Source of the DNA: Cyanidium caldarium
Taxonomy: Eukaryota; Rhodophyta; Bangiophyceae; Cyanidiales; Cyanidiaceae
NCBI GenBank assembly: GCA_026184775.1
Contig: JANCYW010000018.1
Coordinates: 223,434 to 287,433, forward strand
Length of the DNA: 64,000 nucleotides
Direction: 5' to 3'
Shown one piece after another: positions 1 through 64,000 of this stretch. Positions within the stretch are counted from its first letter, which is position 1. Each line of letters starts with the position of its first letter. The notes below the pieces were generated by a model. The model was given only the letters and a program-made list of their open reading frames with translations. It had not been told where the DNA came from and did not search any database. The position numbers and the translations under genes are program-made.

Positions 1-1822
1 CCGCGGCCGCGCCCACCCAACTCTCGGTGCGCTGGGCGTCGGCCGCTCCATAAAACAGGTGACACTGTGCCGGACGGCCGTCGCGACCGGCCCGCCCGGT
101 CTCTTGCACGTACGCCTCGATGCTAGGCGGCACGCTCCAGTGCACCACCCCGCGCACATCGGCCTTGTGCAGGCCCATGCCAAACGCCACCGTGGCCACC
201 ACCACCCGCAGCCGATTCTGCATAAACTGCTGCTGCACGCGATGGCGCTGCTCCAGCGGCAGGCCGGCGTGATAGCTGCCGGCCGACACCAAATGGTTCT
301 GCAACCAGGCGGCCAACTGATCGGCATCGCGTCGCCGCTGCACATACACCACCACCGGGCCGGACCATTCCGGGCGGTGACGCAGCAGTTGCACCAGTGC
401 CTGATGGCGATCCGGCGGGCGCGACACCGAAAAGGTGAGTCGTCCGTCGGTCGGTCGCACATCGGCGTGCAGGAGATGATGGCGCGTTGGATGCAGCGTG
501 CGCTGAATGCACCGGATAACGTGTGGGGTGGCGGTGGCAGTCAGCGCCAACACCGCACACGGACGCGTCCGCTGCAGGGCGTGCAGCGCGGCTGGGATGC
601 GCAGGTAGGCCGGCCGGAAATGCAGCGCCCATTCGGCCACGCAGTGCGCCTCATCCAGCACCAACAGCGATACGTGAGTCTGCTGCAGCACCCGCACCAT
701 AGCGTCCGAGACGAATCGCTCAGGTGTCACCAGCAGCACCTTGTAGGCGCCGCGCTGCAGGGCGTCGTAGGTGGCGCGGATCTCGGCGGCGGTCATGCCT
801 TGAGCGTGCACACAGGCGCAGGATAGAGCGGCCGGCATGTGCTTCAGCTGGTCGGCCATGAGGGACACCAACGGCGTGATGACCACGGCCGTGCCCGGCA
901 GCAGCGCGGCCGCCAGTTGGTAGAGCAGCGATTTGCCGTGCGCGGTGGGCAACACGGCAATGACCGATTCGGCGCGCAACAGGTGCTCGATGGCTTCACG
1001 CTGAACGGTTCGGAAAGCCGAAAAGCCGGTCAGTCGCTGCAGCGCGTCCTGTAAACGGTGATGATACGACAGGTCGAATAGTGCCGGGGCCGCCTGTGAA
1101 GTGGCTGCTGTGGTCGCATCATCTGTTGCGGTATCGGTCGCGTCGGTGCACTGTTGGCGCCAGGTCTGCTGCGCTAGCCATTCGCGCTCCCACCAGAATG
1201 TGGCGCAACGAGGGCGACGCGCACACACATAATAGGCGGCGCTGCCAGAGGCGCTCCGTCGACGGGACAGTACTCGTCGACACGGCACGCTGTGTCCTTG
1301 ACACCGCGGCAACTCCGGCGGCGTCCGGTCGGATGGTGTGGCGGTCGACTCGGTGAGCCCCAGCCCGTCGAACAGCGCCGTACCCGTATCGGGAACTTCC
1401 GCATCTGCCGTCCCGTCATCCGCACCGGACCGGTCGGCCCCCAGAGAACGATCCAACGCATTGCGCCCTTGCACACAGGCGACACCCGATTTCCCAGCGG
1501 TGCGCCCGCGCCAACCCCCACCCGTGCCGCCCGTCACACGAAGTCGCCGCCCCCTGCCGCGCTGTGCATAGCCGGATCGAGCGTCCACCGGTCGCGCCAC
1601 AATGTGCCGCCTCCGTTTACGCTGACGCCAGTGCGGTGTCGCGGGATCCGCCCCGACTCCCGACAACGAGCCCACCGGATCGACGCACGGGCCACCGCAC
1701 TCATCCTCGTCCAACGTCACCTCCAGCTCTTCATCCTTCTCCTTCTCCTCCCAGACTTCTCGCACCACCCGGACAGTCCTCTCGTGATGCACAACCACCT
1801 CCGCTGCACCCACGACGTCCAT
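1..1822 (-). CDS. RecQ-family DNA helicase, RecQ4-like (partial, 3' end outside window)
   Basis: ATP-dependent 3'-5' DNA helicase of the RecQ family, expected in the nucleus in replication and repair. Visible in order from the N-terminus: an acidic then strongly basic, Arg/Gly-rich region; a short Cys/His stretch (RCQGHSVPC, then CARRPRC) in the place of a degenerate zinc knuckle; then the helicase core with motif 0 (FRTVQREAI), Walker A-like TAHGKSLL, a DEAH box in LLVLDEAHCVAEWALHFRP, LTATATP (motif III), and VATVAFGMGLHK and QETGRAGRDG (motifs V/VI). The WALHFRP after the DEAH box is the RecQ-specific aromatic-loop region. The long N-terminal extension with a knuckle-like patch directly before the core suggests RecQ4 rather than the RecQ1/BLM type; this is inference. 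The frame stays open to the left edge, so the C-terminus is missing. ATG at 1822 is preferred; an in-frame ATG at 2005 would add about 60 residues. Confidence 0.85.
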   Translation of the reverse strand, partial: MDVVGAAEVVVHHERTVRVVREVWEEKEKDEELEVTLDEDECGGPCVDPVGSLSGVGADPATPHWRQRKRRRHIVARPVDARSGYAQRGRGRRLRVTGGTGGGWRGRTAGKSGVACVQGRNALDRSLGADRSGADDGTADAEVPDTGTALFDGLGLTESTATPSDRTPPELPRCQGHSVPCRRVLSRRRSASGSAAYYVCARRPRCATFWWEREWLAQQTWRQQCTDATDTATDDATTAATSQAAPALFDLSYHHRLQDALQRLTGFSAFRTVQREAIEHLLRAESVIAVLPTAHGKSLLYQLAAALLPGTAVVITPLVSLMADQLKHMPAALSCACVHAQGMTAAEIRATYDALQRGAYKVLLVTPERFVSDAMVRVLQQTHVSLLVLDEAHCVAEWALHFRPAYLRIPAALHALQRTRPCAVLALTATATPHVIRCIQRTLHPTRHHLLHADVRPTDGRLTFSVSRPPDRHQALVQLLRHRPEWSGPVVVYVQRRRDADQLAAWLQNHLVSAGSYHAGLPLEQRHRVQQQFMQNRLRVVVATVAFGMGLHKADVRGVVHWSVPPSIEAYVQETGRAGRDGRPAQCHLFYGAADAQRTESWVGAAA

Positions 1823-2240
1823 CCCACGCCTCACACCCGCGCTCCTACGGGCGCACGTGCTCGTTCGAACGGCTGCGCGCCTGCCCGCGTCGACGTTGCC
1901 GCTTTCGGTCCGCTCTCCGTGCCGGGCGCTCCCTGGCGCACTCGCACATGCTGTTGCGACAGCAGTAACGCTTGCGAAACGGGTCATTGTGGAGCTGGTG
2001 TTCATCGCCAAGTCACTGGTCGACGCTTCTCAGGACGTTCCGCGCTTCGAGGTGTCGTTCGAGTGCTCCCAATTGACTGTTAGGCTTTGGGGGAGGCCTC
2101 GCGCCTGCAGGTCCGCCGCGGCATCGAACGCTCCTCTCGCCAGAGTCTCCGTTCCGGACACCATTTCGCTCCGTCTACTCGTTCGTTTTCATTCCCTTTT
2201 CGGCCGCCGGCCACGCCTCGGCGCCCGCCCTCGGTTCCGC
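1823..2240. promoter_or_regulatory. Divergent intergenic region, helicase / lipase
   Basis: This 418-base stretch lies between two divergent genes and should contain both promoters. It has no recognisable RNA gene. Both genes have in-frame upstream extensions here (helicase ATG at 2005; lipase frame open from 1857), so part of it could be coding for one of them. No convincing TATA element was seen. Confidence 0.4.
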
Positions 2241-3947
2241 ATGGCGTCGGCGGCGCGCGCTGAGGTGGAGGAGCAGTCGACGCGGCTGCAGGTGGCTCGC
2301 GGCCTGTACGACTTTTTGCGCACCGTGGGCGGTGAGCAGTATGATCGCTCGACCATGTTGGCGGACTTGTCTATCGGCCTGTCGGTGTTCATATCGCAGA
2401 AGGAGCGTGAGATGCAGGGGCGACTGCCCGCGCTCATCGCCTCGCTGGAGCGCTGCAGACCGTGTTTGTCTCGCGAGCAGCTGCAGCGACTGCAGCACTT
2501 TGCGCGTCTGGCGCACGGCGCCTACTGCACCAGCGAGCGGGAACTGTTTAGGCGTACCCCATTGTATGAGGGCACGGTGGTGCGATCCCGCTGGTCGAGC
2601 GCGCAAGAGCGCCCCGCCTACTACATCGCCGTGGACGATACGTATCGCTGCATCGTGTTGGCAGTGCGCGGCACCGACACCATGGCCGATGTGTTCACCG
2701 ATCTGAGTCTGCATCCGATGCCGTTTCTGGGCGGTTTCGCGCACGCCGGCATCACCCGCTCGGCACTGCGCTTGTACGATGAGGTGGCGGACACGCTGTG
2801 CGTGCTGCAACGCCAGTATCCACAGCACACGCTGGTGCTGACGGGCCACTCTTTGGGCGGTGGTGTAGCGTCGCTGCTGACCATGAAAATGCGCTGGGAG
2901 CGCCCTGCGGCGAATGGCACTGCGGACGCACACTCCAGACCGCTACCGTTGCGTCCGGTGGCGTACGGGTTCGGCACGCCGGCGTGTGTGTCGCCCGAGC
3001 TGGCGGCGCGCACCTCGCACGCCGTGCACGGTCTGGGCGATGCGCTGATCACGGTGGTGTTGGGTGACGATCTGGTGCCGCGGGCGTGCGCCGCCAGCAT
3101 CGACCGGGTGGTGCGCGAGCTGGCGGCGTTCGATTGGCCGCGGCACCTGGCCAAGGACATGGTGAGTCTGGTGACGGAGACGCGGCTGGCCAAGTGGTCG
3201 CAGAGTTATCTGAAGTTTTCGGTGAACGAGCAGCACGTGCATCGGGTGATGCGTGAATTGAGCGCGCGGCTGGGCAAGAGCGGCTCGTCGATGGCAGCGG
3301 CAGCTGCGGCGACTGCCCAGGCGCGCGGCGACGGCGGCGACGGCGGTACCGCCGGGCGGATGGCGGCGCTGGCCAGCACCGCCTCCGCATGGATCGGCTG
3401 GTACAACAAGCTGTCCAAGAAGAGCGAGTTGCCGCGGCGAGCGCCCGAACTGCCGCAGTTTCTGCCGCCGGCGGGCCGAATGCTGCATTTCCGGCGGGTG
3501 CCGCTGCACCTCACTGCCGCCCGTGATATCGAGGAACAGCATCGACGCGCGGCCATCGTCGAGGCGGCGGCCACGACAACCGCCGTTGCCGCGCGGTCCC
3601 CCGCCGGGGACGAAAAAGAGAACGGCCGCGGCGGTGGCGACGGCGGTCACCAGAGGCATGCGTCAATCGCCGGCGGGACGTTCTGGCCGGGCGCGGCGGC
3701 CGACTTGTCCTACTGGGACGGTTTCGGCGGCGGCGGCGGCGACGACGACGACGACAACGACAACGACGGGGCGAATACGGCCGACGATATTGCCCCTGCT
3801 TCCGAGGACGCCGACACCCGCGTGCTGGTGCAAGCGTCCGAACCGAGCGCTTTCCGCAACATGGTGCTGACGCGACAGTGCATACGCGACCATCTCATGC
3901 ACAGTATCCGCCGCGCCCTAGCGCAACATCAACGTGAGTGTCGATAA
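2241..3947 (+). CDS. sn-1-specific diacylglycerol lipase-like protein (class 3 lipase)
   Basis: Alpha/beta-hydrolase of the lipase class 3 family that would release a fatty acid from diacylglycerol or related acylglycerols. The nucleophile elbow GHSLGGG gives the catalytic Ser near residue 204. The GTDTMADVFTDL segment before it and VVLGDDLVPRA after it (likely catalytic Asp) are typical. The C-terminal part matches the DAG-lipase layout: PPAGRMLHFRRVPLHL, then an inserted low-complexity Gly/Asp-rich region (about residues 440-530), then AFRNMVLTRQCIRDHLMHSI, where the His of DHLM is the likely third triad member. No transmembrane bundle like that of animal DAGLs is seen. The 568-residue form starts at the ATG just before the conserved helical region; the frame is open upstream to 1857, so a longer N-terminus cannot be excluded. 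Confidence 0.85.
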   Translation: MASAARAEVEEQSTRLQVARGLYDFLRTVGGEQYDRSTMLADLSIGLSVFISQKEREMQGRLPALIASLERCRPCLSREQLQRLQHFARLAHGAYCTSERELFRRTPLYEGTVVRSRWSSAQERPAYYIAVDDTYRCIVLAVRGTDTMADVFTDLSLHPMPFLGGFAHAGITRSALRLYDEVADTLCVLQRQYPQHTLVLTGHSLGGGVASLLTMKMRWERPAANGTADAHSRPLPLRPVAYGFGTPACVSPELAARTSHAVHGLGDALITVVLGDDLVPRACAASIDRVVRELAAFDWPRHLAKDMVSLVTETRLAKWSQSYLKFSVNEQHVHRVMRELSARLGKSGSSMAAAAAATAQARGDGGDGGTAGRMAALASTASAWIGWYNKLSKKSELPRRAPELPQFLPPAGRMLHFRRVPLHLTAARDIEEQHRRAAIVEAAATTTAVAARSPAGDEKENGRGGGDGGHQRHASIAGGTFWPGAAADLSYWDGFGGGGGDDDDDNDNDGANTADDIAPASEDADTRVLVQASEPSAFRNMVLTRQCIRDHLMHSIRRALAQHQRECR

Positions 3948-4077
3948 GGAGCGGTACAGAATACACGATGAAAGCGTACACCCGGCTGTGTTACGATCCT
4001 GAGCGGCTGCTCGATGTCCCTATATCCCCTGTTTCCACACTTTTCCCGCTCGGCGCACACGCAGGCACGCTCTCCGT

Positions 4078-4914
4078 TCACGTCTCGTGCGAGGCGGCCG
4101 CAAAGAGGCGCACCTCATGATCGAGGGCCACGGCGTACGCGTCGCACGCCAACCACTCGTCCACTTGGTGCACGTCCTGTTCGTATTCTGTACAGAGCGA
4201 CTCGACCCACTTGTCCAGCAGCGCCTCCATGCCCCAGGCGCGCAGCTGGAACGCGTCGCCCGCGTACGTGGCGATCCAGTCGCGGTACGCCGGCGGCATC
4301 GACGGCGCTTTCGCAGCGGTAGTGCTGGTGCTGGTCAGCCGCGGCTGCAGCGCCGTGCCGATGCGCGCGTACAGAGCCATGCAGGGCAGTAACAGTGCCA
4401 GTAAAAACAGACGCGCTCGTCGGCTGGCGTACACCGCGGCAGTATGCGAGCTGCGCGGCGATCCCGCCCCGGCCACCGGACCCACCTGCGCTGCCCACAT
4501 ATCCCGCGCCAACGTCGCCGCTCCCGCCTCTATGCACGCGCGATAATCTCGCACCACCTCTCGCAGCGACGTCTCCGCCTGCAGCGCCGCCCCGGCGAGC
4601 GCCACATCGCGGCCGCCTGGTCGAGCGTCGTGCACCGCCTCCAGCTCGGCGAATATGCCGGCCACCAGCTCCTGCAGCACCCGACACTCGTCCCACTCGT
4701 CCGATGCGTACGCCAGCAGATTCAGACAGCGCACATAACTCAACAGAAACTCGCGGTCGCTCTCGACGAACACCGTGAACAGGTGCCGGTCCAGCGTGCC
4801 CTCGGACAGCGAGCGCAAGAAGGGCGTCTGCAGCACCCGGTCGAATTGGCCAGCGCTGTGCAGCCAGAGGCGACGGGAATGGCCGGTGCTCGGCTCGGTG
4901 GTGTCGAGGTACAT
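4078..4914 (-). CDS. TenA/THI-4 family thiaminase II-like protein
   Basis: TenA enzymes hydrolyse thiamine breakdown products such as aminomethyl- or formylamino-hydroxymethylpyrimidine so the pyrimidine can be salvaged for thiamine synthesis. The 278-residue product is all-helical. It contains LLLPCMALYARIG, with Cys178 in the place of the catalytic Cys of bacterial TenA, followed by YRDWIATYAGDAFQ and GMEALLDKWVE, which carry the conserved C-terminal Glu region. The start was placed at MYLDTTEP; about 48 further in-frame residues upstream are Cys/Arg-rich, unlike the family, and lie over an ACGC repeat. There is an insertion between about residues 185 and 200 (LTSTSTTAAK). No targeting signal is obvious. 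Substrate specificity cannot be read from the sequence. Confidence 0.88.
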   Translation of the reverse strand: MYLDTTEPSTGHSRRLWLHSAGQFDRVLQTPFLRSLSEGTLDRHLFTVFVESDREFLLSYVRCLNLLAYASDEWDECRVLQELVAGIFAELEAVHDARPGGRDVALAGAALQAETSLREVVRDYRACIEAGAATLARDMWAAQVGPVAGAGSPRSSHTAAVYASRRARLFLLALLLPCMALYARIGTALQPRLTSTSTTAAKAPSMPPAYRDWIATYAGDAFQLRAWGMEALLDKWVESLCTEYEQDVHQVDEWLACDAYAVALDHEVRLFAAASHET

Positions 4915-5030
4915 TGGGGTGGTGTGGTGTGCGACCTTACAACACCGGCAGCATGGTGTTCGTGTCTTGCACGCAACAACGCGTACGTGAAACGCGCAGA
5001 GCACCCTCCCCACAAGGAGAGGGAGAGCGC

Positions 5031-5056
5031 GCACGCACGCACGCACGCACGCACAC
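5031..5056. repeat. ACGC tetranucleotide microsatellite
   Basis: About six tandem ACGC units in the 286-base divergent spacer between the TenA and ERGIC3 genes. Confidence 0.9.
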
Positions 5057-5200
5057 AAGAGACGCTGCCCGCGACGGCGCTGGAGGACGGGCCGCTGCGC
5101 GTTACGTTTCCGTTGCTGCGAGCGTCGGACTTGCCAACGTCACGCACCGCGCTCGTCTGGACCTAACCATCGTGAACACCGCCTCGCTCGCTCCATTTCC

Positions 5201-6691
5201 ATGTTGGGCGTACGGCGCCCGGCCTCGGACACCGAGGGTGGGGGTGCAGGTTCGCTGCGAAACGGTTCGCCGCTCTTGCACAGTCGCGCGTCGTGGACCG
5301 AGCTGATCCGCTCGCTCGACGCCTACCCGAAAACCGTCGAGGACGTCCGGTTGCGGACTGTGGCGGGCGGGCTGCTGGCCCTCGTATCGTATGCGCTCAT
5401 CGCTGTGTTGGTGGTGTCGGAGACGGTGCGTTGGCTGCACGTGCCGGTGCGCTCGCAACTGTCGGTGGAGTCGCGGCCGTTCCGCCTCGCTGAGCCGATG
5501 CGGCTGCAGGTGGAGGTGGATTTGCTGGCGTTGGACTGCGGTGCGTTCAGTCTGGACGTGATGCAGTCGAGTGGCATGGCGCCGCAGTTGAACGTCTTGT
5601 CGCGGGTGCAGCGGTGGGTGTTGGACGAGCAGGGCCAGGTGGAGGGACCGTACACGCCGCCGCGTGTCGAGGCGATGGCGCCCGACGCCGCCGACGGCAC
5701 GGCGGCCGCGCTGACACCGGCGGAGGAGCGCATGCTGGCTGGACTGGACGAGGATACCAAACAGCAGGCGCTGGAGTATCGACAGCAGGCGGTGGCATTT
5801 TTGGAGTTGCAGAGGCGCGTGGCCAACGGACGGGAGACGTATTGCGGTCCGTGTTTCGGCGCCGACGACGATGGCCAGGCGGCGCCGGCACCCGCTCGCG
5901 GCGGTGACCAGGGCACTGCCGCCACCACTACGTCTGCCTGCTGCAACAGTTGTGCGGCGGTGCGTTCGCGGTACCAAAAACGCCACTGGAGTTTCGATCA
6001 GGTGTTGCGCACCGCCGAGCAGTGTGCCGAGGAGCGTTTCCACCAGTTTTTGGTGGAGGCCGGTCGGGTGCAGCGCGGCGGCTGCCGTCTCCGCGCCGAT
6101 CTGCAAGTGCATCGGGCGGCGGGCAACTTCCACCTGGCGCCTGGGGAGGGCCACTCGCATGCCGGCGGACAGCACGTGCATTCGGTGCACAATCAGGTGT
6201 TCCTGCGCACCTACAATTTCTCACATCGCATCCACCAGCTGCGCTTCGGACCGTCGTTTCCGGGACAGAAGAACGCGCTCGAGGGCACGCACAACGTGTT
6301 CGTGTCCACGGCGGCCGAGTCGCGCCTCGGCACCATGGCGCAGTATTTCTGCAAGCTGGTGCCGGTGACGTATCGCCACCGGGGCCAACGCGCCTGGACC
6401 GTGGAGTCGTACGAGTATTCGGCGACCGATCTGACGGCGGTGCCCGATCACGAGCGCGTGCACATGACCCATGCGTCCGGCGCGCTGCCGGGCATCTTCG
6501 TGTTCTACGACCTGCAACCGATCCACGTGGAGTATGTGGAGTCGCGCGAATACGGCCTGTTGCATTTCGTGGTGCAGTTGTGTGCCATTGTGGGCGGCGT
6601 GTTTACGGTGAGCGGCCTGCTGGACCGGGTGCTGTTCGGGGCGGGTCGGGCGCTGGCAGCGCACAAGCGGCGCATGCGCAAGCATCTGTGA
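5201..6691 (+). CDS. ERGIC3 / Erv46 homologue, ER-Golgi cargo receptor
   Basis: Membrane protein of COPII vesicles that cycles between ER and Golgi, normally in complex with Erv41/ERGIC2. The 496-residue protein has the family topology: a short cytosolic N-terminus with LDAYPKTVEDVRLRT, a first membrane segment at about residues 48-70, a large lumenal domain, and a second membrane segment at about 452-475 (FVVQLCAIVGGVFTVSGLLD) followed by a short basic tail. The lumenal ETYCGPCFGAD and CCNSCAAVRSRY match the conserved double-Cys signatures of Erv46, and FSHRIHQLRFG and GALPGIFVFYDLQPIHVEY are also family motifs. An acidic, Ala-rich insertion (about 155-190) precedes the first Cys pair. The tail KRRMRKHL is basic but is not a canonical KKXX signal. 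Confidence 0.95.
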   Translation: MLGVRRPASDTEGGGAGSLRNGSPLLHSRASWTELIRSLDAYPKTVEDVRLRTVAGGLLALVSYALIAVLVVSETVRWLHVPVRSQLSVESRPFRLAEPMRLQVEVDLLALDCGAFSLDVMQSSGMAPQLNVLSRVQRWVLDEQGQVEGPYTPPRVEAMAPDAADGTAAALTPAEERMLAGLDEDTKQQALEYRQQAVAFLELQRRVANGRETYCGPCFGADDDGQAAPAPARGGDQGTAATTTSACCNSCAAVRSRYQKRHWSFDQVLRTAEQCAEERFHQFLVEAGRVQRGGCRLRADLQVHRAAGNFHLAPGEGHSHAGGQHVHSVHNQVFLRTYNFSHRIHQLRFGPSFPGQKNALEGTHNVFVSTAAESRLGTMAQYFCKLVPVTYRHRGQRAWTVESYEYSATDLTAVPDHERVHMTHASGALPGIFVFYDLQPIHVEYVESREYGLLHFVVQLCAIVGGVFTVSGLLDRVLFGAGRALAAHKRRMRKHL

Positions 6692-6722
6692 GCGGGCGTG
6701 CACGTGCGCGCTTTAGCCGTTC

Positions 6723-7832
6723 TCACCGGGGCGGCATCGATGGCGGCGGTGCGGCAGCGCGTTCGCTGCTCGGCCGCGCCCACTCCACCGACAGGATCAG
6801 ATGGCCGTACCCGAACCCGTTCAGTTTCTCGACGCACCGCTCGGCAGAGGAGCGCTCCGCAAAGGCGGCGAAAGCGAAACCTTTCGGGGTGCCGGTGAAC
6901 TTGTCACGCGCCAGAAAGATACGCGTCACCCGCCCGAACGGCGCCAGCAGCATGCGCAAGTCGTCTTCGGTGGCGCTCTCGGTCAGGTTGCTGATGCGCA
7001 CGGAGTTTTCATCACGGCGCGCGTACATGCTATCGCCCTGGCGGAGTTGCGTGCCGGCACCGGCCCGCATCGACGGCGGCACATAGCGAGAGCCGGTGCC
7101 GGGCATCGCCCCGGACATGGCGCCAGCGTTTCCGGCTGTCGGCGCCAGCCCGCTCGCCGTCGCCCCCGGTGTATCGCCAGCGTCGCCGCCCAGCGCGGCC
7201 TGCAGCCCCTTGAACGGGCACCGCAGCGTCCAGTGGTCGCCCACTTTGCCACAGATACGACACACCACGATGGACTTGTTGGTCAGTAGCTCGTCGCTTG
7301 GCTTCCCCCCTCGTATACCGCCTCCGCTTCCATTCGCCTCCCAATCGCCCCCGCCAGTCGCTACCGCCGCTCCCGTGACTGCCGTCCCGTCATCCGCCGC
7401 TGCCGCCGTCGCCGCCTCTGCCCACTCGATATTCACGTCCTCGTTGGCCTGCATGGTCACGCCGGCCGATCCGCCCCCCGCCCCACCCGCCGACGTCCCC
7501 GCGGTCGCCTGTCCGAACTTGCGCCACTTGCGCCGCAACGCCACCGCATGATTCACCCGCCGTTGCTCTCGCCGCTGCCGCACCCGCCGCACCGTCCGCA
7601 CCAAGTACCCCTCCTGATTCACCGAGTACTCGGTGACGGTGTGCACGCCGTCCGCATCCGGCTCGCTGACCTGCGGCGGCGGCAGCAGTCGCGATGCCGC
7701 TCCCGAGCGGTTACCCCCGACTCCCGTACCCGACACACCTATTTCCTCTTCATCCTCCTCATCACCCCATGAAGTGCCCTTCAGTGGCTTGTTCAACTCC
7801 CCCACGCCGCTTTTCATGACGTGGGCAGACAT
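6723..7832 (-). CDS. EIF3G: Translation initiation factor eIF3 subunit G
   Basis: RNA-binding subunit of the eIF3 complex, which acts on the 40S ribosome in scanning and reinitiation. Seen in order: an N-terminus with SGVGELNKPLKGTSWGDEEDEEE; the conserved VNQEGYLVRTVRRVRQRR block; a CCHC zinc knuckle in VVCRICGKVGDHWTLRCPF; SRYVPPSMR; and a C-terminal RRM with RNP2 (VRISNLTE) and RNP1 (KGFAFAAF). This order is that of eIF3g/Tif35. Ala/Gly-rich low-complexity linkers separate the modules, giving 369 residues against about 320 in animals. The ATG at 7832 was chosen because upstream frame residues are simple-repeat translations. Confidence 0.95.
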   Translation of the reverse strand: MSAHVMKSGVGELNKPLKGTSWGDEEDEEEIGVSGTGVGGNRSGAASRLLPPPQVSEPDADGVHTVTEYSVNQEGYLVRTVRRVRQRREQRRVNHAVALRRKWRKFGQATAGTSAGGAGGGSAGVTMQANEDVNIEWAEAATAAAADDGTAVTGAAVATGGGDWEANGSGGGIRGGKPSDELLTNKSIVVCRICGKVGDHWTLRCPFKGLQAALGGDAGDTPGATASGLAPTAGNAGAMSGAMPGTGSRYVPPSMRAGAGTQLRQGDSMYARRDENSVRISNLTESATEDDLRMLLAPFGRVTRIFLARDKFTGTPKGFAFAAFAERSSAERCVEKLNGFGYGHLILSVEWARPSSERAAAPPPSMPPR

Positions 7833-8209
7833 GATGAGGAGGAGGATAAGGAGGAGCAGCAGGAGGAAGAGCGTGCCGTGCCCCCCGCGCGCGTGCCTCC
7901 TTTTCTCGATGCGCGCGATCGAACGCGATCGCCGCATCGTCGTGTGCCCCGCGCGCGCGCACACACACACACACACACGCATGCATCATCGCCATCATCA
8001 TCGTCGTCGGCGTCGGCGTCGGCGTCGGCGCGGCACCCAACGTGTGCTCGTTGGGAGCGCGAGGCGGGCGCGGTTCCTGCCGCGGTTGCAGCAGTGTGGG
8101 AGCGTGAGGGTGATTCAGGGGGCGACGCGCATTGGGGTCCCTGTTGCAGTGAGGAGGGTGTGAGGGTTATTGGCGCGAGTGTCTGCCGTTGTCCTCGTCG
8201 CGGGGCGCT
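7833..8209. promoter_or_regulatory. Divergent intergenic region with simple repeats
   Basis: This 377-base spacer lies between eIF3g (-) and the acidic orphan (+). It contains a GC/AC dinucleotide run at 7951-7978 and a CGTCGG hexanucleotide run at about 8004-8030. Alternating purine-pyrimidine runs of this kind can form Z-DNA. No RNA gene was seen. Confidence 0.5.
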
Positions 8210-10579
8210 ATGCTGGCGTTCCTGTCGCTGCCGCCGTCGACGGGTTGGCTGCGGTGGACGCGGCGGCGGCCGCCGTCGGCCACGCGGCACCGACCGGGCG
8301 ATGTCGGTGACGACAGCGGTGGGCACAGTGGGAGGCAGCACGGAGTTGATGTGGCTGGTGGCGGCAGTTGTGTGGCGGCGCGGCGGTGTCGAGTACGGGG
8401 TGCGAGGGCGTTGTTCATGGTGAGCGGCGGATCGTCGCGAGCTCGGCGACACGCGGAGTCGCAGGGCAAGCACTTGGCGGCGCGCGAGGTGCCCTCCGGG
8501 TGGTCGGGCGCGAACGAGGCGGCCGACAACGAGAGGCCGTTGCCGTCGGCGGAGGACGCGGTGCCGCTGACCGAAGAGGACTGGGTGGAGATAGAGAGGC
8601 AGATGAACGAGGCGGACGACGACGGCGTGTTCGCCGACAACTGGTACAGGTCGGATATGCCGGACGACGAGGAGGAGGGCGCGACGGAAGAGTGGCAAGG
8701 GGAAGTGTCGGAGGATTTCACGCAAGACGAAGAGGATGACGAAGAGGAGATGATGGAGAGTGCCGAGGCCGACATGGCCGCGGATGGCGATGACGTGGCG
8801 ATCGGCGAAGCGACGACGGCGCCGACGACTGCGGAGGGACGGGAGGCGTTGCGAGCGCGTATCCGAGCACGACAAGCGGAAATACGCGGCCAGGCCGGCT
8901 ACGACGCCGTTCGCGAGGATGATTCCATCACGGAAGAAGAGCTCTTCGGGGGACCGTTGCGGCCTTTGTGGTCCGACCAGGACGACGATGGGGACGGTGG
9001 CGGCGGCGAGGCTGCGGAAGCGATTGCGGGCGTTGCTTCAGACCATTTCGGCGGCAGTGCCAACGACAACACTGCGCGCGAGGATGCCGCTGCGGAAACC
9101 GAGCTCCGCGCGGGCGGCCTCACCAACGCGGACGACGTGTATGAGGATGTGCTGCTGAGCGACGCGACCCCGTACGAAGCGGTGTTCTCTTCGCCGCTGA
9201 ACGCTGCGCAGAAGGCCTTCCAACGCATGGTCAACATGAACATCCCCTCCGAGAAGATAATCGAGTGGAGTCACGGCGGCCCGGCGCCGCCGGTGCTCGC
9301 CGCGTTGTACGGCAAGCCGGTGTTGCCGGACATGCCCAAAAAGGGCGAGCGCCTGCAGCTGGACGAGGGCCCGCCGATTCCACCTCCCGAGCACCAGGTT
9401 TGGCGCGTGACCGAGGAGGAGGTGCAGAACCGCCCGCCGAAGCTGAGCGAACTCGAGGAGCTGGATCAGGCGTTGGCGGCGTCGCGACAGCTGATCGACG
9501 ACTCGGGCGCGCACACACCTGCCGACGCAGGCCCGAGGGTGGCCGGCGCTGGCGCGTATGCCACGGGGTGGGAGCGCAGCGGCGGCCGACCACCGGTGCC
9601 GCCGCGCAAGTCACCGGCGGCGGCCGCCGCCGCGGCGGTGATCGGCGGCGGACGCGTCGATTGGCAGGCGCTGCTGGAGGACGATGCGTCGGAGGAGGCT
9701 GACGACGGCGACAAGCAGTATCACGGCGGCGCGCCTGACAGCGCCAGCGGCGCCGTCACTTCGCTCTTGGGCGGCGTTGCGTCGGGCGACGCGCTGAGTG
9801 ATGGCGTCGCCGGCGATCTGGATGCGGACCCGCCGTTCGAGGATGTGTTGGCTTCGCCGGAGGAGTTTCGCGCCGCTGCCGAGGAGGAGGAGGAGGAGGA
9901 GGATGAAGAAGAGGACGATGCGCCGCTATTGCAAGACGAGGAGAACGGCGACGACAAGCAGATGCGCCATTGGATGCAGGCGGCGACTGCGGCAGCGGCG
10001 GCGCAAGAGCCGTCGACCACCGCAGACGGCCGCAAACCACGTCGCCGCCGACGATCGACGGCCAAGAAGGGGGCGACTGCGGACGCCGGTGTCGATGCAG
10101 AAGGCGCGGCGGAGGCAAACGCCACCAACGGGACGATGAACGGGCCGACAGCGGACGGCGATGCGGGGACGGCACCGACGAAACGCACCCGGCGGCGGCG
10201 TCGACGCAGTCGTGTCGACGGGGACGGCGCATCGGACACGGTCGGTCAAGCATCTACCGCGCCCGATATGGACGCCACCGCCACCGCCACCCTAACAAAT
10301 ACGCCCGACGGCGCCGCCGTGATGACAGCCGCACCGCGCACCCACCAATTCCGCGTGTTGATCGATAACGAGGCGCCGAACGCGGTCGTCGAACGCATCC
10401 TGGCGGACATCGAGTCGCAACTCGGTCGCGACATCGAACCGGATTCGTTCTGGTTGGAGCCGGCCGGCGCACAACACAAGCGCGTCGTGGTGCGTATCGA
10501 CCTGAAGGACGAGCCACAGCAACAGGCGATATACCGCAAACTGCAGGCGATCGCCGAGATTCACTCGTTGGATGGATAA
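8210..10579 (+). CDS. Large acidic protein of unknown function
   Basis: Not recognised. The 789-residue product has a basic, hydrophobic N-terminus (MLAFLSLPPSTGWLRWTRRR) that could be an organelle transit peptide. A long Asp/Glu-rich disordered region follows (about 60-270). Next comes a conserved-looking block, AQKAFQRMVNMNIPSEKIIEWSH followed by PVLAALYGKPVLPDMPKKGE and PPIPPPEHQVWRVTEEEV. Further acidic runs include a Glu/Asp stretch at about 555-575. Then come basic Arg clusters (KPRRRRRSTAKK, KRTRRRRRRSR) and a final globular stretch of about 75 residues (HQFRVLIDNEAPNAVVERIL to the end) with an alternating alpha/beta pattern. Acidic plus basic tracts fit a nucleic-acid-associated or chaperone-like role, or an organelle ribosome factor, but nothing decides between these. 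The start is the first ATG of the frame. Confidence 0.75.
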   Translation: MLAFLSLPPSTGWLRWTRRRPPSATRHRPGDVGDDSGGHSGRQHGVDVAGGGSCVAARRCRVRGARALFMVSGGSSRARRHAESQGKHLAAREVPSGWSGANEAADNERPLPSAEDAVPLTEEDWVEIERQMNEADDDGVFADNWYRSDMPDDEEEGATEEWQGEVSEDFTQDEEDDEEEMMESAEADMAADGDDVAIGEATTAPTTAEGREALRARIRARQAEIRGQAGYDAVREDDSITEEELFGGPLRPLWSDQDDDGDGGGGEAAEAIAGVASDHFGGSANDNTAREDAAAETELRAGGLTNADDVYEDVLLSDATPYEAVFSSPLNAAQKAFQRMVNMNIPSEKIIEWSHGGPAPPVLAALYGKPVLPDMPKKGERLQLDEGPPIPPPEHQVWRVTEEEVQNRPPKLSELEELDQALAASRQLIDDSGAHTPADAGPRVAGAGAYATGWERSGGRPPVPPRKSPAAAAAAAVIGGGRVDWQALLEDDASEEADDGDKQYHGGAPDSASGAVTSLLGGVASGDALSDGVAGDLDADPPFEDVLASPEEFRAAAEEEEEEEDEEEDDAPLLQDEENGDDKQMRHWMQAATAAAAAQEPSTTADGRKPRRRRRSTAKKGATADAGVDAEGAAEANATNGTMNGPTADGDAGTAPTKRTRRRRRRSRVDGDGASDTVGQASTAPDMDATATATLTNTPDGAAVMTAAPRTHQFRVLIDNEAPNAVVERILADIESQLGRDIEPDSFWLEPAGAQHKRVVVRIDLKDEPQQQAIYRKLQAIAEIHSLDG

Positions 10580-10647
10580 AGTTTTGTGTTCTGAACGACA
10601 CCGGAGCGCGGACAGGGAACAGGGGTGGTGGTGGTGGTGATAGGTAT

Positions 10648-13440
10648 TTAGGCGCCGGGTTGGTCATCGGTGACCGCCTCCGCACGGTTGCCGTCCGCGG
10701 TGGCGGTGGTGGGGGTGCTCGGCGTCGATGACACTGCGGGCGGTCCGCCGGTCGTTCGTTGCACCCGCCGTTCTTGCCGCCGTTGCTGGCGTTCAAACCG
10801 CAGCAGATCGCGTTCATAGGTGGAGAGCTCGCCTTGCGGCTTGCCACCCTGCACCTCCAACTCCACCTCCATTTCCAGCTCCTCGATCGGAGCACCGTTG
10901 GCGCCACTCCCCGCGGCGTTCCCACTTGCCGCAGCATCCGCAGCGGCATCCCGCCGCGGCAAGAGCGCCTTGCGGCTGACGCGCACCTGCCCGCGCGCAC
11001 TCACCTCGGTCACCCGCACCCGCACCGTATCGCCCTCGCGCACCACGTCCTCCATCTTGCCCACCCGATACCACTCCAGCTCGGAGATGTGCAACCACGC
11101 CTCGCGCCCGCTCACCTCATCCAACTCCACGTACGCGCCGAACGGCAGTATCTTGACGACGCGCGCTTCCTCAAAGACCTGACCGGTCTCCACATCGGTG
11201 GTGACCGCCTGAACGCGCCGCGCCGCCTTGTGCAACACCGCCTCGTCGGCACTGAGCAGCGTCACCGTGCCGTCGGCGTCGATATCGATGGAGAGGACGT
11301 CGTCGCCGCCGCACTCTTCGATGATGCCGCGCACCACCCGACCGCCCGCACCGATCACGTCACCGATGCGTTTCGGCGCCACCGTCAGCACGCGCACCTT
11401 GGGCACCGAGACCGGCAGCGTCGGCCGCGGCGCCGGACACACCGCCGCCATCCGCTCCAGAATGTAGAAACAGGCCTGGCGTGCCCGCTGCAACGCCTCC
11501 CGCAACAGCGCCACCGTCACGCCCTCCACCTTGATGTCCATCTGCAGGGCGGTGATGCCGTCCGCCGAACGGGCCACTTTGAAATCCATATCGCCGAGCG
11601 CATCCTCTATGCCCAAGATGTCGGTGAGGATGACGTGTCGCGGCGCTGCGGAGGATGCCTCTGCCTGCGGCTCCCATATCAATCCCATCGCCACTCCGGC
11701 CACCGGCGCGCGAACGGGCACGCCCGCATCCATCAGCGCCAGACAACCGCCACACACCGACGCCATCGAACTGCTGCCGTTGCTCTCCAGCACGTTGGTC
11801 TCGACGCGGATCACGTACGGGAACTGCTCGCGCGGCGGCACCACCGGCTCCAGTGCCCGCTGCGCCAGCATCCCGTGGCCGATCTCGCGGCGGCCGGGCG
11901 TGCCGAGGCGACCCACTTCGCCGACCGCAAACGGAGGGAAGAGGTATTGGAGGTAAAAATGGGCCAGGCGCTCGCCCAGCAGCGACTCGCTGCGCTGGGC
12001 GCTGTCGCGGCCGCCCAGCGTGGCCACCGCCAGCACCTGCGTCTCGCCGCGGGTGAACAGCGACGAGCCGTGCGCACACGGCAGCGGCGTCTGGGTGATG
12101 TCGATATCGCGGATGGTATCGACAGCCCGTCCGTCCGGTCGCACCGCCTCGTCCAGCACCAGCCGCCGCATCTCCGCCGACAGCACCCGCTTCCAGGCCA
12201 TGTCCAGCAGTGTGCGGCGCTTCTGGGCGGCTTCCGGATCGGCATCGGTTGCTTCGCGCGACGGATAGCGAGCGCTCATCACCGACTGGCGCACCGCCTC
12301 GATGGCGATGTTGCGGGCGGCTTTGCCGGTGGTGCGCAACGCCGCGCCCAGACCGGCCGCCAACGCCGCCGCGCGGATATCATCCATATCCGCTGGCAGC
12401 GGCACGCGTAGATCGCTCTGGTCCTTTTCCAGTGGCTCGCCGCGATGCGTCTGCACCCGCTGCCGGAACTCGTCGATGCCGCGGCAGATGGCAGCGATCG
12501 CCCGCTGCGCCAGTTGGACCGCCTCCAGCACCTGCTCCTCTGTGGCGAACAAGAAACCGCCCTCGATCATGAGGATGGCGTGCTGCGTGCCCGCCACCAC
12601 CATGTCCATGTGTTTGGCGTCGCCGTGCATCTGCTCTTCGGTGGGGTTGAGCACCAGCGTGCCGTCGGCGCGCATGCCCACCCGCACCGCCGCCAAGCTG
12701 GCGCGCATGGGCACCGTGGAGAGGGCCATGGCGGCTGCGGCGCCGCACAGCGCCAGCGTGTCCGCCTGGTTGCGGCCGTCGTACGAGAAGACGTGCGCCA
12801 GCACTTGCGTCTCCTTGAAGAAGCCCTCGCCGATGCACGGGCGCAGCGGGCGGTCGATGAGGCGCGACATCAGGATCTCGCGCTCGCCTGGCTTGTCGCG
12901 CTTGATGTACCCGGCGGTGGTGCGGCCGACCGCGGAGAAGCGCTCTAAATAATCGACACGCAGCGGGAGAAAGTCGATGTTAGGCGCAGCGGACGAATCG
13001 TGGCACACGGTGCAGTAGACCACGGTGTCGCCGGTGCGCACCGTCACCGCCGCGTCGGCCTGCCGGGCGAAAAAGCCGCTCTCGAGGGTGATGGGCGCGG
13101 CGCCATCGATTTCGATGGTGTACGACACCGACGGCAGTTTGGCACGGAGGCGCAGTCGGTGAGAGGCGCACCGTCGGGGGTGGGTACGGTGGCGGTAGCG
13201 GCGGAGTGAAGAAGGGAACGCGACGCCGTCAGGAGCGCATGGGATGAACGACGACGCTGCTGGGCAGGAAAGCCCGCGTGTCCCATCCCAGGATCGTAAG
13301 CGGCAGCACCCAGGGGCGGCTGCGGCCCGCGGTTGGCGTTGGCCGACGGCAGTGGCGCTGGCGGTGAACGCCAACGGAAGCGCCCGCTGCAACCGTGATC
13401 GGGACTGCTGCAGGAACGCACCCTTCCGTGCCTCCGCCAT
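10648..13440 (-). CDS. Polynucleotide phosphorylase, organelle-targeted
   Basis: Phosphorolytic 3'-5' exoribonuclease and RNA-tailing enzyme of plastids or mitochondria. After an N-terminal region rich in Arg, Ser and Ala (about 110 residues, transit-peptide-like), the first RNase PH domain starts at YTIEIDGAAPITLESGFFARQADAAV and includes YLERFSAVGRTTAGYIKRD and SRLIDRPLRP. The second RNase PH core shows RGETQVLAVATLGG, FPPFAVGEVGRLGTPGRREIGHG and VETNVLESNGSSSMASVCGG. The KH domain (VIGAGGRVVRGIIEECG, near residue 690) and an S1 domain (FEEARVVKILPFGAYVELDE through EWYRVGKMEDVVREGD) close the enzyme. A low-complexity tail follows. Start at 13440 (MAEARKG) gives 930 residues. Whether it goes to plastid or mitochondrion cannot be told from the sequence. 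Confidence 0.95.
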   Translation of the reverse strand: MAEARKGAFLQQSRSRLQRALPLAFTASATAVGQRQPRAAAAPGCCRLRSWDGTRGLSCPAASSFIPCAPDGVAFPSSLRRYRHRTHPRRCASHRLRLRAKLPSVSYTIEIDGAAPITLESGFFARQADAAVTVRTGDTVVYCTVCHDSSAAPNIDFLPLRVDYLERFSAVGRTTAGYIKRDKPGEREILMSRLIDRPLRPCIGEGFFKETQVLAHVFSYDGRNQADTLALCGAAAAMALSTVPMRASLAAVRVGMRADGTLVLNPTEEQMHGDAKHMDMVVAGTQHAILMIEGGFLFATEEQVLEAVQLAQRAIAAICRGIDEFRQRVQTHRGEPLEKDQSDLRVPLPADMDDIRAAALAAGLGAALRTTGKAARNIAIEAVRQSVMSARYPSREATDADPEAAQKRRTLLDMAWKRVLSAEMRRLVLDEAVRPDGRAVDTIRDIDITQTPLPCAHGSSLFTRGETQVLAVATLGGRDSAQRSESLLGERLAHFYLQYLFPPFAVGEVGRLGTPGRREIGHGMLAQRALEPVVPPREQFPYVIRVETNVLESNGSSSMASVCGGCLALMDAGVPVRAPVAGVAMGLIWEPQAEASSAAPRHVILTDILGIEDALGDMDFKVARSADGITALQMDIKVEGVTVALLREALQRARQACFYILERMAAVCPAPRPTLPVSVPKVRVLTVAPKRIGDVIGAGGRVVRGIIEECGGDDVLSIDIDADGTVTLLSADEAVLHKAARRVQAVTTDVETGQVFEEARVVKILPFGAYVELDEVSGREAWLHISELEWYRVGKMEDVVREGDTVRVRVTEVSARGQVRVSRKALLPRRDAAADAAASGNAAGSGANGAPIEELEMEVELEVQGGKPQGELSTYERDLLRFERQQRRQERRVQRTTGGPPAVSSTPSTPTTATADGNRAEAVTDDQPGA

Positions 13441-13771
13441 GACCACTGAAACCTTCAGAAGACACGCCTCAGTGGTGCTACAACAAACCGTCGCCGTCCG
13501 TGTCCCCGATGCCGTGGCGGCCACCGGCGCACCCGACGGAGAGGGCGTGTGCGTAGGAATCGCGCGACGCGATGGCACACGCCGGAGCGCCAGTCGCCGC
13601 CGACGAGACGACGGGAATCGTGTGCGTCGATGAGGCGCCCGATGCAACCAGCGGCGCGTTCTGATGCTCCCTCACCGATATATGGGGCCCTGTTTTATAA
13701 AGTTCATGCACGCGCATACCCACCGGCGTCAACGGTAAACTGCCCGTATCCGCAACATCGACCGCGGCCGC
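13441..13771. promoter_or_regulatory. Upstream region of PNPase with a TATA-like element
   Basis: This 331-base spacer is between two minus-strand genes. TTTTATAAAG at 13693-13702 reads as a TATA box on either strand and lies about 250 bases upstream of the PNPase ATG. No other gene was seen. Confidence 0.35.
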
Positions 13772-14719
13772 CTATCCGAAACAGCCGAATAGACGCGCCA
13801 GGCCCTTGCGCCTCGGCTTGGACGGCCTCTCCGCGGCTGCCGCCGGCGCCTTCTCCTCCGCTTTCGCCACCTCCACGTCCTGGCTCAGGGAGGACGGCAT
13901 CGACTGCTCCGAGTCCTTGTCCACGGGTGCCTCGACTACCTGTTGACGAGCCGAGATGGGCGACTCGTTGCCGAATGGCTGGCGGTCCGCGTCGTTCCGC
14001 TTGAACAGCGCTTGGCTCGACTTGATCACCTGGCTCGGGCGGGACACCCAGCTCGCCAAATGGTCGCCGCGGCCCGGGGATACCGTGGTGGGCGCGCTAT
14101 CCGCCGCCGCCGCCGCCGCCACCGCCGTTTGATCCGCCGGGGCACTGGACGGGGTAGCCGGCGGCGTACCCGGCACGGCAGCATTCTCCACCGCTGCCGC
14201 CGTGGGCGTCGAGGTGGTGCTTCCACTGCCGCGACGCAGACTCCAGCTCCAGCCGACATGCTCGTGCCGCTTGCGCGACTCCGCCGAGCGCGCCGAGTCC
14301 AGTCTGCCCACCGGCGCCGCCTCCGCCTCCGCGTCCTCCTCGGTGTCGGGGCTCACCGGCGACACGTCCAGCGCGTTCCCCATCGTCTCGCCTGCCTGCT
14401 GGTTCCGCCGCTGCTCCTTCGCCTCCCGCAACGTGTCCCGCAGGGCCATCAACCGCTTGGGCGGCTTGCGCTCCGGCAGCTTCACCAACACGCTCTCCCG
14501 GTCCGCCGTCGGCACTCTGGCCGCCGCCATCGACGTCGCTTGGACGCGGCCATTCAGTTCGCTGTCCTGCGCCGCTGTTTTGAGGTTCATCTTGTCGCTA
14601 TCCCGCTGCGCCTGCACCACCTCGGATGCGGTCGGCGCCCACACCGAGCCCGGTTCATCAAACGCTCCCGCCAGCATGCGGGCCTCCCGCCTCGCGCGCC
14701 TGTTATGTACCTGAGACAT
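13772..14719 (-). CDS. Disordered protein of unknown function
   Basis: Not recognised. The 315-residue product is rich in Ala, Ser, Pro, Glu and Arg and is predicted disordered. The N-terminus is basic (SQVHNRRARREARML), with a possible helix at LPERKPPKRLMALRDTLREAKEQRR. The C-terminus is a short basic and hydrophobic end, SKPRRKGLARLFGCFG, with a Cys three residues from the end, which could act as an amphipathic or lipidated membrane anchor; this is inference. The ATG at 14719 was chosen over a longer frame because the upstream part overlaps the Tim10 promoter on the other strand. Codon use matches the neighbours. Confidence 0.6.
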   Translation of the reverse strand: MSQVHNRRARREARMLAGAFDEPGSVWAPTASEVVQAQRDSDKMNLKTAAQDSELNGRVQATSMAAARVPTADRESVLVKLPERKPPKRLMALRDTLREAKEQRRNQQAGETMGNALDVSPVSPDTEEDAEAEAAPVGRLDSARSAESRKRHEHVGWSWSLRRGSGSTTSTPTAAAVENAAVPGTPPATPSSAPADQTAVAAAAAADSAPTTVSPGRGDHLASWVSRPSQVIKSSQALFKRNDADRQPFGNESPISARQQVVEAPVDKDSEQSMPSSLSQDVEVAKAEEKAPAAAAERPSKPRRKGLARLFGCFG

Positions 14720-15023
14720 GGGGGTGGATTGCGAGGAGCGACGGAGCCCGGAACGTGAACGAGTGACACGCAGCGCCAGAACAACAACAGAGGTGGCGGT
14801 GAGGGCCGCATTCGACCAATTTGAAAGCGAAACGCGCGTTGCGTTTCCCGCCGCGGTCGCCTCCGCGATCCGCGATGGGCAACGCCGCCCGATGCGCGCT
14901 GGTGGCTCGCGCGATTCGGGGAGGGTCACTTTGGAAGGGCCCGGTGGGGTGTGCGCGACGCTCGGGAACGTCGCGTTCGTCGCACGGCCGCACCACCGCT
15001 CCTGGCTGGAGGATTCGAGCACC
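14720..15023. promoter_or_regulatory. Divergent promoter region, orphan / TIM10
   Basis: This 304-base spacer sits between divergently transcribed genes. The Tim10 frame is open through it, but translation of that part is not Tim10-like. No RNA gene or clear element was seen. Confidence 0.35.
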
Positions 15024-15287
15024 ATGGATCCGTCGGCGATGAATCCGGTGGACTTGGCCAGGAGGGAAATGGCCTTTTACGCGGATCTGTTCAATAAAAT
15101 GGCGGAAGTGTGTTTCCGCAAGTGCGTCACCCGGTACTCGGACGGCGATCTGCAGACGGGCGAGAACGTGTGCGTCGATCGATGTGTGAGCAAGTACTTG
15201 TCGGCGCTGCAAAAAGTGGGTGAGCTGTTGCAAGAAACCCAACAACAGCAGACCGGCGGGGCGGTGGGCGGACTGCCCTCTCGATGA
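15024..15287 (+). CDS. TIM10: Tim10-type small TIM chaperone
   Basis: Small chaperone of the mitochondrial intermembrane space that escorts hydrophobic carrier proteins to the TIM22 translocase, normally as a hexamer with Tim9. The 87-residue product has the twin CX3C motif: Cys30-FRK-Cys34 and Cys50-VDR-Cys54 with 15 residues between. It also has the flanking family pattern YSDGDLQTGENVCVDRCVSKYL. Tim10 rather than Tim9 or Tim8 is suggested by MAFYADLFNKMAEVCFRKC and the KY after the second motif. The start MDPSAMN gives the usual length; the frame is open 100 codons further upstream without family resemblance. Confidence 0.93.
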   Translation: MDPSAMNPVDLARREMAFYADLFNKMAEVCFRKCVTRYSDGDLQTGENVCVDRCVSKYLSALQKVGELLQETQQQQTGGAVGGLPSR

Positions 15288-15338
15288 GGAGGGGGAACGG
15301 GGGGCCAACTGCGCACGATCGCACCGTGTAGGATCTCG

Positions 15339-16532
15339 CTATCGGAGGATTTCCGCGTCGATCAAATCCTCATTCTCCAACCCGACGTCTTCCGCAGTGG
15401 CATCGGGATCCATCGGATCGCCCTCGGGGTCGTAGAAGCGCACTCGCTGCATCGGCACGTGCAGATCGCGGCAGAACGCCTCGAACAGCACCCGCAGCGG
15501 TAGAGCGCCGCCGCCGCCGCGCACCGGGAAGGGGTACGTGCGTGGTGGCGCGCGGGCGTCGTGGCGGATGCGCAGGAATTCGGTCGCGTGCGATGGCGCT
15601 GTGGGTGTGGAGCGATGTCGCAGCACGGCGCGGATGCGGCCACCGTGCGCCAGCGGCAGGTCGGCGACGCGAGCGCCCACCGACACCACCCACTGCGGAT
15701 CCGCATCCAGGTAAAACTGCAGTTCGTCTACGGCGGCGTTGAATCCGTATCGCTTCCCGAAATTCTGCAACGTCTCATCCAACACCGTATCGGGCGTCAC
15801 CCAGAAATGCGCGTCGTGCGGGATGCCCTGCATGGTGACGGCGATGCGGATGGTGTCGCCTCGGGGAGGCTGTGACTGCCCCGGCGCTTCCGGCACCAGC
15901 TCTACATCCGATGACGACGACAACGACGACGACGACGACGACGTGTCGGTCCGCTGGAATGTGGGCGGGCGTTGGCGCCGCTGCCGGGCCAGCTGCTCGG
16001 CGCGCTCCACCTGCTCCCACATATCACGCAGTTGCGGGTCGCTGTGATCGCCTCGCACCGCTTGCGGCGACGGAGGCCCTCGGGCATCCTCCGCTGTGGC
16101 CGTCCGGTGCTCTCGTGCACGCCGCCGCCGGGCGTATTCCGCAGCGTTCAGCTGCTCCATCGACCACTCGGCGTTGCTGGACGAGGAGCTGGCCACCTGT
16201 TCGAGTGGGTCGTCCCCGCTCTCCTCAGACTCGGAGAGCGCTTCCGCATGTTTGCCGTACATCGAGCGTTGCCGTCGCAGCCGCCGCGCCCGTTTTCGTT
16301 GCTGCGCGTCCGAGGGTGGCGAGGTGTGCGACCCGCTGCGGCGAGCGCGCCGCCGAGACGGACCGAGCGCAGCCCACTCGCCGTCCTGGTCGTCGTCATC
16401 GAGCGGTTTGGAATTGGGAGAGGAGCGGTCCGATTCGTGCTCTGTGGTCACCAGCGCCGCTGGCCAATTGCCCAGCACGAAAAACTCGTCCTCGTCCTCG
16501 TTGGCCACGTTGCGAGCGTCGGCGGTGGCCAT
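15339..16532 (-). CDS. Rad60/Esc2/NIP45-like protein with SUMO-like domains
   Basis: The 397-residue product has an acidic, Ser/Arg-rich disordered N-terminal half with a Ser/Asp tract, then two ubiquitin-like folds. The first spans about 245-330 (IRIAVTMQGIPHDAHFWVTPDTVLDETLQNFGKRY and on). The second is at the C-terminus (about 335-397), with LRVLFEAFCRDLHVPMQRVRFYDPEGDPMDP and ending NEDLIDAEILR. The second has the SUMO-like LEDGDxIDA-type ending without a diglycine. This layout is that of the Rad60/Esc2/NIP45 family, which acts with SUMO and the Smc5/6 complex in genome stability. The closest family member cannot be fixed by eye. Start at 16532 (MATADARN) gives the acidic N-terminus directly. 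Confidence 0.75.
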   Translation of the reverse strand: MATADARNVANEDEDEFFVLGNWPAALVTTEHESDRSSPNSKPLDDDDQDGEWAALGPSRRRARRSGSHTSPPSDAQQRKRARRLRRQRSMYGKHAEALSESEESGDDPLEQVASSSSSNAEWSMEQLNAAEYARRRRAREHRTATAEDARGPPSPQAVRGDHSDPQLRDMWEQVERAEQLARQRRQRPPTFQRTDTSSSSSSLSSSSDVELVPEAPGQSQPPRGDTIRIAVTMQGIPHDAHFWVTPDTVLDETLQNFGKRYGFNAAVDELQFYLDADPQWVVSVGARVADLPLAHGGRIRAVLRHRSTPTAPSHATEFLRIRHDARAPPRTYPFPVRGGGGALPLRVLFEAFCRDLHVPMQRVRFYDPEGDPMDPDATAEDVGLENEDLIDAEILR

Positions 16533-16801
16533 AGATAACCGACACGTTAGCACTGCTTTCTCCCCACCAAAACTACCCAATACGATAACGCGTCTCACTG
16601 TCCGTCATACACAGGCTCTGTAACGGCCTTACGTCCACCGCTGCATCGTCCTCCAACGCTGTGCTTCGCGTCACCCGAGGCAGCGCCCGAGTGGCAGACC
16701 CGCCAACCGTTCGTGGCCGCCCGCGCAGAGACGACCCGTTCGCCGTCGGGCAGCGGTGCCGAGAGAGCGTCCGTTCGTCGGGAGGCGATGGTTCGGTCGT
16801 G

Positions 16802-19426
16802 ATGACTGCATCCCTCGAGGCAAGCATTCTTTGGGGTGTTGATAGAAGTGAATTGTGTGATGAAGCGCTGGAAGATCGGGTTCGACGTTGGACGCCGACT
16901 GGATTGGGGGCACCGACAGCGCGCGCCTGGCAGACCGCCACTGTCCGGGTCATTCGCCGGGAGGTGGTCGCGGCGATAGAGGCGGTGCAACGATGGCGAA
17001 TTGTGCCATCTGACACGACCGTTTCACCTTCTCCATCCGATCAGGCAGCCATGGACTATGTGTACGCGGTGGCGTTGTTGTTGGCGTTTGCGCAGCATAA
17101 CTGGACGGGCCCGCCGGTCCATTTAGAGGCGCAGGCGTTCTCGGACGCGACGATATCCCTGTTGCAAGTGGACGGGGAGGAGTTGTGGGCAGCGCCGGGC
17201 ACGGCGTCATGGTTGGCGCTGAGTCAACGGTTGCTGTGGGAAAAAGTGGGTGCAGCGGCCTCCGCCTACCACATCTGGTGGTATGGTCGGGCGGTATGGG
17301 CACATCAGCAGTGCCTCAGCGGCCCGTCACCGGTGCTGCAGCAACGGCTGCGGCAAGCGTACGGGTATTTGCTGCGCGATCAAGTGTCGGACGTTGCCGC
17401 CAGTGCTGACGAGCCCACACTGGCGGCCCTACCGGAGGGCACCCCACTACAGGACCCGCGAGAACGTCGCCTGGCCGGGGTGGAATGGTCGCTCATCCAA
17501 CACCACTACTATCAGGCCGAGCAAGCTGTCGCCAGCCTGGAGGCGGCAGCGCGCCTGTCGGCGGTGCGGGTGGAAGTGAGCGGGGCGTGGGGTGTGCGTC
17601 TGTGGCACCAACAGCGACAGACCGCGCTGATGGTGGCCCGGACCGAGGATCCTCCAAATGCCAACGGAGCGAGCGGCGACGGACAGATGGAGCGTCGCCC
17701 CGTTGCGGATGAATTCCTCTTACCGCGGGATGTGCCGCTGCACGACCCCGACGTTATCGGACGCAGCGTGGTATCGAGCGCCGCTGCCGCCGTCGCATCT
17801 TCCACGCTGCGCACCGAGGATGCACTGTTGGTGCTGACGCGCTGTGCGCTGGCCCGCTCGTACGGCGCGGAGACGCGGCTCGCCGGGGAGCAGCTGGCGG
17901 CCTTGGTGCAGTTGGTGCTGGATACCGCACGGCAGAGTGACGCGCGGGCCACTACCGACACGCTGTTGCGCGCCTATGCGTTGCTGTTGCGCTGTCGCCT
18001 CGAGGCCGACAAGGGTCGCTATCAGGAGCGCACACTGCACCAAATGGAGGAACTGTGCGAGCACTGGTACGCTGCAGCCGCCATCGACCCGCACCCTGTC
18101 TATCGCCTGCGGTATCTGTGGGCGGTGGCGTATCCGCCGCGCTGGCAACTGCACCGCGAGTATGCGGCGGTGTTGGGTCGGCTCGGATTGGTCAAATCGG
18201 CGCTGCAAGTGTATCAGCAGTGGGACCTGTGGGACGAGGTGATCGACTGTCATCGCCTGATGGGCAACATGCCGCGAGCGGAGCGGTTGGTGCTGGAGCG
18301 GCTGCAGCGGTGCGGCCGCACGCCGCGGCTGTTGTGTGTGCTGGCAGATGTGCGCGCCTTTCTGCCCGGACGGTCCGCGAATGCCGCCGAGGACACCGAC
18401 CCGGTATCGGCCTTGTACGCGGAGGCGTGGCGGGTGAGCGGCGGGCGGTATGCGCGGGCACAGCGCTCGTTAGCGCGATGGGCGATGCGCCACGGCCGCC
18501 ACGCCGATGCAGTGCGCCACTGGCAACTGGCGCTGGCGCTCAACCCGCTCTACCCCGACGGGTGGATGGCGCTGGGATACAGCGCGCAACAGCTAGGCCA
18601 GTGGGATACGGCGGCTGCGGCGTACACCCGCGTGGTGCAGTACGAGCCGGATCACGCCGAGGCGTGGAGCAATCTCGGGGGCGTGCTGATGCAGCGGGCG
18701 CGCTCGACTGTGGAAGACAAGGCGGCGGCGGAGAGCACCACACCGGCGGATACGGTCGATGCGGATCATCAGCGCGCACTGGAATGTTTTCAGCAGGCGT
18801 GTCGCTGGCGGCCGGATATGTGGCGGTTGCAGTACCACGCGTTGGTGGCGGCGAATGTGGTCGGAGCGCCTGCAGTCGCCATCTCGGCGCTGCGACGGTT
18901 GCTGGCGATACGCAACGGGCCGGGCTGGACGACGGTGACCGACGACGGCATGCAGCTGACGCGGTTGGTGCAGTGGCTAGAGCGCGGGAATGCCGAAGCG
19001 GTGGATGATGTGCAGCAGCGGTGGGCACGGCATCTGGTGGCGGTGTTGCAGGAGACTGCGGTACCGGCAGGTGTCAGCGAGCCGTTATTGTGGGATGCGC
19101 TGGCGCGGTTGCACGCGCTACTGGGCGAGCGGCTGGCGGTGTTGCGTTATCGACAGCGGCAGTTGCGCTGCGTGCTGCACCGCGACGAGTGCAAGCACGG
19201 GCGGAGAGGTGCGGGAGTGTCCAGCGCGGACCACGAAGCGGTGTGTGGCGTGGCGTTGTTGGCGGCCCGGAGCGCTCGGGATGTCGAGGGAGGGGAGGAA
19301 GAAGCGTCACCGTTGCGGCGGGGGTTGTTACAGCAGCTGCAGAGCGTGCGGCGACAGTGCGCGGGCCAGGGTGAAGCGGGCGCGTCGTGCGGGCAGCTGG
19401 CAGCGCTGATGGCGGAATGGGAGTGA
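16802..19426 (+). CDS. TTC27 / Emw1-like tetratricopeptide protein
   Basis: An 874-residue helical protein, close to the length of human TTC27. N-terminal family features include FAQHNWTGPP and WALSQRLLWEKVG-type helices followed by WAHQQCLSGPSPVLQ. The central part has EYAAVLGRLGLVKSALQVYQQWDLWDEVIDCH, and TPR units are clear at about 560-680 (HWQLALALNPLYPDGWMALG; VVQYEPDHAEAWSNLGGVLM). Yeast Emw1 is linked to cell-wall integrity and TTC27 to assembly chaperoning of large complexes; the function here is inferred from the family only. The ATG at 16802 (MTASLEASILWGVD) was chosen because the 47 residues before it are not family-like. Confidence 0.85.
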   Translation: MTASLEASILWGVDRSELCDEALEDRVRRWTPTGLGAPTARAWQTATVRVIRREVVAAIEAVQRWRIVPSDTTVSPSPSDQAAMDYVYAVALLLAFAQHNWTGPPVHLEAQAFSDATISLLQVDGEELWAAPGTASWLALSQRLLWEKVGAAASAYHIWWYGRAVWAHQQCLSGPSPVLQQRLRQAYGYLLRDQVSDVAASADEPTLAALPEGTPLQDPRERRLAGVEWSLIQHHYYQAEQAVASLEAAARLSAVRVEVSGAWGVRLWHQQRQTALMVARTEDPPNANGASGDGQMERRPVADEFLLPRDVPLHDPDVIGRSVVSSAAAAVASSTLRTEDALLVLTRCALARSYGAETRLAGEQLAALVQLVLDTARQSDARATTDTLLRAYALLLRCRLEADKGRYQERTLHQMEELCEHWYAAAAIDPHPVYRLRYLWAVAYPPRWQLHREYAAVLGRLGLVKSALQVYQQWDLWDEVIDCHRLMGNMPRAERLVLERLQRCGRTPRLLCVLADVRAFLPGRSANAAEDTDPVSALYAEAWRVSGGRYARAQRSLARWAMRHGRHADAVRHWQLALALNPLYPDGWMALGYSAQQLGQWDTAAAAYTRVVQYEPDHAEAWSNLGGVLMQRARSTVEDKAAAESTTPADTVDADHQRALECFQQACRWRPDMWRLQYHALVAANVVGAPAVAISALRRLLAIRNGPGWTTVTDDGMQLTRLVQWLERGNAEAVDDVQQRWARHLVAVLQETAVPAGVSEPLLWDALARLHALLGERLAVLRYRQRQLRCVLHRDECKHGRRGAGVSSADHEAVCGVALLAARSARDVEGGEEEASPLRRGLLQQLQSVRRQCAGQGEAGASCGQLAALMAEWE

Positions 19427-19939
19427 CACGGCTGAAGGGGTGTGGGAGGCCGCGACAGGGCGACGCGGGGCGCTCTACCGGAACAGGGCTAGCAGCCGCG
19501 GCGGGGATGCGGGTGCGGTGTTCGCATCGAGGATGTGCTCGACGGGCAGCTGCGAATGCGGTGGGGCGGTGTAACCGGCGGCACCTCCTCTGTCTCCGAC
19601 GGCCGATTCTCGGCGTGCTCCACGCTGGGCCCACCTGCCAGGTCGCACTGGGATTGTGGGGCTGCTCACGGATTTTGCGGCAGCGGCAGTCGGTCGGCAC
19701 ACACAGAACTTGCACACGCGCCGGCGCCGCCAGACCGAAAATAGCGCACACCCTGCAACACCCCGTCGTGACGGCTCTTGGCGGCGGTCGCCTGGCCACC
19801 GTCCCCCTCCACTCTGCACCACGCATCCTTGCCTGCATTTTTCGATGGCAGTCGAACGCACCACCGCCCCCACCCTCCATGCGGGCCGTCCGGCACTTGC
19901 GCCGGCAAACGCGCGCCCGCACTCACCGACACGCCCTCC
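19427..19939. other. Convergent intergenic region
   Basis: This 513-base spacer lies between the 3' ends of TTC27 and MND1. Open frames on both strands are short, Arg/Pro/Ala-rich and have no recognisable family. No tRNA-like B-box or clear hairpin was found. Confidence 0.3.
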
Positions 19940-20557
19940 TCACTCCACATACTGCAGGGCGCGTTCGGTGCCAAACTGCTCATCGAACACCTCCAACTGC
20001 ACGCCAAACTGATCCCGCACGTACGCACGCACCGTGTACAAGTTATCCGTCCAGCGGTTCGCTCGCTCCTTCAACGTCGCCGTCTCCCGCACCAACGCGT
20101 CCAGGTGCTCCGGGTCGCAGCGCCGCAGCTCTTGCAGCTCGGCCTCTCGCGCGGACCACTGTTGGTCAAGCGCCTGCAGCCGCTCCAGCACCTGCTCCCG
20201 ATGGGCACTGGCCTCGCGCCCGCGCCGCGCCTCGGCCACCTGCTCTTGCAACCGCTGCTGCAACGCCTTCTTGTCGGCCACCGCCCGCTCGATGGCCGCC
20301 AGACGATGGCGCTTCTTCTGCACGCTCTCCGACGGCAGACACCAGTAGATGGTGTTCACGCCGCACTTGTCCATATTGACCAAATCGTCGTCCACGAGGC
20401 ACTGCAGCACCTCCTTCACCGATTGCAGCGTGATACCCTTGCTTTTCGGGGCCACCTTCTCCAGCTCCTTGAGCGTGTAAAACTCGGACGTCTCGGTGAA
20501 GATCTCCAACAGACGCGTGCGTTTCTCATCAAAACACAGACCGCGCTTCCGGGACAT
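19940..20557 (-). CDS. MND1: Meiotic recombination protein Mnd1
   Basis: Mnd1 forms a coiled-coil heterodimer with Hop2 that stimulates Dmc1/Rad51 strand invasion in meiosis. The 205-residue product starts with the very characteristic MSRKRGLCFDEKRTRLLEIF, followed by TLKELEKVAPKSKGITLQSV and KEVLQCLVDDDLVNMDKCG. That is the Mnd1 winged-helix domain, with YWCLPS at its end. A coiled coil follows (about 95-170), and the C-terminus has AYVRDQFGVQLEVFDEQFG. Length matches the family (about 205-220). Start at MSRKRG is clear from homology. The partner Hop2 is not in the window. It shares a 335-base divergent spacer with SBDS. Confidence 0.95.
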   Translation of the reverse strand: MSRKRGLCFDEKRTRLLEIFTETSEFYTLKELEKVAPKSKGITLQSVKEVLQCLVDDDLVNMDKCGVNTIYWCLPSESVQKKRHRLAAIERAVADKKALQQRLQEQVAEARRGREASAHREQVLERLQALDQQWSAREAELQELRRCDPEHLDALVRETATLKERANRWTDNLYTVRAYVRDQFGVQLEVFDEQFGTERALQYVE

Positions 20558-20892
20558 GAGAAGGGCAGGGAGAGGAGGCAGTGTTGACGACTCAGACACG
20601 GTTCTGGACGAGCAGGTGCGCGTGTCCGGGTGCGTACGGCGCACACATCCCGGAGCGTCCCCTCTCCGGGGACGTTCCCGCCAGCACGATCGCGGCCATC
20701 CGTCACGATGACGTGTCGGCGCGGAGTGGTTTGGGCGGTCGCTGCTCGTCCGCGGCACGACTCCGGGCCGGCGGCGGGCGCTGCGAGAAAGAGCGGATCG
20801 GGATCATTGCCCAATCACTTACCTTCCAAAACGCGCTCCACGTTCCCACTTTCCGGGGCGCTTCTGGATGCCATTACCTCCTCCGACTATCC
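20558..20892. promoter_or_regulatory. Divergent promoter region, MND1 / SBDS
   Basis: This 335-base spacer contains the promoters of a meiosis-associated and a ribosome-biogenesis gene in opposite directions. No RNA gene or clear TATA element was seen. Confidence 0.35.
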
Positions 20893-21768
20893 ATGTTCCA
20901 ACCCACCGGACAGAAACGCCTCACCAACGTGAGCGTCATCCGCTACAAGCGGGGTAGGAAGCGGTTCGAGATTGCCTGCTATCCGAGCACGGTGCTGTCC
21001 TACCGCGCCGGACACCTCAAGGACCTGAGTGAGGTGTTACAAGTGGATGAGGTGTTCGAGAACGTCTCCAAGGGCAAGGTGGCCGCGAGCGGCGACTTGC
21101 GCGAGTGCTTCGGCACCACCGACCGGGCGAAGATTATCCGGCAGATATTGGAGCGGGGTGAATTGCAGGTGTCGGAGCGAGAGCGGCAGTACGGTCTGCG
21201 CAACTCACTGCAGGAGATTGCCAATATTATTGCCGCCAAGACGGTCAGCCGGGCCACTCAACGCCCGATACCGGTGGGTCTGGTGTACAAGGCGCTGCAG
21301 GAGGCGCACTTCTCGGTGCAACCGACGCGTTCGGTGAAGGCACAGGCGCTGGAGGCGATTCGACTGCTGCAGCAGCACAGCGAGTTGGATCTGGAGCGCG
21401 CGCGCATGCGGTTGCGAGTGCACGTGCCCGCGCAGCACGACGCCAAGCGCTTGCAGGAGCGACTGGTGCAGATCGAAACCGACGCCGCCAAAAAGGCCAA
21501 ACGCGGCGAAGTCGGCAGCGCAGCGCAGGTGGCCGCCGGGGCATCGGTCCGTGGTGGCAGCGACACCTCCGCCTCACTCCAGATGGTGCAGGTGGAGTCG
21601 GAGGAGTGGCTGACGGGCGGCGCGTTGCTGTGGACGTTGCAGATCGATCCGGGTTGGTTCCGCACGCTCGAGCAGATCGTCGCCGAAGAGACGCACGGCA
21701 GCGGCACCGTGGAGGTGATCAGTTTACGGGTGCTGCACGAGGGCGACCACCTGAACGATGTCTTGTAA
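20893..21768 (+). CDS. SBDS: Ribosome maturation protein SBDS / Sdo1
   Basis: SBDS works with the GTPase EFL1 to release eIF6 from late 60S subunits. The 291-residue product begins with QKRLTNVSVIRYKRGRKRFEIACYPSTVLSYR, then LSEVLQVDEVFENVSKGKVA, the FYSH domain. Next come GTTDRAKIIRQILERGELQVSERERQ and IANIIAAKTVSRATQRPIPV (domain II), then the ferredoxin-like C-terminal domain with ALEAIRLLQQHSELDLERARMRLRV. The tail after about residue 220 carries an Ala/Gly-rich insertion and then a further 60 residues, so it is longer than the usual 250. Start at MFQPTGQKR is fixed by family similarity. Confidence 0.96.
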   Translation: MFQPTGQKRLTNVSVIRYKRGRKRFEIACYPSTVLSYRAGHLKDLSEVLQVDEVFENVSKGKVAASGDLRECFGTTDRAKIIRQILERGELQVSERERQYGLRNSLQEIANIIAAKTVSRATQRPIPVGLVYKALQEAHFSVQPTRSVKAQALEAIRLLQQHSELDLERARMRLRVHVPAQHDAKRLQERLVQIETDAAKKAKRGEVGSAAQVAAGASVRGGSDTSASLQMVQVESEEWLTGGALLWTLQIDPGWFRTLEQIVAEETHGSGTVEVISLRVLHEGDHLNDVL

Positions 21769-21834
21769 ATAGGAGGGTGGTGACGGTGCGCTGGCACGCC
21801 AGATCGGAGAGGTGCAGCAGGTCGACCCCACGGC

Positions 21835-22368
21835 CTACTCATACAGCAAGGTCTTGATCTTGAGGCTCTGAAGCGAGCCCTGAAAACCGTCAGGGTTCTT
21901 GATGCGCGCGCCCTCGGGCGGGAACGCCTCCTCGGGCACCTGCATACCGTTGGAGTCGTGCACCACCGCTTCGATCAGCGGCTTGGCGCCCTCGCCAAAC
22001 CCCAACTCAAAACTACGAAACACGTACTGCGACGGCCGCAGCCAGCGATCCTCCTCGTCCCACTCGTCCCAGTCGTCGTGCTCGTCGGGCAGCCGCCGCA
22101 CGTGACACAGCAACTCGCCGGTTGCCGCGTCGCCCTGCACCAGCATCTCCCACTCTTCCGCACTGAATGACTCCCCGCCAGCGTAGGTGAAAGTACAGGT
22201 GGTGGCCGGGTTGGGTGGCGTGTCCAGCGACACCGACTTGCTGCCGGGCATCGCCGGATGCATCACAAACCGCGACCGTCTCCGTCGCACCTCATCCGAC
22301 TGAGCTTCTCGGATGAGAATGAGGGAACAGAGGATCAGGAGGAGGAGGAGGAAGAAGAGGCGATTCAT
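21835..22368 (-). CDS. MYDGF-like (UPF0556) secreted/ER protein
   Basis: A 177-residue protein with a clear signal peptide (NRLFFLLLLLILCSLILIREAQS). The mature part shows TTCTFTYAGGESFSAEEWEMLVQ, then CHVRRLP, an acidic patch, YVFRSFELGF, and a C-terminal FQGSLQSLKIKTLLYE. This matches the myeloid-derived growth factor (C19orf10/UPF0556) pattern of a CMFTYASQGGTNEQWQM-like segment, two Cys, and an F-x-L-x-L-x-I ending. The animal protein is an ER/Golgi and secreted factor; a role in an alga is unknown. The ending YE is not an ER retention signal. Identification rests on motif memory, so it is moderately secure. Confidence 0.7.
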   Translation of the reverse strand: MNRLFFLLLLLILCSLILIREAQSDEVRRRRSRFVMHPAMPGSKSVSLDTPPNPATTCTFTYAGGESFSAEEWEMLVQGDAATGELLCHVRRLPDEHDDWDEWDEEDRWLRPSQYVFRSFELGFGEGAKPLIEAVVHDSNGMQVPEEAFPPEGARIKNPDGFQGSLQSLKIKTLLYE

Positions 22369-22629
22369 GGGCGCTGAGAAGGAATTCTGTGGTCGTGTCG
22401 GTCAACAGTTCGGCGGACGCTCGCGGTCTGTACGACTCGCTGGTGCCGGGAATTCACGCGCCACGCGGAATCGATTTCGCGCGCATCCGCGTCGACGCAC
22501 GGATCGCCGATGCGGCACCGGAGAGCACGAGGGAAGCGTCGCAACCGGGGGAGTGCATGGACGCAGGCAGAGTCGCTGCATTCCACCCAATACCCGATAG
22601 CGTCATTTTATCACCCATACACTTTGCCC

Positions 22630-22646
22630 ACTCTCTCTCTCTCTCT
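22630..22646. repeat. CT dinucleotide run
   Basis: Short CT run immediately downstream of the SET1 stop codon, within a 283-base spacer to the MYDGF-like gene. Confidence 0.85.
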
Positions 22647-22651
22647 GCGTC

Positions 22652-25534
22652 CTAGTTCAAGTATTTGCGGCAGCCGGGTGCACCGCAGAGGCAGGGTATT
22701 TTGAGCTCGGGCGCGTCCTCGATCTCAAAGTGGTAGTCGTAGGTGATCTCCTCGCCGCACTCGATGAAGCGTTTGGCGTAGAAGAGGATATGTGGCGCGC
22801 CAGTGATGTGCACGATGCGGGCGGTGGCGTTCGGCTCGCAGCAGTGGTTGATGAAGCGGGCCATGCCGCCGGCGTGGGTGGCATCGACCACGGTATCGCT
22901 GTCGATGCGGAACAGGAACGAGTCGCCCATGCCCTGCAGACCGTAGGCACGCTCGCGCAAATCGGCGACGGCGGGGCGAATCAGTTCGCCGCGGTACTCG
23001 ATGAGGAAATCGCCGGCTGGGATGTCCTCCATGGCCCACAGGCCGTAGCCGTGAATGGCCGAGCGCTGGAAGCGCAGCGCCTTGGCGCGCGCATGCAAGT
23101 AGAGCGTGGGATACTCGGAGTCGCCCAGTGCCGATAGCAGCTGCCGGTGCTCCATGCGGTTGCTGCGCAGAGAGGCGGCCGTTGTGGCGTCCGAAAACTG
23201 GCGCTCCACCTGTTTGGGCGGCATCCAGCGACGGCGTTTGCGCGATCGTGCATACGCCGGGTAGCCCTCGCTGCGAGCGCAGCCGGTGGCATTCTCCGGC
23301 AGGGCGTCGGAAACCGTGGACACCGCTGCCACCGTCGTGGCGTACGTATCCAGCGCCGCTCGCAACGACTCGTCCACCCAGAGGCGGTGCGCTGCCGACA
23401 CCTCCGCCAGCCGCAGCGGCAGATGCTTGTCGGTCGCCATCGCCGCGGCCCCGTCGCCCCACCCCGCCGCCGCCAGCACCTGCTCCACGTATTGCTGATC
23501 TTCGCGTTCATCCAGCAACGCCGCCACTGCGGTTGGCCGGACGCGTCGGGTGGTCTTGGGCACCGCGGCCACCGTCTCCTCCGCACTGGACTGCTCCTCG
23601 TCCTCCATCCATTCCGTGGTGCTGTCGGCGCCGCTCGCCTCCAGTGACGCTTCATCCATCTCGGTGCGCTCCTCCCACCACCGCCGCTGTCCGCCGTTCG
23701 GTGCCGCCGCCGCTTCCGCCTCCGCGGCGGCTTCCGCCCCTGCCGGCATCGCCTCCAAACGTCCCCGCACAGCCTCTTTCCGCCACACCTCCTCCAGGCG
23801 CTCCAGCACCGCCATGCCCACCCGATCCAACAGCTCTCGCTGCATGTCGCGCACAATCGCGTGATGCAACTGCGCTTCCAACACATCGCCGGCCGCATCC
23901 AGCAGCTCGCGGTGCGTCGCAAACCGTCGCGGCCGCTGGGCGTCGCGGGTAACGTGCAACGTATCGGTGGCCGTCTCTATCTCCACATAACACACGTCCA
24001 TGGTGACGCTGCACCCGGCCAGGAGGTTGGCGCGGCGATGCATCCAGCGCAAGAACTTGGCCAGTGTAGACGCGTCCGGGAACACCACATACCAGTAGGG
24101 CGCTCGCGACGCCAGCTGCGTCGGACCGGGAAACTGATTCAGCAGCTCACGCAACTCGGCGCGGTGCACATTGAACGGCAGCGTGGTGAGGCGCAGCGCT
24201 GGCTGGCCTGGCAGCGCGTCCGGTAGAGCGGACGCCGGGCCATTGGTGTATGGTCGTTGGCCGTTGGTCAGTGCCTCTGATTTCTCATCGACGACTGGCC
24301 ATTCCTCTTCCGACAGGAGCGAGGTGTGTACGCGACGCCCCATGAGCATGTGCTGATCCAGTCGCTGTGCGGCCTCCGCTGCCCGCCCCGGATGATGGTA
24401 AGTGACCAGCACGTCCTTGAGGTCCGCGGCATCCACAGAGGTTGTCGGCACAACATGCAACGCGGCGATGCGGCCGAAACGGGTCAGTGCCGCCCGCAGA
24501 ATCGACTCAGGCGTCGCTGCCGGCACGCCGGCCACCCGCACCCGAGTGGCCCGCAGACCGGATGGTGATGGGTGGTCAGTATGGGTTGGCGCGGCGTTGG
24601 AGGCGGACATCGACCGTTCCGTTGCAGGCTTTGTCGAGTTCGCTTGTGGTGCGGGCGGAGTCGGGCATCGGGAGTGCGGTAACACGGCATGATCACTTGA
24701 GGTTGTCGCTGGCGACGGACGACCTGCTGGAGCCGTCGACGGCGTACGTCGCCCGATCGGCGGCGGCGCCGGCATTTTCTGCTCCCTGTGCGGGGCGGTC
24801 GCATTCGCCAGGCGCATCTCGGCCTCCTGAGCATGTCGTTGCCGCTCCATGGCCTGGCGTCGTTGAATGAGGGCCGTGCGGCGCGCCTCGGCCGCCACCG
24901 CACCCGGATCCGGTCGCACTTGCAGCACCGCGCCCATGACCGTCTTGCCGTTCATCTCGGCGGCGGCGCGCAGTCCGGCATGCCGCGAGGCAAACCAGAC
25001 GCTCACAAACCCCATGTGCCGTCGCTGTTCGTCTCGGTGAATAACCACCCGCTCCACGCGCCCAAACCGACGGAACTGCTCCGCCAGGTATGCCTCGTGC
25101 GCGTGCTGATTGACGCCGAGCACCAGCACGGTGCGCTCGTCGTCAGCGTCATACCGGTCGGAGACGTACGGTGGCAGCAGCCGCAACGTCCTGCCGCCCG
25201 CAATACTCCCGTCCCTCTTCGGGGCGGTAAGTCGCGGGTCGACCGGCGTCTCCACCGCACGTGCACGTTGCTCGCGGGTCACGTGCCCGTCCACCGAGTA
25301 CTGCCGACAGTAGCCGGACGGTAGTCCTGAACCCGACACCGGCTCGGCCTCGAACAGACCTATCGCAGACGGCAGGCCCACGCCGCGCGGGTCGTGACGC
25401 AGTCGCCAGTGTCCGCCCGCCAGCGGCAACAACAGCCGGAACGCGGTCCCGTCCCGGTCGGGCGCGCGCACCTCCACCTCCTGGGCGCGGGGCCGTTGCC
25501 GCCTCCTCACCCAAGGCCGTTCAGTGTCCTCCAT
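22652..25534 (-). CDS. SET1-type histone H3K4 methyltransferase
   Basis: Catalytic subunit of a COMPASS-like complex that methylates lysine 4 of histone H3. At the C-terminus of the 960-residue product lies an N-SET-like region (RRWMPPKQVERQFSD), then the SET domain with HGYGLWAMEDIPAGDFLIEYRGE, DSFLFRIDSDTVVDATHAGG, ARFINHCCEPNA and GEEITYDYHF. A post-SET Cys cluster (PCLCGAPGCRKYLN) ends the protein. An RRM is visible at about 130-215 (TVLVLGVNQHAHEAYLAEQF, then MGFVSVWF). Two more RRM-like folds occur at about 325-405 (TRVRVAGVPAATPESILRAA) and 455-530 (LRLTTLPFNVHRAELRELL). An RRM with SET, N-SET and post-SET is the SET1/SETD1 layout rather than MLL. Acidic linkers separate the halves. 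Confidence 0.92.
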   Translation of the reverse strand: MEDTERPWVRRRQRPRAQEVEVRAPDRDGTAFRLLLPLAGGHWRLRHDPRGVGLPSAIGLFEAEPVSGSGLPSGYCRQYSVDGHVTREQRARAVETPVDPRLTAPKRDGSIAGGRTLRLLPPYVSDRYDADDERTVLVLGVNQHAHEAYLAEQFRRFGRVERVVIHRDEQRRHMGFVSVWFASRHAGLRAAAEMNGKTVMGAVLQVRPDPGAVAAEARRTALIQRRQAMERQRHAQEAEMRLANATAPHREQKMPAPPPIGRRTPSTAPAGRPSPATTSSDHAVLPHSRCPTPPAPQANSTKPATERSMSASNAAPTHTDHPSPSGLRATRVRVAGVPAATPESILRAALTRFGRIAALHVVPTTSVDAADLKDVLVTYHHPGRAAEAAQRLDQHMLMGRRVHTSLLSEEEWPVVDEKSEALTNGQRPYTNGPASALPDALPGQPALRLTTLPFNVHRAELRELLNQFPGPTQLASRAPYWYVVFPDASTLAKFLRWMHRRANLLAGCSVTMDVCYVEIETATDTLHVTRDAQRPRRFATHRELLDAAGDVLEAQLHHAIVRDMQRELLDRVGMAVLERLEEVWRKEAVRGRLEAMPAGAEAAAEAEAAAAPNGGQRRWWEERTEMDEASLEASGADSTTEWMEDEEQSSAEETVAAVPKTTRRVRPTAVAALLDEREDQQYVEQVLAAAGWGDGAAAMATDKHLPLRLAEVSAAHRLWVDESLRAALDTYATTVAAVSTVSDALPENATGCARSEGYPAYARSRKRRRWMPPKQVERQFSDATTAASLRSNRMEHRQLLSALGDSEYPTLYLHARAKALRFQRSAIHGYGLWAMEDIPAGDFLIEYRGELIRPAVADLRERAYGLQGMGDSFLFRIDSDTVVDATHAGGMARFINHCCEPNATARIVHITGAPHILFYAKRFIECGEEITYDYHFEIEDAPELKIPCLCGAPGCRKYLN

Positions 25535-25847
25535 AGAGAAACCTATGCAGTATGCGGCGGGGGTGAAGCGTCGTGCCTGCCCATCGTCGCGGCCAGTGCG
25601 GTCTCTCCAGACGGCATGAACGTCAGCAGACGTTTCGGAACACCTCTACCCCGAGAGTTGCGCGTCGCTTGCCACCGAATGCCCGTCGGCGGCGTTTCGA
25701 TACGTCGCGCTGAGGACGAGAGACCTCGGGGGAGCTGTGGAGGCCGGAAAGAGCACCGAATAAAGGGATATCGTGCAATGGGAGGGTATCGGTAAGAGCA
25801 CTGGTTGCATCGCCGCTCGTCCTGAATCGATCTCTGCTTCCAAAACC
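25535..25847. promoter_or_regulatory. Divergent promoter region, SET1 / biotin fusion gene
   Basis: This 313-base spacer contains both promoters. The biotin-gene frame is open upstream to 25773 but has no family resemblance there. No clear element was seen. Confidence 0.35.
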
Positions 25848-28121
25848 ATGAGCAGGGTCCCGCTGGCGTTGCAAGTGTGGGGCGCGAACACCAACGTGGG
25901 CAAGACGTTGGCGTGCGCGGCGTTGGCGCGAGCGCACTGCCGCCGGCAGCCTGCTCAGCTGTGTATGTATCTCAAGCCGTTGCAGACCGGATACCCGGAG
26001 GATCACGATGCACGGCGGGTGTTTGAATTGTGTGCAGAGCGCCCGGGCGGCGACGGTCTGTTCGGGGAGCGGCGAGCGCGACTGGACGCGCTCGACTGGG
26101 GTACGGACGCGCCGCGGCTGTTGTGTCGTACGATGAAGGCGTGGTCGCTGGCGCGATCGCCACAGGAGGCGGCGCGCGATGCCGGAGCGCAGCCGCCGAT
26201 GCAACATCCGGCAGTGGAGGCCGGCTCGCCGCCGGTGCCGGGCGCGGCGCATGCCGAGGAGGGTGCCGTGTTGTCAGCGGTGGCGTCCCTGCTGCGCACC
26301 ACGCCACATCGTTTGGCACTGGTGGAGACGGCTGGCGGGGTGCTGTCGCCGGTGACGGCGTCGGGAATGTTGCAGGCCGATTGGTATCGGCCGCTGCGGC
26401 TGCCGGCGCTGCTGGTGGGCGATTCGCGGCTGGGCGGGGTGTCGGCCACGCTGGCGGCGTACGAGTCGCTGCGAGCGCGTGGCTACTCGGTGCCGGCAGT
26501 GGCATTTTGTGCCAGCGAGTCATTGGACGATGCGCGCAACGCCGAGGCGGTGCGACAACACCTGGCCGAGGCAGAGACGCCGGCGGTCGTGCCGCGCTTG
26601 TGGGTGGGGCGACCGGACGCCGCCGCTGACACGGCTGCCGAGCAACTGTTGCAGTCTCTGGAGGCGTGGTGGCGACAGCAGCAACGCGAATGGGAACACA
26701 TGCGGCAGGAGGCACCGCGGCGGCTGTGGTGGCCGTTCACGCAGCACGGTTGGCGCGAGTCGGGCGAGCGGCGCGCGGTCACCACAGTGATCGATTCGGC
26801 GTATGGCGATTACTTTACGGTACCCGCCAACACTAGCTCTACTCCGGACTGCACTGCCACCACGGCACTGCTAGATGGATGCGGCTCGTGGTGGACGCAA
26901 TCGGCCGGGCACGGCAACGTGGAGCTCGTCCAGGCTGCATCCCACGCTCTGGGGCGGTACGGCCACGTCATGTTTCCGGAGTGCGTACACCGTCCGGCAT
27001 TCGCGTTGGCCACCCGCCTGCTGGAGGGTGTCGGCCGCGGCTGGGCGTCGCGCGTATTCTACTCGGACGACGGCAGCACCGCGGTGGAGGTGGCGCTGAA
27101 GATGGCCTTTCGGCTGGCGCTGGCGCGCGGGGTGTGGCATCAGGGTGCGCACCCGCAACCGTTGGTGGTGGCGCTGAACGGTGCGTATCACGGCGACACG
27201 TTGGGCGCCATGGACTGCGCACCGGCGTCGGAGTTTAATGCACTGCAGACGCCGTGGTATCGGGCACGCGGTCTGTTCTTGGATCCGCCGCTGGCGAACG
27301 TGCGCGACGGCGCTTGGACGCCGGGCGATCCGCGAGCACTGTCACGCGGCGAGACGTCAGCGGTGGCAGAGCATCGCAAGCGGATTGAGGCGGCCTTGGC
27401 ACGGGCACCGGAGGGATCGATAGCGGCGCTGGTGCTGGAGCCGTTGTTACAAGGCGCTGGCGGCATGCGCCTGGTGGATCCGCGGTATCAGCAAGCGCTG
27501 ATCGATGCCTGCCGCGCGCGCCGCATCCCGGTGGTTTTCGATGAGGTGTTCACCGGATTCTGGCGGCTGGGTGCCGAGACCGGCGCAGCGTTGCTGCAGC
27601 GTGAGCCGGATGTGGCGGCGTACGGCAAACTGCTGACCGGCGGGGCGCTGCCGTTGGCGGTTACGTTGGCGAGCGATGAGGTGTTCACGGCGTTTCGCGG
27701 TCCGGAGAAGCGACAGGCGCTGCTGCACGGACACTCGTACAGTGCGCACCCGGCCGGCTGTGCGACCGCGCTGGCGTCCCTGGATCTGTATGCGCGGGTG
27801 CCGGAACGGCTGCAACTGCAGTTTGACGAGGTGACCGTGCGGGCGCTGTCGCTGTGCCGCGGCGTGCACCAAGTGCGCGCCATAGGATCGGTGCTGGCAG
27901 TGGAACTGGAGGAGGGAGGGGAAGTGCGGGAGGATACGCAGGGAGGTGCATATAGGCATGCGGTGGATCGGGTGGCGGAGTATGCCGCCGACCGACATCG
28001 GCTATTTCTCCGGGCGCTGGGGTCGGCAGTGTACATTATGGCGTCGCCGGCGCACACCAGCGAGGCGGAGCGTCGGAGAATGGCGGAGGCGCTGTTGGAT
28101 ACCATTCAGAACGTGATGTGA
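25848..28121 (+). CDS. Bifunctional dethiobiotin synthetase / DAPA aminotransferase
   Basis: A fusion of two successive biotin-synthesis enzymes: KAPA to DAPA (PLP aminotransferase, BioA) and DAPA to dethiobiotin (ATP-dependent, BioD). The N-terminal part is the synthetase, with the P-loop GANTNVGKTL (Lys19), LKPLQTGYPEDHD, and LALVETAGGVLSPV. From about residue 293 the aminotransferase begins with WWPFTQHGW. It then has NVELVQAASHALGRYGHVMFPE, FYSDDGSTAVEVALKMAFR, LNGAYHGDTLGAMD, VFDEVFTGFWRLG and YGKLLTGGALPL, where Lys594 should bind PLP. The 757-residue layout is that of plant and fungal BIO3-BIO1 fusions, mitochondrial in plants. No strong presequence is seen with this start, so localisation is open. 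The gene lies directly upstream of the nitrite-reducing gene on the same strand. Confidence 0.95.
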   Translation: MSRVPLALQVWGANTNVGKTLACAALARAHCRRQPAQLCMYLKPLQTGYPEDHDARRVFELCAERPGGDGLFGERRARLDALDWGTDAPRLLCRTMKAWSLARSPQEAARDAGAQPPMQHPAVEAGSPPVPGAAHAEEGAVLSAVASLLRTTPHRLALVETAGGVLSPVTASGMLQADWYRPLRLPALLVGDSRLGGVSATLAAYESLRARGYSVPAVAFCASESLDDARNAEAVRQHLAEAETPAVVPRLWVGRPDAAADTAAEQLLQSLEAWWRQQQREWEHMRQEAPRRLWWPFTQHGWRESGERRAVTTVIDSAYGDYFTVPANTSSTPDCTATTALLDGCGSWWTQSAGHGNVELVQAASHALGRYGHVMFPECVHRPAFALATRLLEGVGRGWASRVFYSDDGSTAVEVALKMAFRLALARGVWHQGAHPQPLVVALNGAYHGDTLGAMDCAPASEFNALQTPWYRARGLFLDPPLANVRDGAWTPGDPRALSRGETSAVAEHRKRIEAALARAPEGSIAALVLEPLLQGAGGMRLVDPRYQQALIDACRARRIPVVFDEVFTGFWRLGAETGAALLQREPDVAAYGKLLTGGALPLAVTLASDEVFTAFRGPEKRQALLHGHSYSAHPAGCATALASLDLYARVPERLQLQFDEVTVRALSLCRGVHQVRAIGSVLAVELEEGGEVREDTQGGAYRHAVDRVAEYAADRHRLFLRALGSAVYIMASPAHTSEAERRRMAEALLDTIQNVM

Positions 28122-28275
28122 AGAGGGGAGGGAGGGAGCTACGATGGGGGTTGGGAGGCTGGCGTGCGCGATAGGTGGGTTGCCCGAAATGCCCGGCGGG
28201 TTCTCGTTCGGCGGTGCGCGGGTTCTGCGATCCGGTCTTCGAAGCGGCACCCTCACCGAACACATCCACGAGAAA

Positions 28276-28309
28276 TTTGCGGGCGATCCGAATTTCGATC
28301 GCCCGCAAA
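28276..28309. promoter_or_regulatory. 13-bp perfect inverted repeat, candidate operator
   Basis: TTTGCGGGCGATC and its exact reverse complement flank the 8-base spacer CGAATTTC. The repeat ends 118 bases before the chosen ATG of the reductase gene. A dyad sharing the inner CGATC-N8-GATCG lies 116 bases before the nitrate transporter ATG. It could be a protein-binding dyad or an RNA hairpin; the shared spacing favours a binding site (inference). Confidence 0.55.
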
Positions 28310-28331
28310 CCATCGCAGCCGTTCCCCAACG

Positions 28332-28344
28332 TTTTTCTCAACGG
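28332..28344 (+). promoter_or_regulatory. T-run plus CAACGG, candidate MYB site
   Basis: TTTTTCTCAACGG. CAACGG fits the R2R3-MYB core YAACKG, and a MYB factor (CmMYB1) is known to switch on nitrogen-assimilation genes in C. merolae. A near-identical TTTTTCAACGG lies in the transporter promoter at 33649-33659. The core alone is common, so the support is the shared T-run and context. Confidence 0.35.
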
Positions 28345-28427
28345 ACCGATGAGCGCGCCGCTCTCCAGGTCGACCATGCCCACTCTTGTGCATGGGCACT
28401 CGCCACTCCGGCTCCCCTTCATGCACC

Positions 28428-30394
28428 ATGGCGTGCCGCGCGTGTTTCATCACCCCCACCATTCTCCTCCACTCCGGGGATCGCCCTTTTCTGGGCACCC
28501 GCTGCAGCCCGCGCCAGCGTTTTCGCGCCACCTCCCTGCGTATGGTGCAGCAGCCGCCGGTCCGCAAGACGGTGCCGATCAGCACGCTGCGCGAGCTGCT
28601 CGAGCAGCAACGCAACGGCACGCTCAAGCGGCTGCGCATGAATCCGTACGAGGTGCCCAAGCTCCATTCGAACTATCTGCGGCATCCGCTGGCCGAGGAT
28701 CTCGCCGACGACAACATCTTCATATCGGACGACAGTATCGGCCTGATCAAGTTCCACGGCGGATACCAACAGGATGACCGCGATCAGCGGGTGCGCGGCG
28801 AGCTGAAAAAGTACCAGTTCATGTTGCGTATGAAGATGCCGGCGGGCGAATGTCCCGCCAAAGTGTTTCAGGCCATCGACGACGTGAGCGAGATGTTCGG
28901 CAACCACACGCTGCGCCTGACGTCGCGCTCCTCGTTCCAAATCCACGGCATTCTCAAGTCGAACTTGAAGGCGGTGTACCAAAAGATCATCCACGCGGGT
29001 GGCGGCCTGTACGGGGCCAGCGGCGACTGCTCTCGCAATGTGAGCACCTGTGCGGCGCCGTTCACCTCGGCGCCGTATCGACATGCGCGCCACACCGCCA
29101 AGATGCTGGCCGAGGTGTTGGGGCTGCAGTCACGCGCCTTTGCCGAAATCTGGCTGGACGGTGAGAAGGCCGCCACCATCGAGACCTGGAAAGAGGACAT
29201 CGACATGGACGATGTGCAACGCATCATCCGCCACGACAACGGCCGCGGCGCCGTGCTGGACGATCCGGTGGAGCCCATCTACGGGCACGCCTACCTGCCG
29301 CGTAAGTTCAAAATGGGCGTGACCGTGCCCGGCGACAACAGCCTCGACGTGTACACACACGACGTCGCGCTGGTGGTGATGTGCGACTCCGACGGCAACC
29401 TCGAGGGCTACGACGTGCTGGTGGGTGGCGGGATGGGCCGCGCCCACGGCAAGGAGGAGACGTTTGCCCGCGCCGCCGACCATTTCGGGTACGTGCCAGC
29501 GCATGCGGTGTACGATCTGGTGAAAGCGATTGCCGCCACCCAGCGGGATCACGGCAACCGCGAGGTGCGCACCAATGCCCGCATGAAGTACCTGGTGCAT
29601 CGAATGGGCGTGGACGCTTTCCGCGATCTAGTCAAGACGTACATGGAGGACGGCGGGGCGGCGCTGGAGCCGTTCCGGCCACTGCCGCCGTGGAGGTTTT
29701 CGGATTGGCTTGGCTGGCACGAGGACGGCAGCGGCACCTGGTTTTTGGGACTGTACGTGCAAAACGGCCGGCTGAAGGGCGAGTACAAACGGGCGCTGCG
29801 CCAGGTGGCGAACCAGTTCGGCTACACGTTTGTGACCACGCCGCAGCAGAACGTGCTCATCGCTGGAGTGCCCACCGAGAAGAAGCGCGAGCTCGAGTCG
29901 CTGCTGCAATCGCACGGCGTGGAGCTCGATGCCGAGCGTCTCGACCCGCTGATGCGCAACGCCATGGCATGCCCGGCGCTGCCGCTGTGCCCGCCGGCCA
30001 CCACCGAGGCCGAGCGGGTGATGCCGGCGTACGTGCAGCGGGTGCGTCAGCTGATGAACAAAGTGGGCATCAGCGACCGCGAGTCGTTCGTGCTGCGCAT
30101 GACCGGCTGTCCGAACGGGTGCACGCGGCCGTACATGGCCGAGTTGGGTTTCGTGGGCTCCGGGCCCAACTGCACCTACCAGCTGTGGCTGGGGGTAGTC
30201 CGGACCAGACTCGTCTAGCGTGGCCGTACAGGGACCGGGTGCCGGATGCGGAAATGGAGAAGACGCTAGAACCGATTTTTATGTTCTGGCGGGCGGAGAG
30301 GGACGAGGGAGAGTCGTTCGGCGACTTTTGTCATCGCGTCGGAAAGGCCGCGATAGAGAAGCACGCCGAGCAGTACCATTCCGTCCCAGCGTGA
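28428..30394 (+). CDS. Sulfite-reductase-like nitrite reductase, plastid; frame broken by one base
   Basis: Ferredoxin-dependent siroheme/4Fe-4S reductase of the sulfite reductase family. In C. merolae a homologue beside nitrate reductase and transporter acts as the nitrite reductase. The first ~40 residues (MACRACFITPTILL, later RQRFRATSLR) look like a plastid transit peptide. Then come KLHSNYLRHPLAEDLADDN, IKFHGGYQQDDRDQR, TLRLTSRSSFQIHGILKSNL, CSRNVSTCAAPF, YDVLVGGGMGRAHGKEETF, and the cluster ligands CPALPLC and TGCPNGC. The frame as given stops at 30218 after WLGVVRTRLV. The family-typical tail (PDQTRLAWPYRDRV, then EKTLEPIFMFW and GESFGDFCHRVG) follows in the +1 frame and ends at 30394. 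Five Gs at 30191-30195, where six are expected, account for the break. A sequencing or assembly error is the likeliest cause; a real mutation is possible. A shorter start at 28542 would lack the transit peptide. Confidence 0.92.
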
Positions 30395-30576
30395 GGGAGG
30401 CGATGAATCGCATGGTCGTAAACGCGGGAGCAGTGTGTTCAGCAGCGGGTGGTGCCCGCGGCGCGCTGTCCGCGCTCGGAATCGGTCGCGACCTTCGAGC
30501 CCTGCAGGAGGAGGGCTTGGCGTCGGGGCAACGATACCATCGGTTGAGCTGACCACTTTCTTCGGGTCCATAAACT

Positions 30577-31364
30577 CTAGAATGAAAAATACTGCTCCCT
30601 CCTGTAACCTGCCTTCTCCAAGTTGGGCACGCACGCCTTTTCGATCATGATCGGCGGCCCGCACAATCCGACCAATACGTCATCCCCGGGCGGTGGCAGA
30701 TGCTCCCGCACCATTCCCTCATCGATGAATCCCACACCATACTTCCACCCATTGGGCGGACTCACCAACGTATGCCACACGTGAACGTTCTCGTGCGCTT
30801 CCGCCCACGCCTCCAGCTCCTCCCGCAACAGAATATCCTCCTCACCGTTATTAGCGTACACCAGCCACATCTCCACCGGCGGCTGGTGTCGCTCGCGCAG
30901 GATGGCCTGCATCACCTGGTATGCCGGGGTGATGCCGGTGCCGCCGCACATGAACCCGAATCGCCGCACCACGCCGCGCTGGCCATTCAGCACGTAGGCG
31001 CCGGCGCCGACATACGCAAAATGTCCCAGCGGGCCCTTGATGTCCACCTGGTCGCCGACCGACAATCGGTCCAGGTGCTGCGACAGCTTGCCGCCAGCGG
31101 GGAATTTCGGATGCTCATTGGCGCGATACACCTTGATCACCAGGTCGAAAAAGCCGCGCACCTCGTCGCCGGTGGTGGGCGTGTACGCCCGCATCACCAC
31201 GGCGCCGTCGATGCGGGCGCGCACGAACAGGTGGTTGCCCACCGGCAGGCCGAGGCGGTGTCTCGGTGATGGCAATCCGAAGCGGAATCGGCACGAGTTG
31301 GGCGACAGGATGACCTTGTCTATCAGCGGCACGGACAGGTACTTTCGAGGGTCCAGGGTGATCG

Positions 31365-31398
<34 letters not shown>

Positions 31399-33375
31399 TC
31401 CCACGACCCCGCCGTTCGCCTGCGAGGGCACGTGCGCGTCGGTGGGCAGCTGCTCGCGCAGCAGCTTCGCCGTCGAGTTCGAATAGTCCAAGTGCGGCTC
31501 CGGTGGCTCGTCGCCGTCGACCAGATCGCCGATGTAGTGACCGGCCAGCAGGTTCCACGCGCGCTCCGAGTGGATGGCCTCGAAATCCTCGGTGCAGTCG
31601 GCGCCAGCGTTCATCATGATCGCCGCCACGCCGCCCGGATGGTCATTCAGGTAGTGCGTGCAGTCATAGACGCGCTGCTTGACCACGATCCACACGTCGT
31701 CCTCGCTTCTGTGCTTCTCTACCTCCTCCATGCGGATTTTGCGCGGGCCGTCCATGGCCGCCGCTTGGTTGACCTGATTGCGCAGCGCCTGCTGGTAGAT
31801 GTTGGAGCCGTGCACCGTCTTGCCGGGGTCGGCGTGCGTGGGTGGCTTGGGCGCCGCGACCGCCTTGTCCGGGACGGCAGGCGCCACCGTGGCTTTTTCG
31901 ACGGCCGCGGCCGCATGCGGCCGGGGCGGTATGCCGCCGGACATTTTCGGGCCGTCGCGCGCCATCCAGCCGCCCGTATTCGAGCCGGGCACCGTCGGGT
32001 GCTCGAAGCGCAGTCCAAACGCCCCATGCACGGCGTCGTGTGTCGGGTGGATCTTCACCCGGAAGCAGCAGTTGTTGCCCATGCCGAATACGTTCCAGAT
32101 GAGCGCGTACGGCTGCGTGTTGTTGGAGCAGTCCCAGGCGCGCACCGCAAACTCGGTGGCACAGAACAGCCGCAGCACATCCACTTCGAAGCGGAACTTG
32201 GACCACGCCCAGCAGCGGCCGGCCCAGTTGGGTGCAAACGGGTGCCGCACCTCGCACATCTCCCAGGTGTGTCCGCCATCGAAAGTGATCTCCACCCGCG
32301 TCACCTGCCGCCCGCCGCCGCTGTACGCATAGCCCTGAACGGTGTACCGCTCCTGCTTCCGACCGGTGAGCGGCAGCACCTCGTCGTGGTCGGGCGCGAT
32401 GACCGCCGAGTTGATGTTCAGCTCGTTGAACAGATACTCCGGTCGATACCACCACCGCTCTGCGTCTGCCTTGTCCTTATCGACGTGCGGCGGCATGATG
32501 CGGTTGTCAAAGTAGTGGTAGTGGTTGGTGGACTCGCTCTCGGTCACTTCGATGCGCGAAAGCCATTTGACCATCCGACCGCCGATCCAACCGGGCACCA
32601 GCAGGCGCACCGGAAAGCCGTGGTCCGGCAGCAGCGGCTTGCCGTTCTGGGCCACCGCCAACAGCACGTCGCCGTAGGGGTCCATGGCCATCGCCAGGGG
32701 CATACTGGTGCCGTACGGGCCGCCAGACGGGTTGTCGTCGCCGGTGCACGACACGAAGCGGGCGCGCTTGCCGCACTCCACGCCGCAGTGTCGCAGCACG
32801 TTGGCCAGCGGCACGCCGGTCCAGAGCGATGTGGAGACGCCGCCCGCTCCCCAATTGAACCCTATGGTCTGTTTCACCTGGTTCATCTCCTTGCGGCGGT
32901 TGCCGGCGCACACCAGCGTGACAGGGACGGTGCGCAGCGGACCTAGCACCAGCAGCTGTGCCATGGTGAAAGTGGCCGCTCGCTTCAGCAGTCCGCACAC
33001 CTCGATGCGGTGCGACTCCCACACCAGCTGCGGCACTGCGCCGTGGTTGCGCACATAGTGCAACTCGGCGGCAGTGACGTCCTGCTTGAGGTAGCGCAGC
33101 GGCGGCTCGCAGTTGAACGGGTGGCGGCCGGTGAGGCGCACCAGGTCGGGGTGGCGCGGCACCCACACGTCCGGCGTCTTGCGGTCGCGCGAATCGACGG
33201 CCTCCACAGGATGCTGCAGGGCGTCCGGGAACTGCTTCTGGAGCATCTCCCGCACGCGGGCCGTCTCCTCGGGGAACAGATCCACCGGTGGCGGTCTCAG
33301 GGTGTCATTGGGTAGCGTCCCGTTGGCGAGCGGCTGCGTGGGCTCGTTCACAAGGGGAGATGGCTTCGACGTCAT
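30577..33375 (-). CDS. Assimilatory nitrate reductase, NAD(P)H-dependent
   Basis: Cytosolic enzyme reducing nitrate to nitrite with NADH or NADPH. The 932-residue product has the full eukaryotic layout. The Mo-molybdopterin domain has the Mo-ligand Cys156 in LVCAGNRRKEMN and FNWGAGGVSTSLWTGV. The dimerisation domain follows (QVTRVEITFDGGHTWE to CFRVKIHP). The cytochrome b5 domain (about 544-620) has the HPGG motif at 579-582 and a likely second heme His at 602. An acidic linker with a run of ten Asp (660-669) precedes the FAD domain with RAYTPT at 729. The nucleotide-binding domain has GGTGITP at 811 and CGPP at 905, and the protein ends QYFSF. No 14-3-3 hinge motif like that of plants is evident in the linker (about 470-540). 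It is divergent from the transporter (429-base spacer) and convergent with the reductase gene (182 bases). Confidence 0.97.
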
Positions 33376-33804
33376 GGCTAGTGGGCGGGCGGCTGTACAG
33401 GGAGCAAGTGGAATCCCCGACCCGCTCCGAGAACAATCGCACGGAGGACCAGGGCGCGCGCGACACTGGCCACACCCTGGTCACTCACGTTGCCGCACGG
33501 GCCCTGAATCGACGTCGCAGCACCTCCGCCGAGGCTCGCGCTGCTTGCGGTGTCCCTCCGTTGTTCAACGAACTTCTCTCTCCGTTCTCCGCATCGTTTC
33601 TCCCTCTATCGATGCGCTGACGACGTGCGCCGCCCGTTCTGCAACGACTTTTTCAACGGCTGCGCGCTCGATCGGTGAAGAGATCGAGGTTCGCATGCGC
33701 ATGCGGCGGCCGCCATAGCGTGTAACCGTGTGACCTTAGTTGCGGACGGCGTGTTGGCAACGGAGTCATTCGTGTGCCTTGGCTGCTACGCGCACGGACT
33801 CATC
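33376..33804. promoter_or_regulatory. Divergent promoter, nitrate reductase / nitrate transporter
   Basis: This 429-base spacer controls two nitrate genes. It contains, close together on the transporter side, TTTTTCAACGG (33649-33659), a CGATC-N8-GATCG dyad (33667-33688), a 14-base palindrome CGCATGCGCATGCG (33692-33705) and the palindrome GGCGGCCGCC (33705-33714). An 8-base palindrome CGACGTCG at 33510-33517 lies 134 bases from the nitrate reductase ATG. Confidence 0.6.
33667..33688. promoter_or_regulatory. 7-bp inverted repeat CTCGATC-N8-GATCGAG, candidate operator
   Basis: The inner CGATC-N8-GATCG equals the core of the long dyad before the sulfite-reductase-like gene, with the same 8-base spacer and nearly the same distance to the ATG (116 against 118 bases). 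Confidence 0.5.
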
Positions 33805-35442
33805 ATGGAGGACCCGATCCCTCCGGAACCTCCTTCTGGAGCTGATGAGCGCGAAGACACCCTCGCGTCGACGGCGCCGTCGCGCGAAGTATCCAAAGAC
33901 TGGAAGGACCTGGAGGGGGAGGCGGCGGGCGAGCCCGAGGAACCCCACTTCCGACTGCCGGTGGATGTTCTGCATCGGGCGCGCCGGTTGGAGCCGTGGC
34001 GCTTTGACCGACCGCATATGCGCGCTTTCCACTTTGCGTGGTCGTCGTTTTTCTTAGCGTTTTTCGGGTGGTTTGCGGTGCCAGCGCTGTTGCCCACGAT
34101 CAAAACGAGTACGTCGTTGGGCTTGGACTCCAAGTCCAAGGTGTACGACTCCAACGCCGTTGCGCTCGTCGGGACGGTGTTGATGCGCTTCGTGATCGGC
34201 TCGATGGCGGATCGTTACGGACCGCGCATATCGCAGGCGACGCTGCTGACGGTGTTTTCCCTTCCAATATACCTGCTGGGCACCACTTTCAACTACGGCT
34301 CGTTCGTGGCGTGTCGTTTCTTCATCGGCATGGTAGGTGCGACGTTCGTGATCACCGAATTTTGGACGTCGACCATGTTCTCGCGCAACATCGTCGGCAC
34401 GGCCAACGCGGTGGCGGCCGGCTGGGGCAATGCCGGCGGCGGTGTCACTCTGGCGCTGATGCCGCAGTTCTTCGACCTCATGAAGGTGTTCGGACTGGAT
34501 GACGACAAGGCGTGGCGCGTGGTGATGGTGATTCCGGCCACGGCGAATATCATCATGGCGGTGTGTCTTTACTTGTTTGCGGACGACTGCCCGGACGGAC
34601 CGTACAAGAACCTGCGCCGCGAGCCCAACATCCAACCGGTGCAGCCGTGGGAGGCGTTTCTGCGGGCGGCATCCAACCCGCGCACTTGGGTGTTGTTCCT
34701 CATCTACGCCTCGTGCTTTGGAGTGGAGCTCACCATGGACAGTACGCTGACCAGCTACTTTCATGCAGTGTACAAACTAGGCCAGGACACGGCGGGCGTC
34801 GCCGCCGGCCTGTTCGGCATTCTGAATATCTTTGCGCGCGCGCTGGGCGGCATCGGCTCGGACTTGATGGCACACTGGTTCAGTATGCGCGGCCGGGTGG
34901 CGTGGCTGTTCTGCCTCATTCTGCTGGAGGGCGTGTTCGCACTGGTGTTCTCGCGCATGAGCACGCTAAGTGGCGCGCTGCCGGTGCTGATCATCTTCTC
35001 CATTTTCACCCAAATGAGTTGCGGAGGCACCTTCTCCATCGTGCCCTTTGTGGACCCGAAAGTGTTGGGTGCCGTGTCGGGCATTGTGGGCGGCGGCGGC
35101 AACGCCGGTGGTGTGTTCTTCAGCCTGGTGTTCTCGCGCGTGGACTATCAGCCGGCCATGCTGATCATTTCGCTGGTGGTCATCGGTATGTCGTTGGTCG
35201 TGCTGCCGCTGTTGTGGCCGCTGGAGGTGCCGCCCAGTACCATCGGCATCACCGAGGGGGAGATGTCGTACATCCGCCGGCACAGCACCCAATCGGTGGA
35301 TGCCGCCGGCGCAACCGAGCTGCCTAGGACCGACGAGATCCACGTGGTGCCCGAGACGGGTGAGGCTACAGAGGGGAGTGTGGAACGTGCCGAAGTGAAG
35401 GGCCGCACTTTGGCAGTGACAGGAGAGGAAAAAGTTGAGTGA
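33805..35442 (+). CDS. High-affinity nitrate transporter, NRT2/NNP family
   Basis: Proton-coupled nitrate (and nitrite) importer of the plasma membrane, major facilitator superfamily. The 545-residue product has a ~70-residue acidic cytosolic N-terminus, then 12 predicted membrane segments starting at FHFAWSSFFLAFFGWFAVPALLP. Family signatures are RFVIGSMADRYGPRI (MFS loop 2-3), both nitrate signatures (AGWGNAGGGVTLALMPQ and GGGGNAGGVFFSLVFS), and ARALGGIGSDLMAHWFSMRGR. The C-terminal ~65 residues are hydrophilic and acidic, as in algal NRT2 proteins. The ATG at 33805 (MEDPIPPEP) follows a short non-family open stretch. It is divergently coupled to nitrate reductase. Confidence 0.96.
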   Translation: MEDPIPPEPPSGADEREDTLASTAPSREVSKDWKDLEGEAAGEPEEPHFRLPVDVLHRARRLEPWRFDRPHMRAFHFAWSSFFLAFFGWFAVPALLPTIKTSTSLGLDSKSKVYDSNAVALVGTVLMRFVIGSMADRYGPRISQATLLTVFSLPIYLLGTTFNYGSFVACRFFIGMVGATFVITEFWTSTMFSRNIVGTANAVAAGWGNAGGGVTLALMPQFFDLMKVFGLDDDKAWRVVMVIPATANIIMAVCLYLFADDCPDGPYKNLRREPNIQPVQPWEAFLRAASNPRTWVLFLIYASCFGVELTMDSTLTSYFHAVYKLGQDTAGVAAGLFGILNIFARALGGIGSDLMAHWFSMRGRVAWLFCLILLEGVFALVFSRMSTLSGALPVLIIFSIFTQMSCGGTFSIVPFVDPKVLGAVSGIVGGGGNAGGVFFSLVFSRVDYQPAMLIISLVVIGMSLVVLPLLWPLEVPPSTIGITEGEMSYIRRHSTQSVDAAGATELPRTDEIHVVPETGEATEGSVERAEVKGRTLAVTGEEKVE

Positions 35443-35948
35443 GAATGCGCGGCGATATGGGCGCTTCAAGGCGCATCGAATGCAGCAGAGGCGTGAACGA
35501 GTTGTACAGAGCCGGAGCAGGACTCCGGTTTGCATACGAGCTCGAGCCGGCCGTATCACCACTGAAGCGAGTGTGTTTGCTGGACGACATTGCCGCTGTC
35601 GGCAGTGACTGCATGATCGCCAGTGACTATGTGCGCGACGAGCGCCGACTGTTGACAGGGAGGGTGAGTTTGCATGGAGGGCGTCCTCAACGTCTGGAAT
35701 AGACGAGTTGGCAGTTATCCAGAGTCGTCCCTCACAGCGGGAAAGAGTAAAAAACATCCTCCGAGTCATGCTTTGATATTGCCGCTTGTCCGCGCCTCCA
35801 TGCGACACCGTGTTCCGCCACTCGACCTCGGCAGGTTGGGAATTCCCGCACCCGGGTCGTCGCGGTCACGCCCGACACGAAAACACGAGACCCACGGGTC
35901 GTGAGCTGACCGACAACCCCTCTCCCGCTCTCTGTCACTGCATGGCAT
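35443..35948. other. Intergenic region after the nitrate transporter
   Basis: This 506-base spacer holds the 3' end of the transporter transcript and the golgin promoter. A small + frame at 35445-35702 (85 codons, starting MRGDMGASRR) has no recognisable family and no strong coding bias; I do not call it a gene. A short hairpin-forming GACCC-ACG-GGTC lies near 35890. Confidence 0.35.
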
Positions 35949-37625
35949 ATGTGGACCACGCTGCGTGAACAGGGCTGGGCGCGGGCAGCGGCAACGGCAG
36001 CCCGACAGCGGGCCGGTTGGGTGGCCACGGCGGCGCGGGAAGTGCTGGAAGATGCGCGGGCCGCCTTGGAAGAGGACGAAGGAGACGAGCGGAGAGAGGG
36101 AGAGGATCGCGGCGACTGGAATTTATCGGTAGACGTGCCGTCGGGAGTGGGTGCGGGGAGTCGGGAGGCGGCACCGGAGAAAGAGCCGGCGGCTGGCTGG
36201 GACGTGTCTCTGACGCCAGGCGAGTTGGAGGGCGGACGTGACGTCTCTGCTGAAGTTGAGGAGAGCGATAGCGTCAAAGTAGAGGAGCCACCGCAGGCGC
36301 CGACTGCTCCCAGTGTGGAGAACCCCGGGCCAGACGACGAGGTTCCCGACGTCGAGGAGCGGCGGGAAGAGAATGTTCCACAAACGGAGGCGGTGGAGGC
36401 ATCTTCTGAAGGAGGCGAGCCAACCGCAGTGGCCAACACGGCTGTTGCGGCGGATGCACCTGCTGAGTGTAGTGAAGAGGAACGGGTTTCAGTATCCGAA
36501 GCGACGACGGAAGCACAGGAGAAGCGGCTGCTGCCAGCCGACGGCGACGCGCCCAGCGATGAACCCACCGCCCAATCTATTCCGGACAAACCGCTGCACA
36601 GCCCCGCGACCGCGCCCCTGCCTCTATCAGACCAGCTGCGTGCCGAACGAGACCGCCTCGCGACGGAGCTGGAACAGCTCAAAGCGTATTGCTTGGAGCG
36701 CGAAGCCGCGGTGGAGGCGATGCAAGAATCCTACGAACAGACGCTGTCGGAGGCGCAGATGGCACGCGACCAGGCGGTGGCGCGGCTGGCTTCGTTTGAT
36801 GAGACGGAGTTGCAGCAGACGCGCCAGAAGCTCCAACGAGCCGAGGCGCGCATTCAGACGCTGCAAGATGCCGAGCGGAACTTGCAGGCGGCGCTCGAGG
36901 GCATGCAGTGGTCATTAGAGGCCGAGCGGCGCGCTGATGTGGAGCGCGCCGAGCAGCGCATCGCCGAACTGGAAGCGCGCTGGCGGGAGTGCGAGGCAGA
37001 GCGCGACGAAGCGCGACGCGCATGCGCCACCGCGCGGCAGGAGGCAGTGGAAGCGCAAGCGGCACTGGTGGCGGGGCGCGCCCAGCTGGCGCAACTGCAA
37101 GAGGAGCTGGCAGAGTGCCGGGAGCGCTGCGCGGCGCTGGAGCACGATGTCAAGCGATGGCAGGCGGAGCGCAATCGCTGGAAGATGATGTGGCTACGTC
37201 GCAAATACCGTGAAGTGTTAGAAGGGTCGGATGGCGAAACGACAGCCGACGTCGCCGACGCCGACGCACGCGACCTGGAGGAGTTGGGCGACAGCGCCGA
37301 GAACGAGCCGCTGGATCGGCCGTTCCTGCGCCAGCTTTTCCTGCTGTATCGACTTTCGCCCAATCGTTCGCAGCGCGACGACGCCCTGGAGCTGATCGTG
37401 CGCATGCTGCAATGTAGTGAAGAGGAGCGCAGCGCCCTGAGACAGGCGTCGCGGCGTTCGCTGTTCCGTCGCTCGGCGGACGTGCCCGACGTGTCGCTCG
37501 GCAACGAGTTTGTGCATTTTCTGTTGCGTGACACCGAACCCGTGCACCAAGCGGAAGCGGAAACGGCGGAGCAACTTCCCCAGAGCGCTCTCGAGCCGCA
37601 GCATAGCGACGACGGTAAACGGTGA
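35949..37625 (+). CDS. Golgin-like coiled-coil protein with a GRAB-type domain
   Basis: A 558-residue protein with an N-terminal helix (MWTTLREQGWARAAATAARQ), an acidic disordered region to about 220, and a long heptad-rich coiled coil (about 225-410). The C-terminal module, FLRQLFLLYRLSPNRSQRDDALELIVRMLQCSEEERSALRQ, resembles the GRIP-related Arf-binding (GRAB) domain of GMAP-210/Rud3 golgins, which bind Arf1 at the cis-Golgi. A further predicted helix (GNEFVHFLLRDTEP) follows. A Golgi tethering role is inferred from this domain. The N-terminus could be a membrane-curvature-sensing helix as in GMAP-210, but it lacks the typical Ser/Thr-rich polar face. Confidence 0.65.
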   Translation: MWTTLREQGWARAAATAARQRAGWVATAAREVLEDARAALEEDEGDERREGEDRGDWNLSVDVPSGVGAGSREAAPEKEPAAGWDVSLTPGELEGGRDVSAEVEESDSVKVEEPPQAPTAPSVENPGPDDEVPDVEERREENVPQTEAVEASSEGGEPTAVANTAVAADAPAECSEEERVSVSEATTEAQEKRLLPADGDAPSDEPTAQSIPDKPLHSPATAPLPLSDQLRAERDRLATELEQLKAYCLEREAAVEAMQESYEQTLSEAQMARDQAVARLASFDETELQQTRQKLQRAEARIQTLQDAERNLQAALEGMQWSLEAERRADVERAEQRIAELEARWRECEAERDEARRACATARQEAVEAQAALVAGRAQLAQLQEELAECRERCAALEHDVKRWQAERNRWKMMWLRRKYREVLEGSDGETTADVADADARDLEELGDSAENEPLDRPFLRQLFLLYRLSPNRSQRDDALELIVRMLQCSEEERSALRQASRRSLFRRSADVPDVSLGNEFVHFLLRDTEPVHQAEAETAEQLPQSALEPQHSDDGKR

Positions 37626-37781
37626 GGGCGACGTTGCCGTCTTGCGGAACCACGCGTCGTCGCTCCTTCGACCGAAACGGGACGCGTGAAGCATTCTGGC
37701 GGGAGGGTGTCCCGGCGACCCGTGCCCAAACGCCGCACACCGGCGGTTCGCCGCGTCATCTCCTGACAGGCGCTCGACGTC

Positions 37782-38798
37782 ATGGAAAGCATCTCGGCCG
37801 AGCTGGCGTCGATTGTGGACACGCTAGAGTACGTGGAACAGAAACTGGAGTTGGAGTTTTCCAACCTGCAGACGGCGGACGGCAACCGGCTGGAGGTGAA
37901 CCCGGTGCGCGTGGCCCAGCGATTGAAACGGGCGCGGGCGGCGCTGCCGCAGTTGCTGGCCGACTGGGAACGGGTGCTGGCGGCGAAACAGGAGATGATG
38001 TCCGTGGCGCAGAGTGCTATGATGGCCACACGGGACACGCTGGCGCAGTGTTGTGCGGTCGTGGCGGAGGGCACCGGCGGCAGCACCACGAATACCGCGG
38101 CGACCACCGCGGGCGCGGCACTGCAACAGAGTGCCCGCCAGTGGCAGCGGGGCGTGCGGGAGTATCTGGCGGCCACCGACCGGGCAGAAGCGTGGCAGGG
38201 CGCGGAACTGCCACCGGTGAGAGAGGAGGCGAGGGCGGCGCCAGAGGAGACCGGCTCGTTGGATTGGGTGCGGGCGTGTGTGGCGTGGGAAGCGGAGTGC
38301 GCCTCTACCGCTGTGGACGCCAGAGAGCATACAGGCGGCGAAGAGAGCCATGAGAAGCAATCGCTCGACTCCCAAGCTGCCCTCGAGGAGGCGCAACGGG
38401 CGGCCATCCGCGCCGAATGGGTGCCGGTGTCCAAAGCGGCCTTTCAGCGACTGCCGCAGACGTACCGTCGCCGCATCGCCTCGCTGGAGGCGCTCAACGA
38501 GCTCTACGCGCACTTGTACTGTGAAATGCGTCTGCGCGGCGACAGTGTGTTGAGCGACGCGCAGATGATGCTGGTGACCGGGGAGAGCAGCACGGACAAG
38601 GTGGAGGTGTTGCGCGCACTCGCGCTGGTGCGCCGAGTGCGCGATGGCTGGGTGCTGGCGGGCGCATCGGGTGCCCATGGGGCGTTGCGCGACAACCCAT
38701 CGCATCGGCCGCAGGCTGCACCACCCAAAACATCGCCAACGCCGCGGCCGCGCTCGAAACCGCTCCACCCGCTCGATGCCTTTTCCATCCACGGGTAA
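37782..38798 (+). CDS. SKA1-like kinetochore protein (tentative)
   Basis: The 338-residue product has an N-terminal helical part (SAELASIVDTLEYVEQKLELEF) and a middle coiled or disordered segment. The C-terminal domain contains WVPVSKAAFQRLPQTYRRRIASLEALNELYAHLYCEMRL, then TDKVEVLRALALVRRVRDGWVL. That resembles the microtubule-binding winged-helix domain of SKA1 (EF-x-x-IP-x-YM-x-GRLT pattern, then a helix before an R-rich end). SKA complexes hold kinetochores on depolymerising microtubules. The match is by pattern only, and the C-terminal 35 residues are Pro/Arg-rich extras. Alternative: an unrelated lineage-specific protein. Confidence 0.5.
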   Translation: MESISAELASIVDTLEYVEQKLELEFSNLQTADGNRLEVNPVRVAQRLKRARAALPQLLADWERVLAAKQEMMSVAQSAMMATRDTLAQCCAVVAEGTGGSTTNTAATTAGAALQQSARQWQRGVREYLAATDRAEAWQGAELPPVREEARAAPEETGSLDWVRACVAWEAECASTAVDAREHTGGEESHEKQSLDSQAALEEAQRAAIRAEWVPVSKAAFQRLPQTYRRRIASLEALNELYAHLYCEMRLRGDSVLSDAQMMLVTGESSTDKVEVLRALALVRRVRDGWVLAGASGAHGALRDNPSHRPQAAPPKTSPTPRPRSKPLHPLDAFSIHG

Positions 38799-38836
38799 AC
38801 GCGAGACGCGCACGCCACCGCGACGCGCCTCCCAGT

Positions 38837-39436
38837 CTACTCGGACATGGACTCTGCTCCCCGCAAGGCAGCGCGGGCGAGCGCCGCACGTTGCGACGGC
38901 GCGCAGCTCGTCCAATCGGCCGGTAGCGGCGTGTCGTACCAGAGCGGTTCGAGGTACTCGCCGGTGCGCGCATCGTGGCAGTCCTCGTCGGCGCACGACA
39001 GACAGCCGGTGGCCGCGGACGGCACCAGCGACGCCGCGCCCTGTCGTTTGCGCAGTGGCACGCGACACAGCGAGTGCGTCCGCCGTTGGGTCCTACGCGA
39101 AACGGCCATCAACGAGCACAGCGAGCGGTAGCCCGGCCGGCGCCACTTGGCCATCAGCTCGCCGTCGGCGACACGGTGTCGCACCAGGTACTGGTAAGTG
39201 TGCCAGTCTAACACCCGCTCCACAAACCGTTTCTGGTAGATGAGTCGGTTCCTCCGAAAGTGCAGTCGGTGCAGTGGCCACAGCCACGCCGCGCGCTTGG
39301 GACTGGCCGGCCCGGAGCCGTCGGCGGTCACCAACGCGATCATGTCCCGCTCATAAGCGTCCAGCGCGTCCGCAACCAACTTCCAATTAGAATTGGGCGG
39401 CGGATACAACGCCAACACGTTCCGCCATGAGGTCAT
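38837..39436 (-). CDS. BUD31: BUD31 / G10 spliceosomal protein
   Basis: Core spliceosome component of the NTC-related group. The 199-residue product has PPPNSNWKLVADALDAYERDM, then AAWLWPLHRLHFRRNRLIYQ, RVLDWHTYQYLVRHRVADGELMAKW and RRPGYRSLCSLMAV, in the order of G10 proteins, followed by HSLCRVPLRKRQ and GCLSCADEDC. Several Cys of the usual three-zinc cluster are missing: LCSLMA replaces LCCLRC, and the last cluster is shortened. A ~40-residue C-terminal extension (ARTGEYLEPLWYDTPLPADW and on) is added. The ATG at 39436 was chosen because the longer frame begins at a non-ATG codon. A reduced spliceosome is expected in an alga with few introns. Confidence 0.85.
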   Translation of the reverse strand: MTSWRNVLALYPPPNSNWKLVADALDAYERDMIALVTADGSGPASPKRAAWLWPLHRLHFRRNRLIYQKRFVERVLDWHTYQYLVRHRVADGELMAKWRRPGYRSLCSLMAVSRRTQRRTHSLCRVPLRKRQGAASLVPSAATGCLSCADEDCHDARTGEYLEPLWYDTPLPADWTSCAPSQRAALARAALRGAESMSE

Positions 39437-39677
39437 TCCACGAAAAAGGGGAGCGCAACGTGAGACCAGCGTGCGCGACGGCAAGGGGTCCGCAAACCGC
39501 GTCGTCCGGCTCGGCGCGGTGGACACGCTCGGGAGGCGCTCGGTGTTGTCGTTGTCGTCGTCATTGACCTGACTTTCGACGGGACAACGCTAGCAACGCG
39601 TCCTCGTCCACCGCAACAAAGAGAAGTTGTCGGGTCCAATGAATCCATGCGGGCGCCGATAACCCGTTCTTCCTGAC

Positions 39678-41090
39678 ATGAGCGTGCCTTACGAGTGCAT
39701 CAAGTGCGGGGCGCAGCGGTTCGGTCAGCACGCCGAGGGCCACCTGGTGTGTCTGGTGTGCCAGACGGTGCAGCCGTGGTACGAGGAGTCGGCGGTGGAT
39801 GCACACGAGTCGGTGGCGCATTTTGCGCGACAGACGCTGTGGAGTCAGTCGCAGTCGCAGCAGCGGAAACGGCAGCGGGCGGAGCGGGCAGCACAGGGGC
39901 CGCAAGCGCAACGACACCGGCAGCGCGTGCAACAGCGACGACAACGGCGTGTGCAGACCGCAGAAGCGCTGCTGCTATGTGAGACGCCGGCGGCGGTGTT
40001 GGCACTGGTGTACGGACAGGTGGGCGCGGTGGTGTGTGCGCAGTTTGGTACCGACCTAGGGCACAGGCGGTATCGTCGGGCGGCGTGGCGCTTACTAGAG
40101 GGCATATGGCGGGCGCGGTACCCCAACGATCGGCGGTATGTAGAGCAGGCGTTTCAGAGCGGCTCTGGACCGATCAAGCTGCGGCTGCAGTTGCACACCC
40201 TGGCGGCGGTCGTCTTTATCGCGCAGCTGTACAGCTGTGAGCGCCCGCTGGACTCGGCGCAATTTGTGCAGTGCTGGACGGCCGAACGGGAACATGTGTT
40301 GGCCGATGCATTGACGCCGTATGTGCACTGGGTGCCCGGTCGCGAGGGCATGGCGCGCGAGTCGCTGCGCGTCACCGCCGCGGCCTTTGTCCAGCAGTAC
40401 GGTTGGCCGGCGCTGCAGGCATTTTGGGCGAGGGCGCGCTCGGGCACGGAGGATATACCGCTGGTGGACGCGGAAGCCGTGGCCGCGGATCTGCTGCAGA
40501 GGATTCCAGAAGCGGGCGATAGCGATGTGGGTTCCGCGGCGACCCTGCTGTCGTGGATGCAGCAACAGGGATGGAGGCGCGCCGAAACCGAGCTAGAGCT
40601 GGTGGCGGATGTGGTGCTGGCCGTGGCGCTCCAGCGCGGTCAGCGCACATTGGCGCTACCGTGTTCCTCACCGACGCCCGACGCTACCCCCACGGCTGCT
40701 GAGAATACCACCCCCCTGTGGCCCTACTACCGACTGCTCACGGACGTGGACGCCGGGCGACAGCACGAGCGCTTGCAGGTGCAATGCATAGAACGGTATC
40801 GAATGCAGCTGCCGCGCACCCATCGCCGCCAACCGTGGCTGGATGCGCTCATCGAAGCACTGGAGCAACGTCATCAACACCAGAACGTGTGGGACATCTC
40901 CCCGTGGCACACCAGTGCCGCTGTGTTCGAGACACGTCGAACGCAGGCTGACACGACCCAATCCTGCCCGCGATGGCTGCAAGCTGCCGTCGCCTATCTG
41001 GACCTGCCGCCCGCCCGTCTCGCACCATGCCTGTTTCGCCGAGCAAGTGACCACGGCATCCTGGCGTCCCGCCCCCGTCAGACCTCCTGA
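39678..41090 (+). CDS. RNA polymerase I initiation factor Rrn7 / TAF1B-like
   Basis: TFIIB-like factor of the Pol I core promoter complex. The N-terminus of the 470-residue protein is a zinc ribbon, with Cys at 7, 10, 25 and 28 in ECIKCGAQ and LVCLVCQTVQ, followed by a basic Gln/Arg-rich linker (B-reader/linker position). Helical repeats with VVCAQFGTDLGHRRYRRAAW, LRLQLHTLAAVVFIAQLYSCERPL, and a C-terminal helical region follow, consistent with cyclin folds of Rrn7/TAF1B. GHLVCLVCQTVQ is the most family-like segment. Other TFIIB-related proteins (Brf, TFIIB) are less likely because their cyclin signatures are absent. Moderately secure. Confidence 0.6.
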   Translation: MSVPYECIKCGAQRFGQHAEGHLVCLVCQTVQPWYEESAVDAHESVAHFARQTLWSQSQSQQRKRQRAERAAQGPQAQRHRQRVQQRRQRRVQTAEALLLCETPAAVLALVYGQVGAVVCAQFGTDLGHRRYRRAAWRLLEGIWRARYPNDRRYVEQAFQSGSGPIKLRLQLHTLAAVVFIAQLYSCERPLDSAQFVQCWTAEREHVLADALTPYVHWVPGREGMARESLRVTAAAFVQQYGWPALQAFWARARSGTEDIPLVDAEAVAADLLQRIPEAGDSDVGSAATLLSWMQQQGWRRAETELELVADVVLAVALQRGQRTLALPCSSPTPDATPTAAENTTPLWPYYRLLTDVDAGRQHERLQVQCIERYRMQLPRTHRRQPWLDALIEALEQRHQHQNVWDISPWHTSAAVFETRRTQADTTQSCPRWLQAAVAYLDLPPARLAPCLFRRASDHGILASRPRQTS

Positions 41091-41414
41091 CCCGAAACAT
41101 CCCCTTTTGAGGCACCACAAACCTCTCCCTGTTCCCCTGTCCGCTGCTCGCCACCTCGCGTGGCTCTCTCGCTCCCCCTTTGTGTCGGTCGGTCGGTCGG
41201 TCGGTCGGTCGGTCGGTCGGTCGGTCTCTCCGCCGCCTCCAGCGTCCTGCTTCGATTCGCGCGCGGGGCAGCGGGTTGCGGTTTCGCGGCAACGTGGACA
41301 CGCAAGGCCGCCGTAGCCGTTCGGGTCGGGCAAGCGCTGCTGCTGCTGCTGCGGTGCTCGGTTCTGGTGTCGTCTGGCGGCAAGGTCTGGCACGGATTCG
41401 TGACACAAATCGTC
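41091..41414. promoter_or_regulatory. Upstream region of the PITP gene with a GGTC array
   Basis: This 324-base spacer contains a GGTC tetranucleotide array and a CTG/GCT run at about 41336-41352. The PITP frame is open through it, but the translation of the repeat (Gly-Arg-Ser-Val) is not family-like. Confidence 0.4.
41184..41226. repeat. GGTC tetranucleotide microsatellite
   Basis: About ten perfect tandem GGTC units, 190 bases upstream of the PITP ATG. Confidence 0.95.
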
Positions 41415-42356
41415 ATGTTGATAAAAGAGTACCGTTTGGTGCTTCCATGCGCGGTCGACGAGTACTTTCGGGCGCAGCTGTACATGGTGGCGCGGGCGGC
41501 ACAGCAGGAGACCGGCCGGCGCAAGGGCGACGGGCTGGTCATCGAGGAGAACCGACCGTTTGCTGCGGACGACGCTTGCAACACCTATAACATGCCGCCG
41601 GGGCAGTACACCAAGAAGATATTCTATTTGCGGACCAAGGTGCCGGCGTTTGTGCGTTACATCATGCCGGAGAGCGCGCTGGTGATGGTGGAGCGCAGCT
41701 GGAACGCGTATCCACACTGTCTGACGGTGTACTCCAACGAGTGGCTAGGCGACAAGTTCACCCTGGTGGTGGAGACGATGCATGCGGCCGACGCCGGCAC
41801 GCAGTCCAATGCGTTGCGCCTGCGCGGGGAGGAGCTGCGCAAACGACAGGTGGAGTATATCGACATCGCCTGCGGCGCGCCCCGCATGGAGCCGCACGAA
41901 GACCCGACGCACTGGCGCAGCGTGCACACCGGACGCGGCCCGCTGGTGCCCGGACGGTGGCAGCGCGACTCGCGCCCTATTATGTGCGCGTACAAGCTGT
42001 GCAAGCTGGAGTTTCGAAAGTGGGGCCTCCAGACCATGGTGGAGGAGTGGGGTCAAAAGTACGGCCTGCGCAACACGTTTGTGCGCTATCACCGCAAGCT
42101 GGTGTGTTGGATGGACGAGTGGATCCACATGACCATCGACGACATTCGACGGATGGAGGACGAGACCGCCGCATTGACCCGCCAAAAGTACGAGCACTCG
42201 CTCAAGTTTGGCGGCACGCACGACGGCATCGACTCGGATCTGGAAGATGGCGGGAGCGGCTCGTGGCATCGCGACGCCAGTCTATCGCCCAGGGCGAACA
42301 CGTCGGTGGACAAGGCGAACGCGGCGGATATGCCCGCGGAACGCCCGTTAGAGTGA
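41415..42356 (+). CDS. Class I phosphatidylinositol transfer protein
   Basis: START-fold protein that exchanges phosphatidylinositol and phosphatidylcholine between membranes. The 313-residue product begins MLIKEYRLVLPCAVDEYFRA, close to the canonical VLLKEYRVILPxSVEEY start. It continues with LYMVARAAQQETG, GLVIEENRPF and GQYTKKIFYLRTKVPAFVR, then WNAYPHCLTVYSNEW, IDIACG, MCAYKLCKLEFRKWGLQTMVE, and a helix ending FVRYHRKLVCWMDEWIHMTID, which is the regulatory lid/G-helix pattern of PITP alpha/beta. After about residue 275 the tail is hydrophilic and not conserved. No RdgB-type extra domains are present. Confidence 0.95.
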   Translation: MLIKEYRLVLPCAVDEYFRAQLYMVARAAQQETGRRKGDGLVIEENRPFAADDACNTYNMPPGQYTKKIFYLRTKVPAFVRYIMPESALVMVERSWNAYPHCLTVYSNEWLGDKFTLVVETMHAADAGTQSNALRLRGEELRKRQVEYIDIACGAPRMEPHEDPTHWRSVHTGRGPLVPGRWQRDSRPIMCAYKLCKLEFRKWGLQTMVEEWGQKYGLRNTFVRYHRKLVCWMDEWIHMTIDDIRRMEDETAALTRQKYEHSLKFGGTHDGIDSDLEDGGSGSWHRDASLSPRANTSVDKANAADMPAERPLE

Positions 42357-42829
42357 GGTGACGGAGCGCGAGACGCACCAGCCGGCCGCGACTGCCGCGC
42401 TTCGGTAGAGCCATCGGTGCGCCGCGGTGTCCGTCTCGGTAATGTAGTTTGGTGCCGTGTAGATAAGCGGGGTGGAGCGCAGCGGAGCGGTGCGAGAAAT
42501 AAGGGACGGTGGCAACGGGAGGAGCGGTCTGCACGCTGCGTGCAGCCCATGGCGGCTTGACTCCAGCCGGCGCCGGCCTCTACTCCTCCGACCGCATCAC
42601 CACCGACGTCCTGTACCTGTTCAGGCAGTCGTCGACGTCGTCTCACCGGCACTGCGGTTGCGGTGTCCCCTATAAACGTGTCGCGCTGTCGATTCGCGCT
42701 GTGCGCCGCGTCCGCCACCGCGCGCGCACGCGGGGCGGTTGCTCGGGCGACGCGCGCGCCCACGCGTATGCGAGCGCTCCACCGGGTCCGCCGACGACCA
42801 CGACAAAACCGCCGCCGTCATGTCCTAGG
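42357..42829. promoter_or_regulatory. Upstream region of the NAA25-like gene with a TATA-like element
   Basis: This 473-base spacer between two + strand genes contains TATAAA at 42671-42676, about 154 bases before the ATG. No RNA gene was seen. The NAA25 frame is open from 42509, but its translation upstream is Arg/Pro-rich and not family-like. Confidence 0.35.
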
Positions 42830-45513
42830 ATGCCATTGCCTGCCACACTTTTGGAGGCGTCTTTGCAGCGGGTGCGCGTGCAGTGGGCGGCGGTGCAACG
42901 CCATGGGAGTCGGGCGGCGTTGTCGGCGGCGGACGCGTGCGATCGCGGCGACTGGCCGCGGGCGCTGCGGCTGATAGAGGAGGCGCTGCGTAAGGAGAGC
43001 GCACTGGCGGATCGCGCAAACGCCGAATGCGTCATGGAGTTGCGCAGCGCGTTGGTGGTGGCCAAGGCGCTGTCCGGCGCGGCGTCGGAGGCGTTGCACC
43101 TCGCCGACCAGTGTCTGGGCGAATCGATGCGAGACAGCGCCAGCGGCAGCGGCGTTGGTGTCATGAACGTGAGTAGCCTGAGCAATCTGTCTTGTTTTTA
43201 CTGGGCGATAGCGCCGAGCCAAGCGTGGGAGAGCGGTCGCTGGATCGGTGGCGATGGCGTGTCCGCGTTAGCCCGGGCGGCCGAAGAGGTGTTCGGCGCG
43301 AGCGCCTCGACGACCGGCTGGAACGAGGTGCTGCGGCTGTACGTCGTCGCGCTGCTCAGCGGTGGGCATGCGCAGGCGGTGCGCATGGCCACGCGCCTAT
43401 CGCGCATGCTGGCGGCGAGCGAGATGGGCGAACAGGCGGCGGCGCTGGCGCTATCGTATCAGGCGGTGGCGCACTTTTTGTCATCACCGGGGTTGTTGAC
43501 GCATCATGCTCGATGGGAAGACGACCCGTCACTTGCAGGCAACGTTATTGCGGATGCCGGTGCCTTTCCGGAATGGCGACGGCGTCTGATGACCCGACTG
43601 TGTGCCGCGGCGCTGGCGTCGCTGAGTCAGGCGGCGGTGTGTTCCCCATCGTCGACGACAGCGGCAACCTTGCTGCAGCCCGACCTGTGGCATTTCGTTT
43701 TGCGGCTGCACGCCGCGGCCGGCGAGTGCTCAGCACCGCTCGTCTGGCTGGGCGATGATGGTGAGGAAGGGTCGGAGGGCGCGTCGAGGGACGGCAAGGC
43801 AACCACCACCATCCAGTCGGCGGTGCGCTCGCTGTTGCGATTGCCGTGGGAGCGTGAAGCATTGCTGGCCGAATGGCGATATCGCCGGTGGAAGGGTACA
43901 CCCGCCACGCATGCGGCGTACGCCTTGCGACGACAAGCAGCTGCCATCGCGTACTTGCAGCTGCTGCGAGGTATTCTGGAGGATGCGCAGCTGCGCCATG
44001 TCGACGACTGGGTATACTGGCAGCGGGCGTTGGAGCTGTGTGGCCGGGAGTCAGCTGCCGATGCCCGCACCCTGTCTGAGTTGCTCTGCCGCGCCACCTC
44101 GGCGAATGCCGCTCGCGCCCGGCTGACGTGCAGTGGGCGTGCAGGCGCGGGTGAACCGTTCGCCGAACAGCTGCTGGAGTATTTTGTGCGCTACGGCGAT
44201 CGTCCGTGTTGTCGCTACGAGTTGCTGCCGGGCGTGCGTGCGTTGTGCGCGTCGAATACGGGCGGTGAGGCGGCCGCGCGATGGTTTCAGCGTTGCGACG
44301 CCCTGCTGCCATCGTTGACGCCCGCCCATCATTGCACCCGCTGGTGGTTGCAGTATTGGGCGTGGTGCGACGAACTGGGCGCGGACGCCGCCGCATCGAC
44401 GAGGTCGTGTATCGACTCGCTGGCTGATGCTATCGGACAAGTCGGGCGCTGGTCGGCGCAGGGACCGCAACCGTCGCCGCCCGTCAGCACGGAAGTGACC
44501 GCGGCAGACGATCTCCTCCTCTTGTACGCCCTGTGGGTAGCCCGCAGTGCGCCGCAAGCCACACCCGCACATCTCCTATCCGCGGTGGTGGTGCTGCGAG
44601 CGGCGTTGCGTGGCAGCCCGCATCACACGCCGCTGCGACTGGCCAGCATCGGCCTGTACAATGCGTTGAATGCGCCGTGTCTGGCGCGGCGCGAGTTTGA
44701 CGCCCTCGACTGCAAGTACTTGCAGTGGGACACGTTGGGGTATCTGCTGGGGGATGCGGTGGATATGTTGCCCGGTGTGGACGGAACGAAAATGGGCGTG
44801 GCAAGTGGTGCTGGCGGCGGTGGCAAGTCGGCACGATGCGGCACTCGGCGTGCCGTGTCGCCGACCATCTCCTCCCCGGAATCGCCGTGTGTGTGGCAGT
44901 GTGTGGAGGCGCTGGCGATCGACAATGTGCTGGAGGTGCCGCCGTATATCGTGTCGGCGCTTCGCAGCGGCACGCTGGATACGGCGGTGGATTTGGTGTT
45001 GTTGCATCGCCGCGTCGCCGCCAGTGTGCGCGTGCAGGAGGCGCGGGTGCAGCGGGCGCTGGAGGCGGCGATGCGCGCCGGGCGCGCCGATCCGCGGAGC
45101 TGGTGTCGGGCCGGACGCGCAGGGAATCGTCGCCAAAAGGTGGCGTCGGCAAGCGACCCCGAGACGCTGAATGGTCTGGCGGGGCGACTGAGCACCGCAG
45201 TGAGCGTATCGGAGGAGACGCCGATGGTGGACAACAGCGATTGGAGGGTGCTGCGGTTCTTGTTCGGGTGCCGCTGCGAGCCATCGACATCGCTGGGTGA
45301 GGATGGCCGGCATGGAGCCGATGAAGGACACGTGTGTGCGTGCCGTGTGCCATCGGCGCCGCATTTTGTCGACGGAATGCAACGTCGGTGGATTCGACTA
45401 CGACAACTATTGCTGGCGGGCGCTCGCGGACAGTTTGCCGACCAGACAGCGCTGGCCAGCGCCTACGCCGCCCTGGGCGAGGCGGATGCGATCGATGCTG
45501 CTGCTGGAGATTG

Positions 45514-45548
<35 letters not shown>

Positions 45549-46153
45549 CACCGCTGGATTATGGTCAGCGACGAGAGGCGTTGGTGGAGTGTGTGCATCA
45601 GGTGGAAGCGTGTGTGCAGGCGCTGGTGGCCTCGGCGGAGGAGCCGGACGGCGATACACCTGCGTCCCCGCTGCAGCGGTTGATCGGGGAGGAGAGCGAC
45701 ACCGCGCCGTGGACAGATCGCCAGCGATATGTGGAGATGCGGCGGCTGTTCTGGGTGACGCTGGCGCAGGTCATTCGCGTGCGCTGGACGGCGACGGCAG
45801 GAGACTCGCTGCCTGGCGAGGGACGCGGTGCACGAGGCGTCTCGCGCAAGACGCCGCTCCCGGAATGGGCACAGCAGTTGACGCAGCGGGCAAAGCGCCT
45901 CTGTACCGAAGCGGCCCACCAGCAGCAGCAGCAGCAGCAGCATCTGTCGGACGCGTCGTATCTACTGCGGCTGCGGCCGCTGCAGGGATCGGTATGGCCC
46001 ACCGAGGCGGACATGCGTGGTGAGGTGCGGCAGGTGCTGACCGACTTGCACGCGGCGCGATCCACCACTCACACGCTGCTGCAGCAGTATCAGCAAGCAA
46101 TCCAGGGCTGGTGTCAATGGTGCGCAGCCGCCGCTGTTGCCGCCAGCGAGTGA
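42830..46153 (+). CDS. NatB N-terminal acetyltransferase auxiliary subunit, NAA25/Mdm20-like
   Basis: Large helical (TPR-like) protein of 1107 residues, expected to anchor the NAA20 catalytic subunit to ribosomes so that Met-Asp/Glu/Asn N-termini are acetylated. The N-terminus has a TPR-like unit, CDRGDWPRALRLIEEALRKE. The most telling block is HTPLRLASIGLYNALNAPCLA, followed by EFDALDCKYLQWDTLGYLLG, which matches the Mdm20/NAA25 LLLLRIYxxLGA...LDxKHVQxDTxGYLL signature. Large Ala/Gly/Thr-rich insertions expand the protein, including an Ala run from an AGC repeat near 45515 and a Gln run from CAG near 45920. Homology is judged by pattern only; NAA15-type proteins are the main alternative. Confidence 0.65.
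45515..45550. repeat. AGC trinucleotide repeat in coding sequence
   Basis: About eleven AGC/CAG units within the NAA25-like gene, read as poly-Ala. A second CAG run at 45919-45941 in the same gene is read as poly-Gln. Confidence 0.9.
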
Positions 46154-46829
46154 CGCGTGCGCCCGAGTGGCGTGCCGATGAAGTAAGTGTGTGTGTGCCG
46201 ATCGATCCGATGATGATGACGACCCCGCCGTGGGCACCTCCCGGTGCCTGCGACCGGGTCAGATGACGAGGGCGACCGACGGGCGCCACCGATGCGTCCG
46301 TCGCTGGGCGCGACAATGATAGGCCTGAGGACGGGCACTAACCCGCACCAAGTTGGGGACGGAAGAAGAGGTGACGCGGTTGAGCGGTGATGAGGTCGAA
46401 GAACACAAGAGGCATTTGTCCGAGAGGGCGCGCGTACGCACGTGCGTGCGCGCTGCCTCCACGACGATTCCGCCACGAGCTACCGCTATTCACTCGGTCG
46501 ATGTACAGTCGGCCGACACTCTGAGCTCAACCCAGTGTGTGGCCGCGGGGGAGACGGCGGAGAGGCGGCAGACGAGCGTGGCGAAGACGATACCCGCAGC
46601 GGAGTGCACAGTGGCTTTCGCGACTCCGTACCGTCGGTGATGCATATCTCCAGTGCCTGCTTTCATAGTTTGTCTGAGCGTCGCGGCCAACACGGCCGTG
46701 TCGCTGAGACGATGCCAATTTGCGGCTGAGACCGTGTGGAAGCCGTCGCGAAGCGCACACGCGCAGCTGCTTTACGTCGTCTCACACGCTGTGCCACCTG
46801 CTGCTGAATTTCCTAAACACGCCCTCCGT
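46154..46829. other. Convergent intergenic region
   Basis: This 676-base spacer, the largest gap outside the subtelomere, lies between the 3' ends of the NAA25-like gene and CCT6. Short frames on both strands show no family. TGATGA motifs (46209-46217, 46387-46392) resemble snoRNA C boxes, but no matching D box and terminal stem was found. Confidence 0.3.
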
Positions 46830-48461
46830 TCAACTCTTGCTGCGGGTATCGCGTCCGGCCCGCAACAACTCATCCACCAGCAGCAGTTGCGAGGCGATCA
46901 TCGTCGCCAGGCCCAGCGCCTGTCGCTTGGCCCCGTACCCGTCCAGCACGCCCTGCTCGACCGCATCCATCGGCTCGCCGGTGTTCACATTCAGGCCGAC
47001 GCGCTCACCGCGCTCGTGCGCCTGCACCAACCGTAGTACCGTGTCCTGGGTGTCCATTCCGCCGCCGGCGCTCTCGGCCAGCGTCTTGGGCACGATCAGC
47101 AGCGCGTCGGCAAACAGCTGCACGCCGAGGCGCGCCCGCCCGGCTACCTGTTTGGCATGCTCGCGCAAATGCACGTGCGCGCCGCACTCGAAGGCACCAG
47201 CGCCGGGCAGTGCCCGTCGCTCCTCCAGCGCGTTCTTCACCGCCCGCAGACCGTCCCGCACCGCATCTTTCAGCTGGGTGATGGTGTGCTTGTTGGGGCC
47301 GCGCACCAACAGCGTGCAGCTGCGGCCGTCGGACCCGCCCTCCACATACGTAAACTTGTCCTCTCCCAGCGTCTCTTCGTAGACGCGCTCGGCGTAGCCC
47401 AGCACTTCGGGCGTCAAGTCATCCAGGGAGTTGACTGCCCGGCCGCCGCACGCCAGCATCAGCCGCTCCATATTCCGTCGCTTGGCGCGCCGCAGCGCCA
47501 TCACGCCCTCGCGCGCCAACAGATCCAACGCTTCGGGCGCGATGCCTTTCTGATTGATCACCAACAGCGACGCCTCGCCGTCCGCTGCGCTCACTCGCCG
47601 CTTCAGTGCCACAATCTTCTCCACGTGCCGAGCGATCGCCGTGCGCTCCGCTTGCGCCAGGCGCTCGCGCTGCTGCGCGTCCGCATAATAGAAGCCGCTG
47701 TTCACCTCGGGTTTCTCATACTCCAACGACACATTGCAGATGAGCACGCGCGCGTTCCGCAGCTGTTTGGGCATGTCGGGATGTCGCGTGCCGTGGTCCA
47801 GCACCAGCCCGCGCACCAGCCGCGAGTCCATCGCGCTGCGCGACTCCATGCTCATCACCTCCACCATGAACAGATCGATCGGTTCCGCGTCACGCTGCAC
47901 CGCCCGCACCGCATCCACCACCATGTCCGCGTAATGGTGCAGCAGCGCCGCGTCGTTGAGTTTGGTGCCCAGGGCGGTGCGGGCCACGCGCACCAGCTGC
48001 TCGCGCGCCACCCCACCATCGCCGCCCAGCGGTATCGCCACCCGCGGCACGTAGGTCTGCAGCAGCTGTTCGCGCGCCGCCTCCACCCCATCCACCAGGT
48101 GGCGCGGGTGCACCCCTTCCACCAGATACCGCTCCGCCTGCCGCAACAGCTCTCCGGTGAGCAACACCACCGTGGTGGTGCCGTCGCCCTGTTCGTCGTC
48201 CTGCGCGGTGGCGGTGCGCGCGATCAGTTTGGCGGTCGGGTTCACAATCTCCATATTCTGCAGCAACACCGCACCGTCCTTGCTGAGACGCAGCTCACCC
48301 GATCCACTCACCAGCAGCTTGAGCGTGCCGCGCGGGCCCAGATTGGAGCGCAGAATATCCTCCAGCCCGCCGGCCGCGTTGATGTTGGCGTGCAGCGCCA
48401 GACCCCGCCGCGACACCTCCGCCTGTGGATTCAGAAACTTGACTGCCGATGCCGCCGTCAT
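46830..48461 (-). CDS. CCT6: T-complex chaperonin subunit zeta
   Basis: One of eight subunits of the cytosolic TRiC/CCT chaperonin that folds actin and tubulin. The 543-residue product starts SAVKFLNPQAEVSRRGLALHANINAA, a zeta-type N-terminus. It carries the TCP-1 signatures: SNLGPRGTLKLLVSGSGELR, then KDGAVLLQNMEIVNPTAKLI and QDDEQGDGTTTVVLLTGELL, with the ATP-binding GDGTT near residue 92. It also has VMSMESRSAMDSRLVRGLVLDHG and SGFYYADAQQRERL (zeta-specific), GGSDGRSCTLLVRGPNKH, and the late NVNTGEPMDAVEQGVLDGYGAK. The start at 48461 is clear; the open frame upstream is repeat-like. Confidence 0.97.
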   Translation of the reverse strand: MTAASAVKFLNPQAEVSRRGLALHANINAAGGLEDILRSNLGPRGTLKLLVSGSGELRLSKDGAVLLQNMEIVNPTAKLIARTATAQDDEQGDGTTTVVLLTGELLRQAERYLVEGVHPRHLVDGVEAAREQLLQTYVPRVAIPLGGDGGVAREQLVRVARTALGTKLNDAALLHHYADMVVDAVRAVQRDAEPIDLFMVEVMSMESRSAMDSRLVRGLVLDHGTRHPDMPKQLRNARVLICNVSLEYEKPEVNSGFYYADAQQRERLAQAERTAIARHVEKIVALKRRVSAADGEASLLVINQKGIAPEALDLLAREGVMALRRAKRRNMERLMLACGGRAVNSLDDLTPEVLGYAERVYEETLGEDKFTYVEGGSDGRSCTLLVRGPNKHTITQLKDAVRDGLRAVKNALEERRALPGAGAFECGAHVHLREHAKQVAGRARLGVQLFADALLIVPKTLAESAGGGMDTQDTVLRLVQAHERGERVGLNVNTGEPMDAVEQGVLDGYGAKRQALGLATMIASQLLLVDELLRAGRDTRSKS

Positions 48462-48741
48462 GAGGAGGTGGAATGGTGGACAGCAGGGGAATGGGCAGGG
48501 CGTTCGGGGTAGAAGAGCGGGATCGCGTGGCCGCGGTGTACACCCACAGACACACGCGCACGCAGGCGGTGCACGGCCGCGCACCACCGAATGCCTCGAT
48601 CGCTGGCGCGCGTTCCGCCGGGGCCGTGTGCGCGTGTGTACGTGCGTGTGCGGGTGGGTGCGGGTGTGCGGAGGGTACCGCGCTCCCGTGTCGGTCAGCG
48701 AGCCGTCGCCGGGAACACCGCCAGATAACCTCTCGGGTGCC

Positions 48742-49485
48742 ATGTCGCTCGTCCGTGGTTGGAGAGTGTGGCGGAAAGCACTGGGGAGGGTGGATCGGAG
48801 GGGCGCGGACGTTTTCACGACATCAAGGCAGCACCTCTCAGGGTGCCGCTCGCTGGCCACGGAGGCGGCGGCGACGCCCGGCGACGGAGGCGCGGAGGTC
48901 GCGTCGCAGTTTGCCGGGGTGGCCGGTCGGTACGCTGGCGCGTTGTATCACGTGGCCCGTCGGATGAATCAGATGGCGCAAGTCACTGCGGACGTGCAGC
49001 GGATGCAGGCGCTGCGGAGGAGCGCGCCGACGCTGGACAAGTTCCTGGCCAACCCGACGCTATCGCGGAGCGTCAAGCGATCGGCGCTGGGGGAGGTGAT
49101 GCGCGCCGGCGACATTCAGTCGCCGCTGGTGCGCAACTGGTTGTTGATGATAGCGGACAACGGACGGCTGGCCGATGCCGCGCGCATCCTGGACACGTTC
49201 GAGAGCGTGGTGTCCGCGCAGCGCGGCAGCGTCGAGGCCACCGTGACCAGCGCGCTGCCGCTCACCGAATGGCAGTTGGGCATGCTGCGGCTGCGCCTGA
49301 AACGGCGCTTCTTCCCGGATCTGCCCGATGCGCAGGTGGAACTGAAGTCTCGCACCGACCCGCTGCTATTGGGCGGCTTCACCGTGCAGTTGGGCGACAA
49401 GTTTATCGATCTGAGCGTGCGCACCGAAGTGCGCCGCCTCAAAGAAGCTATCATGCAACAATCAGAGGAGCGGCGCTTGGAGTAA
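48742..49485 (+). CDS. Mitochondrial ATP synthase OSCP subunit
   Basis: Stator subunit on top of F1 that links the catalytic head to the peripheral stalk. The first ~45 residues (SLVRGWRVWRKALGRVDRRG to CRSLATEA) are a typical mitochondrial presequence rich in Arg and Ser. The mature part has FAGVAGRYAGALYHVARRMNQMAQV, then FLANPTLSRSVKRSAL, RNWLLMIADNGRLADAARIL, and the C-terminal DPLLLGGFTVQLGDKFIDLS, which is the OSCP/delta signature region. At 247 residues it fits OSCP. Plastid delta is the alternative but is usually plastid-encoded in red algae, so the mitochondrial form is preferred. Confidence 0.92.
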   Translation: MSLVRGWRVWRKALGRVDRRGADVFTTSRQHLSGCRSLATEAAATPGDGGAEVASQFAGVAGRYAGALYHVARRMNQMAQVTADVQRMQALRRSAPTLDKFLANPTLSRSVKRSALGEVMRAGDIQSPLVRNWLLMIADNGRLADAARILDTFESVVSAQRGSVEATVTSALPLTEWQLGMLRLRLKRRFFPDLPDAQVELKSRTDPLLLGGFTVQLGDKFIDLSVRTEVRRLKEAIMQQSEERRLE

Positions 49486-50043
49486 ATAGCCGGGCAAGTG
49501 AGACGGTCTGCCCCGATTGGGCGGCGCCTCGACGCCCCCTATTCAGTGATATACCAGGTCGGTGTATTTCAACGACCTTTCCCACGCACGCCCCATCTGC
49601 GTTACTCACCTTCGGAATCCAATCCCCCTTTCACGGACCCCCTCCGTGCCACCCGATCGACTCCTCTATGCAACGTTCGCTGTCCCCGCATCTCCTCCCC
49701 CCCACGCACACACACACACACACACACCGCGACAGCAGCGACGGCATCGCTGCCTTTCGGGCGGGCGTGCGGGCCGCGGGTTCGCGACCGCGTGGGTCGA
49801 TAGGGGGCGACGACGCGGGAGCGCGCGTTGTCCTCACACGTTTGGAGAGGTGACGCTGAGCGCGGGCAACCGCAAAGCGTCGGTAGCGGAGCGACCGGAG
49901 TGGGGAACCACTGGGGCGTTATACGAGACGCCGCGTGACGAGAACGTCGTCTCCTGCCGTGTAGAGACGCTCAGGGGGCGCGACGCGTCGGTCATCCCCC
50001 CTCGCGGTGTCGAGTGCTGAGCGGCGTTGGCGTGGAGGTCGCC
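49486..50043. promoter_or_regulatory. Intergenic region with a CA repeat
   Basis: This 558-base spacer between OSCP and the RING gene (both +) contains a CA dinucleotide run at 49706-49727. No gene or RNA was recognised. Confidence 0.4.
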
Positions 50044-50997
50044 ATGGGGCAGGCACTGGACAGGCCGGCGGCCACTGAGGTGCACAGCGGGAGCACCGGG
50101 TTGTCGGCGGTGGCGGCAGGCGGTGAGCGGGCGGGGCGTTCGCGCCTGGCCGCCGACGGGCGCCACGACGGCGGTGCCGGGGCGGGGGGAGGCCACCCCG
50201 CCCGTGCGGGTGTCGCCGTGGCCGTCTCCGCGGACACGCTAACGCGACGTGGCGCGTGGGGTCCGCCGGCGAACGAGCCGGCGCCGGGAAAGTTTGTGGT
50301 CGGCTCGCCGGAACCGCCGCAACCGCTGCCGTACACGCCCGGGGGCCTCAGCCAGTTGCTGGATCTGGTGGACGACACCCGAGAGTGTCTGATATGTTTC
50401 GAAGCGTACTCGCGGCAAGACCCGCAGGTGTTCGCCAAGTGCGGCCACGGGTACCACATTCAGTGCATTTTACAATGGTTGGAGCGGCGAGGCGCGTGCC
50501 CGATATGTGACGAGCGCGTGACCGCCGAGGAGATGCTGAACGCGCGGCCATCGCCGGACACGTCGTATGCGTCGTCGTCCGGGGAGCGCGATGACATGAC
50601 GGACATTCTGGAAGCGCTGGCACCGACGGAGGGGTCGCGGTCGCGATGCAGCGCGGATCGAGGGCACGGCGACGGGGCGGCAGACGCGCGATGTAGCGAC
50701 CCGCTTTTATCGTTGTTCGGCGAGGGATGGGAGCGCGACAGGGTGGTGTCTCCAGAGGAGGAGCGCGGCTGCGAGCCGCGACCGACATCGGGCGATGCGT
50801 CCACCGTCACCGAAAGCGAGCAGCCTCACGACGAGGAGCCCGGTGTGCAGCGCATCGAGTTTCGTGATCTGATCGAGTGGAGCGAGCTGGACACCCCGAC
50901 GCCGTCCAGCGCCGATGCCAACGTAGAGCACACTGAGAAGCGCAAGTGGCGCGCGCCCGAGCCGCCCGCGGCCGCCTCGTTGCCGCATCCCGGCTGA
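50044..50997 (+). CDS. RING-H2 zinc-finger protein, probable E3 ubiquitin ligase
   Basis: The 317-residue product has a complete C3H2C3 RING. Cys115 and Cys118 (ECLICFE), Cys133 and His135 (KCGHGYH), His138, Cys141, Cys152 and Cys155 (CPICDE) give two zinc sites and an E2-binding surface with a conserved Trp (LQWLERR). The regions on both sides are disordered and Gly/Ala- or Asp/Ser-rich. The N-terminus MGQALDRP places Gly2 for possible N-myristoylation, hinting at membrane association; this is inference. No transmembrane segment is present. The longer frame starts at a non-ATG codon, so the ATG at 50044 was chosen. Substrate unknown. Confidence 0.85.
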   Translation: MGQALDRPAATEVHSGSTGLSAVAAGGERAGRSRLAADGRHDGGAGAGGGHPARAGVAVAVSADTLTRRGAWGPPANEPAPGKFVVGSPEPPQPLPYTPGGLSQLLDLVDDTRECLICFEAYSRQDPQVFAKCGHGYHIQCILQWLERRGACPICDERVTAEEMLNARPSPDTSYASSSGERDDMTDILEALAPTEGSRSRCSADRGHGDGAADARCSDPLLSLFGEGWERDRVVSPEEERGCEPRPTSGDASTVTESEQPHDEEPGVQRIEFRDLIEWSELDTPTPSSADANVEHTEKRKWRAPEPPAAASLPHPG

Positions 50998-51146
50998 GGG
51001 ATGTGGCGTCGCGGCAGCTGCAACAGCAGTGGTGCCGACCACCGCGCATCCCTGCCCATTGCCTTGCACAGCATGGCGGCATCGGCGTTGACGTCTGCGC
51101 TGACCACTCCCACCCTCTTGTCGATAAACGGCGCCTGCTCGCTACC

Positions 51147-52124
51147 CTACAGGGGGCGTTTGGCCGGCCGGCCGGGTGCTCGCGGGTATTGCGCCGGCGT
51201 GGCCGCGTGTTTGGTCAGCACCACCGTCACGCGCTCGCTGGGCATCTCATCCGCTAACGCCGCGTCTTCGTCGCTCGCCACCGGCATGCGCAGCACGGCG
51301 TGCGTGCGGCCGCCCAGCTTGTCGATGGCCGGCAGCGCCCGCTCCCACTCCGGCCACGATTCCACCGGTCGCGGCCGTTGCTTGGGCGCCAACACCCATC
51401 CGCCGACGCGCACAAACGGCAGGGTGTATTCGGCGAGCGTGCGCAACTCGGCCACGGCGCGCGCCGTCACGATGTCGAAGCACTCGCGCCGGCTGTCGGG
51501 ACGCGTGGCCGCCGCCCACTCCTCGGCGCGGCCCCACAGCACGCGCACGTTGGAAAGCGCCAGCGCGGCGGCCGCCTCATCCAACCAGTCGCATTTCTTT
51601 CGGGTCGCCTCTAAAAGAGTGACCGGCCAGGTGGGCCGGGCGATGGCCAGCACCAGCCCCGGGAAACCGGCCCCCGACCCGACGTCCAGCAGTCGCGGCG
51701 GAGTCGTGGTGCCGACGGTGGCCTCGGGCGGTATCACAGAGAGCAGCGCCAGCGACTCGTCCACCAGCTTGGTGCGCACCTCCTCAGGCGTGCGCATGCC
51801 GGTCAGGTTGAACTGCTGATTGCGCTCCAGCAGCAGCTCACACAGACGAGACAGTCGGGCGTGTTGTTGTACCGATAGCTCCGACAGGGACACCGGCGGC
51901 GACGATGGAGCACTCGCGTCCGAAGATGTGGCCCTGGCCCGCAGTGAGATGGTGTACCGTCGCGGACGGTGCACCCAGTGCCATCGAGCCCGCGAAGTTG
52001 TCGTCGTGGTCACCACGGCGGCCGGAGGGCGTCGGGTCGGCCATGCCGCGGCGGCCACAAACGCCGCTGCGTGCCGCCGTTCCCCAACCAGCAACGAGAC
52101 ACAGGGTGTCATGACAGAGCGCAT
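51147..52124 (-). CDS. RsmG/GidB-type 16S rRNA guanine-N7 methyltransferase, organelle-targeted
   Basis: S-adenosylmethionine-dependent enzyme that methylates the 530-loop guanine of bacterial-type small-subunit rRNA. The first ~90 residues are Arg/Ala/Ser/Thr-rich, with VTTTTTSRARWHWVHRPRRYTISLRA, as expected for a plastid transit peptide. The catalytic domain has LERNQQFNLTGMRTPEE, motif I LLDVGSGAGFPGLVLAIARP, VTLLEATRKKCDWLDEAA, and DIVTARAVAELRTLAEYTLPFV. The 325-residue length minus the transit peptide equals bacterial RsmG. The longer frame begins at a non-ATG codon. Plastid rather than mitochondrial location is likely because the homologues are cyanobacterial-type in plants; not tested here. 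Confidence 0.93.
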   Translation of the reverse strand: MRSVMTPCVSLLVGERRHAAAFVAAAAWPTRRPPAAVVTTTTTSRARWHWVHRPRRYTISLRARATSSDASAPSSPPVSLSELSVQQHARLSRLCELLLERNQQFNLTGMRTPEEVRTKLVDESLALLSVIPPEATVGTTTPPRLLDVGSGAGFPGLVLAIARPTWPVTLLEATRKKCDWLDEAAAALALSNVRVLWGRAEEWAAATRPDSRRECFDIVTARAVAELRTLAEYTLPFVRVGGWVLAPKQRPRPVESWPEWERALPAIDKLGGRTHAVLRMPVASDEDAALADEMPSERVTVVLTKHAATPAQYPRAPGRPAKRPL

Positions 52125-52424
52125 GCGTGATGAAAAGGGAGTGCTCAGCGCGGGTAGCCCATGGTGGAGGCGGGTTTGCACCGCGGTCGAGACAACGAGA
52201 GCGTCCCCTCCGTTCCATTTTCATCCATTCGCTTCCATCGGCGAGAGATCGACCGGAAGAACGAAACGCGGCTCGTCGGCGTCTGGGCGCGGGCGTCGAA
52301 ACATTTCCGCGTTGCGTGCGCTCGCAACGTCGGGGAGCGTGTCGCTTTGGGACGGGAGGGCGCGCCACCTTCTGCAACGGTTCCCGGGAGGGAGGCACGC
52401 GCTGCGGTGGGGTGCTTGCGGGTC
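52125..52424. promoter_or_regulatory. Divergent promoter region, RsmG / orphan
   Basis: This 300-base spacer lies between divergent genes. The orphan's frame contains an earlier ATG at 52161, which would leave only 36 bases to the RsmG ATG. No RNA gene was seen. Confidence 0.3.
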
Positions 52425-53396
52425 ATGTCATCGTGCTCGTGTGTGGAGCACTTGTTGAATTGTCCGGCGGGCGGCGTCGCCGCCGTCGACGCCCCCGGGG
52501 ATGCATCGCTCGGCTGGGAGGACCAAGGGGCGGCGGCCACGACACGGTTGCCGCAGCTGAGCGACGTGACGCGCGAATCCATCCGGGTTACCAGCCGTAG
52601 TGCGTCTAGCAGTCCGGCGACCGTGGGGAGCGAGCTCGAGGCAGTGGCGGCGACTCGGCGGGCGGGCGGTGTGCGGCAGCCGTCGGCGCGAGGCTGCCGC
52701 AAACGCCGCTGTTCGGACGCGACGCCGGAGGCAATTCCCGACGACTGGCGGCGATTGTGCAGTGAAGGGGAGGACCGGGCGTCCACGCCGCACTTTCTGG
52801 ACCGTCTTTCGGTGCATGCCGCGCGGGCCATGCTGCCATCGATGCACTGGGACGCAGAGACCGCCGCCGCCCTGTCGGCGCTCTTCCTGGCACCGTTGTG
52901 GCGCGCCAAGCGACAGCGCCCCGTCAGACTGTTGGGCGAGGACGCACCGGGGGCGCTGGCGGTGCATGCGGCGTTCGATGCACAGTGTCGCGCGGCCGAC
53001 GCCCTGGAGCAGGTGCTGTGCGAGGACGGTGGTGCGACCGCGGCGACCGACTTCTTTGCCCTGCCGTCACCGCTGATCAGTCCGCAGTCGACGGTGGAGG
53101 CGCGGAGACGGGCCTACCATCGCCTATCCAGCCTGCAACGTGCACAGTTGGCGTTTCTGTCGGCGCGGCTGTCGACCGGCACCTTCACCATGGAGTTTGA
53201 AAAGGCAGTGGCGGCCGCCGACCGGCGACAGCACCGCCGCGGCCGCGGTCGGCGCGCCACCAGCTCCGATGAGGCGCGCGCTGAAGTGACACAGTTGATG
53301 GCCAAGTGTAACGCACGCTTGGCGGCCGTCGTACAGACACTGGAACGCGCGGCCGCCATCCACTCCGAGCTGTGCCACCCGCCAACAGACACCTGA
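52425..53396 (+). CDS. Protein of unknown function, basic helical
   Basis: Not recognised. The 323-residue product begins with a Cys-containing stretch (MSSCSCVEHLLNC) and a low-complexity Ser/Ala/Arg region. It then has a helical domain from about 125: PHFLDRLSVHAARAMLPSMHWDAETAAALSALFLAPLWRAKRQRP. More helices follow (AHHRLSSLQRAQLAFLSARLS-like, then EVTQLMAKCNARLAAVVQTLERAAAIHSEL), interrupted by the basic patch RRQHRRGRGRR. A nuclear or RNA-related role is possible but unsupported. An upstream in-frame ATG at 52161 would add 88 residues. Confidence 0.6.
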   Translation: MSSCSCVEHLLNCPAGGVAAVDAPGDASLGWEDQGAAATTRLPQLSDVTRESIRVTSRSASSSPATVGSELEAVAATRRAGGVRQPSARGCRKRRCSDATPEAIPDDWRRLCSEGEDRASTPHFLDRLSVHAARAMLPSMHWDAETAAALSALFLAPLWRAKRQRPVRLLGEDAPGALAVHAAFDAQCRAADALEQVLCEDGGATAATDFFALPSPLISPQSTVEARRRAYHRLSSLQRAQLAFLSARLSTGTFTMEFEKAVAAADRRQHRRGRGRRATSSDEARAEVTQLMAKCNARLAAVVQTLERAAAIHSELCHPPTDT

Positions 53397-53580
53397 TCGA
53401 ACCGATGTGCAGCCCACGAAGGGTGGTTTACGCATCGGCCAGCCGAAGTCTTCTGCCGTCAGCGTCGCCTGCGGTCCACCGGGGTTCACGGACCGCGGGC
53501 CACCACCCATACCCACACCCACCCATTGACTCCAGCACCAGCGCGCGGTGCCCGCCGCACAGCTACCGCGGCCTCACCGA

Positions 53581-53587
53581 TATAAAA
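53581..53587 (+). promoter_or_regulatory. TATAAAA element in a convergent spacer
   Basis: A canonical TATA box in the 237-base spacer between two convergent 3' ends. No gene start follows on the + strand, so it may be fortuitous or belong to an unannotated transcript. Confidence 0.2.
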
Positions 53588-53633
53588 CACTGCGGGGACA
53601 TTGAACGCCACCACGACACGCGTGCAAGGCATG

Positions 53634-54236
53634 TCATCGATAGCGTTGCAGTGCGTCCTGCACTGCCTGTTGCTGCGGCGCTACCCGTCGTGTCCACAGC
53701 GCCTCGCAGGCGGCGTCGGCGCGCGCATTCTCCTCCCGCAGGAGGGCCAGCGTGGATGCCCAGCGCGCCTCGTCCAGAAAGTAGGTATCGGTGTCGGACG
53801 TTGCCAACGCCTGCCACAAGCGCTCCGCGACATCCGCATCCAGGCCGCACGCTTCCATCCAGTCGGTGACGCGCGGATAGAACGCCCGCTGCAACGCTGC
53901 CGCACACGCGGGCCACTCGGCCTGCCGTTCCCGCATCGCCTCGGCGTACTGCACCGCCTTGCGCTGCAACTCGCGCCACTCTACAGTGCGCTCGGCGTCC
54001 GCCGAGGTGGAGCTGCTGCCCGCAACGTCGTCCAGCCCGGCCGTGTCCGCGTCGGAGGGTGTCGGGGACGGTCGCGGCGGCGGTGCTCGCCCGCGCACCC
54101 CGCTCTCGGCGCGGATGCGCGCCACCGTCCACGCACCCGCTTCCCGCTGCAAATCACCCAAGTAGGCGTACATCTGCCCGTCCATCTCCAGCACCAACTG
54201 TTGTGCCCGGCTTATAGGATCGTCATCACCGTTCAT
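53634..54236 (-). CDS. Helical protein, possibly Mediator subunit 21-like
   Basis: The 200-residue product starts with an amphipathic helix (ISRAQQLVLEMDGQMYAYLGDLQREAG), has a Pro/Ser/Asp-rich linker, then long helices (EWRELQRKAVQYAEAMRERQAEW and, at the end, LALLREENARADAACEALW followed by APQQQAVQDALQRYR). The first and last helices recall the MED21/Srb7 layout of an N-terminal QxLxDxIDQL-type helix and a C-terminal LExEN...L heptad helix. The resemblance is weak, and other small coiled-coil complex subunits would look similar. Start at MNGDDDP was chosen; the upstream frame is Cys/Arg-rich. Confidence 0.6.
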   Translation of the reverse strand: MNGDDDPISRAQQLVLEMDGQMYAYLGDLQREAGAWTVARIRAESGVRGRAPPPRPSPTPSDADTAGLDDVAGSSSTSADAERTVEWRELQRKAVQYAEAMRERQAEWPACAAALQRAFYPRVTDWMEACGLDADVAERLWQALATSDTDTYFLDEARWASTLALLREENARADAACEALWTRRVAPQQQAVQDALQRYR

Positions 54237-54350
54237 GAGGGAGGTGGAGGTTTGCACGCTCGACCGCCGCTGCCGTGAGACACAAGCCGGGCCGCGTTCC
54301 GCACACGCCACTCGACCCGCACACACACCCATTCCCTTTACTGCACATGT

Positions 54351-55706
54351 CTAGGAGTCGGGCGCACTGCCGAGTTCAGCACGAGTACGCTCCAGCAGTC
54401 GATAGTACGCTTGGTATTCCTCGCTGCTCATGCGCTGCAGGTGCTCGGCGGTGACCTGCTGTAGCGGATACAGCTCGCCGGCCACCCGGCAGGCGTCGGG
54501 CACCGCTTCGGTATCGCGGTCGGCTGGCGACCATTCGGCGTCGCTGGGCGCCTCGCAGGTGTCGGAGCCGGCCTCTTCGAACTCGACGTCGGCGTACTCG
54601 TCGGTGTCAGCCTCGTCGGCAGACGATGCGGTCGGGGACGGCTCGGTCGATACCGCCGTCGATGACGCCTCGATTCCGGGTGGCGATACCTCCTGGTCGC
54701 GGAACCAGGTGGGATGTGCGCGTTGCGATGCGCCCTCCTCTGCCCCTTCTTTCACCGGCCGTTCTTCGGCGGGGACGGCATTTCCCTCACCCACCTCCAC
54801 CTCCACCGCCAGTTCATGCGGGCCGACAAACGCTTCGGCGGCGGCCGCTTCGTCGGTGGCGCGCTCGGCATGCCGCTGCGCCTGCTCGCCGCGGGCATCG
54901 TGATCGGCCATGAGCGCGCCCACCTGCTGCTCGCTCATACCGTCCAGCGGATGCCGTGGCAGTTCCAGCCGGCGACAGGCGGCGGCTGCCTCCGCCAGCG
55001 GCCGCAACGTCGTCTCCAGCTCCTGCCGCAGCGCTCGCCAACGCATCGCCTCGTCCAGCGAGTTCACCTCGTGCACGGCCCCGCCGCAACGCACGCCGCG
55101 CTGCACCAGCCGCCGACAGCGCAACGCGCCAGTACCGAAATCGGTCAGCGACGGCACGTCCAGCGCCGCATAGTGCGCTCCGCAGCGCTCACACTGATAA
55201 GCGCCGGCGGCTGCGTCGTCGTCGTCGTCGTCGCCCTCGCCGGCCTGCACGCGCCCCAACTGCTCCTCGACGTGCTCCCGCATACGCTGCAGCTTGTACA
55301 GCGTCGTGTCTAGCGTCCGCGCATAGTCCACCCGCCAGTACAGCAGGCGACGATACCGCACCAGCGGCGGCACCGCCGGATTGCGGCTGGGATATACCCG
55401 CCGCAGCGACCGACTCTCGCAGCGCACCAGCCCGGCGTCGCGCAGTCGCCACAGCACCCGCCGTATCACCTTCGGCGGCGCTTGTAGAATCGGCGACAAC
55501 AACGAGTCGGTGCAGTAGCGCAGTCGCAACACCATTTCCAGCACCACGACGGCCGCGTCCGCCATGAACGCCCTCACCACCATGCGCACCAGCCGCTCGT
55601 ACTCGGGCGGCACCGGTGCGTAGCGGGAGTTGTCAAAGTGGAAGACGCGCCGCTCCCGCACTGCCCGCTTGCCGGTGCGTGAAGCGGAGGTAGAGGTGGC
55701 GGTCAT
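54351..55706 (-). CDS. General transcription factor TFIIE subunit alpha
   Basis: Recruits TFIIH to the RNA polymerase II preinitiation complex. The 451-residue product has an N-terminal winged helix (VVLEMVLRLRYCTDSLLSPILQAPPKVIRRVLWRLRDAGLV, then RRLLYWRVDYARTLDTTLYKLQRMREHVE). A zinc ribbon follows, with YQCERCGAHYAALDVPSLTDF and ALRCRRLVQRGVRCGG. A helical segment and a long acidic C-terminal half with clusters of Asp/Glu are as in other TFIIE-alpha proteins. The second half of the ribbon has nine residues between its two Cys instead of two, so the zinc knuckle is enlarged. An Asp run (GEGDDDDDD) lies before the ribbon. Start at MTATSTSASR. Confidence 0.85.
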   Translation of the reverse strand: MTATSTSASRTGKRAVRERRVFHFDNSRYAPVPPEYERLVRMVVRAFMADAAVVVLEMVLRLRYCTDSLLSPILQAPPKVIRRVLWRLRDAGLVRCESRSLRRVYPSRNPAVPPLVRYRRLLYWRVDYARTLDTTLYKLQRMREHVEEQLGRVQAGEGDDDDDDAAAGAYQCERCGAHYAALDVPSLTDFGTGALRCRRLVQRGVRCGGAVHEVNSLDEAMRWRALRQELETTLRPLAEAAAACRRLELPRHPLDGMSEQQVGALMADHDARGEQAQRHAERATDEAAAAEAFVGPHELAVEVEVGEGNAVPAEERPVKEGAEEGASQRAHPTWFRDQEVSPPGIEASSTAVSTEPSPTASSADEADTDEYADVEFEEAGSDTCEAPSDAEWSPADRDTEAVPDACRVAGELYPLQQVTAEHLQRMSSEEYQAYYRLLERTRAELGSAPDS

Positions 55707-55817
55707 GGTGGTGGCGAGAGGGACCGACGTCCTGAGGGCGAGAATGAGCACACTGGCGCAACGCCCGGGCCGGCAAGCCCGAAACGTCTCGGCCGTCGGG
55801 ACGGAGTGATGCGCCCT

Positions 55818-57224
55818 TTACAGCCGATGCAGACCACCACCTCCACCACCAACACCCGCGACCATGTCCGGTGTGCTCCGCGCGGTCGGCAGCGGTGATG
55901 CGCTCAGCGCCTCGCAGTGAATGACGTCGCCCTGGCGTAGTCCGACCTGCTCGGGAGTATCGTCCAGGAACATCTCCCGAGCGGCGGCCGCCGGGTTGGC
56001 TGCCGACCGCGCCACGAACCGACAGGGCGCATACTGGCCGGTATGCCGCTGCAGTTGTTGCAGGAAGCGGGTGATCATCTTGCGTATCGGCCGTCGGCTC
56101 CACACCCGAAACTTTTTGTGTCGACGGCCGTCGCTGACCAGCAGGAGTATGGGCACGCCGCGCACGGCCGACGCCGACGGGGAGACGGTGGAGGTGGGGG
56201 ACGGGCTGGTGCTCATGCGCGCCGCCTGACGCTGGTGGTTCTCCGACGAGGCGTGTGATGTGCTGGGGCGCGACGGGCGCGCAGTGCTGTCGGTGGCATC
56301 GTTTGCGATGACGGCGCGCAGACGCTCGTAGCAGGCCACGCAGAGGTGCACCGAGAGCGCCTCGGCGTCTTGCGGGTAGCGATAGAATTCGTGCAGGTGC
56401 GCGCCCCATTTGCGCATCTCCCAGCGCATACCCGCGGGCAATTGCTCCGACACCACGATGCGGAAGAGACGCTCGGGGCCGTGGCGCTGCAATCCCTCGC
56501 GGAGCAACGGCACCACCGAGCGGCACGCCGGCAGCGAACACCCGAAACAGACGGGAGAAGTGGTGCCGCTGTCGGCAGTCGCCACCGACTCGTCCGGCCC
56601 GCCGTCGCGGCTGACCCGCGACGTCTGGCGCGCTGCCGACATGCGCACCGAGCGGACGCGTTCGGTGCTGGAGTCGTCGGACAGCGTCACGCTGTCGTCT
56701 GTGTCGACGCCGCCGCCGCCGCCATTCCCATCGTTGAAGGCGGGTGCGGGCGGGGGCGGCGACACCCAGCCCATGTCGCCGGCCAGTCGATCGGCCGCCG
56801 CCAGAATCTGCGGCGCTACCGCCTCGGGCGGCACCCCCTCGGGAAGCGAAAGATTCTCCGGCGACAGCATGGCCCCGCGCGCCAACGCCAACCGCAGCAC
56901 CGGCCAGCGCTTCTGTCGCAGCGCCGCCAACATCACCGGCTCGCAGTAGTCGCACACCGACAACACCCGCGCCTCGGCCACCCGCCGCACCCGCGCCAAC
57001 TCCACCGGGTGCAGCGGCTGCGCGTGCATCTCCTGCACCAGCCGCCGCGCCGCCCGCCGCACGGCGGTTGCGTGCAGCGGCGCCCAGTGCCTGAGTGTGC
57101 GCCGGTGGCCCTGCCCGGCGCGGCCGTGCTCCAGGCACCACGAACAGCAGGCGCACTGTTGGTACTCGTCGGAGAGGGCGTACACCACGCGACACATGGG
57201 AAGCTGCTCCGGGAGGCCGCCCAT
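55818..57224 (-). CDS. Cys-rich protein with a C-terminal ubiquitin-like region, unknown function
   Basis: Not recognised as a known family. The N-terminal half of the 468-residue product has several CxxC-type pairs: CACCSWC, VCDYC, CFGCSLPAC and, later, LCVACYE. These sit among helices (RRAARRLVQEMHAQPLHPVELARV; LAALRQKRWPVLRLALARG), suggesting treble-clef or cross-brace zinc sites. The middle is Ser/Thr/Asp-rich. The C-terminal ~90 residues (VPILLLVSDGRRHKKFRVWSRRPIRKMI, to MFLDDTPEQVGLRQGDVIHCEAL) follow a beta-grasp, Rad60/SUMO-like pattern with a QxGLRQGDVI ending. The combination could point to a ubiquitin- or SUMO-linked role; this is inference. Two candidate starts exist (57224, 57197). 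Confidence 0.65.
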   Translation of the reverse strand: MGGLPEQLPMCRVVYALSDEYQQCACCSWCLEHGRAGQGHRRTLRHWAPLHATAVRRAARRLVQEMHAQPLHPVELARVRRVAEARVLSVCDYCEPVMLAALRQKRWPVLRLALARGAMLSPENLSLPEGVPPEAVAPQILAAADRLAGDMGWVSPPPPAPAFNDGNGGGGGVDTDDSVTLSDDSSTERVRSVRMSAARQTSRVSRDGGPDESVATADSGTTSPVCFGCSLPACRSVVPLLREGLQRHGPERLFRIVVSEQLPAGMRWEMRKWGAHLHEFYRYPQDAEALSVHLCVACYERLRAVIANDATDSTARPSRPSTSHASSENHQRQAARMSTSPSPTSTVSPSASAVRGVPILLLVSDGRRHKKFRVWSRRPIRKMITRFLQQLQRHTGQYAPCRFVARSAANPAAAAREMFLDDTPEQVGLRQGDVIHCEALSASPLPTARSTPDMVAGVGGGGGGLHRL

Positions 57225-57686
57225 GGAGGGGCGATGGGGCGGAGAATCGCGGACGACCGAGGAGCGTTCGTGAGCAGCAAGTAGAGAGAGAAACGGTAGA
57301 ACGGAGCGTCCACGGGCCGAGGTGTCGGCGGACACCCCTCGGAGAGAGCGTCACGGAAAGCAGACCGGGGTGGTAGGAGGGGAGCACAAGTGCCTGAGCG
57401 TTGCGCGTTGTGGTTGAAGCGTTTGGTGAGGAGCACGCTATCAGTTGTTGGGGCCGTAAAAGCCGGCCAATATCGATGCGTGCTCTGGAAGAGCACCCCA
57501 CCCTTCAGACCAGCGCCTGAGACTGCAGCATACGTATCAAACGGGCCAGAGGGCCCCTTCTCATAGCCCGATACAGTGGGCACCTTGCTCCGCTCCCCGC
57601 ATGGAGGTGGACCCCGCGCGAACTCATCGGCGGGAGCGTCGCGTTCTCGCGCTCGCCGCTGTTGCTCGCGCCCACGGAATTCATCT
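57225..57686. promoter_or_regulatory. Divergent promoter region before the last gene
   Basis: This 462-base spacer separates the Cys-rich orphan (-) and the acetyltransferase fusion (+). Both frames are open into it but not family-like. No RNA gene or clear TATA box was seen. Confidence 0.35.
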
Positions 57687-60647
57687 ATGGCGCTGCGACG
57701 ATGGCTCTTCAGCCCGACGCTCAGCTCCCAATTCACCACCCGGCTCTTCTCCCCGCCAAAATGTCTCCTCCGCGGTGAATTTGCCTCCCTGCGCTACCGC
57801 TCGAGCGGCGCCAGCGGAGCGGACGGGCCGACGGCGCTGCCCGGGGAGCCGATCGTGGACCCGTCGGTGCACATCGTGACGCGCAAGCCGCGCGTTCGTG
57901 AGCAGCTGGATGCCATCTTTCAGCCGCGGGCGGTGGCGGTCATCGGGGCCACCGAGAAGGCGCACTCGGTGGGCCGCAACATTCTCCAGAACTTGTTGTC
58001 GCCGTTCGGCGGGGCGGTGTACCCGGTGAACCCCAAGCGCTCGCACGTGCTGGGCGTGCGGGCGTATCCGAGCGTGTCCGCGATACCGGAGCCGGTGGAT
58101 CTGGCGGTGGTGACCACGCCGGCGCCCACGGTGCCGGGTATTATGCGCGAGCTGGCTGCGGCGCACGTGACCGGCTGCATCATCATCTCCGCCGGGTTTG
58201 CGGAGATGCAAGTGGGCGGCGAGGGCCGGCGCCTGTTGGAGACGACGCTGCAGCACGCGCGCGACGGCGGCATCCGTATCATCGGGCCCAACTGTCTGGG
58301 AGTGTTGAACATGACCACGGGCATGAACGCCTCGTTCGGACCCAAGGCGGAGTACGTCAAGGGCGATGTGGCGCTCCTGAGTCAGAGTGGCGCGCTGGTG
58401 TGCTCGATGTTGGACTGGTCGCTGAAGGAGCGTTTCGGGTTCAGCAAGGTGGTGTCGCTGGGCACCATGTGCGACGTCGACTGGGCGGACCTCATTCGGT
58501 ACGTGGGCGAGGATCCGCACTCCAAGTCGATCGTGGCGTACATGGAGTCGATCGGCGATGCGCGTAGCTTCATATCGGCGGCGCGCGAGGTGGCCATCAC
58601 CAAGCCGCTGGTGGTGATCAAGGCGGGGCGCACCCTGGCGGCGGCTGCGGCGGCGGCGTCGCACACCGGCAACTTGACCGGGTCGGATGCGGTGCTGGAC
58701 GAGGTGTTTCGGCGCTGCGGAGTGTTGCGGGTGGATCGCATCGACGATCTGTTTTTGACGGCGCGGGTGTTGGCGCAGCAGCCGCGCCCGCAAGGCAAGC
58801 ACCTCACCATCATCACCAATGCGGGTGGGCCGGGCATTTTGGCGGCGGACGAGTTGGTGGCCGGCGGCGGGGCGCTGACGCAGCTGTCGGCGGAGACGAA
58901 GCAGGCGCTGGATGCGGTGTTGCCGGCGGCATGGTCGCACGCCAATCCGGTGGATGTGATTGGCGACGCCAGTCCCGAGCTGTACGCGAAGGCGTTGGAG
59001 GTGTGTGCGCGCGACACCAACGCCGACGGCACGTTGGTGATTCTGACGCCGCAGGTGATGACCGATGCCACGGCGACGGCGCAGGTGTTGGCGCAGTCGG
59101 CAGCGGTGACGCGGGAGCAGGGCAAGACGCTGCTGGCGAGTTGGATGGGCGGGGTGGAGGTGGCGGCCGGGCAGGATATACTGAAGCGGCATGACATTCC
59201 CAATTTCGCGTTTGCCGACGTCGCCTCCCGCATTTGGAACTATCTGCACCGCTACAACGCCAACCTGGCGAGTTTGTACGAGGTGCCCGAGGCGCCGTCG
59301 ATGCGGGTGTCGGTGATGAAGGCGGTGAAGAAGGAGGCGGCGGAGATGTTGGAGCGGGCGCGGGCCAGCGGCCGGAGCCTGTTGAACGAGTTGGAGAGCA
59401 AGCAGCTGCTGCAGGTGTATGAGATCCCGGTGGTGGACACGTTTGTGGCGCACAACGTCGACGAGGCGGTGGAGGCGGCGCGCGGTATCGGCTACCCGGT
59501 GGTGGTGAAGCTGTTCAGCAACACCATCACCCACAAGTCGGATGTGGGTGGGGTGTGGCTCAATCTGAAAGGGCCCGACGACGTGCGGGAGGCGTACCAC
59601 GGCATTCGGTCGTCGGTGCGGCGGCTGCGCGGCGAGGGCCACTTTCAGGGTGTGACGGTGTACCGCATGGTGGATCTGCCGCGCGACGGTTTCGAGATCC
59701 TGCTGGGCAGCGCGCTAGATCCGCAGGTGGGCCCGGTGGTGACGTTTGGGGCCGGCGGCAGTTTGGTGGAGGTGTTCCGCGACGTGAGCCACGGCATACC
59801 GCCGCTGAATCTGGCGCTGGCGCGGCAGATGATGAAGCGCACTCGCGTGTACGAGGCGCTGCGCGGGGTGCGCGGCCACGCGGCGGTGGACATGGAGCAA
59901 CTGCAGAGTGTGGTGTCGCGTTTCTCGCGTATGGTGGTGGAGCAGCGGCTGATCCGTGAGTGCGACATCAACCCGCTTTTTGTGACTCCGGACGGTGTGG
60001 TGGCCATCGATGCGCGGGTGGTGCTGCACGACGCTGACGTGCCGCTGGAGGCGCTGCCGGAGCCGGCCATTCGGCCGTACCCGGCGGAGTACGTGTGGGC
60101 GTGGAGCGGCGACAGTATGGGCAATCTGCCGGTGGTGATACGGCCGGTGCATCCGTCGGATGAGCCGCAGCTGGATCAGTTCTGGCACCAGCTGGTGGAC
60201 ACGGAGTCGGCCAAGATCCTGCCTCAGCTGAGCGAGCACGCGCCTTCGCGGGACGTGCGCACGCGCGACCACTGGATTCGGCACCGCATTCTGCGGGTGG
60301 CCCACTGCGATTTCAGCACCGAGATGACGCTCATCGCGGAGGTGCGCGACACCGAGGGCGTCGCCGCCATGCACGCGCTGGGGCAGCTGCGGCTGCCGCC
60401 GGATCCGGACGCCGGCCAGTTTGCCATCAGCGTGCTGGGCGGTGACCGCGGCCACGGCCTCGGCACCGAGATGCTGCGGCGGCTGCTGGACGTGGCCCGG
60501 CAGGAGGGGTTGGATCGCGTATGGAGCGAAATTTCTAGGGAGAATAAGGGCATGCTGAGGATTTGCCAGAAGCTAGGGTTTGCACTGGAGGATAGTGATT
60601 CGAATGCGGGGGCGAGAATCATGGCGACCCGGGACGTAAACGGCTGA
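57687..60647 (+). CDS. NDP-forming acyl-CoA synthetase / GNAT fusion, Pat (YfiQ/PatZ)-like lysine acetyltransferase
   Basis: The 986-residue product has a ~65-residue N-terminal region rich in Arg, Ser and Phe that looks like an organelle presequence. A CoA-binding domain follows ([29 protein letters not shown]), then the succinyl-CoA-synthetase-like flavodoxin domains ([38 protein letters not shown]-type segment). The ATP-grasp part begins at about 566 ([40 protein letters not shown]). A C-terminal GNAT domain starts at about 812 ([40 protein letters not shown]). This order is that of bacterial Pat/PatZ, which acetylates and silences acetyl-CoA synthetase. The synthetase half may be inactive as in Pat. 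The last ~40 codons are visibly less GC-biased than the rest. It is the last gene before the telomere; a bacterial origin is plausible. Confidence 0.9.
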
Positions 60648-61513
60648 AGGTGGTGAAAGTGACGAGGGCGTCGTGGGAACGCGTGGATGAGAGTTCAGGC
60701 TCGCGTATTGTCATGGAGGCGCAGACACCTCGTTCTCCGCCCAAGAGGACGAGGTTCACAAAGTGTTCCGACGGTATGGTGTAGGTGCCGCGCTGCTTCG
60801 ACGGGTCCCGGCACACAGGCAGAACGAGGTCGCGGTGTCATAGGTAGTCGTGGTGGTGGTGGATGGTGGCGTCGAGTCGCCGCTGGCTCCCGCGGTGTAA
60901 GTGCAGCTCTGGGCGGCGGTGTTGCGGCACTCGGGACCGCACGGCACACAAGTGGAGTGGTTCGTTCCCGAACGGGTGCTGTTGGTGGCCGTCCCTATTG
61001 CCGTCGCTGACCCCGCCAACAGCAACACACACACGATCTGCGGCACCTTTTGATGACGCACTCGCCGCTGTAGTCCACACCACAGCCCGTCTGCAGACAC
61101 TGCTGCACTGTGGGTGTAGATGTTGTCGAAGAAGATTGTTGGTGGTGACAGGACTGTTGCTGCAACTGCGGCACCGCACAGGTGTGCTGTGCCCGGTAAA
61201 AGTACGACTTGGAGAGGTATTCGGTGTGGTGTTGGCCGTGGTGCACCCAGTCGTTGTGGGAGTTGGCGTCGTAGCGGCATGCATGGGAGAGGCAGGTGAA
61301 GCGGCGGATGCGCGGCTGGCCGCAGGGTTAGCGTGTGTGGAGCGGCTGTTTGGTGGTGGATAGGGGGCAGCAGGGCACCGGGACAGCGGTGCCTGCCGTT
61401 GGAGGGTGGTCGTCGTCGTGGAGGCACCACGGGGCGATGATGAAGATGAAGATGAGGTGGTGGTGGTGGTGGTTGGTGGTGGTGAGCCGGTTGGCAGCAG
61501 AGCATGTGGGCAT
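60619..61513 (-). pseudogene. Possible decayed Cys-rich coding sequence
   Basis: The minus strand shows coding-like stretches that move between frames. One (about 61325-61050) has balanced composition and regularly spaced Cys: RFTCLSHACRYDANSHNDWV, YFYRAQHTCAVPQLQQQSC, QQCLQTGCGVDYSGECVIK. It is closed upstream by TAA at 61328. The Cys pattern resumes in another frame (STCVPCGPECRNTAAQSCTY), and a third frame at 60816-60619 gives CRDPSKQRGTYTIPSEHF and overlaps the 3' end of the acyltransferase gene. No family is recognised. A frameshifted remnant, a spliced gene or chance are all possible. Confidence 0.25.
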
Positions 61514-61990
61514 GGCGCGGGAGTTGTTGGTAGTGGATGTGATACGTTGCAGGGCGCGCCGGGGGTGCGGGAGAGATGGAGAGACGCGTGGGTACCCTTA
61601 GTGTTGTTGTTGTTGGAGTGTGAGTGTGACTGCGAGTGAGGGAAGTAGTGCGGGGTGCGCGTGAATGTCAGGGAGTGGGGGTGGTGTTGTGGCGGTCGTT
61701 CCGGTCACGGTGGCCGCATAGGAACGCCGTGTGATTGTTGTTGTTGTTGGGGGAATCGGGCACTGGTGCGTCTCTGTGTTGGTGTGTGGAATCGAAATGA
61801 GGCGATCTGGGGCAGCGCAGATGGAAGTGGGTTTGGGGCCGCTGGGCGAGCTATAGAGATGTTGAACTGCGGGGTGTTGGGTTTCGAGGGTGGTGGGGTG
61901 TTGGCGGGTGAGCGCCTGGTCGGGTGGTGGTGGTGATGGGAGTGTTTGGGTGTGTTGTTCGGTTGGTGGGTGTTGGGGCGAGTGACGACC

Positions 61991-62362
61991 GGTTTGGGGC
62001 GGGAACGGCCAGCGGGTCGGTTGGGAGCTGGGAGCTGGGGGAGTGTTGGCGGGTGAGCGCCTGATGGGTTGACGATCGGTGGTGGTGGGAGAGGGGTCAT
62101 GGGCGTGCGGGAGCGTTGGTTGGTGGGTGTGGAGTGTGTTGGGAGTGTTTGGAGTGTCCATGAGTGTGTGTTGGGTGTTGGGGTCGGTTTGGGGCGGGAA
62201 CGGCCAGCGGGTCGGTTGGGAGCCGGGAGCTGGGGGAGTGTTGGCGGGTGAGCGCCCGATGGGTTGATGATCGGTGGTGGTGGGAGAGGGGTCATGGGCG
62301 TGCGGGAGCGTTGGTTGTTGGGTGTGGAGTGTGTTGGGAGTGTTGGGAGTGTGTTGGGGTGG
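61991..62362. repeat. Two tandem copies of a ~195-bp unit
   Basis: GGTTTGGGGCGGGAACGGCC begins at 61991 and again at 62186, and the following ~170 bases are nearly identical, including GGCGGGTGAGCGCC and GAGGGGTCATGGGCGTGC. A degenerate partial copy lies at about 61900-61940. Confidence 0.9.
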
Positions 62363-62983
62363 TTGGAAGCGGAAGCGGGGAGCGGTGGCTGCGCGTGCGT
62401 CTGGGAGTGTAAAAGAACGCTGAGAGCTCTGGATCGATGGAAGGAATGAAGGAATGAGCGATTGATGGGGTGAGCGTGTGGGATGGGCGCTGCGCAGCGT
62501 CGGGAGGCGTGTGTGTGTGTGTGAGTGTTGTGACGGTGGTGGTTGGCTACAGGGGAAGGAGCGGGGCAGGTGAAGTGAGATGGGTGAGTATGGGTGTGTA
62601 TGGGATGGTGTGTTGATGGATGTGGAGATGTAGGTGAATGATTGTTGGTGTTGGTGGATGTGGGAGTGTTGGTGGAGTGAAGTTGGAGGGCGGCTGTGAG
62701 TGTATGCGTTTGGGAGTGAGTGGCTGGTTGTGGTGGGTGGATGCGTGTGTGAGTGGGATGAGCGTGTGTTGCCTGAGTGGGTGTTACTGGGGTGGTTCGT
62801 TGGTGTGTGTGTGTGTGCGCCGGACGGTGGGACGGTGGGACGGTGGCGGGAGGTGGGAAAAGCGTTTGGGAGTGTGGGCGGGCGCAAGACGAGTCGGTGT
62901 TGATGCGGCTGGTTGTAGACGAGGGGAGTGCCGGGTGTATGGAATCGTATGGAATGGGGTCGCCTTTTGTGTGGATGCGCACA

Positions 62984-63140
62984 GATCGGTGACGGTTGTG
63001 GGAGCGGCGGCGCCTTGTGTGTGTGTGTGTGCCGATCGGTAGCGGCAGCGCGAGAGGGGGCGCCATGACGCGGATCGGTGACGGTTGTGGGAGCGGCGGC
63101 GCATTGTGGGTGCGCGCGCGCCGATCGGCGGCGGCGCGCA
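62984..63140. repeat. Two tandem copies of an ~89-bp unit
   Basis: GATCGGTGACGGTTGTGGGA starts at 62984 and at 63073, followed in both by GCGGCGGCGC, a TG/CG dinucleotide stretch and GCCGATCGG. The second copy diverges after about 63140. A related GCCGATCGGCG occurs near 63510. Confidence 0.85.
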
Positions 63141-63709
63141 GGTGAGGGTGCGCGTTGATTGTGTCGATCGAGAACAGTAGACAAGAGGCGGCGATCGCGG
63201 CGATGGCGCGGAGTGGTGGATGCGGTGTGGGCGCCCCCTGGCGGGAAAGCGTCGGTGAAAGTGAGAGAGAGCGATGGTGGTGGTGGGCAGCGCGGCGGCG
63301 GTTACGGTGTCTATGTGGGTAGTGTTGTTGCTGCTGCAGGGTGTATGTCACGAGTCCGAGAACGGTGACGATGATGAAGCGTGTGGAAGGTGTATGTGTG
63401 GGAGCGGGTGTTGTGGACGGGAGTGTGTGGGAGTGTATGGGAGTGGCGTGACCTGAATGGAATGGATGTGGCATGGCAAGCCGCAATTGCGTTTTTTGTG
63501 GATGTGTATCGCCGATCGGCGCCGTGCCCTGCCCGGGAGTGGCGCGTGTGTGTTTTGTTGGAGCGGTGGGGAACGGGCATGGGGAGTGGGGCGGCGCATG
63601 TCGAGAATGTGTTTTCGTTATTTGTTTTTTATTGGGGATCGATGTGAGCGCGCGCGATCGTGCGCACGGGAGAGAGCGTTTGGGGCGGATTGGGAGTGGT
63701 GTCGCGTGT

Positions 63710-63825
63710 GAGTTGGGTGAGATCGGGCGACCGGGTGTGAGTTGGGTGGGATCGGGCGAAGGGGTGTGAGTTGGGTGGGATCGGGCGACCGGGTGTGAGT
63801 TGGGTGAGATCGGGCGAATGGGTGT
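63710..63825. repeat. Four tandem copies of a 29-bp minisatellite
   Basis: Units starting GAGTTGGGTG lie at 63710, 63739, 63768 and 63797, each followed by AGATCGGGCGA or GGATCGGGCGA. A truncated fifth unit runs into the telomere. Confidence 0.95.
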
Positions 63826-63837
63826 GAATTAGGGGCG

Positions 63838-64000
63838 AATGGGGGGGAATGGGGGGGAATGGGGGGGAATGGGGGAATGGGGGAATGGGGGGAATGGGGG
63901 GGAATGGGGGGAATGGGGGGAATGGGGGGAATGGGGGGGAATGGGGGGGAATGGGAATGGGGGGGAATGGGGGGGAATGGGGGGGGGAAAGGGGGGGGGG
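63838..64000. repeat. Telomere, AATGGGGGG-type repeat
   Basis: About 17-18 units of AAT plus a G-run, mostly 5-8 Gs, reading G-rich 5'->3' toward the window end as expected for a right chromosome end. The known C. merolae telomere unit is AATGGGGGG. The last bases (a longer G-run with AAA) look like read-end noise or a variant unit. Confidence 0.96.

Follow-up and report, generated by a model that had tools for sequence, protein, structure and literature searches.

Two-fold symmetric sites that lie before nitrate genes include the nitrate-responsive element of the NLP proteins (half-site AAGRGYCA) and the cyanobacterial NtcA box (GTA-N8-TAC). The described system closest to the locus presented here is that of Cyanidioschyzon merolae, in which the MYB1 protein was reported from ChIP to be bound at the proximal promoter of the nitrate transporter gene (NRT) and in which the rise of the NRT, nitrate reductase (NR), and nitrite reductase (NIR) transcripts on nitrate was reported to be abolished without MYB1 (PMC8962646, citing Imamura 2009 and 2010). 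Since MYB1 binding in tagged C. merolae strains was lower without nitrogen than with nitrogen, unlike the earlier result (PMC8962646), the MYB1 binding data do not give a simple picture. The main text of that article uses none of the words "motif," "binding site," and "cis," and no MYB1 binding motif was seen in it. The C. merolae genes are numbered CMG018C (NRT), CMG019C (NR), and CMG021C (NIR) (PMC4549557). R2R3-MYB proteins are described as favoring [C/T]NGTT[G/A] (PMC4613820), and a probe used for the vertebrate B-Myb protein includes TAACGG (PMC9478404).

We analyzed 64 kb of contiguous DNA from Cyanidium caldarium (here, the window), in which the G+C content is 66.4% and eukaryotic genes (e.g., those for SBDS, eIF3g, TCP-1, and BUD31) are densely packed. 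The two C. caldarium nuclear genomes in a published genome table have 65.7% G+C and sizes of 8.79 and 8.73 Mb, while the other genera in the same table reach at most 55.0% G+C (PMC13353863). A ferredoxin sulfite-reductase-like protein, which we take as the nitrite reductase, is encoded on the forward strand at 28392 to 30218. The first in-frame ATG of this frame is at 28392 (the sequence-only reading had used 28428). The frame breaks near 30190 (region 30180 to 30394): a stop codon ends the first frame at 30218, and the remainder of the conserved sulfite-reductase C terminus is encoded in another frame as far as 30394, which reflects either a sequencing error or a gene that is really broken. 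Several upstream ATGs precede the NIR start, at 28144, 28189, 28349, 28376, and 28421; if transcribed, the ATGs upstream of NIR might open upstream reading frames. Directly upstream of NIR (25773 to 28121) lies a gene with AAA_26 and class-III aminotransferase domains, a fused biotin-synthesis enzyme judging by its domains. The nitrate reductase gene (30577 to 33375, reverse strand) encodes molybdopterin, dimerization, cytochrome b5, FAD, and NAD domains, and a GTC repeat run within it (31369 to 31398) encodes an aspartate stretch between the cytochrome b5 and FAD domains. A major-facilitator transporter gene (33805 to 35442, forward strand) is a putative NRT by its context. NR (ATG at 33375, reverse) and NRT (ATG at 33805, forward) diverge from one common promoter region. 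Elsewhere in the window (57576 to 60647), a CoA-ligase/ATP-grasp protein is fused to a GNAT acetyltransferase domain.

Each of the two promoter regions holds a perfect inverted repeat with an 8-nt spacer, centered on the symmetric core CGATC-N8-GATCG. In the NIR promoter, the repeat has 13-bp arms (28276 to 28309; core, 28284 to 28301), and in the NR/NRT promoter it has 7-bp arms (33667 to 33688; core, 33669 to 33686); no strand is assigned to either dyad. The repeats, the core common to both, and the equal spacer length had been described in the sequence-only reading, and the sequence bears out all of these points. The same symmetric core with the same spacer at NIR and NR/NRT is what would be looked for in a dimeric operator. 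The exact motif occurs twice in the window, at these two places alone, versus a mean of 0.14 occurrences in shuffled sequences, of which 2 of 100 reached two. With one mismatch allowed, the window contains 5 occurrences versus 4.0 expected (i.e., chance level), and the words CGATC and GATCG show no enrichment there, their counts being as expected. Other spacers of 0 to 30 nt in CGATC-Nx-GATCG gave one match each at six spacers and zero at the rest.

The arms of the two dyads differ in length (13 versus 7 bp), and their spacer letters are unrelated. Arms as long as those of the 13-bp repeat are found in no other perfect inverted repeat of the window (spacers of up to 30 nt), and a perfect repeat of this length (spacer, 3 to 20 nt) arose in 4% of 150 simulated sequences of 64 kb. 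Since simulated sequences underpredict repeats in this DNA (20 observed versus 9.4 at arms of at least 9 bp, partly from a CAG-type repeat), the length of this repeat is a mild surprise. The 7-bp repeat is of ordinary length, the window containing 160 places with perfect arms of at least 7 bp and spacers of 0 to 20 nt. Distances of 118 and 116 bases to the start codons, put forward earlier as nearly equal, hold for the ATGs at 28428 and 33805, but the first in-frame ATG of NIR (28392) gives 82 bases, and the coincidence is fragile. Near the NIR dyad, a partial repeat of its left arm and center (GCGATCCG-N3-TTCGA, 13/17 identical) is found at 28227 to 28243 and begins 56 bp before the matching letters of the dyad; it is the only other place in the window that reaches 13/17. 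A palindrome (CGCATGCGCATGCG, 33692 to 33705) directly follows the NRT dyad.

The sharing of a dyad by two promoters was evaluated by counting any 5-bp dyad whose arm sequence and spacer length (0 to 20 nt) were identical in both. Matching dyads were found in 32 of 2,000 dinucleotide shuffles of the NIR and NR/NRT promoters and in 1,287 of 60,000 Markov-simulated promoter pairs. Among real upstream pairs, 14 of 397 had a common dyad, and two of these 14 pair NIR with the single NR/NRT intergenic region, once for NR and once for NRT; in some of the 14 the common dyad is a GC-only repeat, and the 400-bp upstream regions compared, taken from 29 genes of the window (406 pairs, less 9 overlapping divergent neighbor pairs), are of fixed length and can enter coding sequence, with several start codons uncertain. 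The GATC dyad alone is an event of 2 to 4% for one pair, and many pairs are open to a reader. On these counts, the earlier argument that the pair of dyads is hard to explain by chance holds poorly.

A second dyad common to both promoters, CCGTT-N16-AACGG, had been overlooked. It occurs in the window at two places alone, i.e., at 28319 to 28344 in the NIR promoter (internal CAACG at 28327) and at 33634 to 33659 in the divergent NR/NRT promoter (internal CAACG at 33642), both on the forward strand. The two 26-bp blocks are identical at 21 of 26 positions on the same strand. Each contains two inverted AACGG half-sites, separated by 16 nt, whose centers are 21 bp apart (approximately two helical turns), and the gap between this array and the GATC dyad is 9 bp in the NIR promoter and 7 bp in the NR/NRT promoter. 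The half-site that faces the dyad is accompanied by the same 5-nt flank in both promoters (AACGGCTGCG; 28314 to 28323 on the reverse strand and 33655 to 33664 on the forward strand); an identical 5-nt flank at a half-site arose in 595 of 100,000 simulations. The window contains four copies of this sequence, of which the two outside these promoters (1868 and 17343) lie within other open frames.

Given the R2R3-MYB preference and the B-Myb probe cited above, the AACGG pair is a natural candidate for a MYB site. The half-site AACGG is found 7 times in the 735 bp of both promoters versus 1.64 expected (P = 0.0015; P = 0.0033 with promoter composition), an excess over background of the kind that would mark a MYB target. 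The strict MYB core (YAACNG/CNGTTR) is matched by one half-site per block; it occurs once in the NIR promoter and four times in the NR/NRT promoter (5 versus 2.6 expected), with no clear excess. As an ungapped alignment, the block scores 16 at a mismatch penalty of -1 (reached by 5 of 500 shuffles) and 11 at a penalty of -2 (reached by 72 of 500). Among the real upstream pairs, 18 of 397 also attain a score of 16, NIR paired with NR or NRT accounting for 2 of the 18, and the alignment taken by itself is not extreme.

Two nonoverlapping common dyads appeared in 11 of 60,000 simulated pairs, and in none of the 60,000 were two common dyads adjacent within 20 bp in both promoters. With the block as an anchor, the 40-bp flanks had a dyad in common in 11 of 40,000 simulations. 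The limits used in these tests, including the 20-bp adjacency, were chosen after the data had been seen, and the margin is large. In the real set of 397 pairs, two nonoverlapping common dyads are confined to NIR paired with NR or with NRT; wherever another pair has more than one, its dyads overlap. The sequences themselves, their adjacency, and their excess over chance are direct observations. Since array and dyad occur together far more closely than chance would predict, the existence of a regulatory module is supported. The part of the earlier reading that took the dyad alone to be beyond chance is poorly supported, and the dimeric regulator envisaged there is possible and unproven. That reading is partly supported overall, and the common unit is understood here as the AACGG array plus the GATC dyad instead of the dyad alone.

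The layout common to the two promoters can be read in two mutually exclusive ways. A same-strand reading gives the best match of the array and places the dyad before the block in one promoter and after it in the other. When one is inverted, the order of elements agrees (i.e., dyad, CGCAGCCGTT, N16, AACGG), running toward NIR in one promoter and toward NR in the other; the interval from GATCG to CGCAGCCGTT is then 12 versus 4 nt, and the distance to the ATG is 47 or 83 versus 258 bases. These disagreements in layout count against a common module.

We propose, with confidence just short of even, that both sites represent one composite promoter module, combining a MYB1-type array with a GATC dyad that may bind a second protein. 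One copy of the module would precede NIR, and the other would lie in the divergent NR/NRT promoter. The principal component would be the inverted AACGG pair, most likely bound by a MYB1-type R2R3 activator that would turn on NRT, NR, and NIR when nitrate replaces ammonium, as in Cyanidioschyzon. The GATC dyad would most likely be an accessory element, recognized by a second DNA-binding protein of symmetric form that acts together with the MYB protein. An 18-bp symmetric dyad beside the array suits a dimeric partner; we infer this partner, as we infer the binding of a MYB protein and of a dimer and any transcriptional effect. A more specific version, in which an undescribed dimeric transcription factor of the Cyanidiophyceae acts at CGATC-N8-GATCG and, with the paired MYB1 site, forms one nitrate-assimilation switch, is rather unlikely.

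That the AACGG array is a working MYB site while the adjoining GATC dyads are a coincidence, the 13-bp palindrome being due to chance or structural, is a serious possibility, and a chance dyad is nearly as likely as a dimeric partner. The frequencies of dyad sharing alone (32 of 2,000 shuffles and 14 of 397 real pairs) fit this explanation, as do the chance-level number of one-mismatch dyads and the fact that the arms, the spacers, and the distances to the block all differ between the promoters. The density of 0.14 exact motifs per 64 kb would moreover correspond to approximately 19 such motifs by chance in an 8.7-Mb genome. The anchored simulations weigh against coincidence, however, a common flanking dyad having appeared in just 11 of the 40,000. 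If the dyads do have a role, it might conceivably be to bind a dimeric regulator that controls the nitrate genes from the GATC dyad without depending on MYB. Both dyads are symmetric and precede genes that are coregulated in Cyanidioschyzon, but nitrate induction in Cyanidioschyzon was reported to be lost without MYB1 (PMC8962646), and both dyads adjoin the common array of MYB-like AACGG half-sites. Control separate from MYB, as suggested in the sequence-only reading, is therefore unsupported, and we regard such a regulator as improbable.

A role in RNA would likewise be improbable. The NIR palindrome, which begins 154 bases past the upstream stop codon, could form a hairpin in the 5' leader of the NIR mRNA or in the 3' region of the biotin gene, provided that it is transcribed. 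The predicted folding energy of its 34 nt as RNA is -23.2 kcal/mol (z = -4.77; matched by 1 of 200 shuffles), and the surrounding 141 nt give a z score of -4.44. Since the NRT dyad folds more weakly (-9.6 kcal/mol; z = -2.64), a common RNA role is unlikely. A T run does not directly follow the NIR palindrome, the next TTTTT lying approximately 20 nt on, a point that bears on bacterial-type terminators alone. Such a terminator was rejected, the gene being taken as nuclear and the hairpin being without a direct T run.

Motifs of other regulators were also scanned in both promoters. The NLP half-site (AAGRGYCA) and NtcA box (GTA-N8-TAC) had no occurrence in either promoter, and the P1BS, NIGT1 palindrome, HIP1, AGATCT, AGATT, TATAWA, CCAAT, and CGG-N11-CCG motifs were absent from both. 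The looser AAGAGT occurs once (28382 in the NIR promoter; 0.10 expected), without a symmetric partner, and is the only motif present in this set that is clearly above expectation. HGATAR (2 versus 0.75 expected), GAATC (2 versus 0.79), and GGATT (1 versus 0.53) were near or slightly above background across the two promoters. In database searches, the 26-bp block pattern had no exact match in viral_contigs, and a megablast search of plasmids with 401 bases from around the region upstream of NIR gave no match. Searches with the NR protein in viral_contigs and genome_contigs and with the NRT protein in viral_contigs, each using six exact 8-residue peptide seeds and thus reaching close relatives only, found no relative. 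Among the literature matches listed, no title or opening part of an abstract reported a GATC dyad in the promoters of red algal nitrate genes.

The nitrate-gene promoters of C. merolae already serve as on/off switches for transgenes (PMC4549557). A concrete composite module narrows the candidates for mutation to a few bases and could be used as bait to find a possible MYB1 partner. Compared with known systems, the proposed module resembles the NLP element and the NtcA box in that symmetric sites stand before nitrate genes. With respect to plant R2R3-MYB sites, the CAACGG sequences at 28339 and 33654 fit the core (PMC4613820), while neither the partner CCGTTC nor the internal CAACGT/CAACGA agrees with its strict form; the paired inverted layout with N16 found here was not seen in the available text of that article. 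The likeness to C. merolae lies in the genes themselves: the NRT, NR, and NIR genes under CmMYB1 control have the same three functions as those of the C. caldarium locus, and there they carry neighboring gene numbers (PMC4549557).
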